Shown: piece after piece, positions 1 through 47,295 of the stretch
Layout of the letters: every line of letters begins with the position of its first letter
Numbering within the stretch: position 1 is the stretch's first letter
From: an uncultured Clostridia bacterium
Lineage (GTDB): Bacteria; Bacillota; Clostridia; Oscillospirales; CAG-272
Direction of reading: 5' to 3'
Assembly: GCA_947625805.1 (NCBI GenBank)
Contig: CANQPT010000011.1
Coordinates: forward strand, 1-47,295
DNA length: 47,295 bases
Position numbers and translations under genes: made by a program
The notes under the pieces: model-generated
The model's input: only the letters and a program-made list of their open reading frames with translations
Told to the model about the DNA's origin: nothing
The model's database searches: none

Positions 1-76
1 AACAAGACGAACAACGGGCGAAATATTTGATCCGGCATTTGGGACTTTAAGGGAAAAATTTCCGTCGGGACTAATA

Positions 77-105
77 TTGACTTTTGTACGGAAACGTGGT
101 ATACT
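77..105 (+). promoter_or_regulatory. sigma-A promoter of the HprK-like kinase gene
   Basis: A TTGACT -35 box (77-82) is followed after 17 bp by a TATACT -10 box (100-105) with an extended TG just upstream. It lies about 30 bp before the start at 136. Upstream, positions 1-76 hold nothing I can assign. Confidence 0.75.
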
Positions 106-135
106 TACACAGCCGGGGCGCAAATGGAGGTTGTT

Positions 136-852
136 ATGGCACTGTATCGATTTGCGGGGCTTGTAGTTGAAATGTCTCCGCAGTACCCTACACTGTTAAA
201 GCAGGCCTCGCCTTATATTTTGCAAGCGCAAGACGCAAAGCCGAATATAACCATTCGGCCGGACGAAGGATATATCGAATCCATTATACAAGCCGCTCCG
301 TATTTCTCGGCGGATATGGCCGAATATTGTCGGTTCGGTACGCTGTTTTACCGTGCCTTGCTTGCCTTTGACGGAATGATGCTTCATTCCTCTGCGGTGG
401 TGCTCGATCAAAAGGCTTATCTTTTTTCGGCGCCGTCCGGCACGGGCAAATCCACACATACTTCCGGCTGGATTCGGCGCTTTGGCAACCGATCGTTTAT
501 TTTGAACGACGATAAACCCGCCATACGCTTTCACAATGGCGTACTTTACGCTTACGGCACGCCGTTTTCCGGCAAAAGCGACCTTTCACGCAACGCGATG
601 GCGCCCGTCGCGGGTATCTGTATGCTCGAGCGGGGAAACCACAACCAGATCAAACGGATTTCCGCCGAACAAGCGCTTACGCTCATTTATGAGCAGACCA
701 TCCGCCGCCTGACGCGCGATGAGGGCACACGTATGCTGGAAACGCTGGTCAAAGTCGTTTGTTCGACGCCGCTGTGGAAGATGCGCTGTAACGTCAGCGC
801 CGAGGCGGTCGATCTTTCCTATCGCGCCATGAGCGGAGCCGCAACCGTCTGA
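136..852 (+). CDS. HprK/PEPCK-fold serine kinase-like protein
   Basis: The product (238 aa) carries HSSAV, a P-loop APSGTGKST near residues 99-107, then ILNDDKPAI and YGTPFSGK. This order is typical of the HPr kinase/PEP carboxykinase superfamily, especially the stand-alone short members. Relatives of this superfamily phosphorylate Ser in RiPP precursors such as the lasso peptide paeninodin, whereas true HprK is longer and has an N-terminal domain missing here. I start at ATG 136 because ATGGAGG (124-130) then acts as its ribosome site; the ORF-track start at 124 lies on that site. Downstream are a secreted protein and two short Ser/Asp-containing peptides, which are candidate substrates by position only. 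An HprK-fold call is strong; the substrate is unknown. Confidence 0.8.
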   Translation: MALYRFAGLVVEMSPQYPTLLKQASPYILQAQDAKPNITIRPDEGYIESIIQAAPYFSADMAEYCRFGTLFYRALLAFDGMMLHSSAVVLDQKAYLFSAPSGTGKSTHTSGWIRRFGNRSFILNDDKPAIRFHNGVLYAYGTPFSGKSDLSRNAMAPVAGICMLERGNHNQIKRISAEQALTLIYEQTIRRLTRDEGTRMLETLVKVVCSTPLWKMRCNVSAEAVDLSYRAMSGAATV

Positions 853-964
853 GCGGAGCAATCGGTACAAACGCACGGCCGGACGGAAAACCGGAAAAAC
901 CGCGTGCGCCGCGGCAGGACGAATTGATTGATATGCGAAAAAAATAAAAAAATGGAATTAGCCC

Positions 965-992
965 TTGACTTCCGTAAAAAATGTAGTATAAT
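965..992 (+). promoter_or_regulatory. sigma-A promoter of the first secreted repeat protein
   Basis: TTGACT (965-970), a 16-bp spacer and a perfect TATAAT (987-992) precede the gene, giving a leader of roughly 80 nt. The secreted protein and its downstream peptides can therefore be transcribed independently of the kinase gene. Confidence 0.75.
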
Positions 993-1078
993 GAATATGT
1001 ATAAAATTGTATGAATCGGCGCATGATCCGACGCAAAAAACGCCGGGTCAGCTGTCGAATTTTAAGGAGGAAAGAATT

Positions 1079-3616
1079 ATGGCAAAATTCAAACGTATGT
1101 CCAAACGAGGCTTGTCTGTGATTCTGGTGTGCATGATGCTGTTGTCCTGCATGACGCCGGTAATCGCGTTGGATAGCCCGGAAAAAAATTCAGTCACTAT
1201 TACATTCCCTCAAGAATTTGATAATGTGGCTTTTTACGGTGGAAGTGATACCAAACTAACAGGCAAAAAAACACTTGTAACAAACAACCCTTCAGATAAC
1301 TTATATATGGGTTTTTTAAGTGGATATTATACTTATACTTTTTATGCTGTTCCACAAAGTGAAGGAGCAGATTCTTTCGATGAGCCAATGCCCAATCTTA
1401 GTATTAAGTCCAAGCCAGATAATATTGCAGAAAACCCGGAATATGTGAATATAGACAAAGCCGGATACGCCGTAACACTCAAACTCCCAAAATCTATAGT
1501 TATGCTACAGGGCATTGCTTTTGAAGTAACAGTCATAGATTCGGTTGAAACTTTCGATGTAAACGTTCGAACCAGCGGCGACGGATTCACGGTAGACAAA
1601 CCCGGTGTTAACCCCGTTGAAAACGAAAAGGGTTTTGAATTAACTATCACTCTCAGCCCGAGTCGCCGCGCAGGCTATAAACCGCAGGTGTATGACAATG
1701 ATACACTGATAGATGACACTAAAGTTACCTCCCTCGATAATGGCAAATCATATACGTATAAACTTGATCAGGTAACGAGTGCTCATACCATTGATGTTTC
1801 GTTGGTTCCCATTACGTTTACGGTAAAACGTGATGAAGGAACAGAAAACTGGAAAAACGTTGAAACCACTTTGCGGGATGGGGGTGAAACGGTAAACTAC
1901 GGAAGCAATTACACGTTTTCTCTTGCTCCTGTCGCGGGTCATACCCTTGCTAATGAACCTGTTACCATCACAATGGCTCAGGATAGTGCAAAAGCAAAAA
2001 CCCTTACAAAAGGCACGGACTATGTGGTAGTCGGAAATCAATATACCATCTATAACATTACCGGCGATGTTACAGTTACGCTCAAGGCAGTAACAGAACA
2101 GAAGTTCAACGTGAATTGGCCTACCGATACAGGATATACAATTGTTTCTGACAGTGGTAGTGACATTACAGCTGACGAGAAGTCAGTTGTTTATGGCGAT
2201 ACGTTCAAGTTCAAAGTTAAATTGGATCCCGCTTATAGCAAATCCGAACGCAATGTGGTCGTTACGGTAAACGGTCAGATTTTACCCGTTGGCGATGACA
2301 AAATTTACACCATTTCCGATATTAAAGAGAATAAAACCATTTTGGTGAACGGCGTTACTCTAAACACCTATAACATCACGCATATACAGACTGGAAATGG
2401 TTATACCTTTAGTTCACAGAGTTCGATGAGTAATGTCCCGCACGGTTCGTCTTTCTCTTTCACTGTTACGCCTGTAACCGGGTACACAATCGAAAGTGTT
2501 AAGTATAAGAAGTCCAGTGAAGTTGCAGATAATGGAACATCTTTAGAATCAAACGGAAACGTTTACACGATCGATAAAGTTGAAGATAACCTTACAATAA
2601 CCGTTACCGCTACGACGAGCACGTATACCCTTACTCTTCCGAATAAAGACACTGAGCGGAAGGGATATACCATAAAAATAGGCAACGAAGAGGCAGGAAA
2701 CAGCAAAGTATGCAATTACAATGATCCCGTCGAACTTACCATCGCGCCAAAAAAAGGCTATACCGTCACGGGTGTTTATAGAGTGGTAGACGGCGAAAGA
2801 TCACTGGTATATGGCGCTAATAACAACTATACGATCAGAGTAACAAGCGATATGAAAATTGTCGTTGAAACAGATACAATCAAATACACTGTTACCTATC
2901 AAGACAGCAAAGGCGGAACGACTACAAAAACATACGACGTAGAAACCGGAGTAAACCTTGAAAAAGGATCTCCCGAGATTACAGTGGATATTGCTGACCC
3001 AACACATGCTTATTACACTTTCGAAGGTTGGTCGAATGCGCAAAACTCTCAAAACTCTAATGTAAAAAAAGGCGGAACGATCGTACTCGCAACCGGCGAA
3101 ACCTCAGCTACCGTTACCGCACAGTGGACACTGAACCTTAGCGCACTTGAAACAAATACCGCAGGCGCTAGTACCAAAGCTTTAGGCGGTACTGTCACCT
3201 ATGACAAAGAAGACCACGAGAAGCTGACCATCAAGGTCACATGGAATTTGGGTGTGTTCCGCGAGGCCATCTCTGAAGTAGCCAACGCCAATTATGATAT
3301 TGTCTCCGTGGGCATCTGCTACTCCAATCAGAAAATAACCGAAACCGATACAAATTGGCAAACAAACGTAAAAAATTTAACGAACGAGAAAACGGAAAAA
3401 GAAGGCGAAGTGATAGTCAACTCGAACCAGCATCTCTACTACTATGTAGACGGCAGAGTTCTTGCCGAACAGGCGGATACCGCTACGTTTAAGTTCAGCA
3501 ACGTGAGAAAACCTCGATATGCGATCGGTTGGATCACAGTTCGGATCGGCAACAACGAAAACGATACCGTCACGCTTTACACAGGTGAAATAAGCTACAC
3601 CGAGTTCGATTCTTGA
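1079..3616 (+). CDS. large secreted repeat protein with InlB-type repeat and novel C-terminal domain
   Basis: The product (845 aa) begins with a basic, hydrophobic export signal ending near PVIA; an LLSC inside it could alternatively be a poor lipobox. Start 1079 is set by AAGGAGG (1064-1070) 8 bp upstream; the track start at 1007 lies in the leader. The middle is a series of degenerate beta-rich repeats of about 80-90 aa (GYT, an YG turn, a second GY, then a Y-x-I strand), ending with an InlB B-repeat-like unit (FEGW, TAQW). The last ~160 residues are a distinct domain (GICYSN, YYYVDGR, WITVRIG) shared with the secreted protein at 37604-40504. I see no LPXTG, SLH or C-terminal anchor, so its attachment is unclear. 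It looks like a surface adhesin or matrix protein; the ligand is unknown. Confidence 0.8.
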   Translation: MAKFKRMSKRGLSVILVCMMLLSCMTPVIALDSPEKNSVTITFPQEFDNVAFYGGSDTKLTGKKTLVTNNPSDNLYMGFLSGYYTYTFYAVPQSEGADSFDEPMPNLSIKSKPDNIAENPEYVNIDKAGYAVTLKLPKSIVMLQGIAFEVTVIDSVETFDVNVRTSGDGFTVDKPGVNPVENEKGFELTITLSPSRRAGYKPQVYDNDTLIDDTKVTSLDNGKSYTYKLDQVTSAHTIDVSLVPITFTVKRDEGTENWKNVETTLRDGGETVNYGSNYTFSLAPVAGHTLANEPVTITMAQDSAKAKTLTKGTDYVVVGNQYTIYNITGDVTVTLKAVTEQKFNVNWPTDTGYTIVSDSGSDITADEKSVVYGDTFKFKVKLDPAYSKSERNVVVTVNGQILPVGDDKIYTISDIKENKTILVNGVTLNTYNITHIQTGNGYTFSSQSSMSNVPHGSSFSFTVTPVTGYTIESVKYKKSSEVADNGTSLESNGNVYTIDKVEDNLTITVTATTSTYTLTLPNKDTERKGYTIKIGNEEAGNSKVCNYNDPVELTIAPKKGYTVTGVYRVVDGERSLVYGANNNYTIRVTSDMKIVVETDTIKYTVTYQDSKGGTTTKTYDVETGVNLEKGSPEITVDIADPTHAYYTFEGWSNAQNSQNSNVKKGGTIVLATGETSATVTAQWTLNLSALETNTAGASTKALGGTVTYDKEDHEKLTIKVTWNLGVFREAISEVANANYDIVSVGICYSNQKITETDTNWQTNVKNLTNEKTEKEGEVIVNSNQHLYYYVDGRVLAEQADTATFKFSNVRKPRYAIGWITVRIGNNENDTVTLYTGEISYTEFDS

Positions 3617-3661
3617 CAAAATTGACGCATGGGAAATCGATTTATGAATAGAAGTTGCATT

Positions 3662-3811
3662 ATGAAGAAGAAACCGTATGTTTCACCGGATTTCAAGGTC
3701 GTGATATACGAATCAGAACAGGATATCATGACATATTCTACTACCCATCCTGATCCGTTCGATTCGTTTGACTCGTTTGAAGATCTGTCAGACGACGACC
3801 TTGACAAATAA
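3662..3811 (+). CDS. short YxxP[ED]-family peptide, acidic tail (peptide 1)
   Basis: The 49-residue peptide MKKKPYVSPDFKVV... lies 45 bp after the secreted protein's stop. Its N-terminal ~23 residues match the peptides at 3832 and 37580 (K-x-x-Y-x-[ST]-P-[ED]...V...[IL]M). The C-terminal half is very acidic and contains DPFDSFDSF. I prefer the start at 3662 because it aligns with the sibling peptides; upstream in-frame ATGs at 3629 and 3644 are possible, and none has a strong ribosome site. There is no signal peptide or membrane segment. The layout resembles a RiPP precursor (conserved leader, variable core), but no core modification enzyme is visible apart from the HprK-like gene upstream. 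Function unknown. Confidence 0.65.
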   Translation: MKKKPYVSPDFKVVIYESEQDIMTYSTTHPDPFDSFDSFEDLSDDDLDK

Positions 3812-3831
3812 ACGTAAGAGGTGCTTGTGAT

Positions 3832-4017
3832 ATGAGCAAGAAGTATATTTCACCGGAATTAACCGTTGTGCTTTTTGAGACAAAAGATGCATTGATGGCC
3901 GGCGCTGGCGGATACGAGAAGTCCTACGTCGACCCGTTCCAAGACAAAGCTCCTTCTCCGCCCGCCGCCGAGGGCAAGATAAAACAGGACTGGAGTCCGA
4001 TCGATAGTCTGAAGTGA
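3832..4017 (+). CDS. short YxxPE-family peptide (peptide 2)
   Basis: The 61-residue product MSKKYISPELTVVLFET... follows peptide 1 after 20 bp. It shares the leader-like block YISPELTVVLF..ALM with peptide 1 and the distant peptide 3. The C-terminal part differs: a Gly-rich AGAGG, then DPFQD, a Pro-rich stretch and a final WSPIDSLK. A DP[FL] motif downstream of the leader and an [FI]DS[FL] tetrapeptide are common to all three peptides. No export signal is evident. The stem-loop at 4028-4064 lies immediately after its stop, so the secreted protein and both peptides form one transcription unit. Function unknown; a modified or displayed peptide is a hypothesis. Confidence 0.7.
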   Translation: MSKKYISPELTVVLFETKDALMAGAGGYEKSYVDPFQDKAPSPPAAEGKIKQDWSPIDSLK

Positions 4018-4027
4018 CGCACAACGC

Positions 4028-4064
4028 GATACGCCCACGACCTGCTCTGGGTCGTGGGCGTATC
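4028..4064 (+). terminator. strong stem-loop closing the secreted-protein/peptide unit
   Basis: GATACGCCCACGACC pairs perfectly with GGTCGTGGGCGTATC (15 bp, 7-nt loop), followed by a weak T-rich run. A second 11-bp stem, GAAAGAAAGGC/GCCTTTCTTTC, follows at 4089-4119. Confidence 0.75.
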
Positions 4065-4128
4065 TTTGGTGTTGTTTGCGGTAAGACGGAAAGAAAGGCC
4101 GATTTTACGCCTTTCTTTCAAACGGGCA

Positions 4129-4157
4129 TTGCATTTTGCCGCATAATCTGTTATAAT
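4129..4157 (+). promoter_or_regulatory. promoter of the polysaccharide control operon
   Basis: TTGCAT (4129-4134), 17 bp and TATAAT (4152-4157) lie about 90 bp before the chain-length regulator gene. The rest of the 4065-4243 gap holds only the second stem-loop. Confidence 0.6.
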
Positions 4158-4243
4158 CATCACTGTTGTGATGAGCGGCCTGCCCCGCCCGTCGGTTTAC
4201 GCCGCAAGGATACGAATCATTTTTTTAAGGACCGGAAAACAAG

Positions 4244-4975
4244 ATGGAGAGCAACAATCAAAAAACGTTGGAAATCAATTTGATACAGATTTTTTCTGTA
4301 TTATGGCATAAGGCGTGGATCCTCATTCTGGCCGCCGTTCTCTGCGGCTCGGTCGGCGTTGGTTATGCCAAATTACAAACGCCGATTTACCGTTCGCGCG
4401 TTTCCATTATGGTCAATAATACGTATGCCGTCGAAACCGGCGTTATTTCAAGCGGCGAAATATCGGTAGCGGTGCATTTGGCGCAAACGTATATTGTCTT
4501 AGTTAAGAGCGACACGATCTTAAACGACGTTCTTGAGGCGACCGGGCTCAACTATACAACCGCACAGCTTAAGAGCATGGTTTCGGCCAACGTCGTGAAT
4601 GACACCGAGATATTTGAAATATACGTCAGCGGCACCGATCCAAACCAAACGCGCCTGATCGCAAACGCTTTTCTTGAAGTCATGCCCGACCGCGTTCACG
4701 AAATTGCCGAAGGCAGTTCTCTTAAAACGGTAGATCGCGCCATTCTTCCGGGATCACAGACTTCGCCGAACGTGCCGAGAACGACGTTTCTGTTTGCTTT
4801 GATCGGAATTTTTATCAGCGCCGCGATCATTATGTTACTTGAAGTATTCAGCGATAAAATAACAGATGAGGATTATTTGATCCAGACGTACGATCTTCCT
4901 ATTCTTGCTTCCATACCAAGCATCGGAGATTCGCATAAATCATCTCGTTACAAATACGGATATTATAAAAAATAA
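4244..4975 (+). CDS. capsular/exopolysaccharide chain-length regulator (Wzz/CpsC family)
   Basis: The 243-aa product has a short cytoplasmic N-terminus, a membrane helix at about residues 17-36, an extracytoplasmic region with the Wzz signature (PIYRSRVSIMVNN), a Pro-containing segment (SQTSPNVPRT) and a second helix near 187-207 with a short cytoplasmic tail. This is the split Firmicutes arrangement, in which the membrane activator and the BY-kinase are separate proteins. It should sit in the membrane, set polysaccharide chain length and activate the kinase encoded 14 bp downstream. No glycosyltransferase or flippase genes follow in this window, so the biosynthetic genes must lie elsewhere. 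Confidence 0.9.
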   Translation: MESNNQKTLEINLIQIFSVLWHKAWILILAAVLCGSVGVGYAKLQTPIYRSRVSIMVNNTYAVETGVISSGEISVAVHLAQTYIVLVKSDTILNDVLEATGLNYTTAQLKSMVSANVVNDTEIFEIYVSGTDPNQTRLIANAFLEVMPDRVHEIAEGSSLKTVDRAILPGSQTSPNVPRTTFLFALIGIFISAAIIMLLEVFSDKITDEDYLIQTYDLPILASIPSIGDSHKSSRYKYGYYKK

Positions 4976-4989
4976 TCGGGAGAAGCGAT

Positions 4990-5742
4990 ATGTCTGATAA
5001 GAGCAAAAAACAAAAAGAGTATACGGCCCTTGAAATAGAAGATGCGTTCCCGATGGGTCAACATCTCAGCTTTGCCGCAACCGAGGCATACAAACGACTG
5101 CGTTCATCGTTGATCTTCTGTTTGCCCAAAAATGAAAATAAAAACTGCCGTATCGTGGGTATCACAAGCAGTAACGTGGGCGAAGGCAAAAGCACTACCG
5201 CGTTCAACCTTGCGTATTCGATTGCCGAAAGCGACCAGCGCGTGCTTTGTCTGGAGGCGGATATGCGCCTTCCGCAGATTTCCAAACGCTTGAATTTAGA
5301 GACCTCACCGGGTCTTAGCGAGTGTCTGGCCGGTGAAGTCCTGGAAGGAAACGACGCCATTCGGAAAATCAACAACAATTTATACGTTATGCCGTCGGGC
5401 AGAGTTCCGCCCAATCCTTCCGAACTTTTGGGCTCGTCGGCAATGAGCCGCCTGCTTGAGCTTTTGTCGCAGGTTTTCAGCTTTATTGTGATTGATCTTC
5501 CGCCGATTGGAGCCGTTGTGGACGCGCTCAACGTGGCCAAACAGGTGGACGGTATGGTTATGGTCGTCCGCAGAGAATGGGCGACGCGCCGTTCTCTTGC
5601 AAGCGCGGTGCGCGAACTCAAACTTGCCGACGCGCGTCTTTTGGGATTTGTCTTTAACGACGCAACGGAAGGAAGCAAAAAGCCTAAAAAATACAAGGGC
5701 TATAAAAAATATTCAAAATACTACTATACAAAACAGGATTGA
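4990..5742 (+). CDS. bacterial tyrosine kinase (BY-kinase, CpsD/CapB family)
   Basis: The 250-aa product has Walker A SNVGEGKSTT near residue 62, Walker A' CLEADMR near 88 and Walker B VIDLPP near 165. It ends in a Tyr/Lys-rich cluster (KKYKGYKKYSKYYYTKQD) that is the expected autophosphorylation tail. In this family the kinase is soluble, is activated by the cytoplasmic end of the CpsC-type protein, and its phosphorylation cycle controls polysaccharide polymerisation. It sits between the CpsC-like gene and the phosphatase that would reverse its modification. Confidence 0.92.
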   Translation: MSDKSKKQKEYTALEIEDAFPMGQHLSFAATEAYKRLRSSLIFCLPKNENKNCRIVGITSSNVGEGKSTTAFNLAYSIAESDQRVLCLEADMRLPQISKRLNLETSPGLSECLAGEVLEGNDAIRKINNNLYVMPSGRVPPNPSELLGSSAMSRLLELLSQVFSFIVIDLPPIGAVVDALNVAKQVDGMVMVVRREWATRRSLASAVRELKLADARLLGFVFNDATEGSKKPKKYKGYKKYSKYYYTKQD

Positions 5743-5763
5743 TACGATTTCAGGCGGGTTATT

Positions 5764-6471
5764 ATGTTGATTGATTTTCATTCTCATATTCTTCCCGGGA
5801 TCGACGACGGTGCGGCGGATCTTTCCGTAAGTCTGGAACTGATCGCCTCATCTGCGAAACAAGGCGTTGGGCTTATGGCGGCAACGCCTCATTTCTACCC
5901 GTATCGCGTTGGATTTGACACGTTCTTTCAAAATCGCGCAAGGGCTTTCGATGCAGTATCGGAAGTCTTGCCGGCCGGGTCGCCTCATATCCTGCCGGGT
6001 GCGGAAGTGGGCTATTTCAAAGGAATCAGTCAAGTATCCGAAGCCGAACGGTTGGGACTGGGAAACACGGGGATTCTCCTATTGGAAATGCCGTTTGAGC
6101 GGTGGGATAAGAGCGTGATATCCGAAGTCGTGGACTTACACCAAAGCGGCGGGGTGACCGTGTTGATCGCGCACATTGAACGATACATAGACTATCAGAA
6201 ACATAACGCTGTGCAAGAACTGCTCAACTCCGGGATCTATTTTCAATCAAACGCAGAGTTCTTTTTGAATAAGAGGCAAAAAAAGACAGCGCTTAAGATG
6301 TTGGAGCGCGGGCAGATCCACGTCTTAGGGTCGGACTGCCACAATATGACCGATCGCAAACCCAATCTGGGCGAGGCCGTTCGCGTTATAACCGACGCAT
6401 TCGGCGCGTCGGCGGTCGATGCGATTGACACGTTCGGCGCAAATCTTTTGTCAGGTGAAATTCCAAAGTAA
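5764..6471 (+). CDS. PHP-domain protein-tyrosine phosphatase (CpsB/CapC family)
   Basis: The 235-aa product starts with DFHSHILPGIDDG and carries TPHFYP, IAHIERY and GSDCHN, the metal-binding motifs of PHP phosphatases of the CpsB/YwqE type. It should dephosphorylate the Tyr-rich tail of the neighbouring BY-kinase, completing a C-D-B module. ATG 5764 follows a GGCGGG-like weak ribosome site. The stop codon lies inside the terminator stem. Confidence 0.92.
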   Translation: MLIDFHSHILPGIDDGAADLSVSLELIASSAKQGVGLMAATPHFYPYRVGFDTFFQNRARAFDAVSEVLPAGSPHILPGAEVGYFKGISQVSEAERLGLGNTGILLLEMPFERWDKSVISEVVDLHQSGGVTVLIAHIERYIDYQKHNAVQELLNSGIYFQSNAEFFLNKRQKKTALKMLERGQIHVLGSDCHNMTDRKPNLGEAVRVITDAFGASAVDAIDTFGANLLSGEIPK

Positions 6472-6491
6472 TTTCCTTTACTTTGGAATTT
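6458..6491 (+). terminator. terminator overlapping the phosphatase stop codon
   Basis: AAATTCCAAAGTAA pairs with TTACTTTGGAATTT (14 bp, 6-nt loop), followed by a short T-rich run. The stop codon TAA at 6469-6471 is part of the stem. Confidence 0.7.
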
Positions 6492-6515
6492 TACTTTTCA
6501 AAGCCGCCGTCTCTC

Positions 6516-6544
6516 TTGAAAAAAAAGCGTCTATGTGATATACT
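6516..6544 (+). promoter_or_regulatory. ychF promoter
   Basis: TTGAAA (6516-6521), a 17-bp spacer and TATACT (6539-6544) precede the ribosome site GAAGGAGAG and ATG 6574. Confidence 0.75.
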
Positions 6545-6573
6545 AAAAGAGACATGAAGGAGAGCGCAAACAT

Positions 6574-7668
6574 ATGAAACTTGGGATCGTAGGACTGCCG
6601 AACGTCGGCAAAAGCACACTGTTTAACGCCATTACCAACGCGGGAGCGGAGAGCGCCAACTATCCGTTCTGCACGATTGAGCCCAACGTGGGCACAGTCG
6701 CAGTGCCGGACAAGCGGCTGGACGCGCTGGCAGAGTTATATCACCCGGAAAAGTACACGCCCGCCGTGATCGAGTTTGTGGACATCGCCGGGCTGGTCAA
6801 AGGCGCGTCTCAGGGCGAAGGTCTTGGAAACAAATTCTTATCACACATTCGCGAAGTTGACGCAATCGTGCACGTGGTGCGCTGTTTTGAGGGCGACGAT
6901 ATTATTCACGTAGACGGAACCGTCGACCCCATGCGCGACCTCGAAACCATCAACACCGAACTGATCCTCGCCGACATGGAACTTCTCGAACGCAGGATCG
7001 ACCGCATCAAAAAACTGCTCAAAGGGGACAAAACCCTTGCGCCGGAGATAGAACTTCTCGAACGGGTCATGGCCGCCCTTTCGGATGGAATCAGCGCACG
7101 GGCGCTCCAATATACCGAGGAAGAACACCGCCTGATCGCGCAGACTCCCCTGCTCTCCCTCAAGCCGGTTATCTATGCCGCAAATATCAGCGAGGACGCG
7201 GTAGGCGGCGACCCCTCGGAGATCCCCGGATATGAAACCCTTGCCGCGTATGCCCGCAGTGAGCATTCGGGCATTCTTCCCATCTGCGCTTCCATTGAGG
7301 CGGAGATCGCGGAACTTGCCGCCCAAGAAAAGGCGGAATTTCTTGAAAGTCTCGGCATTAAAGAAAGCGGGTTAGACCGTCTGATCCGGCAGAGTTATTC
7401 TCTTCTCGGCCTGATCAGTTATCTTACCGCAGGCCCCAAAGAGGTGCGCGCCTGGACCATTACCGAGGGCACCAAAGCGCCGCAGGCGGCGGGGGTCATT
7501 CACTCGGATTTCGAGCGGGGCTTTATCCGCGCCGAGGTCATCGGCTTTGACCAACTCATGGCATGCGGGAACATGGCCGCGGCAAAAGAAAAGGGTCTGA
7601 TTCGCAGTGAGGGCAAGGATTATGTGGTCAAGGACGGCGACGTGATCCTGTTCCGCTTTAACGTGTAA
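6574..7668 (+). CDS. ychF: redox-regulated ATPase/GTPase YchF (Obg family)
   Basis: The 364-aa product shows the G1 loop [15 protein letters not shown], the [11 protein letters not shown] segment and [17 protein letters not shown], all diagnostic of YchF/OLA1. The usual NKxD specificity motif is replaced around AANISED, in keeping with the ATP preference known for this family. A coiled-coil insertion follows at about 130-180, and a C-terminal TGS domain contains [22 protein letters not shown]. The length is typical. It is a ribosome-associated ATPase with roles in stress response and translation. Confidence 0.96.
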
Positions 7669-7719
7669 CCGTATGGCAAACGGAACTCATAAAACAAACA
7701 AGGACAGGAGAACACAGCG

Positions 7720-8190
7720 ATGGCATTTTTTGACGATTTGGGAAAGAAACTGTCGCAGACAGGTCAGGGAGTGGTTCAAAAGACCAAAGACACTGCCGAG
7801 ATTGTGCGGCTGAGCGGACTGGTTTCCGATCAGGAAAAGAGTCTGGCAAGTCTGTATAACGAGCTTGGAAAGGCATATTATGCGGAGCATGCAGAGTCTT
7901 ATGAAGATTCCTTTGCGCCCATGATCACGGCGATCAAAGACTGCAAAGCAAAAATCGACGACCTCTCTGAGCAAATCAAAAAACTCAAGGGGATCACACG
8001 ATGCCCGCAATGCGGAAACGATGTGCCCTACGGCGCTCCTTTTTGCAGTGCCTGCGGCGCAAAACAGCAAAACGATCCCGCACAAGCGCAGGCTGAGGAA
8101 GAGCAGGCCGCCCGATTCTGCGCCAAATGCGGCGCGCAGATTGCTCCCGGTCATGCCTTTTGCACGGCTTGCGGCGCAAAGGTCGAATGA
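7720..8190 (+). CDS. coiled-coil protein with two C-terminal zinc ribbons
   Basis: The 156-aa product has a helical, probably coiled-coil N-terminal part (about residues 1-88), then two zinc ribbons: CPQCGNDVPYGAPFCSACG and, after a Gln/Glu linker, CAKCGAQIAPGHAFCTACG. There is no signal or membrane segment. A good ribosome site (GGACAGGAG) precedes ATG 7720, and with a 51-bp gap it is probably cotranscribed with ychF. This is a common clostridial architecture with no defined role; I assign none. Confidence 0.75.
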   Translation: MAFFDDLGKKLSQTGQGVVQKTKDTAEIVRLSGLVSDQEKSLASLYNELGKAYYAEHAESYEDSFAPMITAIKDCKAKIDDLSEQIKKLKGITRCPQCGNDVPYGAPFCSACGAKQQNDPAQAQAEEEQAARFCAKCGAQIAPGHAFCTACGAKVE

Positions 8191-8203
8191 ATATCAGGCA
8201 TAC

Positions 8204-8232
8204 AAAAGCCCCGGTCATACCGGCGGCTTTTT
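8204..8232 (+). terminator. terminator after the zinc-ribbon gene
   Basis: An imperfect stem of the form AAAGCC..CCGGT / ACCGG.CGGCTTT is followed by a run of T. Confidence 0.6.
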
Positions 8233-8288
8233 TCCACTGACGGTTGATAAAAATCCACGAACGGTATGTGGTATTCGGCGGCTTTTCA

Positions 8289-8297
8289 TGGTATACT
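8289..8297 (+). promoter_or_regulatory. extended -10 promoter element of the XRE gene
   Basis: TGGTATACT provides an extended -10 box 34 bp before ATG 8331. No convincing -35 box is present, so the start of transcription could depend on an activator or on the extended -10. Confidence 0.45.
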
Positions 8298-8330
8298 GTT
8301 CTCACAAAATCAAAAGAACGGAGAAAACAA

Positions 8331-8948
8331 ATGAATCAAAACTACTTTTCTTTGACTGTCAAAGAACTGCGCAAACAGCGCGCGCTCACCCAAGAGCAGG
8401 CGGCGGAAGCGCTGAGCGTTTCCGTGCAGGCGGTCAGCAAATGGGAATGCGGCCAGTCCTATCCCGATCTGGAAACCCTTGTGCGGCTGGCAGACTTTTA
8501 CGGCGTGAGCATGGACTCGCTTTTGCGGGAAACTCCCGACCGCCCGACAGGGGAACTGCGCCAACTGCCGGCAGACGGGGTACTGCACGTCGTGCAGGTA
8601 CTAAACGGGCATATTTTGAGCGATCATGAATATGACCCGCACCAAGCGATCCCGCTCTGTATTCCGGAAGGGGCAAAAGGGTTTGAGATGGATATTCGCG
8701 GGAGCGCAAAGATAAAAGGCGAGGTCAACGGTACGGTGAGCGCAGGAGGAAATATCGCATGCGGCAATATAAGCGGCGACGCTTCGGCAGGCGGCAATTT
8801 AGAGTGCGGCGGCAATATTGACGGCGACGCTTCGGCGGGCAACGCATTAAAGTGCGGCAATATCGGCGGCGACGCTTCGGCGGGCGGAGCGATCGTATGC
8901 AACGGTATCAACGGCAAAGCGACGGGAACGACCGTCGAGATCGGCTAA
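8331..8948 (+). CDS. XRE-family regulator fused to bactofilin-like Gly/Ala repeats
   Basis: The 205-aa product begins with a helix-turn-helix domain of about 60 residues (LTQEQAAEALSVSVQAVSKWE). A linker follows, then a C-terminal region from about residue 125 built of short repeats of the type GNI.GDASAGG and L.CG. Their spacing and hydrophobic/Gly pattern look like the right-handed beta-helix of bactofilins (polymer-forming cytoskeletal proteins). ATG 8331 is preceded by CGGAGAAAA and aligns with normal XRE starts; the track start at 8244 lies upstream of the promoter. The combination suggests a DNA-binding protein that can polymerise, which is inference. Confidence 0.75.
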   Translation: MNQNYFSLTVKELRKQRALTQEQAAEALSVSVQAVSKWECGQSYPDLETLVRLADFYGVSMDSLLRETPDRPTGELRQLPADGVLHVVQVLNGHILSDHEYDPHQAIPLCIPEGAKGFEMDIRGSAKIKGEVNGTVSAGGNIACGNISGDASAGGNLECGGNIDGDASAGNALKCGNIGGDASAGGAIVCNGINGKATGTTVEIG

Positions 8949-8951
8949 AAA

Positions 8952-8983
8952 GCGCCCCGGCACGCAAACGTGTGCCGGGGCGC
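8952..8983. terminator. bidirectional terminator between convergent genes
   Basis: GCGCCCCGGCAC pairs perfectly with GTGCCGGGGCGC (12 bp). It lies between the stops of the XRE gene (+) and the glycosyltransferase gene (-). Confidence 0.75.
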
Positions 8984-9004
8984 AAAAGCGTCGTTTTTTG
9001 GGCG

Positions 9005-10216
9005 TTATTGCATCATTTGCTCGAAAAGATCCATTTGCCGGACGGCGGGCGGGCGGCGCTCGGAAAGCGCCCGGACGTAGCCCTCGCAAAGCGCGGGGTC
9101 GTCCATCATACGCTTGAGCCCCTCGTACACGCCGTCCGCGCCGATCGGGCAGATGGTACCGAGCGCCCCGTCCTCTAACTGTTCACGGGCGGACAGATAC
9201 TCGGTGACTAAGATGGGTTTGCAGAGGATTTTTGCCTCCTCAACCGCGATCGGTTTGCCCTCATGACGGGAGGGCTGGGCGTAAATATCACAATCCTCCA
9301 CGTACCTGTAAGGGTTGACCGTCGTACCCAAAAGACACAGGCGATCTTCCACGCCAAGCGCTTTGGCACGGTCGGTCAGGGCACGGATATCGTTCTCATC
9401 CCCGCCGCCGAGGACATACCAGCGCACGTTCCTGCCGTCCGCCGCAAGGCGGGCGAGGGCTTCTGTTGCGAAATCGTAGCCTTTTTGCTCGCTGATCCTG
9501 CCAATCGTGAGAATACGCACGCCGTCAAAGTCATCGGTATAGGTTTCCCCCTGCTCTGCCATCTCACGGATCAGGCGCGGGTTGCAGACGTTTTCCATCA
9601 TGACGCACCGATCGGCGATTTCCGGCAGTTTGTCCTTGAGCGCCCGGTCGATCTTTGTCGACACGGTTACGATCTTGTCACAGGCGGCAAAGTATTTTCC
9701 GTACAGCGCGTCGTCGCGCGGCGGATTGGCATAGTCAAAATGCAGCCATGTGATCTTCTTTTTTGCCCGCACCTTGTCCACCATGTAAAACATGGTCTTG
9801 TCCCCCCAATAGGCGACCGCTGCGTCGTATTCCCCGGTCAGGGCGGGCATTTTGCGCATCATATGCACCCACAGGCGCATGGCGGTAAACGAGCGCTTTC
9901 GCGGGAAAAGCACGGTTTTGATCACGTAGGGTAACAACTCGAAATACACAAGAGGATTTTTCCGGCAGTAACAGTCCCGGATCACCCGGGCGGCGTTCCC
10001 GCCGGTCAGAGTGAACATATCCGCATATTCCGGAAGTTCGATCACCCGGATCTTCTTTGGCACAAGCGGAAGAAACAGTCCCTCCTTTTTGGCAAGAAGC
10101 AGGGTGACGTCATATTTGTCATAGTTTAAAAGATCGGCAAAGGAAAGAAAGGATTTTTCCGTTCCCGCGCAGTTCATGGTAATGCCGACGATCAACAGCT
10201 TTTTCTTTTCCGCCAT
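9005..10216 (-). CDS. GT4-type glycosyltransferase
   Basis: The 403-aa product has a GT-B layout. The N-terminal half is the acceptor domain (LLIVGITMNCAGTEKS near the start). The C-terminal half has ILTIGRISEQKGYD and the EX7E-type segment EGKPIAVEEAKI. GT4 enzymes transfer a sugar from a nucleotide-sugar to a surface glycan or lipid acceptor; the sugar here is not predictable. I start at MAEKKK because GGAGG lies 5 bp before ATG 10216; the track start reads through the pheT terminator. There is no membrane segment. It follows pheT but is separated from it by a terminator. Confidence 0.85.
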   Translation of the reverse strand: MAEKKKLLIVGITMNCAGTEKSFLSFADLLNYDKYDVTLLLAKKEGLFLPLVPKKIRVIELPEYADMFTLTGGNAARVIRDCYCRKNPLVYFELLPYVIKTVLFPRKRSFTAMRLWVHMMRKMPALTGEYDAAVAYWGDKTMFYMVDKVRAKKKITWLHFDYANPPRDDALYGKYFAACDKIVTVSTKIDRALKDKLPEIADRCVMMENVCNPRLIREMAEQGETYTDDFDGVRILTIGRISEQKGYDFATEALARLAADGRNVRWYVLGGGDENDIRALTDRAKALGVEDRLCLLGTTVNPYRYVEDCDIYAQPSRHEGKPIAVEEAKILCKPILVTEYLSAREQLEDGALGTICPIGADGVYEGLKRMMDDPALCEGYVRALSERRPPAVRQMDLFEQMMQ

Positions 10217-10265
10217 GATGGCCTCCAAAGTCTGATTGTAGTATAAATCCATAAATGCCGGCCTG

Positions 10266-10294
10266 CGGTTGGGGGACTTTTGTAAAAGTCCCCC
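10266..10294 (-). terminator. pheT terminator
   Basis: TTGGGGGACTTTT and AAAAGTCCCCCCAA form a near-perfect stem with a 2-nt core just after the pheT stop. The same GGGGxCTTTT/AAAAGxCCCC style recurs at 26196-26223 and 26286-26317. Confidence 0.75.
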
Positions 10295-10298
10295 CAAT

Positions 10299-12698
10299 TC
10301 AATTGCGCAAAGTCGCGCCGAGTTCGCGCTCCAACAACTCGCAGATCTTGCCTGCCGTGCGGTCGGCCTCCTCGTCGGTCAGAGTGCGGTCGGAAGCGCG
10401 CAGGGTCACGCTGAAGGCGGCGCTCTTTTTGCCCTCCCCGATCTGTGCGCCGCGGTAGAGGTCAAAGAGCCGTATCTGCTCCACGGTCTTGCCGCCCGCG
10501 CGGGCAATCAGTTGCTCGATCTTACCCACCTCGATCGCCTCGTCGCACACGAACGCAAAGTCGCGGGTGAGCGCCGGGAAGCGGGGCAGCGGCACAAAGT
10601 GTTTTTCAAAATCGGAAAGCGAGAGCAGTGCCTCAAAATCCAACTCGGCGGCATAGACCTCGCCCGTAAAGCCGAAGTTGCCGGCGGCAGCCGGATGCAG
10701 CTGACCGAACACGCCGATCGGCGTGCCGTCCGCACCCGATACAAGCGCACATCTTCCGGGGTGATAGGTCGGCTGATCGGTGCAAGCCGTGTATTTCACG
10801 CCCCGGACGCCCGCGTGAGCCGCAATGCGCTCGACCATGCCCTTCATGCGGTAGAAATCGCCCTCTCCGTAGAAGGCAATCGCCACCCGCTGCGGCTCGT
10901 CCGGCAATTGGTCCGGCTTTTTGGGCAGATAGACGCGGGCGATCTCAAAAAGACCGGTCGGTGTGCCGTGACGGTTATAGTTGCGGGCAAGACAGTCGAG
11001 CAACGACGGAAGCAGGGTGGTGCGCATGACCGAGGTGTCCTCGCCCAAAGGATTGGCAATCACCACACTGCGGCGACGTTGGTCCTCCGGGTGCAGGCGG
11101 ATCTTGTCGTAGTTCTTTGCGCTCATAAACGAGAAAGTGCAGCTCTCATACAGGCCGAAGGACACGAGCAGCTCGCCCAGCGCACGGCGGTATTTCTGTG
11201 CGGGGGTGAGTATACCCGGCTTGACCTTGCCGGTAAACGGCGTGGCCTCGATCTTATTGTAGCCGTAGATGCGAATGATCTCCTCCGCGATATCGTTCAT
11301 ACAGCGCACGTCGTCGCGGAAAGAGGGCACGATCACGTCGTTGCCGTCAAAGGTAAAGTCAAGGCTTTCCAGAACCTCCCGCATATACGATTCGCTCAGT
11401 TGTACGCCGAGAAAACGGTTGATGCGCTCGACCTCGAGGGGAACGCGCACGGTCTCTTTCGGGGTCGGATAGACGTCGATCATGCCTTCCACGACCTCGC
11501 CGGCACCCAGCAGTTCGACCAATTCGCAGGCGCGCTGCAGTGCGCCTACCGTATTCTCGCAGTCAAGACCCTTTTCAAAGCGGCCGCTGGACTCGGTACG
11601 CATACCGAGCGCACGGGAAGTCACCCGCACTGACGCGCCGTCAAAGCAGGCGCTCTCAAAAACCACTGTTTTGGTGGTATCCAGAATTTCGGAATTTGCG
11701 CCGCCCATCACGCCGGCAAGCGCAACCGGTTTTTCCGCGTCCCGTATGGTGAGCATACCGGCGCTTAACACATGATCCACGTCGTCCAGCGACCGGAAAA
11801 CCTCTCCCTCGGCGGCCTCGGCTACCGTGATCTTACTGCCCGACAGGCAGGTGTAATCAAAGGCGTGCATGGGTTGCCCGTACTCGAGCATGACGTAGTT
11901 GGTGATGTCGACGATATTGTTGATCGGGCGCACACCGGAAGCAAAGAGACGCATCCGCAGCCAGAGCGGAGACGGTTGGATTTTGACGTTGCGCACCACG
12001 CGGGCGCTGTACCGTGCGCACAGCGGACTTTGGACGGTCACGTCCAGATAATTGCTCACCCGGTCGTCATCGCCCGCACCGTGCACCACAGGGGTGTGAT
12101 AATGCACCTTGCGCCCGAAACTCGCGCCGGTCTCACGGGCAAGGCCGATCACCGACAGGCAGTCCGGGCGGTTGGGCGTGATCTCAAACTCGACCACGTC
12201 GTTACGCAAGCCCAAATACGTGCATACGTCCTCGCCGATCGGGAAAGGGCCGGGCAGGACTTGGTCCAGCAATAAAATGCCGTTGGGGTCGGCGCCGGGC
12301 ATCTCGTGCTCAGACAGCCCCAGTTCGGCAAAGGAGCACATCATACCGTAGGACGGCAGTCCGCGGAATTTGGTCGCCTTGATTCTGGTGCCGTCCGGCA
12401 GAACAGCGCCCTCAAGGCAGACGGGCACCACCGCGCCCTCGTAGACGTTCTGTGCACTGGTGATGATCTGCACCGGCTCGCTCTTTCCTGCGTCGATCCG
12501 GCAGACGCTCAGGCGGTCGGCGTCGGGGTGTTGTTCTTTTTTGATAATACGGCCGATCACGATATTGACAATATCTCCGGCAAGGCTGCGACAGCCCTCC
12601 ACCTTACTGCCTGTGTCGGTCATGCGATCACAGTATTCCGGGCTGGGAATGTCGGCAACGTCGACAAATTCCGACAGCCATTCTCTTGATAAATCCAT
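10299..12698 (-). CDS. pheT: phenylalanine--tRNA ligase beta subunit
   Basis: The 799-aa product shows the PheT order: an N-terminal segment, a tRNA-binding OB domain (about 40-150; GRIIKKEQHPDADRLSVC), the B3/B4 editing region (EITPNRPDCLSVIGLARE, VDITNYVMLEYGQPMHAFD), the B5 domain and a C-terminal FDX-ACB domain (LPRFPALTRDFAFVCDE). The length is typical. With PheS it forms the alpha2-beta2 enzyme; the beta subunit binds tRNA and edits mischarged Tyr. It starts 11 bp after pheS and shares its T-box control. Long plus-strand ORFs across it are shadows. Confidence 0.97.
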   Translation of the reverse strand: MDLSREWLSEFVDVADIPSPEYCDRMTDTGSKVEGCRSLAGDIVNIVIGRIIKKEQHPDADRLSVCRIDAGKSEPVQIITSAQNVYEGAVVPVCLEGAVLPDGTRIKATKFRGLPSYGMMCSFAELGLSEHEMPGADPNGILLLDQVLPGPFPIGEDVCTYLGLRNDVVEFEITPNRPDCLSVIGLARETGASFGRKVHYHTPVVHGAGDDDRVSNYLDVTVQSPLCARYSARVVRNVKIQPSPLWLRMRLFASGVRPINNIVDITNYVMLEYGQPMHAFDYTCLSGSKITVAEAAEGEVFRSLDDVDHVLSAGMLTIRDAEKPVALAGVMGGANSEILDTTKTVVFESACFDGASVRVTSRALGMRTESSGRFEKGLDCENTVGALQRACELVELLGAGEVVEGMIDVYPTPKETVRVPLEVERINRFLGVQLSESYMREVLESLDFTFDGNDVIVPSFRDDVRCMNDIAEEIIRIYGYNKIEATPFTGKVKPGILTPAQKYRRALGELLVSFGLYESCTFSFMSAKNYDKIRLHPEDQRRRSVVIANPLGEDTSVMRTTLLPSLLDCLARNYNRHGTPTGLFEIARVYLPKKPDQLPDEPQRVAIAFYGEGDFYRMKGMVERIAAHAGVRGVKYTACTDQPTYHPGRCALVSGADGTPIGVFGQLHPAAAGNFGFTGEVYAAELDFEALLSLSDFEKHFVPLPRFPALTRDFAFVCDEAIEVGKIEQLIARAGGKTVEQIRLFDLYRGAQIGEGKKSAAFSVTLRASDRTLTDEEADRTAGKICELLERELGATLRN

Positions 12699-12709
12699 CT
12701 TGCTCTCCC

Positions 12710-13729
12710 TTAAAACTGCGCCAAGAAGCGCTTGTCGTTTTCGTACAGCAGGCGGATATCGTCAATGCCGTACTTGGTCATGGTCACCCGTTCGATGCCG
12801 AGACCGAATGCAAAGCCCGAGTAGACCTCCGGGTCGATGTCGCAGCCGCGCAGCACGTTCGGGTGCACCATACCCGCGCCCAGGATCTCGATCCAGCCCT
12901 CGCCCTTGCACAGACGGCATCCCTTGCCGCCGCAGACAAAGCAGGAAACGTCGACCTCCGCCGACGGCTCGGTGAACGGGAAATGGTGGGGGCGGAAACG
13001 AATGCGGGTGGACTGCCCGAACATATGGCGGGCAAAGGTCTCGAGCATTCCCTTGAGATCTCCCATGGTGATGCCCTTGTCTACCACCAGACCCTCCATT
13101 TGATGAAAGACCGGCGAATGGGTGGCGTCCAGCGCGTCCGAGCGGTAAACTCTGCCGGGGGAAATCACGCGGATCGGGGGGCGCTGACGCTCCATAGTGC
13201 GTACCTGCACCGGCGAGGTCTGAGAGCGCAGCAGGATCCGATCGGTAATATAGAAAGTGTCCTGGGTATCGCGGGCCGGATGATTCTCCGGAATATTGAG
13301 CGCCTGAAAGTTGTAGTAATCGAGTTCCACTTCCGGGCCGTCCGCGACGTCAAAACCCATGCTGGTAAAGATGTCGCTCATCTCGCGCTCGACCTGATAA
13401 AGCGGGTGTGCCCCGCCCTTCGGGATATCCGCGCCGGGCATGGTCACGTCCAGTTTTTCCGCGCTCAGGCGGTCGTTTTGTTCTTTGTCCGCCAGCGCCG
13501 TACCCCGGTCAGACAGCGCCTGTTCGATCTCGGCACGCACCCGGTTGGCGATCTGCCCGATCACCGGGCGCTGGTCGGCGCTCAGCGCACCCATGCCGCG
13601 CAGCACGGCGGTCAGCGAGCCTTTTTTGCCCAAATACGCCACGCGAATGCGCTCGAGCGCACTACCGCTCTCGGCACCGCCGATCGCGGCAAGCGCCTCC
13701 TCCTTGATTTGTTGTAACTGTTCTTTCAT
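12710..13729 (-). CDS. pheS: phenylalanine--tRNA ligase alpha subunit
   Basis: The 339-aa class II synthetase subunit begins with a coiled-coil tRNA arm and contains [13 protein letters not shown], the motif 2 region with [17 protein letters not shown], and motif 3 [13 protein letters not shown] near the C-terminus. Start 13729 ([11 protein letters not shown]) has AGGAGG 8 bp upstream. The track start at 13810 lies in the T-box leader. Expression should rise when uncharged tRNA-Phe binds the leader. Confidence 0.97.
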
Positions 13730-13751
13730 CAGAATACCTCCTGTTATACAA

Positions 13752-13999
13752 AACAAAAAGCCGCCCAGATATAGGGCGACCGTCTCGCTGTACCACCTAT
13801 GTTCGCGCAAACGCGGAAAGCCCGCGAACTACGCCTCTTCGCGATAACGGAACGACCGTGCACGGCTTTGACCGCGCAAGCTCCAAAGTGAAAGGCGCAC
13901 CGAATCGGGCAAAGCGGCTTTCAGCCCATGACCGCTCTCTCTTTTTGCCGGAAAAACCCGGGTTGCCGTCTTTTTCATTGCTTTTATACTATTTTTTTG
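13752..13999 (-). promoter_or_regulatory. T-box riboswitch leader of pheST
   Basis: On the minus strand the leader contains AGGTGGTACAGCGAG, a close match to the T-box consensus AGGGTGGNACCGCG. It is followed directly by a terminator stem GTCGCCC/GGGCGGC and TTTTTGTTTT. The ~250 nt from the predicted start to this element fit a Stem I plus antiterminator layout. A TTC triplet that could serve as the Phe specifier is present near 13887-13893, but I could not fold Stem I to confirm it. Uncharged tRNA-Phe should stabilise the antiterminator and allow pheST transcription. Confidence 0.9.
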
Positions 14000-14028
14000 A
14001 TTGTAACACACAAACCGCCGTTTGTCAA
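14000..14028 (-). promoter_or_regulatory. pheST promoter
   Basis: On the minus strand TTGACA (14023-14028) and TACAAT (14000-14005) are separated by exactly 17 bp. Confidence 0.85.
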
Positions 14029-14063
14029 GGGCAGATGCTCGAACTTTTCGTTTTGCGGCGAAA

Positions 14064-14693
14064 TTATCGGAAGACCCTGCCGTCCGCAAAATACAGCTCG
14101 GTGCGCAGAATGGAATAATCCGGGCAGGCAAAGAGAGCCGCGAACTGATCGGGATTGAGATACCGGTCGGGTGCGCAGTCGAGGGTGGCGCGCACCAGCG
14201 TACCGTTCGGGACGGCGGCGACCTCGTACGAGCGGATCATGGGTGCGGGATCGATCTTCTTTTCCGCGCCTTTTTTGTTAAACTTGGTAATCTCTTTCGG
14301 ATGTTTCAGCACCGCGCCTGCCGCGTCGGGGGAAAGCCCATCAAAGGTGACCTCGTAGGCGCTGAGGGCCGCGTCGGTCAAAGGTGTATCCGGAACGTAT
14401 GCCTCCGAAAAATGCAGCTCGGGCGGAGTACAGGCGTCAAGGGCGGCGCATAGCGCGTCCGGGTCGCTTTCCTCGGGCACCAAAATGTCCATGTATTCGC
14501 ACAAACTCTGTGCGCCCAGCGGAAGAGGCAGGGTAAAGGTCATGCGGGGATGGGGGCTGAAGCCCTCGGAATAGCGCACAGGGATCTTTGCCCGACGCAG
14601 AGCCGTGCGAATGGACCGGCACAGGTCAAGATGCGAGATAAAGCGCAGCGTGCCGGTACGCGAAAATCTCATTCGCAGCTTCTTGTACACCAT
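14064..14693 (-). CDS. DUF2344/TIGR03936-type radical SAM partner protein
   Basis: The 209-aa product begins VYKKLRMRFSRTGTLRFISHLDL and contains VRYSEGFSPHPRMTFTLPLPLG, both characteristic of the DUF2344 family. That family is either fused to, or encoded next to, the TIGR03960-type radical SAM protein, as here. The start at 14693 overlaps the end of that gene by 25 bp, implying translational coupling. The role is not established; an RNA-modification role is sometimes suggested. The downstream gap to pheS (14063-13730) holds the pheST promoter and T-box. Confidence 0.85.
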   Translation of the reverse strand: MVYKKLRMRFSRTGTLRFISHLDLCRSIRTALRRAKIPVRYSEGFSPHPRMTFTLPLPLGAQSLCEYMDILVPEESDPDALCAALDACTPPELHFSEAYVPDTPLTDAALSAYEVTFDGLSPDAAGAVLKHPKEITKFNKKGAEKKIDPAPMIRSYEVAAVPNGTLVRATLDCAPDRYLNPDQFAALFACPDYSILRTELYFADGRVFR

Positions 14694-16534
14694 GAACGCT
14701 CTCCTCCCAACTTGTTTGCGCCGCACCCCGAGCACTGCTGTTTGCAGTTGGGCGTGACCTGCCCCGCATACGCGCGCTCCCGCTCACGCAGCAAAAATTT
14801 CTTATCCACGCCGCAGTCGATGATCTCCCACGGGAGCACCTCGTCGAGGTCCCGCTTGCGTTCGGCGTAAAAAGCGGGATCAAGACCCGCGCGGGAAAAC
14901 GCCTCGAGCCATTTTTCGTATGAAAACATCTCGTCCCAGCCGTCAAAGCGCACGCCCAGTTTGTGGGCTTCCAGCAGAGCGGCGGACAGGCGGCGGTCGC
15001 CGCGTGCAAATACCGCCTCCACCCGGCTGACCTTGGCCTCGTGCCAGTGATATGCGATGTGCTTGCGGTCGTCGAGCAGTGTCGCCAGATACATCTGCTT
15101 TTCCCGCAGGGTCCCGAGGTCGTCCTGCGCCTCCCACTGGAATGGGGTGAACGGCTTTGGGATAAAGCAGGAAACGCTGACCGTCACCGACGGTTTTCGC
15201 CCCTTGACCCGATTTTGCCCTGTGTAATAGCGATCGATGACCTTTTTTGCAAGGTCTGCGATGCCCGCAATATCCTCGCGGGTTTCTGTGGGCAGTCCGT
15301 TCATAAAGTACAACTTGACGCCGGTCTTGCCGTAGCCGAAAGCCACGTCGCACGCCCGCATGAGGTCGGCCTCGGTCACGTTTTTGTTGATAACGTCCCG
15401 CAGGCGCTGGGTGCCCGCCTCGGGCGCAAAGGTCAAACCGCTCGCGCGCACCGACGAGATGCGGTCCATGAGTTCCCGCGTAAAGGAATCAAGCCGCAGG
15501 GATGGGAAAGAGATGGACACTTTTTGCTCGTCGGTCCACTCGAGTAAGCGCTCGGTCAATGCGTCAATCTGCGAATAGTCGGAAATAGACAAAGAGGACA
15601 GGGACATTTCGTCGTATCCCGTACTCTCGAACAGGCACTTTGCCTGCTGGTTCAGTTTGTCCACGGTCTTTTCCCGGACGGGACGGTAGACCATACCCGC
15701 CTGACAGAAGCGGCATCCGCGGATGCACCCACGGTAGACCTCCAGCACAATGCGGTCGTGCACGGTCTTGATATAGGGCATGACAAACCGGTCGGGATAG
15801 TAAGCCTTGTCCATGTCGGTGAGAATGCGCTTGGTGATCCGGCGGGGAATGTCGTCGTACACGGGCGTATACCGGCTCACTCTGCCGTCCGGCAGGTACT
15901 CCGCCCGATAGAGCGAGGGCACGTAAAAACCCGGGATTTTTGCCGCCTCGTGCAAAAACGCCGCGCGGGTATAAGCGCCCGACGCTTTCATGTCGATATA
16001 CAAGCGGGCGATCTCGGGCAGGGCGTCCTCTCCCTCTCCGATGCTGAACAGGTCAAAAAAGTCCGCCACCGGCTCGGGATTGTAGGCGCAGGGACCGCCG
16101 CCGATGACGATGGGATGGTCCTCGCCGCGATCCGCCGAGAGCAGCGGAATGCCGCCAAGATCCAGCATATTTAACACGTTGGAATAGGAAAGCTCGTATT
16201 GCAGGGTAAAGGCGACAAAATCAAAGTCGCTGATCGGGTCGCCCGATTCGTGTGCCCAGAGCGGAATGTGATGCTCCCGCATTTTTTCTTCCATGTCCAC
16301 CCAAGGGGCGTACACCCGCTCGCACCAGACGTCGCTCTGCGCATTGAGCACGCCGTAGAGCAGACGCACGCCGAGATTGGACATACCGATCTCGTAGGTA
16401 TCGGGAAAGCAAAAGGCCCAGCGGCAGGCGATATCCGCCTTGTCCTTGATGATCTGGCCGTATTCGCCGCCCACATATCTTCCCGGCTTTTCGACCGCTT
16501 TGAGGATTTGATCCGTCACTTTCATATTACTCAT
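14669..16534 (-). CDS. B12-binding-like radical SAM protein (TIGR03960 type)
   Basis: The ~621-aa product has an N-terminal B12-binding-like Rossmann region (AFCFPDTYEIGMSNLGVRLLYG), then a radical SAM core with RGCIRGCRFCQAGMVYRPVRE (CxxxCxxC cluster ligands near residue 260) and later SFPSLRLDSF and LTFAPEAGTQRLRDVINK. A Cys-rich end (CKQQCSGCGANKLGG) may hold an extra metal site. The N-terminal start is uncertain: ATG 16534 or 16525, both with poor ribosome sites and with a 10-bp hairpin just upstream. It is coupled to the DUF2344 gene and follows the pseudo-ATPase gene. The substrate is unknown. Confidence 0.87.
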   Translation of the reverse strand: MSNMKVTDQILKAVEKPGRYVGGEYGQIIKDKADIACRWAFCFPDTYEIGMSNLGVRLLYGVLNAQSDVWCERVYAPWVDMEEKMREHHIPLWAHESGDPISDFDFVAFTLQYELSYSNVLNMLDLGGIPLLSADRGEDHPIVIGGGPCAYNPEPVADFFDLFSIGEGEDALPEIARLYIDMKASGAYTRAAFLHEAAKIPGFYVPSLYRAEYLPDGRVSRYTPVYDDIPRRITKRILTDMDKAYYPDRFVMPYIKTVHDRIVLEVYRGCIRGCRFCQAGMVYRPVREKTVDKLNQQAKCLFESTGYDEMSLSSLSISDYSQIDALTERLLEWTDEQKVSISFPSLRLDSFTRELMDRISSVRASGLTFAPEAGTQRLRDVINKNVTEADLMRACDVAFGYGKTGVKLYFMNGLPTETREDIAGIADLAKKVIDRYYTGQNRVKGRKPSVTVSVSCFIPKPFTPFQWEAQDDLGTLREKQMYLATLLDDRKHIAYHWHEAKVSRVEAVFARGDRRLSAALLEAHKLGVRFDGWDEMFSYEKWLEAFSRAGLDPAFYAERKRDLDEVLPWEIIDCGVDKKFLLRERERAYAGQVTPNCKQQCSGCGANKLGGERSWCTRSCE

Positions 16535-16541
16535 AAAACGG

Positions 16542-16567
16542 CATCGGGCGGGGAAATCCGCCCGATG
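16542..16567 (-). terminator. hairpin between the pseudo-ATPase and radical SAM genes
   Basis: CATCGGGCGG and CCGCCCGATG form a perfect 10-bp stem with a 6-nt loop. On the minus strand it is followed by CCGTTTT and then the radical SAM start. It may be a weak terminator or a translational control hairpin, since it sits where a ribosome site would be expected. Confidence 0.5.
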
Positions 16568-16583
16568 GGGTTCGCTCCTTATA

Positions 16584-19373
16584 TTATACGGTAAATTTGG
16601 ACACAAGCAGCAAAGGTAGCGCCCAGAACAGCTGGAAGAGTGCCGCCCAGCCGGAGGCAACTCCCGTTCCGGCAAGGGCCACCACGATCCCGCAGACGAT
16701 CATGCCCGCAGCCATGGCCGCGATCTTGACCGCCGAGCCCATCTTGATGACCCGCAGCACGCGGTCGCAGCTCATAAACGCCCGCAACATATCCATAGAT
16801 GAACGGCGGGAAATAATGGCCGAGTCCATATGTTCTTTGGCGAGATTTTCGCTCTGCTCAGTGCGGCACTTGATCGCCCGCACAGGATAGTCCCCGTAGC
16901 GCAGTAATAACTGCAGCATACGGTCGTCGATATTCGGGTCATACGTGCGCACGCTGATGCACACGCCGGACGTATAAAGGGTGCGCAGGATGCGCTCAAA
17001 TTCGGGATCGATGGTATATTCCACATAGAACTTGGCGGCAACCTCGTCTTCGATGGCCATAAACATCACGCAGATGCCGCCGTTGCCCTCGATGACCTCG
17101 TCCTCGTCGTCAAAGCCCGGCTCATAGCCCTTGCGGCGCAGGTAATCGGTCTTGCCCATGTAAATGTGGGTGCCGCCTACCATGGCCTCAATGCCGTCCT
17201 GCTCGATGGTACCGAAATAGACCTCGTCGGTGGTACCAAGTTCCAGAGTGGCCATATTGAATACCTGAGAGAGCGGGCCGCCGTACTTGCGGAAGATATT
17301 TGCCGCGTTGAATACCACACGGTCGATGCGGTGCGCACCGTAGACCTTGATGCTCTTGACCTTGACTCCCTTAGCCGGGAAGATGTCCTTGTCCTCAAAA
17401 CTAATGACCTCGGCGTCCAAATACTCCTCCACTGCCTGCTCGCCGATGATGGCGCTTTCGGTACGGAAAGCGGCACGGCTGGCGCGGTAGAGGGGATAGC
17501 TGTATGTAAAGAACATGGACATGGGCGCACAGAAAGCCAGCGCAAGATAGCCGGTGGACACGCCGTAGGAGAAAGAGCCTGCGCGAATGGCGCCGATCAG
17601 CAAAAACAATACCGAAAGGGCCGCCGCCGCGGGCAGCAATAGACCCAGCAACGCCTTATAAGACGGATATTTTCCGATCTTTTCAAAGAAGCCGTCGATA
17701 AACGCACCGCGCCTCAGTTGATACATGGGCTTGCCGTCAAAGGGGTCGGTCTCCGGCGCACTTCCGCCCTCAGTTTCGGCCTCGTCGGCCTGCACGGCAG
17801 GCTCGGTTTCCTGCTCGGGCAGTTCGCCCTCTGCCGGGACGGGGGTCAGGGCCGGCTCGTAAAAGGCGCGGAACGCGTCCCGCTCCCGCCGGGAATCTTC
17901 CTCCGAGAGCGCACACAGGGCGTATTTGACCTTTTTGGAAGCGGTGATATTGAAAGAATAGATCTCCCGCTTGAGATTCATAAATTCAAAGGCAAGAGCA
18001 AAGACCATGCACAGTGCCACAGGGAAATTATAGGTAGTAAAAGATGCGCGGCAGAAGAGCGCCATCAGAATCTGATAGATAAACGATAAGCCGACAATTA
18101 TCACCGTCCCGATCTCGGGGATCCACTTGCGCTCGATCAGCGCGCTCACGCCCCGCTTCAGTTGATCAAAAACCAGCGCATAGCAAAAGACCGACAGCTG
18201 TAAGCCCACCATCAGGTTGACAAGCGGATAGTATCCCTTGTCCAGTGCCCGTGGCAGAACTGACAGGTTTTCCAAAAGGAATAAGAGCAACGCGAGCAAG
18301 ATCCCGCCGCCCAGCGAAAAGAGCGCTTTGCGGTATTTTTTTTTGTATCCTGCGAAAATTTCTTTGGTTTGAGAATAATCGGTAAATTCTTTGGGCGACT
18401 CGACCGAAACCTTGGCAAAAATATCTGTGGAAGTCATGGTCTTGGCGTCCTCGTCCGCCTGGGCCGTGAGTTTTTCGGTCTCCTCCTCGCCTAAAGCGTC
18501 CTTGAGTTTTTCTTCCATGCCGAATGCCAGCATCAAATTGACGTCCACCTCGTCGAAATCGACCTGGGTGTCCTGATCGCTTGCCCCGTCCACAGACGCT
18601 TCCGCCTGCGCGGGGGACTGCTCTTGCTCTTCCCCACTGCTCTCCGACGCAGCGCTTTCGGCCGCTTGTTTGGTCAAGGAGGTGATATAGTTCATGGCAT
18701 TCAGCCGCGAACTTTCACTGGGCGTAATGCTGCCGTCCGCATGAAAGACCGAGCCGTCTGCCGCCGTGTCTTCCGTCCGGCCCCCGGACTGCTCCGCCTC
18801 TTGATCAAGGGCGCGGTAATATTCCTCAGAGCCTTCGTATACGGCCTCTACCTCGTCGGTCAGCGAAAGCCGCTGGTCCGTCACGGACGGCGCCTCATCG
18901 GTCGGCTGTACATCCGCGCTTTGCTCATAGGCAAGCCGGGCTTCTTCCTTTGCCCGGAGGGCGATATGTTCAGCGTCCGGCATACCGCCGATCCGCTCCA
19001 TCTGTGCAATCTCCTGCGCAGAGAGCATATCCCCCATCAGGGTGCGCACGTCCGGCGCACTGCCCGCCTCAAAGCCGATCTCGGTGTCCGATGCGGGCAA
19101 CAGTTCCTCGGTGCTGGGCACGGGATCTGCCGGCGCTTGTTGCTTCTCTGCCGCCTCCGGTCTGCTTACGCGAAACCGGTATTTTACGGTAGGTGCAGCC
19201 TGCGGCTGCGGCTCCTCCTCATCGGACTGCCCGACGCGCAGAAGAATGGTATCGTCCTCCGTGTCCCGGGCATCGGAACCTTTCCCGTCCGGGGCGTCCT
19301 TCTGCGGGGCAAGGCTTTCCTTCAGTTTTTTTAACAACTCCTGCGGAGTCAGTTCTCTGTCTTTCTCGTCCAT
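16584..19373 (-). CDS. degenerate P-type-ATPase-like membrane protein (probable pseudoenzyme)
   Basis: The 929-aa product has a long acidic, low-complexity cytoplasmic N-terminus (about 1-340), then four or more membrane helices between 345 and 635, a large cytoplasmic region and C-terminal helices (about 880-925). The order matches a P-type ATPase core. FCAPMSMFFTYSYPL sits where the APC membrane motif would be. AIIGEQAVEEYLDAEVISFEDKDIFP aligns with the stretch ending in DKTGTLT, but TGT is lost. GGTHIYMGKTDYLRRKG resembles the nucleotide domain, and VCISVRTYDPNIDD takes the place of the TGD hinge. Without DKTGT and TGD it should not pump ions. It lies 17 bp after rlmB. A regulatory or scaffolding role is inference. 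An unrelated membrane protein is the alternative. Confidence 0.65.
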   Translation of the reverse strand: MDEKDRELTPQELLKKLKESLAPQKDAPDGKGSDARDTEDDTILLRVGQSDEEEPQPQAAPTVKYRFRVSRPEAAEKQQAPADPVPSTEELLPASDTEIGFEAGSAPDVRTLMGDMLSAQEIAQMERIGGMPDAEHIALRAKEEARLAYEQSADVQPTDEAPSVTDQRLSLTDEVEAVYEGSEEYYRALDQEAEQSGGRTEDTAADGSVFHADGSITPSESSRLNAMNYITSLTKQAAESAASESSGEEQEQSPAQAEASVDGASDQDTQVDFDEVDVNLMLAFGMEEKLKDALGEEETEKLTAQADEDAKTMTSTDIFAKVSVESPKEFTDYSQTKEIFAGYKKKYRKALFSLGGGILLALLLFLLENLSVLPRALDKGYYPLVNLMVGLQLSVFCYALVFDQLKRGVSALIERKWIPEIGTVIIVGLSFIYQILMALFCRASFTTYNFPVALCMVFALAFEFMNLKREIYSFNITASKKVKYALCALSEEDSRRERDAFRAFYEPALTPVPAEGELPEQETEPAVQADEAETEGGSAPETDPFDGKPMYQLRRGAFIDGFFEKIGKYPSYKALLGLLLPAAAALSVLFLLIGAIRAGSFSYGVSTGYLALAFCAPMSMFFTYSYPLYRASRAAFRTESAIIGEQAVEEYLDAEVISFEDKDIFPAKGVKVKSIKVYGAHRIDRVVFNAANIFRKYGGPLSQVFNMATLELGTTDEVYFGTIEQDGIEAMVGGTHIYMGKTDYLRRKGYEPGFDDEDEVIEGNGGICVMFMAIEDEVAAKFYVEYTIDPEFERILRTLYTSGVCISVRTYDPNIDDRMLQLLLRYGDYPVRAIKCRTEQSENLAKEHMDSAIISRRSSMDMLRAFMSCDRVLRVIKMGSAVKIAAMAAGMIVCGIVVALAGTGVASGWAALFQLFWALPLLLVSKFTV

Positions 19374-19390
19374 TTTCTATACCGCTCCAT

Positions 19391-20164
19391 TTACCGATTT
19401 CTTTGTCTTGCCGCTTCGCAAAGAATGACAGCGGCCGCCGTGGAAACATTAAAGGAATTGACCTTTCCGTACATGGGTATGGAAAGAATAAAATCGCATT
19501 TTTGCCGGATCAGGTGGGAAAGTCCCTTTCCCTCGCTGCCCATAACGAACGCCGCCGGACCCCGCAGATCCTGTTCATATACCGGTGTTCCGTCCGCCTC
19601 CGCACCGTAGACCCAAAGTCCGCCCTCCTTGAGGGCGTCTATGGTGGAGGCCAGATTTGACACCTTGGCAATGGCCAGATGCTCGCAGGCGCCCGCCGAA
19701 CTTTTGACCGTGACCGGCGTCAGAGCGGCGGAGCGCCGCTTTGGAATGACGACGCCGTGTGCGCCCGCTCCCTCGGCGCAACGAATGAGCGCACCCAGGT
19801 TGTGGGGGTCTTCGATCCCGTCCGAGAGCACCACGAAAGGCGGCTCGCCCCGCTCGGCTGCGATCTCAAGAATGCGCTCAAGGCTCACATAAACGGCCCC
19901 TGCGGTATAGGCCACCACCCCCTGGTGGTTTGCCCCTCTGCTGACCGCCGACAACTTGGCCCTGTCGGCGCGTACGACCGGAATGCGCGCCTCGCGTGCC
20001 GTCGACTCGATCAGGCTGATCGAACCCTCGCCCGCGCCTTTTGCCAGTAAGATCTTGTCCACGCTGCGTCCGCAGCGCAGCAGTTCCAGCACAGCAGTGC
20101 GTCCGGCCACGATATGCTCGGCCGGCTCCGTATCTTGATCCTCTTTTCTCTCGTAATCTTTCAT
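19391..20164 (-). CDS. rlmB: TrmH/RlmB-family rRNA 2'-O-methyltransferase
   Basis: The 257-aa product has an N-terminal substrate-binding domain (HIVAGRTAVLELL, ANHQGVVAY) and a SPOUT domain with the three family motifs: DPHNLGALIRCAEGAGAHG (about 120), VMGSEGKGLSHL (about 205) and IPMYGKVNSFNVSTAAAVIL (about 230). It should methylate a ribose of 23S rRNA (G2251 by analogy with RlmB), though related TrmH-type proteins differ in target. ATG 20164 lacks a strong ribosome site. It is the first gene of the minus-strand operon running to the DUF2344 gene. Confidence 0.88.
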   Translation of the reverse strand: MKDYERKEDQDTEPAEHIVAGRTAVLELLRCGRSVDKILLAKGAGEGSISLIESTAREARIPVVRADRAKLSAVSRGANHQGVVAYTAGAVYVSLERILEIAAERGEPPFVVLSDGIEDPHNLGALIRCAEGAGAHGVVIPKRRSAALTPVTVKSSAGACEHLAIAKVSNLASTIDALKEGGLWVYGAEADGTPVYEQDLRGPAAFVMGSEGKGLSHLIRQKCDFILSIPMYGKVNSFNVSTAAAVILCEAARQRNR

Positions 20165-20274
20165 GCTTTTTGTATATACAATAGGGCAGAATAATATATA
20201 ATATTATATCACAATGAACAGAGTTTGTACAGGCAATCCGCAGAATTTTTGCGCAAATTTTCTTGTCGGGGAAA

Positions 20275-20307
20275 ATAAGGGGCTGTCCCGGCAAGACAGT
20301 CCCTTAT
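20275..20307 (-). terminator. pepF terminator
   Basis: On the minus strand ATAAGGGACTGTC and GACAGCCCCTTAT pair around a short loop, followed by TTTTC. The remainder of 20165-20339 holds an AT-rich promoter-like stretch (TGTACA, 17 bp, TATAAT) for rlmB. Confidence 0.7.
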
Positions 20308-20339
20308 ATCCTCATTCGCCTCCGGTGCGCGGAGGCTTG

Positions 20340-22136
20340 TTATTCGCTCATGAGCGTTTCCATCTCGTCGATCAACTCATCGAAGAGATTCAGCGCCTGC
20401 TCGATCGGCTGGGGAGTGGCCATATCCACACCCGCGTCCCGCAAAAGGGAGATCGGGTCTTTGGAACAGCCGCCGGACAAAAATCCGAGATACGCCTTTG
20501 CGGCGCTCTCTCCCTCGCTCAGGATTTTTTGGGCCAGAGCGACGGCGGCCGAGAAACCGGTCGCGTATTGGAACACATAATAATCGTAATAGAAGTGGGG
20601 AATGCGCGACCACTCGTAGGCGATCTCCCCGTCCACTACCAGACCGTCGCCGTAATAGGTACGGTTGAGGGCGTAGTACATCTCGTTCAGGGTCTGGGCG
20701 GTCAGGGTAGTGCCCTGCTCGGCAAGGGTATTGAATTGCAGCTCAAACTCGGCGAACATGGTCTGCCGATAGAGCGTGGTGCGGAACTGCTCCAAGAAAT
20801 AATTGATCAAATATGCACGCTCCCGCTTTTCGGCAGTGCGCGCAAGCAGGTGCTTCATGAGCAGCACCTCGTTGCAGGTGGAAGCTACCTCGGCTACAAA
20901 GATCACGTAGTCCGCATAGGTCGTGCTCTGATGCTCCTTGGAAAGATAGGAGTGCAGGGCGTGACCCATCTCGTGGATCAGAGTGAATTCACTGTCCAGC
21001 GTTTCGGTATAATTGAGAAGCACGAACGGGTGGGGACGTGCGCCGGCCGAATATGCGCCCGAGCGCTTGCCGCGATTTTCATACACGTCGATCCAGCGGT
21101 TATCAAAGCCCTCTTTCACGACCGAGCAGTATTTTTCACCCAGCGGGGCCAGCGCCTCAAGGCAGGTGGCCTTTGCCTGCTCGTAGGGAATGGAACTGTC
21201 CGCCTCCGCCACGATGGGTGCGTAAAGATCGTACATATGCAGCTCGTCAAGGCCCAGCAGTTTTTTGCGCAGAGCCACATAGCGGTACATTTTATCCATA
21301 TTGGCGTGCACGGTGTCGATGAGATTGTGATAGACCTCCACCGGCACTTCGTTTGCGGAAAGAGAAGCCTCAAGGGTGGAACCGTATCCGCGGGCGCGGG
21401 AGAAAAAAAGCAGCTGCTTTGCCTGTGCGTCTAAGGCGGCGGCATAGGTGTTCTCATACGCTTTGTGGGTGTTATGCAGTTTTCGGAATGCGTCCGCGCG
21501 CACTTCACGATCCTGTGAAGTGCGGAAGATGGCATAAGAGCCCTGGGTCAACGGGCGCGGCCCATCCGGGGTGTCCACGTCGGGGTAGCGCAGATCGGCG
21601 TCCGAGAGTTTGGACGAGATCTCATCGGGAGCGCGTCCCAGTTCGCTTGCCATTGCCAACAGCCGCTCTTCCCGCTCCGAAAGCGTGTGCGCTCTGCGGG
21701 CAAGAATGCGGTCGATGGCCAGTTTGTAGTGGGCAAGGGCCGGGACCTTCCGATAAAAGCCCTCAAAGAGTTCGGGCGGAATGGCCATGATCTCCGGTTC
21801 CGAAAAAGCGCAGGCGGCGCTTACCTGCACGTACAGGCTGTACGCTTTGCCCACCATGTCGGTGTATTTGCTCACGGCAGTATCCTCATCGCTTTTGCGA
21901 CAGGCATAGTTATAGATGGCCGAGAGCGCAAGGCCTGCGCGGTCGTTTTGCTCGAAAAAGGCCAGCAACTGCTCGGGGTCGCTTAATTTGCCATGATAGG
22001 CGGCAAGCCCTTCCGGGATCTTGCAGGCCTCGGCATACGCCTCCTCCCACGCCCGGTCGGTTGCGAAAATGTCCTCTACCGCCCAAGTGTCCTCTTTGCG
22101 CACCTCGCTGCGATTTTTGACTGTTTGATCACTCAT
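20340..22136 (-). CDS. pepF: oligoendopeptidase F (M3 metallopeptidase)
   Basis: The 598-aa product contains the M3 zinc motif LIHEMGHALHS near residue 380 and the downstream ligand region TYADYVIFVAEVASTCNE (E of EVAST). It ends with the PepF-type VDMATPQPIEQAL. The family hydrolyses short peptides in the cytoplasm. I start at MSDQTVK because AAGGAG precedes ATG 22136. The track's 93 extra residues come from antisense reading of the upstream gene's end. The ATG overlaps the upstream stop by 8 bp (ATGAGTGA), so translation is coupled to the membrane protein gene. Confidence 0.95.
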   Translation of the reverse strand: MSDQTVKNRSEVRKEDTWAVEDIFATDRAWEEAYAEACKIPEGLAAYHGKLSDPEQLLAFFEQNDRAGLALSAIYNYACRKSDEDTAVSKYTDMVGKAYSLYVQVSAACAFSEPEIMAIPPELFEGFYRKVPALAHYKLAIDRILARRAHTLSEREERLLAMASELGRAPDEISSKLSDADLRYPDVDTPDGPRPLTQGSYAIFRTSQDREVRADAFRKLHNTHKAYENTYAAALDAQAKQLLFFSRARGYGSTLEASLSANEVPVEVYHNLIDTVHANMDKMYRYVALRKKLLGLDELHMYDLYAPIVAEADSSIPYEQAKATCLEALAPLGEKYCSVVKEGFDNRWIDVYENRGKRSGAYSAGARPHPFVLLNYTETLDSEFTLIHEMGHALHSYLSKEHQSTTYADYVIFVAEVASTCNEVLLMKHLLARTAEKRERAYLINYFLEQFRTTLYRQTMFAEFELQFNTLAEQGTTLTAQTLNEMYYALNRTYYGDGLVVDGEIAYEWSRIPHFYYDYYVFQYATGFSAAVALAQKILSEGESAAKAYLGFLSGGCSKDPISLLRDAGVDMATPQPIEQALNLFDELIDEMETLMSE

Positions 22137-24597
22137 TGTCCTGCTCTCCTTGTTGTTTTTTATGTTCGGTGCCCGCTGTCGTGTCAAAGCCTGTGGACTC
22201 GTTTCCGTCAGTCGGCTCGATCCCCAGCGACATGGTGTCGCGTTTGGGTATGGTCTGTTGTTTTGCCGGGACCACAAAGGTCTTGCTCTTGGTCTTGGGC
22301 ATTTCTGGTATGCCGCGCTCCTTTGCGGGTGCGAACGGTTTGTCCTTTTGCCTGCGCTCGGGCACCGAAGCCGCCGGAGCGCCTGTCTGCCTGCTGGTAT
22401 AGGTGTAGCGGGCATGGATCGGCTGCGGACGGGCTCTTGTGCGCATACGCAAAAGAATCAGCCAGAGTGCCAAGAATACGGCCGTCACAATGGCCAACAC
22501 CCAGACGATTACCCGGACGGCCAGGTCGGATATGCCCTGCGGGGCGTGGTACAGGGTAATGGTGTGCACATACAAGGTCAGGTCGCTCCGGGCGCCGGAT
22601 ACCGCCTCGACGGCCATGTGCTCCAGAACGTCGATGCCCGCAAGGTCAAAGGCCACACGGGTCCACTGCCCGGAGGTAAGTTCAGTCGTGCCGTACAGCA
22701 CCACCGGCTCGCCCTCGCTCTGCCCGGTGAGGGACAGGGTAAAGGCGGTTTCCGGATCGTCGGTCTTTGCCATGACGTCCAGCACAATCAGGTCGATTCC
22801 GTCCATGGTATAGTCCCGGAAGTCCCGGACCATACCCGCCCGGTCTGCTTTTCCGGTCAGAGCCAGCACGATGCCCTCCTCAGTAAGAATGGCGCTGGCA
22901 GCGCTCTCGGTCTGACTGTCTGCCGAGAAGTTATAGAGCGATCCATCCGCAAAATCGGCAAGATACTCGCCCCGCGACTGACGCGGAAGGGAGCCATCGT
23001 GCAGTGAAAGCCGGGTGCGGGAAACAAACAATTCGGACAGCACGCCGCCCGCAAGCCGCTCATACTCGTCATCGCCCAACAGCATACGCACCCGGTCGGT
23101 AAGGGCGGCGTCGTCCATCACGGCGGTCTCGCACAGCAGCTGATATGCCCGCGTAGGCATTCCCTGCCCGTCGGCAAGTCCGTCAGTGCCGCCCTCCGTG
23201 GGCAGATAGGCACAGAGCAGAGCCGACACGCCGGAGGTGGTTTCGGTAAGATAATAAGCGCACAGCACCGACGCCGCCTGCAAATTCCGATCTTCTCCCG
23301 CATCCGCGCGGAACTGTCCGATCACAAGATCCCGCACACGTCCGCCGTGTAACAGTTCGGGAGTGCGCAGCGCGTCGGCAAGCACCGCAATATTTTTGAC
23401 CGTAATCCGCCGGGCGGCGGGATCCGGGGCCGCGTCCTCATCTTCCCAAAAGCGGGCGGAGGCCCCCTCCGCCGTGCCGTCAACGGAAATACCAAAGGGA
23501 AGATCGGACAAAGAAGCGCACAAACCGTTCAAGACCTCGGCCGCAGCGAAGCCGCCCTCGGGGGCAGCCGTATAATCTCCGGACAGGCTGAGATACAGCC
23601 TTGCGTTGGTATAAGTGCCGCGCAGCGCCGTGGAGGCAATACGCAGGGTACGGCAGAGATCGTAAAGATAGTCGGAAAGATCGTCCGGCGCGCCGGCGTA
23701 CCGGTCGGCATAAAGATTAACCGAATCACCGAAAATAAACCGTCCCGCAAAGCCGTAGGCCTGATCGTCGCGGGTATAGCGTTCACATAAAAATTCCATC
23801 AAGGCCGCATAGACCTCGCAGGACTCGGCAGAGGCGGTATTGACCGCGTAGGCGCTCCCCCGGCTGTCGGAGTCGGCATACAATAACTGCGCGGTCTGCG
23901 ACACGGCAGTCGCGGGAAGATCCAGCACCGTCTGCAAATAGACGCACACTCCGGCGGAGGACAGAGCACGCACGCGATTGTCTAAACGAATCAGTTCTTC
24001 TTTGTCTAAGTAATAGGCGCTCTCTCCGTATTCAAAACGAACGGCGCCGTCCACGCTGTCCGCCAAAAGAGCGGAAAGCGAAACCCGCACTACGGCCTGA
24101 GAGAGTCCTTGGTAGGAGGACACCCCCACGTCCGCGCTCACACCCGCAAGACCCTCCGGCTCGGGCAGAGCCGCGGAAGACGCCGCAAGCACTTCGGGAT
24201 TTTCGATATATTTGGCGGTGGCAAAGGTACGGTATCCTCCATCCACCTCGCGGGCCAGCACGTATTTGCAGTATTTTCTGCGATCTGCCTGCTCGGTGAA
24301 ATCCACACGGAAGGCAAGCTCGCTTGCGGCGACCATCTGGGCGATGGGCGCTTTTTGATTGATGGTGGCAAACTTCTCTTGGGGATCAAACTCAAACAAA
24401 TAGACCCCGCATGTACCGTAATCGTGTAAAAACGCCTCCGAGAGCACGGCGTCGACCTCTAACGTTTTTCCGTCTTCACTCAATCTGACCGACACAAGCT
24501 GGGTCTGCCGGCCGTCCTCGGCCGTGACCGCACAAGCAAGCAGGGCGAGCATTGCGCACGCCGCCAGCATACTGATCACCCGGTACCATTGCTTCAT
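22129..24597 (-). CDS. exported membrane-anchored protein, glycosidase-like barrel possible
   Basis: The 822-aa product has a signal peptide (about 1-26), a large extracytoplasmic region, one membrane helix near residue 710 (VIVWVLAIVTAVFLALWLILL) and a basic/Pro-rich cytoplasmic tail of about 90 aa. Features such as YLDKEELIRLDNRVRALSSAG, AFAGRFIFGDSVN and a later carbohydrate-binding-like beta domain (600-690) resemble the DUF5722 group of glycoside-hydrolase-like TIM barrels. I cannot locate a catalytic pair with confidence. It leads a two-gene unit with pepF. Cell-surface role likely; substrate unknown. Confidence 0.65.
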   Translation of the reverse strand: MKQWYRVISMLAACAMLALLACAVTAEDGRQTQLVSVRLSEDGKTLEVDAVLSEAFLHDYGTCGVYLFEFDPQEKFATINQKAPIAQMVAASELAFRVDFTEQADRRKYCKYVLAREVDGGYRTFATAKYIENPEVLAASSAALPEPEGLAGVSADVGVSSYQGLSQAVVRVSLSALLADSVDGAVRFEYGESAYYLDKEELIRLDNRVRALSSAGVCVYLQTVLDLPATAVSQTAQLLYADSDSRGSAYAVNTASAESCEVYAALMEFLCERYTRDDQAYGFAGRFIFGDSVNLYADRYAGAPDDLSDYLYDLCRTLRIASTALRGTYTNARLYLSLSGDYTAAPEGGFAAAEVLNGLCASLSDLPFGISVDGTAEGASARFWEDEDAAPDPAARRITVKNIAVLADALRTPELLHGGRVRDLVIGQFRADAGEDRNLQAASVLCAYYLTETTSGVSALLCAYLPTEGGTDGLADGQGMPTRAYQLLCETAVMDDAALTDRVRMLLGDDEYERLAGGVLSELFVSRTRLSLHDGSLPRQSRGEYLADFADGSLYNFSADSQTESAASAILTEEGIVLALTGKADRAGMVRDFRDYTMDGIDLIVLDVMAKTDDPETAFTLSLTGQSEGEPVVLYGTTELTSGQWTRVAFDLAGIDVLEHMAVEAVSGARSDLTLYVHTITLYHAPQGISDLAVRVIVWVLAIVTAVFLALWLILLRMRTRARPQPIHARYTYTSRQTGAPAASVPERRQKDKPFAPAKERGIPEMPKTKSKTFVVPAKQQTIPKRDTMSLGIEPTDGNESTGFDTTAGTEHKKQQGEQDNE

Positions 24598-24636
24598 CGT
24601 AAAAATCCTTTTGCTTTCTCCAAATGATTCATTATT

Positions 24637-24665
24637 ATTGTATCACACCCTACCCTGTTTTGCAA
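24637..24665 (-). promoter_or_regulatory. promoter of the membrane-anchored protein-pepF unit
   Basis: On the minus strand TTGCAA (24660-24665) and TACAAT (24637-24642) are 17 bp apart, about 40 bp before ATG 24597. Confidence 0.65.
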
Positions 24666-24748
24666 GCATTCCGCCCGACTTGGGACAAAAAACGCTCGAC
24701 AAAAGTGCGGATTGCCGCCACACTGTCGATTTCTTTTGCGCGATTAGG

Positions 24749-25016
24749 CAATACAATCAGGGTACAACGCGTTTTTCAGGGAATGCCCGCCGCGCCTGCT
24801 GTGCCGCCGCATTTGCCATACGTTTTATGCCTGCAAGCGCGCGCCTTGCATTCATCGGCGGGCATTCTCTTCGAAAAATCTCCGACCCATGAAAAGCGCG
24901 ATTTTTCGATTTGCAAGACAGCAGGCCGATGGAATACTTTCCGTATTCCGAGGCCGATCACACAGCAAAGCGGGAAATCACGCCGTCAGGGGCGCATTGG
25001 CACCCTGATTGTATTG
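24749..25016. repeat. structured element bounded by 15-bp inverted repeats
   Basis: CAATACAATCAGGGT (24749-24763) and its exact reverse complement ACCCTGATTGTATTG (25002-25016) enclose 238 bp. Inside are further exact inverted pairs: GAATGCCCGCCG (24781-24792) with 24856-24867; GCCTGCTGT (24794-24802) with 24918-24926; TCGAAAAATC (24871-24880) with 24900-24909; and a GGAATAC/GTATTCC hairpin at 24931-24949. It sits in a 686-bp gene-free region. A MITE-like repeat is the simplest reading; a structured RNA is the alternative. Short ORFs here (for example 24776-24961) look spurious. Confidence 0.7.
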
Positions 25017-25135
25017 TCTATTCAATACGTTTTACGACCTCCGCAATTCCATCTTGGCGTTTTGTTGCACAGGTCGCGCATCGCGTCACCGCGCCCAAAA
25101 TCCCGGAAAATAAGGGTTTCCACTCTCAGTTTCTG

Positions 25136-25158
25136 CCCCTCTACCGTGAGTAGAGGGC
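25136..25158 (+). terminator. hairpin in the gene-free region
   Basis: CCCTCTAC and GTAGAGGG form an 8-bp stem with a 5-nt loop, followed by CTATTTTT. It has the form of a plus-strand terminator, but no gene lies upstream of it on that strand within 15 kb. Confidence 0.55.
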
Positions 25159-25196
25159 TATTTTTGCGCAGTAGTGATCGGGCGAGAGGAAGTAGG

Positions 25197-25224
25197 TTGT
25201 ATTTTCCGGCAGGTGTGGTATACT
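25197..25224 (+). promoter_or_regulatory. degV-family gene promoter
   Basis: TTGTAT and an extended TGTGGTATACT -10 (TATACT at 25219-25224) lie 60 bp before the DegV start; the ribosome site is CGGAGGA. Confidence 0.6.
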
Positions 25225-25283
25225 GAAAAGGCAAACAACGGACGGCGGACCTTTCCGGCCGTCCTCACTTTTCGGAGGATTCT

Positions 25284-26180
25284 ATGAACGATACCAAACG
25301 CTCTTCATCGGGACTTGTAATCACAACCGATTCCGCATCCAACCTGACCGACGATCTTCTCGATCGGTACGGGATCGAGATGATCGCTTTTACTGCAAAA
25401 GTAGACGGCGACGATTTTATCTGTTGGGAACGCGGCAGAGATTACGAAGCGGCCGCACATACTTATTATGACGCCATGCGGGCGGGCGCCGCACCCGGCA
25501 CGTCGCTGATCAACGCCCAGTGTTTTATTGACTTTTTCACCCCGTTTGTCGAAGGCGGTCATGATCTTCTTTATATCGGTATCTCCTCAGGTCTTACCGG
25601 AACAGTCTATTCGGCCGCCCACGCCGCGGCCGAGCTGCGCTCCCGCTTCCCCGACCGCCGGATCGAGGTGGTGGATTCGGTTGGCGCTTCGCTCGGCGAG
25701 GGAATGCTGGCCATACGTGCGGCCGAACTGCGCAACGAGGGCAAAGATCTCGATGAGATCGTAAAAGAGGTGCATGAGGTCATTCCCCACATGAATCAAC
25801 TGTTCACCGTCGACGATCTGGTCTATCTCTACCGGGGCGGCAGAATCTCCAGACTGGTCAAACTGGCGGGAGGACTGTTGGGCATCAAGCCTTTGCTCAA
25901 GGCGACCGACAAGGGTACGATTGAATTATATGAAAAAAGCCGCGGCAGACGACGCGCGCTCGACCGGATCGCCGAGCAGTTCGCCGGAACCTTTCAGCCC
26001 GTCCTGCAACGGGTGGGCATCGCCCACGCCGACTGTGAGGCGGACGCGCTCTATCTTCGCGACCGGATCAAGAGCCTGACCGGAGTGAAAGACCTTCTTG
26101 TCCGGCAATACGACCTTTGCTCCGGCTCTCACGTCGGCCCGGGTGCACTGGCCCTGTTCTTCACGGCGGAAAAACGATAA
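25284..26180 (+). CDS. DegV family fatty-acid-binding protein
   Basis: The 298-aa product starts with the diagnostic VITTDSASNLTDDLLDRYGIEMI. It carries DAMRAGAAPGTSLIN, LYIGISSGLTGTYS-type text (ISSGLTGTVYSAA), VVDSVGASLGEGMLAIRA and YLYRGGRISRLVKLAGGLLGIKPLL, the usual two-lobed DegV layout that cradles a fatty acyl chain. Relatives (FakB) present fatty acids to the kinase FakA, which is not seen here. Several paralogues per genome are common in Firmicutes, so the precise role is open. Confidence 0.92.
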   Translation: MNDTKRSSSGLVITTDSASNLTDDLLDRYGIEMIAFTAKVDGDDFICWERGRDYEAAAHTYYDAMRAGAAPGTSLINAQCFIDFFTPFVEGGHDLLYIGISSGLTGTVYSAAHAAAELRSRFPDRRIEVVDSVGASLGEGMLAIRAAELRNEGKDLDEIVKEVHEVIPHMNQLFTVDDLVYLYRGGRISRLVKLAGGLLGIKPLLKATDKGTIELYEKSRGRRRALDRIAEQFAGTFQPVLQRVGIAHADCEADALYLRDRIKSLTGVKDLLVRQYDLCSGSHVGPGALALFFTAEKR

Positions 26181-26195
26181 ATTTTGATTTTGGAT

Positions 26196-26223
26196 CAGGG
26201 GGATTTTTGAAAAAATCCCCCTG
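26196..26223. terminator. terminator hairpin 1 between convergent genes
   Basis: CAGGGGGATTTTT and AAAAATCCCCCTG form a perfect 13-bp stem with a 2-nt centre just after the DegV stop. A- and T-rich arms give it a terminator form on both strands. Confidence 0.8.
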
Positions 26224-26285
26224 AAACCCCAAAAACTTTGAAAAAATAGCGAAAAAACTTTATTTCAAAGTTTTAGGGAGGAGTT

Positions 26286-26317
26286 TGAGGGACCTCTTTT
26301 TCAAAAGAGGTCCCTCA
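26286..26317. terminator. terminator hairpin 2 between convergent genes
   Basis: TGAGGGACCTCTTTT and AAAAGAGGTCCCTCA form a perfect 15-bp stem. It probably serves the minus-strand membrane protein gene that ends at 26335. Confidence 0.8.
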
Positions 26318-26334
26318 GTCTGACAAAAATTTAC

Positions 26335-27126
26335 TTATAACTGCATGGGTCCGTCCGTAGGTGGGGCGGGCGGCGGGTTCAGAATGGACTGGGACTGCGC
26401 TTGGCGCTGTTGCTCCAAGAGGACGGTACCCAGCACGAAAAGAATGACGTAGGCGGCGCAGATGCAGCCGTTGCCGAGAAAGAACACCAGATCGTTCTGC
26501 CCGTCGGACAGGCAGGAAAGCGCACTGATGATCCCTATGACCAAAAACCATGCTCTGACCGTCGAGATCTTTGCCACCTCGCACCGTCCTGTGGCAAAAC
26601 TGTTGCATACGCTTTTGGTAAACTTGTGCAGATTGCGAAAGAAAAACAGATTGATAAGCAGAATCATGCCTGCGGCAAACAGGCAAATAACGCCCATGAC
26701 CGCAAAGAGCATGGTGCCCATGATCGGCATGAGCGCTTCCCTCGATTGACCCGTAAGATTCTCTAACTCGGTGTACATTTCACCGACTGCCTCGGTAAGG
26801 CTGTTCCAGACCGCGTCCATGATCGCATCGGCCTGAGTCGAGATCGCGATCAGAATCAAAGCGACGGCGATCAGAATACCCATGCACACCCAAAGCACGA
26901 TCATCTTTGCTTTGACCGTGCCGCTGATCATCTTCAATCCGCTTTGCCTAATCTGCAGCTCACCCTTGCGGGCGGCGGCATAGATCAGCCACAACGCGAT
27001 GGCGTACAGCAGGGCAAAAAGGTTGAAACTGTACAAAAGGGATATTCCGGCGCCTGCGCTCATCAGAATACACAAGGCCAAAAACAGCGGCCCCGCGCAG
27101 ATCTCTTCCAATTTCTTCAGTGTCAT
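26335..27126 (-). CDS. polytopic membrane protein of unknown function
   Basis: The 263-aa product has about six hydrophobic segments: two adjacent in residues 12-52, one near 72-95, one near 138-165, and two near 190-240. A charged loop lies between the third and fourth. It ends in a Gln/Pro-rich tail (NPPPAPPTDGPMQL). Start 27126 (MTLKKLEE) is fixed by GGGAGGAAG 9 bp upstream; the longer track start crosses the promoter. I do not recognise the family. It is a single-gene unit with its own promoter and terminator. Confidence 0.7.
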   Translation of the reverse strand: MTLKKLEEICAGPLFLALCILMSAGAGISLLYSFNLFALLYAIALWLIYAAARKGELQIRQSGLKMISGTVKAKMIVLWVCMGILIAVALILIAISTQADAIMDAVWNSLTEAVGEMYTELENLTGQSREALMPIMGTMLFAVMGVICLFAAGMILLINLFFFRNLHKFTKSVCNSFATGRCEVAKISTVRAWFLVIGIISALSCLSDGQNDLVFFLGNGCICAAYVILFVLGTVLLEQQRQAQSQSILNPPPAPPTDGPMQL

Positions 27127-27145
27127 GATATCTTCCTCCCGGAAT

Positions 27146-27174
27146 ATTATACCACACTTTTTCCCGGAAGGCAA
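27146..27174 (-). promoter_or_regulatory. promoter of the membrane protein gene
   Basis: On the minus strand TTGCCT (27169-27174), 17 bp and TATAAT (27146-27151) precede the 27126 start. Confidence 0.7.
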
Positions 27175-27203
27175 TACAAGAAAAAAGGCAGTCAAAAACA
27201 AAA

Positions 27204-27243
27204 TCACACGGACACGCCTTGACTATGGCGCGTCCGCGTGATA
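27204..27243 (-). terminator. terminator of the three-gene small-protein operon
   Basis: On the minus strand ATCACGCGGACGCGCC pairs with GGCGTGTCCGTGTGAT (16 bp with G-U pairs), followed by TTTGTTTTTG. It lies just after the 27261 stop. Confidence 0.75.
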
Positions 27244-27260
27244 AAATGAAATATACACGC

Positions 27261-27557
27261 TCATAATCCCATGACAAACAACAGAGCGAGCATCAAGATC
27301 AACTCGGTGTCCGCACCCGAGCCAAGCAACAGCGCGATCAGCGCCAGCAGGAGCAGGTCCTCCATGTCCAGTTTATGGGAAAACAAATGCTCGAGCCATC
27401 CTCTGTCCCGTCCTTTGTTCTGATCGTGTACCTCGCTCCTCACCGGCTCGGGCAGGCAGGGCACGGGGGCTTCCGGCGGCGGATCCGGCGTACACGCCAC
27501 CCCACGGTAACCCGGAGGAAGCCCGCCGGTATCCGGATATTTTCCTGCGTACATCAT
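27261..27557 (-). CDS. small Pro-rich protein with C-terminal membrane helices
   Basis: The 98-aa product has a Pro/Gly-rich N-terminal half (GGLPPGYRG, PDPPPEAPVPC), a charged stretch and a very hydrophobic C-terminus (LLLLALIALLLGSGADTELILMLALLFVMGL) that could form one hairpin of two short helices. Its ATG overlaps the upstream stop by 4 bp (ATGA), so it is translationally coupled to the 116-aa gene. The family is not recognised; similar Leu-rich short C-termini are frequent in Clostridia, which is only a recollection. Confidence 0.65.
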   Translation of the reverse strand: MMYAGKYPDTGGLPPGYRGVACTPDPPPEAPVPCLPEPVRSEVHDQNKGRDRGWLEHLFSHKLDMEDLLLLALIALLLGSGADTELILMLALLFVMGL

Positions 27558-27904
27558 AACCGCTTCCCGAAATCAAAAATTGACGCGGCGCCCATCATCT
27601 GCATGGCACGCATGAGTGTGAGCACCGTACCCACCTTTTCGCTTCTCTTTGGCGAAAGGAAAGGCTTAAGCGCAAGCAGCAGCTTGGCTTTGTCATCTTC
27701 CTGCCCTGCGCCCGCAAGCATACCGCCAAGACCGGAAAGCGGCGCCGGGCCGGCTTCCCCCGTCGGCGGCGGGGTATCCGCCGCCTTCTCGGGCGCAGGC
27801 TGCGCCGGGGAAGATGAAAGAAAGTTCTTGGCCAGTTCCATGGCGGCGGACAGCGCCGCCGGATCGGACAGCAAGGTCGACAGAGCGTCCTGCGGATTAT
27901 CCAT
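27554..27904 (-). CDS. small soluble protein of unknown function (116 aa)
   Basis: The product has a helical N-terminus (DALSTLLSDPAALSAAMELAKNFLSS), a Pro/Ala/Gly-rich linker, then a helical C-terminal segment (KLLLALKPFLSPKRSEKVGTVLTLMRAMQMMGA). The DP[AE]xL/AxxxA style at the start resembles the 83-aa protein before it, perhaps an old duplication. It overlaps that gene by 8 bp. No motif for catalysis or metal binding. Confidence 0.65.
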   Translation of the reverse strand: MDNPQDALSTLLSDPAALSAAMELAKNFLSSSPAQPAPEKAADTPPPTGEAGPAPLSGLGGMLAGAGQEDDKAKLLLALKPFLSPKRSEKVGTVLTLMRAMQMMGAASIFDFGKRL

Positions 27905-28148
27905 TTCCGCCCCGGATCAGCGCCATGATCTGCGCCGCACGCTCTTCCCCTAACTGCGATACAAATCTTTGCAGATCCTGTTCACTCATAGCGGCAAGGC
28001 GCGATTGAATGAGCGCACTGTTCCCCGCGACGGCCAGTGCCTTTTCCGCCGGGATACCCATGATCTGTGCGATCCCCCGTGCCAGAGCCTCAATACGCTC
28101 AGGATCGGCACTCAGCGCTTGGTTCAGTACATTCTTATCGATTTCCAT
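27897..28148 (-). CDS. small helical protein of unknown function (83 aa)
   Basis: The product MEIDKNVLNQALSADPERI... is almost entirely helical, with a repeat-like pattern of small hydrophobics, and ends RAAQIMALIRGGNG. Start 28148 is chosen because GGGAG lies about 9 bp upstream; the 140-aa track ORF reads back through the divergent gene. It is the first of three overlapping genes, suggesting that the three products act together. Function unknown. Confidence 0.65.
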   Translation of the reverse strand: MEIDKNVLNQALSADPERIEALARGIAQIMGIPAEKALAVAGNSALIQSRLAAMSEQDLQRFVSQLGEERAAQIMALIRGGNG

Positions 28149-28198
28149 CTGCAACATCTCCCGTATCATACTATGACGCGGGAAGAAAAGAGTTCCAT

Positions 28199-28663
28199 AT
28201 GAAATATGTAATTTTATCCGATTCTCACGGAGCGGCCTTGGGGCCGATCCTGCAAAAGCACCCGGACGCGCAGGGGATCGTCTTTTTGGGCGACGGCCTG
28301 CGGGACTTAACACGGGCAAGCGTCTTTACCGCCGGCAAGCAGGTCATTGCCGTGCGGGGCAACACCGATACCGCGCCGGACGGGACCCTGTCCTTTGCCG
28401 GGTTTTCCATAGACGGAATACGGATCGCCGCCATGCACGGCCATGAACAGATGGTAAAACTGAGCGACTCTATGCTGCACGCCATTGCCGAGCAGGGCTA
28501 TCGCCTGATCCTGCACGGGCACACCCACGCCCGGCGCAAGGTGCTCTTTCACACCTCGGGCGGGCGGCAGGTGACCGTTTGTTGTCCGGGGGCTGTCTGC
28601 GAGGGACAGTTTGCCCTGCTTTCGGTCGAAAACGGTCAATTTGAACTTTCTTTTAAGGAGTAA
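28199..28663 (+). CDS. YfcE/MJ0936-type phosphodiesterase
   Basis: The 154-aa metallophosphoesterase shows DSHG, FLGDGL, AVRGNTD, AMHGHE and HGHTHARR, the complete set of metal ligands of the calcineurin-like fold. Members hydrolyse phosphodiesters in vitro; the natural substrate is unknown. The start at 28199 is set by the DSHG position near the N-terminus, with a weak ribosome site. It is divergent from the small-protein operon (50-bp gap), and the exonuclease gene follows after 1 bp. Confidence 0.9.
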   Translation: MKYVILSDSHGAALGPILQKHPDAQGIVFLGDGLRDLTRASVFTAGKQVIAVRGNTDTAPDGTLSFAGFSIDGIRIAAMHGHEQMVKLSDSMLHAIAEQGYRLILHGHTHARRKVLFHTSGGRQVTVCCPGAVCEGQFALLSVENGQFELSFKE

Positions 28664-28664
28664 A

Positions 28665-29597
28665 ATGACGTACATTGTTCTTGATTTAGAATGGAATCAA
28701 CCCTTTTTCGGGCAGGCGCCTTACGCCGTGCCCTTTCCGTTGGTGGGAGAGATCGTGCAGTTCGGTGCGGTCAAGCTGAACGACGCCTTTCTGCCCGCCG
28801 AGCGCTATCGCGCCTTTGTACGCCCGCGCTTTTATCCCCGTCTGCACCCCTATGTCAAACGCATCACGGGTATCACCGACAGTGTTTTGCGGGGTGCGCC
28901 CGAATTTCCCGAAGCGCTTGAATTGTTCTGGGAGTTCTGCGGCGAAGATTTCGCCTTTCTGACCTGGGGCCCGGACGACGTCCCCATGCTGTGCGACAAT
29001 ATGCTGGCAAACGGGCTTGACACCGCGTCCATTCCTCCCACCTACAATTTACAGCACATTTTCAACCGTCAAAAAACCGATGAGGACAAGCAGCTCTCTC
29101 TCTCTGACGCCTGCGATTTTCTGGGAATACGCAGAGAACTGCCCGATCACGACGCGCTGGCCGACGCCTATCACACCGCCTGCATCTGCGGCTTTTTGGA
29201 CATGGCGCGCGGACTTTCGGAATATACGCACGATATCCGTCCCGAACGGCATTATACCCATCCCGTTCGCCGCAAAAAGTCCCCCTCCTTCCCCGACAAA
29301 CTCTCCGAGAGCCGACTGGGGCTTTTCCCTACCCGTTCGGCGGTCTTTTCCGACCCCGGGATGCCGGCCGCCGCCTGTCCCGTCTGCGGCGGGCCGTTAG
29401 AATGCGACCGATTCTTCACCCAAACAAAAAACAAGCGCGCTGCAGCCGCACGCTGTGCCGAACACGGAGAATTTTTGGCCAAGTTGTTCTTCTATCCGGA
29501 GGAACAGGGCGGCTATCAGGCGGTCCTGCGTCTTTATCCCATGACCGATGGCATACGCGCCTCCCTTGACCGCTTAGCCCGACGAAAAAAGAAATAA
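28665..29597 (+). CDS. DnaQ-like 3'-5' exonuclease with zinc-binding C-terminus
   Basis: The 310-aa product begins TYIVLDLEWNQP, which contains the Exo I DxE motif, continues with LTWGPDDVPML and ends the nuclease domain with LPDHDALADAYHT (Exo III, near residue 165). This is a DEDDh nuclease similar to KapD-type proteins. A C-terminal region (about 225-280) holds CPVCGGPLECD and a later Cys/His pair, probably a zinc ribbon. AAGGAG (28655-28660) precedes ATG 28665. Substrate (RNA or DNA) cannot be told. Confidence 0.87.
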   Translation: MTYIVLDLEWNQPFFGQAPYAVPFPLVGEIVQFGAVKLNDAFLPAERYRAFVRPRFYPRLHPYVKRITGITDSVLRGAPEFPEALELFWEFCGEDFAFLTWGPDDVPMLCDNMLANGLDTASIPPTYNLQHIFNRQKTDEDKQLSLSDACDFLGIRRELPDHDALADAYHTACICGFLDMARGLSEYTHDIRPERHYTHPVRRKKSPSFPDKLSESRLGLFPTRSAVFSDPGMPAAACPVCGGPLECDRFFTQTKNKRAAAARCAEHGEFLAKLFFYPEEQGGYQAVLRLYPMTDGIRASLDRLARRKKK

Positions 29598-29620
29598 AAC
29601 CGTTTGGTTTTGGACGTTAT

Positions 29621-29662
29621 TGCGGGAGTGTCAATCAACCGATTCACACTCCCGCATTTTTT
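29621..29662 (+). terminator. terminator after the exonuclease gene
   Basis: TGCGGGAGTGT and ACACTCCCGCA form a perfect 11-bp stem, followed by TTTTTT. It also separates the convergent tcdA gene. Confidence 0.88.
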
Positions 29663-29669
29663 GAGAATC

Positions 29670-30398
29670 CTATTCCCGCCACGCGCCGCCGGCGCGGATT
29701 AAGTCCTTGATTACCTCTCCGGCCAAGATCAGGCCGGCTGCCGGTGGAACGAAAGAATTGCTGCCCGGGATTTGCCTGTGCCGGGTACATTCGCGGGCGG
29801 CGTCCGCGGGCGGAATGGGCGGCTCTTTGGAATAGACCACCTTGAGAGCGCGCACGCCTCTGCGACGCAGTTCATGCCGCATGACCCGCGCCAAAGGGCA
29901 GACCGACGTTTGATAAAGATCGGCCACCTCCAAGGCGGTAGGGTCGGCCTTGTTGCCCGCGCCCATACAACTGATGATCGGCGTGCCGGCCGTCTGGGCA
30001 CGCTCGGCCAGAGTCAGTTTGCCGCTCACCGTGTCGATGGCGTCTACAATATAATCATACTGCCCAAAGTCAAATTGATCTGCCGTTTCCGGAGTGTAAA
30101 AGACCTTGTGCAGGGTGAGTTTGATATCCGGATTGAGTTGCGCGATCCGCTCGGCCGCCGCTTCCACCTTGTACTGTCCGACGGTCTTGCGGGTGGCGTA
30201 GATCTGGCGGTTGATGTTGGTAAGGCAGACCTTGTCGTCATCAATTAAATCCAACGCGCCGATCCCGCCCCGCACCAGCGCCTCGGCCGTATAACCGCCC
30301 ACGCCGCCGATGCCGAATACCGCCACCCGCGAGCGGGCCAGCACCTCCATGGCAGGCGCGCCGAATAATAATTCTGTTCTTGAAAAGGTGCTTGGCAT
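29670..30398 (-). CDS. tcdA: tRNA threonylcarbamoyladenosine dehydratase (ThiF/E1 family)
   Basis: The 242-aa product has [20 protein letters not shown] (ATP-binding Gly loop), [18 protein letters not shown] and later [14 protein letters not shown] and [12 protein letters not shown]. These are the hallmarks of TcdA (CsdL/YgdL), which converts t6A37 of tRNA into its cyclic form with ATP. No C-terminal membrane helix is apparent. It is divergent from cysK with separate promoters. Confidence 0.9.
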
Positions 30399-30433
30399 AT
30401 GGCTTTTCCTCTCAAAACCGATCTTTTTTGTGT

Positions 30434-30463
30434 ATTATATCACAGAGGGCAAACGACTGTCAA
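30434..30463 (-). promoter_or_regulatory. tcdA promoter
   Basis: On the minus strand TTGACA (30458-30463), 18 bp and TATAAT (30434-30439), both perfect hexamers. Confidence 0.8.
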
Positions 30464-30486
30464 CCAAAAGAATTTTTCAAAAGGGG

Positions 30487-30515
30487 TTGACAGAGCGGGA
30501 AAATGGCGGTATAAT
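30487..30515 (+). promoter_or_regulatory. cysK promoter
   Basis: TTGACA (30487-30492) and TATAAT (30510-30515) are perfect hexamers spaced by 17 bp. The leader of about 50 nt has no evident riboswitch. Confidence 0.88.
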
Positions 30516-30570
30516 AATACCTACAAAAAAGATATGTTTTGTAATTATTAGTCGGAAAGGAAGCTACACT

Positions 30571-31503
30571 ATGAAAACCTATGACAGAATCACCGATCTG
30601 ATCGGCGGCACTCCCCTGCTCAGACTGACCAACTATATCGCGGCAAACGGGCTCGGCGCGGATATATACGGGAAATTAGAATATTTCAATCCCGCAGGAA
30701 GCGTAAAAGACCGGATTGCCAAGGCCATGATCGACGACGCCGAGGCGTCGGGAGCGCTCAAGCCGGGCGCGGTCATCATCGAGCCAACCAGCGGCAACAC
30801 CGGCATCGGCCTTGCCGCAGTGGCCGCCGCCAGAGGCTACCGGATCATTCTTACCATGCCCGAGACAATGAGCATCGAGCGGCGCAATCTGTTAAAAGCC
30901 TACGGCGCGCAGTTGGTGCTGACCGAGGGCGCGAAAGGCATGAAAGGCGCGATCGAAAAGGCAAACGAACTTGCCGCAAAGACTCCGGGCAGTTTTATCC
31001 CCGGGCAGTTTACCAACCCTGCCAATCCGGCGGTACATCTTCGCACCACAGGCCCGGAGATCTGGGAGGACACGGACGGCAAGGTGGATATCCTTGTGGC
31101 CGGCGTCGGCACGGGCGGAACGATTTCCGGCGTCGGTGAATACCTGAAAAGCAAAAAACCCGCCGTCAGGGTGGTAGCGGTAGAGCCGGCAAGTTCTCCC
31201 GTACTGGGAGGAGGCTCGCCCGGAGGGCACAAGATCCAGGGCATCGGCGCGGGATTTGTACCGGAAACGCTGAATACCGATATTTACGACGAGATCATCG
31301 CGGTGACCAACGAGGACGCCTTTGCGGTGGGACGCACCCTCGCAAAGAAAGAGGGCTTACTCGTGGGTATCTCCTCGGGTGCTGCCGTTTGGGCGGCTGC
31401 CGAACTGGCAAAACGGCCGGAAAACAAGGGCAAGATCATCGTAGCAGTGCTCCCGGACACCGGCGAGCGCTACCTGTCCACTCCCATGTTCTCGGAAGCA
31501 TAA
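30571..31503 (+). CDS. cysK: cysteine synthase A (O-acetylserine sulfhydrylase)
   Basis: The 310-aa PLP enzyme has [11 protein letters not shown] (the Lys forms the Schiff base), [24 protein letters not shown] (phosphate loop) and [13 protein letters not shown]. It makes L-cysteine from O-acetylserine and sulfide. ATG 30571 follows GGAAAGGAAG. No cysE gene is nearby. The very strong promoter suggests high basal expression. Confidence 0.96.
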
Positions 31504-31513
31504 CAGATACGGC

Positions 31514-31590
31514 AAAAAGGAACGGCGCGCGCCGTTTGCCGGGACGAAAACAAAGGGGCTTTGTGATCAAGCGCACAAAGCCCCTTTGTT
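31514..31590. repeat. dispersed hairpin repeat, copy 1 (convergent terminator)
   Basis: AAAAAGGAACGGCGCGCGCCG is followed by a 17-bp perfect stem, AACAAAGGGGCTTTGTG/CACAAAGCCCCTTTGTT, with loop ATCAAGCG. Copy 2 at 37270-37387 has the same two parts and almost the same loop. Both copies lie between convergent genes. Confidence 0.8.
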
Positions 31591-31618
31591 GCATATTTCA
31601 CCTAAAAACAATGCCTTT

Positions 31619-34423
31619 TTATCCAAAATTCATATTCCAGTCGATTGGATCTTGGGCGCGGTAGAGGAAGGTCACAGCCTGTCCTCGGACGCAGGCGCCG
31701 CTCGGATCAAAGTGGGTGACGTCCACGCCGGTGGTGACGTTGCAGGAAACCGCCCAGAGCATGGCGTCGTAATAGAACGCATCTACTCTTACGTCAAAGA
31801 AGGAATGATTCACCATTCCCAGCATGTCGAGCGGCTGGCCTGCCGCCCGCCATAAGAAGGTCACGATCTGTGCGCGGCTGCAGATGCCCTCCGGTGCAAA
31901 ATGGGTGGCGTCCATGCCTGTGGTAATGCCCTGCTCCACTGCCCAAAGAACGGCGTTGTAGTAGTAGGCGTCGGGCGACACGTCCACAAAAGGATTGTCC
32001 CGAAAGAGCGGGGTCGGCTGTCCGGCGTATCTCCAGAGGAAGGTGACAATCTGCGCTCTTGTGCAACTGCCCTTCGGTGAAAAGTGGGTGTCGTCCACGC
32101 CTGTGGTGATATCGCCCGCTGCCGCCCAAATCACGGCGTCGGTATAATATGCGCTGTCGGATACGTCGACAAACTGGGTGAGGGGCGCGTTTCCTACCGC
32201 AAGAAACGCGCACTCGTGCACGATGCCCAGCGTCAATTCGATGCCTGTATGTCCCTCTTTCAGCGCCGTGACGTTGCCCGCGCCGTCGACGGCCGCCACC
32301 GTGGGATCGGTGCCGGTCCACACACAGCCGGTATTTTCGATCTTCACCCCGTCCCCAAAGCGTTCGCTGCCGACGGCAAGGGCAGTCACTCGGATGCTTT
32401 CGCCCACCTGCAGGCGGCTGCTGTCTAAGGAAAGAATGATCTCGATCTTGTAAGGGCCGGAGTTTGCTCCGAAGTCAAAGCTCACGCCGTTTGAAATGGT
32501 CGCTTCGGAAAACTGATCCAGCGCGAGGCGGACTTGATTTGTCACATTCCGGTCGGCGGGTTTTCCGACGGATACGGCATCTTCCGTGCTGAAATCCTGC
32601 ACCCAATAACAGCAACCGTTGATTTTGAAACAACCGATGCCGATCGAGGTATAATCTTCGGCTAAGATGTTCGCCCGATGTCCCTCGGAATGCATCCAAC
32701 TTTCCATGGCCTCCGCGGGACTTGCCTGACCTGCGGCGATGTTTTCGCCCCAGATCTTGCTGTTCATTTCGTTGATGTGAGAGCCGTCGGTACGGGTGTG
32801 GGAGAAGAGCACCGAAGCCTCTGCCGCCCGCTGCATGGCGCATTCGAGCAGTTCTTTGTCCATGGTAAGTGCGCCAAGCCCCTGCTTTGCACGCTCTGCG
32901 TTGACCAGATCCAGCACCTCATAGGCCGCCGAATAATCGTCATAGCCTGAAATGCTTACCGTCTGGATCCTTGCAAGACCGTTGACGCCGTAGGCGCTGA
33001 GTTCGGGGTTTTTGCAGTTTAAGCGCACGTTTGCCGGGAAAGCAAAACTGTGCACGTACCGGATGCTCTCCGGCAGGGTTACTTCACCCAGACTGCCGCA
33101 CCCGTAGAAGGCCGCGCGGTAGATATTTTTCACCCGGTCAAAGGTGAGGTCGGTAAGCGAGTAACAGTTCATGAACGCCTGGAACGGAATGACGGTCAGG
33201 CCGTTGCCCACGAAGGATCGCAGAGACGTGCACTCGCCGAAGCAGGCGTTGCCGATGTAAGTGACCGTGTCCGGCAGGACGACCTCGGTCAGCGAGTCGC
33301 AGTATGCAAAGGTATGCGCATAGAGGCGCAAAGGCGTATCGGGGAAGTGGATGGTCGTAAGGTCACGGCACTCCCGGAACATCTGGTAAGAGGTTTCCCT
33401 AAGACCGCGCCCCAAGGTCACGGTCTGCAAGGCGCACCCGTAAAAGGTAAAGTACCCGGCGACGGTCACGCTGTCCGGAATGGTCACCTCGGTCAGTCCC
33501 GCCTCCTGAAAAGAAGATTCGTCCAGTTCGCTCACGCTGTCCGGAACGGTCACATGGGTGAGGTTTTCGGCTTGCAGAAATGCGCCTCTGTACACCTTGG
33601 TCACGCCGGTCGGAATGGTGAAAGAGGAATCGCTTTTACCGGTCGGATAGGCGAAGAGCGTCTTGCCGCCGTCGGCGTAAAGCACGCCGTCGACAGCGGA
33701 AAAGACCGTGTTGCCGGCCTCTACGGTGTAAGCGTTGATTTTTGCGCCGAAAAATGCGATCCCGGAGATCTCGGTCACGTTTTTGCCGACCTCAAAGGTG
33801 GTAAACGGACACCGCTCGAAGACGTAGTCATCGATGGTCCTGACCCCGGGCGCCTTGATTTCGGAAAGGCTTGTACAGCCTGAAAAAAGAGCGTAGGACA
33901 GCTTCTCGATCCCGGCGGGCAGGGTGATGGAGGCTAAGGACGTGCATTCCGCAAAGGCCGCGTTCCCGATGGCGGTGAGCGTGTCGGGGAAGGACACGCT
34001 CGTAAGGAGCGGGCACAGGCAAAAAGAATACCGTGAGAGGGAGGTCACCCCGGAAGTCACGATCACAGCGCGAATGGACGACTGAAAATCGCCCCACGGA
34101 ATGTCGTCCAAGGTTTCGATCTCCTTCATCTCGCCGGTTCCGGAGACGGTCAGAGTTCCGTCCGACAGGGTCCAGGTAAGATTTTCTCCCCAGGTTCCCG
34201 CAGTCCCGGCAGCAAGCGTCCGAATCCCGCCGTTTTCGGGCAGGCCGGCCTCAAGTTGAAATTCGTCCGGCGCCTCGGCCTCGGACTGCAGAGACAGGGC
34301 TTGTGCCGCTCGGTCGGCGGCAGCCTGTCCGATCACTCCTTCAGACTCTGCGGCAAGGGACGCAGGACAGAGAGCGAAGAACACGGCGATCATCAAAAGA
34401 CCCGCGATCATTCGGTTTTTCAT
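31619..34423 (-). CDS. secreted LRR-CAP-SLH cell-wall protein
   Basis: The 934-aa product has a signal peptide (1-25) and BspA-type leucine-rich repeats at about 100-450 (repeated FxxCxSLxxVxLPxxVxxIGxxAF). A CAP/SCP domain follows at 460-590 (LDLVNAERAKQGLGALTMDKEL, FSHTR, GENIAAG, WMHSEGHRANIL). A linker with an Ig-like segment comes next, then three SLH domains from about 770 to the end (each FxDV...YY..AV.WA...ITTG...THF.P...C.RAQIVTFL). The SLH domains should bind secondary cell-wall polymer. AGGAGG precedes ATG 34423. It is the third gene after an amidase and a NUDIX gene. Adhesion or host interaction is plausible but unproven. Confidence 0.9.
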   Translation of the reverse strand: MKNRMIAGLLMIAVFFALCPASLAAESEGVIGQAAADRAAQALSLQSEAEAPDEFQLEAGLPENGGIRTLAAGTAGTWGENLTWTLSDGTLTVSGTGEMKEIETLDDIPWGDFQSSIRAVIVTSGVTSLSRYSFCLCPLLTSVSFPDTLTAIGNAAFAECTSLASITLPAGIEKLSYALFSGCTSLSEIKAPGVRTIDDYVFERCPFTTFEVGKNVTEISGIAFFGAKINAYTVEAGNTVFSAVDGVLYADGGKTLFAYPTGKSDSSFTIPTGVTKVYRGAFLQAENLTHVTVPDSVSELDESSFQEAGLTEVTIPDSVTVAGYFTFYGCALQTVTLGRGLRETSYQMFRECRDLTTIHFPDTPLRLYAHTFAYCDSLTEVVLPDTVTYIGNACFGECTSLRSFVGNGLTVIPFQAFMNCYSLTDLTFDRVKNIYRAAFYGCGSLGEVTLPESIRYVHSFAFPANVRLNCKNPELSAYGVNGLARIQTVSISGYDDYSAAYEVLDLVNAERAKQGLGALTMDKELLECAMQRAAEASVLFSHTRTDGSHINEMNSKIWGENIAAGQASPAEAMESWMHSEGHRANILAEDYTSIGIGCFKINGCCYWVQDFSTEDAVSVGKPADRNVTNQVRLALDQFSEATISNGVSFDFGANSGPYKIEIILSLDSSRLQVGESIRVTALAVGSERFGDGVKIENTGCVWTGTDPTVAAVDGAGNVTALKEGHTGIELTLGIVHECAFLAVGNAPLTQFVDVSDSAYYTDAVIWAAAGDITTGVDDTHFSPKGSCTRAQIVTFLWRYAGQPTPLFRDNPFVDVSPDAYYYNAVLWAVEQGITTGMDATHFAPEGICSRAQIVTFLWRAAGQPLDMLGMVNHSFFDVRVDAFYYDAMLWAVSCNVTTGVDVTHFDPSGACVRGQAVTFLYRAQDPIDWNMNFG

Positions 34424-34437
34424 AAATTCTCCTCCTA

Positions 34438-34944
34438 TCATTCAAATAAACATTTTGCGCTTTGATAGTGTAAAAAGATCCCCTGCTCGCCCAGGGCCGC
34501 GATCTGCCCCGCGTCGGCAAGCTGCCAGCCGTCGGTTTCTTGAGGCTGAGCGCGCACCTCGGACGGGTCAAAGTCCCGCTCGAACCGATAGCAGTCGACG
34601 ATATAGTTGTCCCCGTCGTTCGACTCCCGCCGATAGGTGAGCATCAATTGGTGCGGACAGTCCGAGACGTCGATCCCGGTTTCCTCCCGTACCTCGCGCA
34701 CAACCGCATCGTACGAGTCCTCGCCTGCCTGTGCCGCCCCGCCCGGAATCTCCCACCAGCCGGGGGCGTAGTCCTTGTTCGCCTTGCGTTTGGTGATCAA
34801 AAACTTTCCGTCCGGGCGGCGGATCGCGCCCAGTACGGTCAGATGAAATTCTCCGTCTTTCAGAATCCAGTCGTTTCGGCGCATGGTGCGGCCGGTGCGG
34901 TTTTTGTCTTTATCGTAAATGTCCCAACGTTCTTCCTTTTTCAA
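34438..34944 (-). CDS. NUDIX hydrolase
   Basis: The 168-aa product carries the NUDIX box GGAAQAGEDSYDAVVREVREET (GX5EX7REUXEEXGU) near residue 70, preceded by WEIPGG. The N-terminal WDIYDKDKNRTGRTMRR resembles the isopentenyl-diphosphate-isomerase-like/YfcD NUDIX subgroup. The start codon is TTG, overlapping the amidase stop (TTGA); GTGAGG lies 8 bp upstream. Substrate unknown. Confidence 0.85.
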   Translation of the reverse strand: MKKEERWDIYDKDKNRTGRTMRRNDWILKDGEFHLTVLGAIRRPDGKFLITKRKANKDYAPGWWEIPGGAAQAGEDSYDAVVREVREETGIDVSDCPHQLMLTYRRESNDGDNYIVDCYRFERDFDPSEVRAQPQETDGWQLADAGQIAALGEQGIFLHYQSAKCLFE

Positions 34945-35750
34945 CTTAAAACCTCACATATCGTATCGCAGACCCGTTCCATCAGAGCGTCCCGCCAGTT
35001 TTTGTCCCGCAATAGAGCCAGATCCTCCGGATTGGTGTAATATCCGGTTTCCAAGAGTGCCGCCGGCATGGAATTATACTTGGTCACCACGAATGCGTCC
35101 TCCCAAGAGTCCTCGTAAAACCAGAGGCTGCGTCCCGGGTAGGCGGCCTCCAGCGCCTCTTTGAGCGCATAGGCGAACACCGCGCTCTCCTCCGACCAGG
35201 GGTTTTCCTTGCAGTAATCGAGGTCAAAGCCGTTTAACCGATCGGAGTCTGCATTGGAATTGACGTGCACCGAGAGGGCGTAGTTGACCCCGTACTGAGC
35301 GTCCAGACAGTTCATGTAAAGCACCCGTTCATAGGGGGAAAAGATCTCGTTGTCCTCCCATTGGTCCTTTTGGGCGTCGTATTCCACCCCGTATTGGTCG
35401 CACAGATCGGAGAGCTCTTGCGTGGAGGGGAAATGTTCGCCGTCGTGGGTGAGCAGTACCCGCACCCCACGCCTTTCAAAGCAGGCCTTCAGGGTGCGCA
35501 CCATGTCGATGGTCAACTGGTACTCCCAAGCTCCCAGCAGGGTATCCGGCCCGGCGCAGCCCACGTCTGCGAAGCCGTGACCGGCGTCCAGCACCACGGT
35601 GGGAATATGCCCGGGCATGTCCCGTAAAAGGGGAGGATCGGTTGGATCGCTATGCGCAATGGCAGGCTTGTCCTCCGGCTGTTTGGCTCCCGTACAGGCA
35701 CAGAGCGGAAAAAGCAGGCTGAGAATCAGCAGGAAACAAAGTTTCTTCAT
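34941..35750 (-). CDS. N-acetylmuramoyl-L-alanine amidase lipoprotein (Amidase_3)
   Basis: The 269-aa product has a lipoprotein-type signal (LLFPLCAC), then an Amidase_3 catalytic domain: VVLDAGHGFADVG (first Zn His), the Glu in AWEYQLTIDMV, ALSVHVNSNAD (third Zn His) and ALLETGYYTNPEDLALL with the catalytic Glu. It should cleave the amide bond between MurNAc and the peptide stem at the cell surface. Start 35750 is chosen for the signal peptide and GGGAG upstream. It leads an operon with NUDIX and LRR-CAP-SLH genes. Confidence 0.92.
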   Translation of the reverse strand: MKKLCFLLILSLLFPLCACTGAKQPEDKPAIAHSDPTDPPLLRDMPGHIPTVVLDAGHGFADVGCAGPDTLLGAWEYQLTIDMVRTLKACFERRGVRVLLTHDGEHFPSTQELSDLCDQYGVEYDAQKDQWEDNEIFSPYERVLYMNCLDAQYGVNYALSVHVNSNADSDRLNGFDLDYCKENPWSEESAVFAYALKEALEAAYPGRSLWFYEDSWEDAFVVTKYNSMPAALLETGYYTNPEDLALLRDKNWRDALMERVCDTICEVLS

Positions 35751-35778
35751 CTTTTTTAACTCCCTTTTTGATGTTTGT

Positions 35779-35807
35779 ATTCTATCACACAGCCCACGGC
35801 TTGTCAA
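35779..35807 (-). promoter_or_regulatory. promoter of the amidase operon
   Basis: On the minus strand TTGACA (35802-35807), 17 bp and TAGAAT (35779-35784). Confidence 0.75.
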
Positions 35808-35886
35808 GGCGGGAAACATGCAGAATATGCAGAAAAAAGCCTGTTTTTGGTTGTAAATCTCTACACACAAACGGGCATTTATGTTG

Positions 35887-35892
35887 TATAAT
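35887..35892 (+). promoter_or_regulatory. -10 box of the zinc-ribbon membrane protein gene
   Basis: A perfect TATAAT preceded by TTG lies 26 bp before ATG 35919; the -35 region is weak (CACACA-like). Confidence 0.5.
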
Positions 35893-35918
35893 AGAGGGAG
35901 AATGAAGGGAGAAGATCC

Positions 35919-37271
35919 ATGCAGTTAAAAACCCCCCTGCCGGAGGAAATCCGTCGCCGCGTACGCCGACGCGCCCTCAAAAGAACGCTGATCATGCTGG
36001 CGCTCTATATCGTTTTGTACTACTCGGTCATCGTGCGGTACGGATATCGGTATTTTGCCGACCGGATCGGCCCGCTTTCCACAGTGCTTATCTTTATGGC
36101 CCTGGCGGTTCTGCCGCCGTTTGTTTCCGGGCTGGTACCCATGCTGCGCACCCCCTCCTATGAGGGCAAGGTGCTGTCGGTGAGCCGCGTCATCACTCTG
36201 AATTACCCGAGGGCCGGAGGATTCCGGTACAGCGCAAATCTGCCCAAAGAGGAACAGCAGTATGCAGTGATCGCGCTTATACGACAGGACGACGGAAGCG
36301 AGGTTCGCCGCAGGATCCGCAAATATGATTTGGACGATCCTGCGGTGGATCTCTGTCAGGCGGGGGATACCGTCCGCTATTACCGCGGCACCCGCTATGC
36401 CCAGATCTTAAGCCGTTACGGCAGACACGACGTGGACTGCGTCGAGTGCGGATTTTACTGCCCCAAAGAGGATACTGTCTGTAGGCGCTGCGGCGCGCCG
36501 CTGATCAAAGAGGGGGTGGAATGGACCGCGGCGGAAGAGGCCGATTTGCAGCGGCCTGAGCCGGAGCATGCCGCCGCAAAACGCGGCCCGGCCGTGACCA
36601 CCCGCGCTCCCATTGAAGATGAGGCGCCTCCCGCCCGCACCAAAAGCGGTTTCTCCTATTCCGCGCCGGTCCCCATTCGGCGGGAGCCGGTCAAGACCGA
36701 GGATCAGCCGGTGATCGAGCACACCGAGCACTATAAGCGCCGTGTGGATCCGTCGGATCAGATGGGATTTTTCGGACAGTGCTTTCTTTTGTACTTGATC
36801 ACCTCGTTCATCTCACTGACCGCCGGCGGCGCGGCGGAAACCCCGCGCGATCTTGTTTTCACGTATCTGGCCGTGTCCGGATTTGTACCGCTTGCGTTCA
36901 GTATCTATTTCATGCGGGATATGCCCTCCATGCACTTCCGGGAGGGCAAGTACACCTGGATCGGACAGTCGCTTTGGTATCTTCTGCCGGCTGAAATTCT
37001 GCGCACGGCCATTTCCTATATTCCCGTGTCCCGCAACGCCTTCGGCGGATTTTTTGCCCCGCTCGCGCACCTGTTGTGGACGCTCTTCTATGTAAATTCG
37101 TCGGGCAGAGCCGAGCAGATCGAAAAAATGCTTTATATCCGCCAAGATTATCTGGCATATCTGCCCTGGCCGATGCTCACCACCATGCTCCGGGTACTGC
37201 TGCTCATGGCCGCATACCGGATCATTTGGGGAAAACACGCCCGCAGTCGCGCCAAACTGCTGGGCAAATAA
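35919..37271 (+). CDS. membrane protein with internal zinc ribbon (450 aa)
   Basis: Two N-terminal helices (about 23-45 and 53-78) are followed by a soluble beta-rich region. A zinc ribbon CVECGFYCPKEDTVCRRCGAPL lies near residue 175-196, then a charged, Pro-rich linker and four C-terminal helices from about 285 to 445. GAAGGGAG precedes ATG 35919. The N-terminal part (KVLSVSRVITLNYP... KYDLDDPAVDLCQAGDTVRYYRGTRYAQIL) has the look of a small OB-like domain. I do not recognise the family. It is divergent from the amidase operon. Confidence 0.7.
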   Translation: MQLKTPLPEEIRRRVRRRALKRTLIMLALYIVLYYSVIVRYGYRYFADRIGPLSTVLIFMALAVLPPFVSGLVPMLRTPSYEGKVLSVSRVITLNYPRAGGFRYSANLPKEEQQYAVIALIRQDDGSEVRRRIRKYDLDDPAVDLCQAGDTVRYYRGTRYAQILSRYGRHDVDCVECGFYCPKEDTVCRRCGAPLIKEGVEWTAAEEADLQRPEPEHAAAKRGPAVTTRAPIEDEAPPARTKSGFSYSAPVPIRREPVKTEDQPVIEHTEHYKRRVDPSDQMGFFGQCFLLYLITSFISLTAGGAAETPRDLVFTYLAVSGFVPLAFSIYFMRDMPSMHFREGKYTWIGQSLWYLLPAEILRTAISYIPVSRNAFGGFFAPLAHLLWTLFYVNSSGRAEQIEKMLYIRQDYLAYLPWPMLTTMLRVLLLMAAYRIIWGKHARSRAKLLGK

Positions 37272-37387
37272 AAAAGGAACGGCGTGTGCCGCTTTGATCT
37301 GAAGGTAAAGTCTTAGAAAGGGCTTTGTTTTGAGGGAAAATTTACAACAAAGGGACTTTGTGGTTAAGCGCACAAAGTCCCTTTGTT
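37270..37387. repeat. dispersed hairpin repeat, copy 2 (convergent terminator)
   Basis: AAAAAAGGAACGGCGTGTGCCG, then after a longer spacer AACAAAGGGACTTTGTG/CACAAAGTCCCTTTGTT (17-bp stem, loop GTTAAGCG) and TTTT. It is homologous to 31514-31590. Confidence 0.8.
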
Positions 37388-37436
37388 TTTTGTTTGAGGC
37401 GACCGCTAAAGCAGTCGGTTTTGGATTATGTTGTGT

Positions 37437-37580
37437 TCATTCGCCGAAAAAGGTTTCTTCGTCCAGCAAAGAATCAAAGCCAAGGGGATCGGTGTCGGAG
37501 CCGTTAAAATCGTCCATGATCTCCTTGTCGGTCGCAAAGTGATATACGATCATCTCGGGAGTTTCGTACTGTGTTTTCAT
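37437..37580 (-). CDS. short YxxPE-family peptide (peptide 3), absent from the ORF track
   Basis: The 47-residue reading frame MKTQYETPEMIVYHFATDKEIM... has a good ribosome site (AAAGGAG) about 10 bp before ATG 37580 and begins 23 bp after the stop of the 966-aa secreted protein. It shares the K-x-x-Y-x-[ST]-P-E...V...IM leader-like block with peptides 1 and 2. Its acidic tail has DTDPLGFDSLLDEETFF. No export signal or membrane segment. The conservation of leader and of gene position makes it a real gene despite its size. Confidence 0.75.
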   Translation of the reverse strand: MKTQYETPEMIVYHFATDKEIMDDFNGSDTDPLGFDSLLDEETFFGE

Positions 37581-37603
37581 TCGCTTATCTTCTCCTTTCC
37601 GGC

Positions 37604-40504
37604 TTAAACGTTATCGGGCATCAGCTGAGTGCTCGTCTCCGCGGTGACCACATAAATCTTTCCGTTGATACGCAGGGTTACGAAGGCCATGACGTACCGC
37701 TCCTCGTTTTTCGGAATATCTTTCATGGTGAAGTTGATGTTGCTGGCAATATAAGCATCGAAAGAAAAATCTCTGCCCGCTACGTAGTAGTATACGCCCT
37801 TTGGACTATTTTGAAGAACCGTCGATGGCTGTCGGTTTTTCCACTCGTAGTCACCATTATCAACCTCGTAATTCTGTTTGGCAATTTCATCTTTTACTTG
37901 ATCCGCCGTAAAGGAGCCATCCGCATAAACAAAGCCAAACGCCAGAATCTTCGCGTTTTTCAGATCTTCTTGATACTTGAACTCTGCGCCGTCTCCCCCG
38001 GTCGAGTCCCATCCAAACCGGAATGCATTCGTATACTTGCCATCCTGTTCACCCTGTGTAGGTGGATCCGTTTTTACATCTACCTGCACCATTTTCTGAA
38101 CGGCCTCATCAGGAACATACCACAAGGCCGTCAAGTGGATCTCCGTGCCTTTCTTGAAGTCGCTGTTGATGGTCAGTGTCTGCCCGTCCTCGGAAAGGGT
38201 ACAACCGACTGGAGCTTGGTCCGTAAACTCCCATCCGCCGAATTCGTACTTGACCGTTTCTTCATCATCGTTCATGATGTCGTCAAGCGTTTTCAGCGTG
38301 ACGGTCATGGTGCCATCGGCCACTTGCACATTCTCATCCTCGGAGGTGTACGTCTCCTGCGTGGTCTTGGGTTCGCTTTCACTCTTATCGTCCGTGTAGG
38401 AAACGGTGTACGTGTTGGGGGTCTTATCGAAGATCGGGTACAGGTCGCAGTTGGTGTAGATCGCCTCGACCGGGTTGCCCTTCCGGTCACCCCAACACTT
38501 GAAGGTGTAGGTGTACTGAACGTCGGCAGGCTTTTCGGGTTTGCTCACGTCCTTGAGAAGTGCGAAGACTTCGTTCGGGGTCTTGAGCGCGCCGCGCTGG
38601 ACGTTGTTCGAGTTACTAGTACCTTGGACAACGTTCACATTAGTATACTCGTATTTCACGGGCTCGGCGATCGGCTCCCCGTCTTCACCGTGGAAGGTCA
38701 CGGTCGGCTGTAGGTTGTCCTGAATGACCGCCAACATGGTGAAGGTTGCGTTCGAATTTTCGTTTTTCGGCTCTCTTTGGTTGTTTTCATCGTAAAAATG
38801 TGTTGCATGACTGTTAAAGATCGAAAATTCGCTGACCGCACTTGCGGTATACACACCGTTCATGCCGTTCAATCTCGAATTGATATAAAAGTAATAGTAT
38901 CCGTTTTTCAGGTCAAGTACGCTGGGGGCTTTTCCGTCGTTCGAGTCCGCGGGTGAGCCCCATTGCCAAGATTGACCGCGCAGACCATCATTACCATTTG
39001 AATCCAGACCCCACATTTTGACGTACACATCATCCGCGATGATAGTCTTGTCGGCATCCACTCCGTCAATCTTGTAGACCAGCGTGATACCGGTACCGCC
39101 GTGCAGAGCCACCTTCTCCTGCAAGAAATTCTGTTTTGCGGCGGGGTTGTTGATGGTTTGTGTGGTCGGTTTTTCGTAGACGATACCGTATTTGTCGTAG
39201 GAGGCTACGAAGGTTACGTCATCGACGTAAACATAGGTTGCGGGATTCACAAGTGTTCCGTCCGAGCCTTGCACCGTCCAGCCCTTAAAGGTGTAGGCAT
39301 ACACGCCGTCGTGCTTACTCAGGTTCGGCACTTGCGGGACTTCCCCGTCCAGTTTACCTTGATTTGCGGAAAGTTGCTTAATTGTCGTTCCGTCATCGTC
39401 GAGGAAAGTGACCGTGTACTCCGTCTCTCCGGAAGCCGTCTTGTAGTACGGGAAAAGATCGACGTCCTCGTAGATGTAGTCAATCCGGTTGCCCGCCTCG
39501 TCACCCCAGTAATCAAACACGTAATAGGTCTCACCTTCCGGCTCCTTGGCGGGAAGAGTGGGGTGTTCGTCCAACAGCGCGTACACTTCGTTCGGTGTCT
39601 TGAGCGCGCCACGCTGTACGTTGTTCGAGTTATTAGTACCTTGGACAACGTTCACATTGGTATACTCGTATTTTATGGGCTCGGCGATCAGCTCCCCGTC
39701 TTCACCGTGGAAGGTGACGGTCGGCTGTAGATTGTCCTGAATGACCGCCAGCATGGTGAAAGTTGCGTTTGAATTGTTGTTTAACGGGTCTCTTTTGTTG
39801 TGTTCATCGTAAAAATGTGTTGCATGACTGTTAAAGATGGAAAATTCGCTGACCGCACTCGCGGTATACACACCGTTCATGCCGTTCAATCTCGAATTGA
39901 TATAAAAGTAATAGTATCCGTTTTTCATGTCAAGCACGCTGGGGGCTTTTCCGTCGTTCGACTCTGCGGGCAAGCCCCATTGCCAAGATTGACCGCGCAG
40001 ACCATCATTACCGTTTGAATCCAGACCCCACAATTTGACGTACACATCATCCGCGATGATAGTCTTGTCGGCATCCACTCCGTCAATCTTGTAGACCAGC
40101 GTGATACCGGTACCGCCGTGCAGCGGAACTTTCTCAGGTAAAAGATCCTGCTTGGTACCATCAGGGTTTTTGATTGTAATCGGTTTCGGGTCTACGAAAT
40201 ACACACCGCCCCCGTCTGCCGCCTTTGTTTGCACTTCATCATCTGTGTCCGCGTCCGTGGCGGTCAATTCCGCTTCCGGGACGGCGTCCGGCGTGTCCGC
40301 GCTCGCAGTGGTTTCCGCGCCGACGGAAGAGTCTGCTTCATCCGCGGCGGCGATTTCCTGCCCCACGGGCTGTACGCTTGCCGACAGGGTTTCTTCAGCC
40401 GCGCTTTCGACGGTTTGTGCGCCGACGGAAAAGCTCGCAACAGGCGTTACGGAAACGACTGTCACAATCGCCAGCAAAAGCGCCAACAACTCTTTCTTCA
40501 TCAT
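37604..40504 (-). CDS. large secreted repeat protein with internal tandem duplication
   Basis: The 966-aa product has a signal peptide ending near FSVGA, an Ala/Glu/Asp-rich linker to about 105, then two near-identical modules of 180 aa (KVPLHGGTGITLVYKIDGVD, DVYVKLWGLDSNGND, WQWG, YYYFYINSRLNGMNGVY, EFSIFNSHATHFYDE). InlB-like beta domains (TYVFDYWGDEAGN, YTFKGWTVQGS) come between and after them. The final ~165 aa resemble the C-terminus of the 845-aa protein at 1079 (YYYVAGR, YVMAFVTLRING). The modules with Trp/Tyr-rich faces look like carbohydrate-binding domains, which is inference. Ribosome site GGAGG lies 5 bp before ATG 40504. No LPXTG or SLH anchor. Confidence 0.8.
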   Translation of the reverse strand: MMKKELLALLLAIVTVVSVTPVASFSVGAQTVESAAEETLSASVQPVGQEIAAADEADSSVGAETTASADTPDAVPEAELTATDADTDDEVQTKAADGGGVYFVDPKPITIKNPDGTKQDLLPEKVPLHGGTGITLVYKIDGVDADKTIIADDVYVKLWGLDSNGNDGLRGQSWQWGLPAESNDGKAPSVLDMKNGYYYFYINSRLNGMNGVYTASAVSEFSIFNSHATHFYDEHNKRDPLNNNSNATFTMLAVIQDNLQPTVTFHGEDGELIAEPIKYEYTNVNVVQGTNNSNNVQRGALKTPNEVYALLDEHPTLPAKEPEGETYYVFDYWGDEAGNRIDYIYEDVDLFPYYKTASGETEYTVTFLDDDGTTIKQLSANQGKLDGEVPQVPNLSKHDGVYAYTFKGWTVQGSDGTLVNPATYVYVDDVTFVASYDKYGIVYEKPTTQTINNPAAKQNFLQEKVALHGGTGITLVYKIDGVDADKTIIADDVYVKMWGLDSNGNDGLRGQSWQWGSPADSNDGKAPSVLDLKNGYYYFYINSRLNGMNGVYTASAVSEFSIFNSHATHFYDENNQREPKNENSNATFTMLAVIQDNLQPTVTFHGEDGEPIAEPVKYEYTNVNVVQGTSNSNNVQRGALKTPNEVFALLKDVSKPEKPADVQYTYTFKCWGDRKGNPVEAIYTNCDLYPIFDKTPNTYTVSYTDDKSESEPKTTQETYTSEDENVQVADGTMTVTLKTLDDIMNDDEETVKYEFGGWEFTDQAPVGCTLSEDGQTLTINSDFKKGTEIHLTALWYVPDEAVQKMVQVDVKTDPPTQGEQDGKYTNAFRFGWDSTGGDGAEFKYQEDLKNAKILAFGFVYADGSFTADQVKDEIAKQNYEVDNGDYEWKNRQPSTVLQNSPKGVYYYVAGRDFSFDAYIASNINFTMKDIPKNEERYVMAFVTLRINGKIYVVTAETSTQLMPDNV
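38568..39106 (-). repeat. intragenic direct repeat, copy A
   Basis: This ~539-bp stretch is nearly identical to 39585-40123 at a constant offset of 1017 bp (339 codons), so the duplication is in frame. Confidence 0.9.
39585..40123 (-). repeat. intragenic direct repeat, copy B
   Basis: Partner of 38568-39106. Differences are scattered single bases (for example TTACTAGT against TTATTAGT), consistent with a recent duplication or ongoing gene conversion. Confidence 0.9.
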
Positions 40505-40569
40505 ATGTTCCTCCTACATGAAATCATAGAATCTATTGTTTTTGTACAATGCGCTAATGATACATATAC

Positions 40570-40598
40570 ATTCTAACACGAAAAAAAGGCAATGTAAA
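40570..40598 (-). promoter_or_regulatory. promoter of the 966-aa secreted protein gene
   Basis: On the minus strand TTTACA (40593-40598), 17 bp and TAGAAT (40570-40575). The rest of the 40505-40875 gap holds the stem-loop at 40711 and the mnmG promoter. Confidence 0.7.
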
Positions 40599-40710
40599 TA
40601 ACCTTTTTTATTTCGCAGAAAATCTGTACAAGTGCACAAAAAGCGCGGATTGATTTTGTGTAAAAAGCCTATGTATTCCGTAGCCATCTTCCAAAACCGA
40701 ACAAAAAATG

Positions 40711-40733
40711 CGGCGCACTTTGACCGTGCGCCG
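40711..40733 (-). terminator. orphan terminator-like hairpin
   Basis: CGGCGCAC and GTGCGCCG form an 8-bp stem with a 7-nt loop. On the minus strand it is followed by CATTTTTTG, but no minus-strand gene precedes it. Read on the plus strand it is followed only by ACGTTTT. Confidence 0.5.
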
Positions 40734-40816
40734 ACGTTTTCCCGTACGACCGGTAGGTTTCTTTCGGGGGCGAACGCCTCTTTTTTGCAAGCATTTGCGC
40801 CGAACATGCACTACAC

Positions 40817-40845
40817 TTGAAAAAAACGCTTGTTTATGATACAAT
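40817..40845 (+). promoter_or_regulatory. promoter of the small peptide-mnmG-rsmG operon
   Basis: TTGAAA (40817-40822), 17 bp and TACAAT (40840-40845) lie about 30 bp before ATG 40876. Confidence 0.75.
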
Positions 40846-40875
40846 GGCAGAAACAAACCGTGGGAGGTAAAGAGT

Positions 40876-40986
40876 ATGAAAGAACGCATCGGGCACATCA
40901 TAGCCATCCTCGTATTGGCGCTTACCGTGCTTGCGGCTTTCGGATATGCCCTCGGGTATTTTGATCTAACCTTTATTCGCAGATGA
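40876..40986 (+). CDS. 36-aa single-helix membrane peptide coupled to mnmG
   Basis: The frame [29 protein letters not shown]... has one strong membrane helix (about residues 7-26) and a short basic end (FIRR). It has an excellent ribosome site (GGGAGGTAA) at the right distance, a promoter directly upstream and a 4-bp ATGA overlap with the mnmG start. It is too short for the ORF track. Function unknown; it may be a leader whose translation drives mnmG, because mnmG itself has no separate ribosome site. Confidence 0.7.
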
Positions 40987-42866
40987 ACGACACATATTTT
41001 TGCAAGCAAACAGACGTCGCGGTGGTAGGCGCGGGGCACGCGGGCATTGAGGCCGCGCTTGCCTGTGCGCGCATGGGCTGCCGGACGGCACTGTTCACCA
41101 TGAATCTGGACGCGGTGGGGAATATGCCCTGCAATCCTGCCATCGGCGGAACGGGCAAGGGCCAGTTGGTCTTTGAGATCGACGCGCTGGGCGGAGAGAT
41201 GGGCCGGGCGGCCGACCGGGTCACCCTGCAATCACGCACCCTCAACGCAAGCAAAGGCCCCGCCGTACAGTCCAAGCGAGTGCAGGCCGACCGGCGGCTG
41301 TATCAGGAGATCATGAAAGAGACCCTGGAGCGCACGCCGTCCTTAGAACTCATTCAGGCCGAGATCGTGGATCTAAAGATAGAGAACGGCGCCGTGTGCG
41401 GTGTGGTCACACGCATGGGCGCGGTCTTTTCCTGCCGCGCGGTCATTCTTTGCTGCGGTACCTATCTGAACGGCGAGGTCATCGTCGGAGAGGTGCAGAC
41501 CCCCTCCGGCCCGGACGGAATGCTCCCGGCCGCCGATCTCTCGAAGGCGCTTATCCGTGCGGGCATCGCGCTGAGGCGATTCAAGACCGGTACCCCGCCC
41601 CGCATCCGTCGGGACTCGGTGGATCTTTCCGGGCTGGAAGTACAGCAGGGCGAGGAATATATCACACCCTATTCCTATCATACCGACGAGGCTGAGTTGA
41701 ACGCACGGGCACAGGTCGACTGTCATATCGTCTACACCAACCAAAAAACCCATGAGATCATTCGGGAAAACCTCGACCGTTCGCCCATCTATTCCGGGCG
41801 CATTCACGGCACGGGACCGCGATACTGTCCGTCCATCGAGGACAAGGTGGTCCGTTTTGCCGACAAGGAGCGGCACCAGCTCTTTCTTGAGCCAATGGGA
41901 ACGCACACCCAGGAGATGTACCTGCAGGGCTTTTCCTCTTCCATGCCGGAAGAGGTACAGCGGCAGATGCTGGCCACCCTGCCCGGCTTTGAGAATGCGC
42001 AGATCATGCGCACCGCCTACGCCATCGAATACGACTGCATCGATCCCACCGAACTTGCTCCGACTCTGGGATTCAAACGGATCGCGGGGCTGTACGGCGC
42101 AGGGCAGTTCAACGGCACCTCGGGCTATGAGGAGGCCGCGGCGCAGGGCATCGTGGCCGGCATCAACGCCGCCCTTTCGGTCAAAGGCGAACCACCCATG
42201 ATTCTCGGGCGGGACACGTCGTATATCGGTATGCTGATCGACGATCTGGTCACCAAGGGGACAAACGAGCCATATCGGGTGATGACCGGCCGTTCGGAAT
42301 ACCGGCTGCTGCTCCGGCAGGACAACGCCGACGCGCGTTTAACTCCCTACGGCAGACGTGTGGGTCTGATCGACGACGCCCGCTGGGCGGACTTTGAGGC
42401 CAAGCAAGAGGCAATCCGGGCCGAGATTGCGCGGATCGGGCGCACCAATATCCCACCCGGCCAAACGCTGGACCAACTGCTGGAGCGGGCAGGCACCGCA
42501 CCGGCACGCAACGGCATCAGCTTAGCGGAACTGCTGCGCCGACCGCAGCTCGACTATGATATGCTCGCTCCCGTCGACCCGGGGCGGCCAAACCTGCCGC
42601 GCGCAGTGCGCAAGACGGTGGAGGTCAGCGTCAAATACGAGGGGTACATCCGCCGGCAACTTGCCGAAGTAGAGAAGTTTTCCCGCCTGGAGCAGAAAAA
42701 ACTGCCGACCGATTTTGACTATACAACCGTAAAAGGCATTCGTCTGGAGGCCCGGCAAAAGTTAAACCGCATCCGGCCGGAAAATCTCGGACAGGCCTCC
42801 CGGATCAGCGGAATCTCTCCGGCTGATCTTTCGGTTTTGCTGATCTGGCTGGAGGGCAGAAAATGA
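40983..42866 (+). CDS. mnmG: tRNA uridine 5-carboxymethylaminomethyl modification enzyme MnmG
   Basis: The 627-aa flavoprotein has [21 protein letters not shown] (FAD Rossmann), [42 protein letters not shown] and the C-terminal MnmE-interacting helical domain ending [10 protein letters not shown]. With MnmE it installs cmnm5U34 in tRNA. Length is typical. Its ATG overlaps the stop of the 36-aa peptide, and its stop overlaps the rsmG start (ATGA). Confidence 0.97.
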
Positions 42867-43573
42867 GCGCGTTTACGGAAGTTTATTTACAGGCGCTCAC
42901 GCGCAACCGACTGGAACGGTACGCGCCGCACGCGGCCAAATTTGAGGCGCTGGCAGAACTTTTGCGTACCGAAAACAAAAAATACAACCTGACCGCCATC
43001 ACCGACGACCGGGGGATCGCCTACCGGCATTTTGCCGACTGCTTGTATGCCGCCGACCGCTTTGAAGTCGGCGCCCAAGTGCTGGACGTCGGCTGCGGCG
43101 GGGGCTTTCCCGTACTGCCGCTTGCCATTGTCCGCCCGGATCTGCGTCTGACCGCCCTTGACTCGACCGCCAAAAAACTCGGTTTTGTGGAACAGGCGGC
43201 AAAGCGGTTGGCCCTTGAAAACGTCCGCGTATTATGCGCACGGGCGGAAGAGGCGGGACAGGGACCTTGGCGGGAGCGTTACGACGCGGTCTGCGCACGG
43301 GCGGTCGCCCGACTGCCGCTGCTTCTCGAATGGTGCATACCCTTGGTCAAGCCGGACGGGGTTTTTTACGCCCTCAAGGGAAAGAACGGCGGGAAAGAAC
43401 TGGCCGAGGCGGCAAACGCGCTGGCCGCGCTTCTATGTACTGCCGAATGCGAGGAATACACCCTGCTTGCTCCCGAGCCGCAGGGACGGTGTCTGATCAC
43501 CGTGCGCAAGAGAGCGCCCACCCCGGCGCGATATCCCCGCCCGGGCGGACAGGCCGTCAAGAAACCGCTTTAG
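42863..43573 (+). CDS. rsmG: 16S rRNA (guanine527-N7)-methyltransferase
   Basis: The 236-aa product has the GidB features: [35 protein letters not shown] (SAM loop), [13 protein letters not shown] and a final basic C-terminus. It methylates N7 of G527 in 16S rRNA. The mnmG-rsmG pair is conserved in Firmicutes, normally near the origin with parAB/dnaA genes, none of which is visible here. Confidence 0.94.
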
Positions 43574-43620
43574 TCATGCCGCACAGTCTCATATTCTCCG
43601 GCTTTTCCCGGCAAAAAATC

Positions 43621-43642
43621 GCGGCAGACTTTGGTCTGCCGC
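43621..43642. terminator. bidirectional terminator
   Basis: GCGGCAGAC and GTCTGCCGC form a 9-bp stem, with AAAAAATC on its plus-strand left side giving a T-run on the minus strand. It separates convergent rsmG and the 310-aa gene. Confidence 0.8.
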
Positions 43643-43655
43643 GATGCTTGCAAAA

Positions 43656-44588
43656 TCAATTTACGATCTCTTCAATGTCCGCCGTCCGGATGGTCTGGGG
43701 CTGGCCGTATTCGTTGGCTTCGCCGTAGGCCACCGTCCCGTCTTCTCCGAAATAATAGAGATCCACGTATCCGGTTTCTACCGGGTATTTTTTGTACAGA
43801 GTGCCTGTGGTTTCAAGCAGCAGCGTGTAGGAAAGATCATGGCCGTCGTCGGCGGTTTGCAGTACCAGACGGTAGCTTCCGTCGGGAGATTCCACCGGAT
43901 TTTCGCGGGTGAGTTTAGCGTTGTTCACTCCGATGACCACCGCATAAAAGGCCATGAACACCGTGACCGCACACACCGCGATGCGGGGGTAGGTCCCCTC
44001 CACCGTGATGCCGATGGCAATAAAGGCGGCGATCATGGGAACCATAAGATAGAGATTGCCGTGCACGCAGAACATGCTGACAAAGGTCACGAGAAGCGCC
44101 AGCGGCTTGGGCAGCATATCCATGAACATGAGCAGCACCACACCGAGCAGCGACAGGGCGAGATAGAGCACATAAAGAATGACGCTGACCGGGGTCAGTC
44201 GGAAGTAATAGCCGCATAAACCGAGAATATCCACTGCCACCAGCGAAAAGATGTAAGCGATGATAATGCAGAGCGGAATGAGCATGGCCGCCGCACGTTT
44301 CCCGGTCATGGGCTTGCGCTTGCCACCGGGAGAGGCGGGCACGGCAAGAGAGGACGTGGTCATCATACGGTTGACCGTCTGGGTGTCCATGCGCTTTACC
44401 GAATTGGTGGTGTAAAAGCGGTATTCCCGCTCGGCCGTCTGAGAGAGCGGCCGGTCGCCCGGCGTATTCAGCCGCGCCTCCTCTTCACGGGCAATATCGT
44501 CCACGAGATTGCTGTCTACCGCTTCAAATTGAAAGGTGTCGATTTTGGACATCTTATTGCGGTTTCCGTGAGGATCATTTGTTTTCAT
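43656..44588 (-). CDS. polytopic membrane protein with extracytoplasmic C-terminus (310 aa)
   Basis: A hydrophilic N-terminus of about 95 residues is followed by five or six helices between 98 and 215 (LIPLCIIIAYIFSLVAV, VILYVLYLALSLLGVVLLMF and others). A C-terminal beta-rich domain of ~90 aa begins NPVESPDGSYRLVLQT and contains YVDLYYFGEDGTV, looking like a small extracytoplasmic sensor domain. Its ATG overlaps the polA stop by 14 bp, with AGGAGAAAC as ribosome site, so it is cotranscribed with polA. The family is not recognised. Confidence 0.7.
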   Translation of the reverse strand: MKTNDPHGNRNKMSKIDTFQFEAVDSNLVDDIAREEEARLNTPGDRPLSQTAEREYRFYTTNSVKRMDTQTVNRMMTTSSLAVPASPGGKRKPMTGKRAAAMLIPLCIIIAYIFSLVAVDILGLCGYYFRLTPVSVILYVLYLALSLLGVVLLMFMDMLPKPLALLVTFVSMFCVHGNLYLMVPMIAAFIAIGITVEGTYPRIAVCAVTVFMAFYAVVIGVNNAKLTRENPVESPDGSYRLVLQTADDGHDLSYTLLLETTGTLYKKYPVETGYVDLYYFGEDGTVAYGEANEYGQPQTIRTADIEEIVN

Positions 44589-47076
44589 ACCATGTTTCTC
44601 CTATCGTTGTCGCGGCGGTCAGCGGTACCGACAGAGCGCATACCCGCTCCATCTCGCCCTTCAGAATTTCCGCCGCCTGATGCGCACACTCGCGCGCGCT
44701 CTCAATCACCAGTTCATCGTGCACCTGTAGGATCAGGTGAGCGTCGATCCCCGCCTGTTCCAGCGCACTGTGTACGTTTACCATGGCCAGTTTCATGACG
44801 TCGGCGGCCGTGCCCTGGATCGGGCTGTTCATTGCCACCCGCTGCCCGAAAGCGCGCAGCATGGCCTTGCCCGAGGAAAGTTCGGGGATATACCGCCTTC
44901 GACCCATCATGGTGGTGACGTAGCCGTCGGCGGCCGCCTGTTCCACTACGGTGTGCAGATAGGCGGCTACCTTGGGATATGCCGCCATATAGGAAGCGAT
45001 ATATTCCGCCGCCTGCTTTTTGGTCACACCGATGTCCTGTGCCAACTTAAAATCGCTGATGCCGTAAATAATGCCGAAGTTGACCGCTTTGGCCCGCTTG
45101 CGCAGGTCGGGTGTGACCTGCTCGGGCGGGATGCCGAAGGCCTGAGAGGCTGTGACCGCGTGAATGTCAACGCCCTCCCGAAACGCCCGGATCATGGTTT
45201 CATCTCCCGAGATGTGTGCGAGCAGGCGCAGTTCGATCTGCGAATAGTCGGCGTCCACCAGCACTCTGCCCGGCGCGTCCGGCAGGAAATACCGCCGCAG
45301 AGTGCGTCCCAGTTCGGTTTTGATGGGAATATTCTGCAAATTCGGCTCGGTAGAAGAGAGTCTTCCGGTGGCGGTCACGGTCTGCTGAAAGACCGTGTGC
45401 ACCCGTCCGCTTTGATCGGCGGCACGGGAAAGGCCAACCGCGTACGTGGAATTCAGCTTGGTCACCTGCCGGTACTCTAAGATCGCGTCCACAATGGGAT
45501 AGAAAGGCCGCAGTTTCTCTAAAATTTCCGCCGAGGTAGAATATCCGCTCTTGGTTTTTTTGCCCGCGGGCAACTCCAGTTTTTCAAATAAAATATGCCC
45601 TAACTGCTTGGGGGAATTGATGTTGAACTCCTCGCCCGCCATAAGATAAATCTTCTCGGCCAACCGATCGGCACGCTCGGAAAGGGCTCGGGCGTATTCG
45701 GCAAGGCCGTCAAGATCTACCGTAAAGCCCGCCCGCTCCATCTCGGCCAGCACCATGGCACAGGGGTGCTCGATCTTATAATAAACGTCGGCGGCGCCGG
45801 TCTCGGATAAACGTGCGTCCAGCACCTGACGCACAAGGAAAAGTTCGTCCGCCGGGTCGGTGCGTGCGCCGGGGGCATAAGCGCGCATCAGATGGTCAAG
45901 GGTATAGTCGGACGCTGTGGAATCGAGCACGTAGGCGGCGAGGGAGACGTCGAATGCGCAAGCCCGCAGCCGCACGCCGGATTTGTCCAAAAAATGCCAG
46001 AAGTCTTTGCTGTCCTCTAAAATCAGGAGGTAGTCCGTGTCTTCAAAAATCTCTTTCAGCTCGGTCGGGTCGGCGGTGATGCACAGATGGTCCTCCCCGC
46101 CGGCAAAATAAAACGCGCCGTCCGCATAGGTGACCCCGTAATACTCGTTTCTCCGGACGTCGCTTACCCGCGCCGTCCGGTATTCGCAGGGAGCGCTTGC
46201 CGCCTGCCCGGCGGGCAGAGCCAGCCGCTCGGCAAGGGAGAACAGTTCCAGCCGGTCGAGCAGAGGATTCAGTATCTCCGGCCTCGGGCCGTTCCATGCG
46301 GTATCGTCGAGGGAAAGCGCGACGGGCGCGTCGGTCACGATGCGGGCAAGAAAGAGCGAACGGTACGCGCTGTCCTTTCCTGCCGCCAGTTTTGCCTTGA
46401 CGCCGGCCGAAAGAGAAGAAGTTTCATATCCGGCATACAGGCTGTCAAGAGAGCCGAACCCGGCGATCAGTCTGAGAGCGGTTTTCTCCCCGATGCCGGG
46501 CACGCCCGGAATATTGTCGGACGAGTCGCCCATCAGAGCCTTGACAAAGACAAACTGATCGGGGCGCACGCCGTATTTTTCCATAAAGGTTTCGGGTGTA
46601 TAGTCGACGGTACTGCCTGTGGAAGCCAGCAGGACGGTGGTTTTGTCTGTGATCAGCTGCAGGCTGTCCTTGTCCCCGGTCAGAAGATAGACCTGCACCC
46701 CCTGTGCGTTGGCCGTGCGGGAAAAAGTGCCGAGAATGTCGTCGGCCTCGTAGCCCTCGCATTCCACCACCGCAAAGCCCAGCGCCCGGCAGAGATCCTT
46801 GGCATAGGGCAGCTGCATTGCCAACTCGGGCGGCATACCCTTGCGGGTGGCCTTGTAGGCGGCGTCCGCCTTGTGCCGGAACGTGGGCGCGGGCATATCA
46901 AAAGCCGTCGCCACATAGTCCGGGCGCAGTGCGTCGGTATGCTTTAAGATCATATTTGCCATACCGTACACCGCCTGGGTGAACAGGCCGTCCTTAGTGG
47001 TCAGCGGCGGGATCCCGTAAAAGGCGCGGTTGAGAATGGAATTTCCGTCTATGACCAGCATTTTCTTGTCTTGCAT
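44575..47076 (-). CDS. polA: DNA polymerase I
   Basis: The 833-aa product has an N-terminal 5' nuclease (MLVIDGNSILNRAFYGI, EGYEADDILGTF, GDKDSLQL, GDSSDNIPGVPGIGEKTA). A middle region corresponds to the 3'-5' exonuclease but has no DxE motif in its first strand, so proofreading is probably lost, as in many Firmicutes. A complete polymerase domain follows with motif A VDADYSQIELRLLAH, motif B RKRAKAVNFGIIYG and motif C LQVHDELVIE. It fills gaps and removes RNA primers. Ribosome site AAGGAG lies 6 bp before ATG 47076. Confidence 0.97.
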   Translation of the reverse strand: MQDKKMLVIDGNSILNRAFYGIPPLTTKDGLFTQAVYGMANMILKHTDALRPDYVATAFDMPAPTFRHKADAAYKATRKGMPPELAMQLPYAKDLCRALGFAVVECEGYEADDILGTFSRTANAQGVQVYLLTGDKDSLQLITDKTTVLLASTGSTVDYTPETFMEKYGVRPDQFVFVKALMGDSSDNIPGVPGIGEKTALRLIAGFGSLDSLYAGYETSSLSAGVKAKLAAGKDSAYRSLFLARIVTDAPVALSLDDTAWNGPRPEILNPLLDRLELFSLAERLALPAGQAASAPCEYRTARVSDVRRNEYYGVTYADGAFYFAGGEDHLCITADPTELKEIFEDTDYLLILEDSKDFWHFLDKSGVRLRACAFDVSLAAYVLDSTASDYTLDHLMRAYAPGARTDPADELFLVRQVLDARLSETGAADVYYKIEHPCAMVLAEMERAGFTVDLDGLAEYARALSERADRLAEKIYLMAGEEFNINSPKQLGHILFEKLELPAGKKTKSGYSTSAEILEKLRPFYPIVDAILEYRQVTKLNSTYAVGLSRAADQSGRVHTVFQQTVTATGRLSSTEPNLQNIPIKTELGRTLRRYFLPDAPGRVLVDADYSQIELRLLAHISGDETMIRAFREGVDIHAVTASQAFGIPPEQVTPDLRKRAKAVNFGIIYGISDFKLAQDIGVTKKQAAEYIASYMAAYPKVAAYLHTVVEQAAADGYVTTMMGRRRYIPELSSGKAMLRAFGQRVAMNSPIQGTAADVMKLAMVNVHSALEQAGIDAHLILQVHDELVIESARECAHQAAEILKGEMERVCALSVPLTAATTIGETWYENK

Positions 47077-47102
47077 GGTGTTCTCCTTGCGTGATTATCT
47101 TT

Positions 47103-47152
47103 TGCCTATATATTATCTGCCTGCCTATATATTATCTTGCCTATATATTATA
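47103..47152. repeat. three AT-rich direct repeats upstream of polA
   Basis: TGCCTATATATTATC occurs at 47103-47117, 47122-47136 and, with a last-base change, 47138-47152. On the polA-coding strand each copy reads [GT]ATAATATATAGGCA and so contains a -10-like hexamer. Confidence 0.8.
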
Positions 47153-47175
47153 ACAAAGATATGAAAATTTTTCAA
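47147..47175 (-). promoter_or_regulatory. polA promoter
   Basis: On the minus strand TTGAAA (47170-47175), 17 bp and TATAAT (47147-47152). Confidence 0.75.
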
Positions 47176-47181
47176 ATACTA

Positions 47182-47210
47182 TTTACGAACGGACTTTTTT
47201 TCGGTATAAT
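47182..47210 (+). promoter_or_regulatory. divergent promoter leaving the window
   Basis: TTTACG (47182-47187), 17 bp and TATAAT (47205-47210) point to a plus-strand gene beyond 47295. The leader contains a nested inverted repeat at 47224-47277. Confidence 0.65.
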
Positions 47211-47295
47211 TAGGATAGGAAAGCCTACAAATAAAAAGTCAAGCCCCAAAAAAGAACTTGACGAAAAAAATTGTAGGTGAAGTAGGAAGAAAAAG

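Follow-up and report, generated by a model that had tools for sequence, protein, structure and literature searches.

The window analysed here, a 47,295-nt stretch from a contig of an uncultured Clostridia bacterium, encodes two large secreted proteins of 845 and 966 aa. An earlier note on this DNA had proposed that these otherwise different proteins end in a common domain, which might anchor them or interact with a peptide. This raises the questions of whether the resemblance reflects true homology, where else the domain occurs and what accompanies it. The features of the two loci are collected in Table 1.

Table 1. Features of the two cassettes and their surroundings in the window
Feature	Position	Strand	Basis or remark
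HprK-like kinase, 238 aa	136..852	+	ATG at 136; ORF opens at 124
845-aa secreted protein, signal sequence and InlB/List_Bact-like repeats	1079..3616	+	
Shared C-terminal domain, residues 683-845 of the 845-aa protein	3125..3613	+	Profile homology, AlphaFold model
YxxP precursor-like peptide 1, 49 aa, MKKKPYVSPDFKVVIYESEQDIM...	3662..3811	+	Starts 46 nt past the stop of the 845-aa gene
YxxP precursor-like peptide 2, 61 aa, MSKKYISPELTVVLFETKDALM...KQDWSPIDSLK	3832..4017	+	
Terminator-like hairpin, 17 pairs, right behind peptide 2	4028..4064	+	Pattern match only
Wzz-like capsule regulation gene	4244-4975	+	
AAA_31/ParA-type ATPase, capsule regulation	4990-5742	+	
CpsB/CapC phosphatase, capsule regulation	5764-6471	+	
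Terminator-like hairpin, 17 pairs, behind the 47-aa peptide	37346..37387	-	Pattern match only
YxxP precursor-like peptide, 47 aa, MKTQYETPEMIVYHFATDKEIM...	37437..37580	-	Starts 24 nt past the stop of the 966-aa gene
966-aa secreted protein	37604..40504	-	Paralogs at G000:C12 and G000:C17
Shared C-terminal domain, residues 795-966 of the 966-aa protein	37607..38122	-	Alignment, hhalign, AlphaFold model
Promoter-like site	40598-40570	-	Pattern match only; opens the two-gene 966-aa unit

The C-termini of the two secreted proteins are homologous

The last ∼160 residues of the two proteins had been described as aligning in several blocks. The coordinates and sequence blocks quoted for both proteins were correct, and ∼165 residues were found to be homologous. 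Direct BLASTP comparison of the two C-termini gave 31.6 bits (E = 2e-4), and a profile-profile comparison, as the earlier note had proposed, placed the three 966-type copies of this genome on the corresponding part of the 845-aa protein (hhalign E = 1.6e-4, probability 50). The 845-aa protein also matched the paralog of the 966-aa protein encoded on contig C12 (BLASTP E = 4e-8, 27% over 249 aa), in an alignment spanning the last List_Bact-like repeat and the domain. The first pairwise score was weak, and once in 20,000 trials a shuffled sequence outscored the match to the three-sequence 966-type profile, as might be expected if the resemblance arose by chance or by convergence of β-rich sequences of low specificity. 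However, a ten-member profile that excluded the 845-aa protein and its nearest relative scored 42.2 bits against the 845-aa C-terminus, while the best of 20,000 shuffles reached 17.1. Position, motif order and genomic partner are shared as well. Chance or convergence thus appears very improbable. The comparison of these two scores was decisive: the homology is real and the two C-termini are one homologous domain.

As had been claimed, the regions upstream of the domain differ. Their only common part is a sub-threshold repeat resembling InlB B-repeats/List_Bact_rpt (PF09479, TIGR02543); in both window proteins this repeat precedes the domain, and it is not what makes the C-termini alike. The domain was somewhat better conserved than the remainder of the protein in all four pairs compared; in every member it is the last part of the protein. 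The secreted proteins have a signal-like N-terminus. It found no family match in Pfam or NCBIfam, and the domain profile matched no sequence in the PDB either; sub-threshold Pfam/NCBIfam matches to the MtrC N-domain, Rha, MazE and others were not used. The 966-aa protein also contains a module of ∼340 residues, present twice, with a weak signal for the MtrC/MtrF N-terminal domain (E = 6.6e-5, below the cut-off); the C12 paralog shares this module (L009, 3909-7154). The statement that the window proteins have no LPXTG, SLH or membrane tail also held: no LPXTG-like motif, Pfam SLH match or hydrophobic C-terminal segment was detected in either, and a hydrophobic C-terminal tail was absent from all 11 family members examined.

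The domain is predicted to form a β-sandwich

AlphaFold, run with eight sequences, modelled the domain of the 845-aa protein as a seven-stranded β-sandwich (pLDDT 74.7, pTM 0.75). The domain of the 966-aa protein gave a similar but weaker β-sandwich (mean pLDDT 62, pTM 0.63), so that confidence in the models is low to moderate. Both models had a helical insert after the third strand, and both matched FN3 and Ig domains with Z about 7–8, which the tool grades as middling, and with Foldseek E above 1e-3. Unrelated folds, which the earlier note had named as the observation that would speak against a common domain, were not what the models showed: each was placed in the same β-sandwich class by its own FN3/Ig matches, even though one of them had a pLDDT of 62. 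The domain is thus probably an FN3/Ig-like β-sandwich; the assignment is probable rather than proven because the matches are middling and come without a sequence family. MtrC, ApaG, cytokine receptors and nanobodies came up in Foldseek, but at these E and Z values none of them was regarded as a relative. The β-sandwich models and their Z values liken the domain to the FN3/Ig-like terminal domains of bacterial secreted proteins; it differs from these in belonging to no Pfam/NCBIfam family, in its helical insert and in its near-exclusive pairing with the YxxP peptides described below.

Occurrence of the domain in this genome and in other Clostridia

The genome to which the window belongs contains four copies of the domain, i.e. 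those of the 845-aa and 966-aa proteins and those of two paralogs of the latter, encoded on contigs C12 (1081 aa) and C17 (at least 348 aa, running into the contig end). These paralogs showed 51–54% identity to the 966-aa protein in the C-terminal region. A further match on contig C3 (L003/L005) was weak, belonged to an SLH-type protein and was dropped. Inspection of 395 genomes of the same family revealed no convincing further copies beyond the two genomes behind a five-sequence profile; weak matches (E 0.006–0.09) were short, internal or in broken frames and were taken as noise. The same profile detected six new copies among 394 genomes of the same order (G578, G747, G707, G570, G491 and G517), and matches in G617, G096, G579, G715, G696, G039 and G626 were set aside on the same grounds. 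Two more occurrences, in Clostridium methylpentosum DSM 5476 and in a MAG from rabbit gut, came from GTDB contigs searched by way of the kinase. Among the 10 loci whose kinase is nearest to that of the window, six had the domain; the other four are short or carry the kinase close to the end of a contig. In the remaining 70 loci the domain was not found. Relatives of the domain are sparse in other Clostridia, C. methylpentosum included.

A YxxP peptide gene follows nearly all domain genes

In 11 of the 13 loci containing a domain gene, a gene for a peptide with a YxxP leader was found 20–46 nt behind it. In G517 this gap was 139 nt. In G747 no peptide gene adjoined the domain gene, and a YxxP peptide accompanied by an RRE and a radical-SAM-like protein was encoded ∼2.4 kb away on the other strand. 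The G747 domain protein is 2453 aa long. Its peptide (L087, 8686-11284) has a Gly/Cys-rich core (SGSGCGCDVPDC), the radical-SAM-like ORF has 457 aa, and the whole looks like a different YxxP RiPP type.

The specificity of the association was assessed in 87 loci containing 750 large genes. A YxxP peptide at the same spacing followed 10 of 12 domain genes vs one of 738 other large genes. The loci behind these counts had been selected for their kinase or domain and are not a random sample, and the peptide pattern was derived from those same peptides. The cleanest evidence for the pairing is provided by the order-level copies, found by the domain alone: five of the six had the peptide directly downstream, the sixth being the G747 copy. 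The earlier note had considered that the domain might occur mostly without YxxPE peptides nearby; the opposite was observed. Both this result and the modelled folds favour a link of the domain with the peptides. The interpretation given in the earlier note is thereby partly supported, with binding of the peptide or anchoring of the protein as a putative function of the domain.

The genome of the window shows the same association in its paralogous copies. The 47-aa peptide has two near-identical copies elsewhere in the genome, so that three 966-type domains stand against exactly three matching near-identical peptides. The units of the 966-aa protein and the C12 paralog have the same promoter type and the same spacer, and in both window cassettes the last peptide gene is followed by a terminator-like hairpin (pattern matches only in each case). 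The 966-type cassettes sit among housekeeping genes, with no adjoining maturation genes. The 845-aa cassette is directly followed by the capsule genes coding for Wzz, the AAA_31 ATPase and CpsB/CapC.

Outside this clade, YxxP peptides were observed to start 14–30 nt behind genes for large secreted proteins of 472–2825 aa (loci L114, L129, L130, L132, L146 and L174). Since these peptides also follow secreted-protein genes, the pairing of a secreted protein with a YxxP peptide may be a wider rule in Clostridia. Homology between the domain and the C-termini of the secreted proteins preceding outside-clade YxxP peptides (in T. cocleata and others) was not detected, except for G517. The last strands of those C-termini look similar to those of the domain, although this is an impression only. 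Without detectable homology there, the partner of the peptide may be the secreted protein as a whole instead of the domain.

The peptides resemble RiPP precursors of the LPP type

All 14 peptides examined contain the YxxP motif, which also served to recognise them. Thirteen of them have [IVL]M exactly 17 residues past the Tyr, and 13 have [FYL][EA][TSAP] at the place that aligns with the FET end of the LPP leader. In LPPs the leader ends in F-E-T and the phospho-acceptor is the Ser at core position 3 (PMC13381572). The leaders found here are three residues shorter from Tyr to Thr, the Tyr lying 13 residues before the leader end (16 in LPPs). Assuming a cut behind the FET-like residues, Ser at core position 3 was found in none of the 14 peptides, and strict membership of the LPPs fails for this reason. 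In 13 of the 14 a D[PD] motif has a Ser/Thr a short way in front of it, which is a candidate phospho-acceptor. Their layout and the HprK kinase nearby make these peptides resemble RiPP precursors, a point absent from the earlier note. In C. methylpentosum, where the secreted protein has 874 aa, the precursor begins MKKAYQAPELEVVLFES...

The cores vary strongly between species, while paralogous peptides within the same genome are nearly identical. An antibacterial function is common among RiPP precursors, and this strong variation would suit a bacteriocin-like peptide that is carried, presented or neutralised outside the cell by the secreted protein and its domain. However, the near identity of the paralogs speaks against such a role, and an unsystematic look at the neighbourhoods brought up no immunity gene; we consider a bacteriocin quite improbable. 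Peptide 2 of the window and the second peptide of G578 (L086, 9570-9746), a genome from another family of the order, have unlike middles and end in the same 11 residues (KQDWSPIDSLK).

Maturation genes and known peptide systems

The core set described for LPPs comprises an HprK-like kinase, a PqqD-type RRE, an archaeal-type SpI, NTP_transf_5 and an MsbA-like ABC transporter (PMC13381572). The kinase was found in the window and at loci L032, L086, L088, L089, L090, L097 and L100. The window kinase gave sub-threshold NCBIfam matches to ScmC (4.5e-7) and HprK_rel_A (1.5e-4); its P-loop (GTGKST) is kept in six relatives and a second copy, 59% identical, is present on contig C6 of the same genome. 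The window contig has no RRE, and no SpI lies beside the kinase gene; the contig begins just upstream of that gene. The RRE (PF05402) was detected in the loci of relatives and on C6, and the SpI in the loci of relatives (sub-threshold TIGR02228) and, by profile search, on contig C28 of the window's own genome, away from the cassettes. NTP_transf_5 and the transporter were both present in L096 and L097, and the transferase alone in L104; in the window's own genome only two distant NTP_transf_5-like matches were obtained. G173 combined HprK, RRE and SpI with an NTP transferase, and C. methylpentosum and G707 contained the full LPP core set. These core genes were located beside the cassettes, divergent from them, or in trans.

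Two further arrangements were noted. On C6 (L051, 3475-7167) the second HprK and the RRE lie behind genes for a VanW-like protein, an AMP-binding enzyme and a small carrier-protein-like ORF and before rpoC, and no YxxP peptide of the cassette type was noticed alongside. In G329 (L039, 8148-12076) an LPP-like cluster is followed by three ORFs of 305–704 aa with related C-termini.

The arrangement shares with LPPs the YxxP leader with its FET-like end, the HprK kinase, the discrete PqqD-type RRE, the archaeal-type SpI, NTP_transf_5, the MsbA-like ABC transporter and the setting in capsule loci. Besides the shorter leader and a core position 3 that is never Ser, it differs in that the peptide gene comes directly after that of a large secreted protein whose C-terminal domain is shared, and in that cassettes can lie far from maturation genes. 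From these comparisons the peptides are best described as an LPP-like variant, not as proven LPPs. The paeninodin-type phosphorylated lasso peptides likewise have an HprK-like kinase, a discrete RRE and an NTP transferase, but WxxP is said to be typical of paeninodins, whereas the precursors here have YxxP. Neither a macrolactam synthetase nor a B2 peptidase, as in lasso peptide clusters, was noticed among the ORFs listed for L095-L104.

The main text of the LPP paper (PMC13381572) gave no match for 'surface', 'secreted', 'Ig-like' or 'S-layer', and no report of a secreted partner of LPPs was found among open-licence papers. The LPP-type pathway is already known, and what appears to be new here is a secreted-protein partner with a shared domain.

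The maturation genes also bear on whether the small peptide, instead of being a RiPP precursor, could assist the secreted protein from within the cytoplasm, for instance as a secretion chaperone or a translation-coupled regulator, with YxxP as a shared binding motif only. The setting of the 966-type cassettes among housekeeping genes and the missing core Ser3 would suit such a function. Full LPP core sets beside or divergent from cassettes in several species speak against it, as does the retention of the RRE, kinases and SpI in the window's own genome, making a cytoplasmic partner unlikely.

A proposed role for the cassette

The reading that we prefer, with a probability of roughly 0.4, is that a secreted protein and a RiPP-like precursor form a cassette of two (sometimes three) genes and that, on the cell surface, the mature peptide and the shared domain work together. 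The RRE would bind the YxxP leader and the HprK-like kinase would phosphorylate a core Ser/Thr, the one shortly before DP[FW] being the candidate, although this acceptor is a guess. An SpI-type peptidase would then cut behind the leader, and the core would be exported. In the least certain steps, the mature peptide and the C-terminal β-sandwich would act as a pair at the surface, and the peptide, perhaps carrying a phosphate or a capsule-linked sugar-phosphate, would dock on the domain and so hold or arm the secreted protein. In the genome of the window, one or two maturation loci would serve the four scattered cassettes in trans.

The domain is proposed as the docking site because it is the sole part common to two secreted-protein architectures and because its conservation slightly exceeds that of the remaining sequence in four pairs; docking or anchoring by the domain may be envisaged. 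The same two observations, together with its almost perfect tracking of the peptide, argue against the domain being a mere terminal FN3/Ig-like adhesin module, with a peptide that is co-transcribed, so as to be produced under the same conditions as the protein, but makes no contact with the domain and acts alone, e.g. on the capsule or as a signal. In favour of this alternative, the fold is generic, further YxxP peptides are found behind secreted proteins whose C-termini look unrelated, and LPP and lasso clusters often lie in capsule loci with no described secreted partner. An independent adhesin module is a serious possibility, held more tentatively than joint action of domain and peptide. 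The docking proposal itself has to accommodate the absence of Ser3, the lack of an adjacent peptide in G747, the 966-type cassettes with no neighbouring maturation genes, the window kinase with no RRE or SpI at its side, and the outside-clade C-termini in which no homology to the domain was detected. A more specific form of it, rather unlikely as it stands, is a detachable surface anchor: a phosphorylated or glycan-linked RiPP of the LPP type would tie the secreted protein to the capsule or wall via the β-sandwich, with one maturation locus serving several cassettes in trans.

According to the paper describing LPPs, the biological role of these and related phosphorylated lasso peptides is unknown (PMC13381572). 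A secreted protein encoded right before the precursor and ending in a constant domain offers a testable physical partner, and is a first lead on what the peptide does. Since the pairing is present in the cultured C. methylpentosum DSM 5476, with the five core genes alongside, it is open to experiment. If true, the proposal would explain how a class of large secreted proteins of gut bacteria could be retained at the surface without LPXTG, SLH or a membrane tail.
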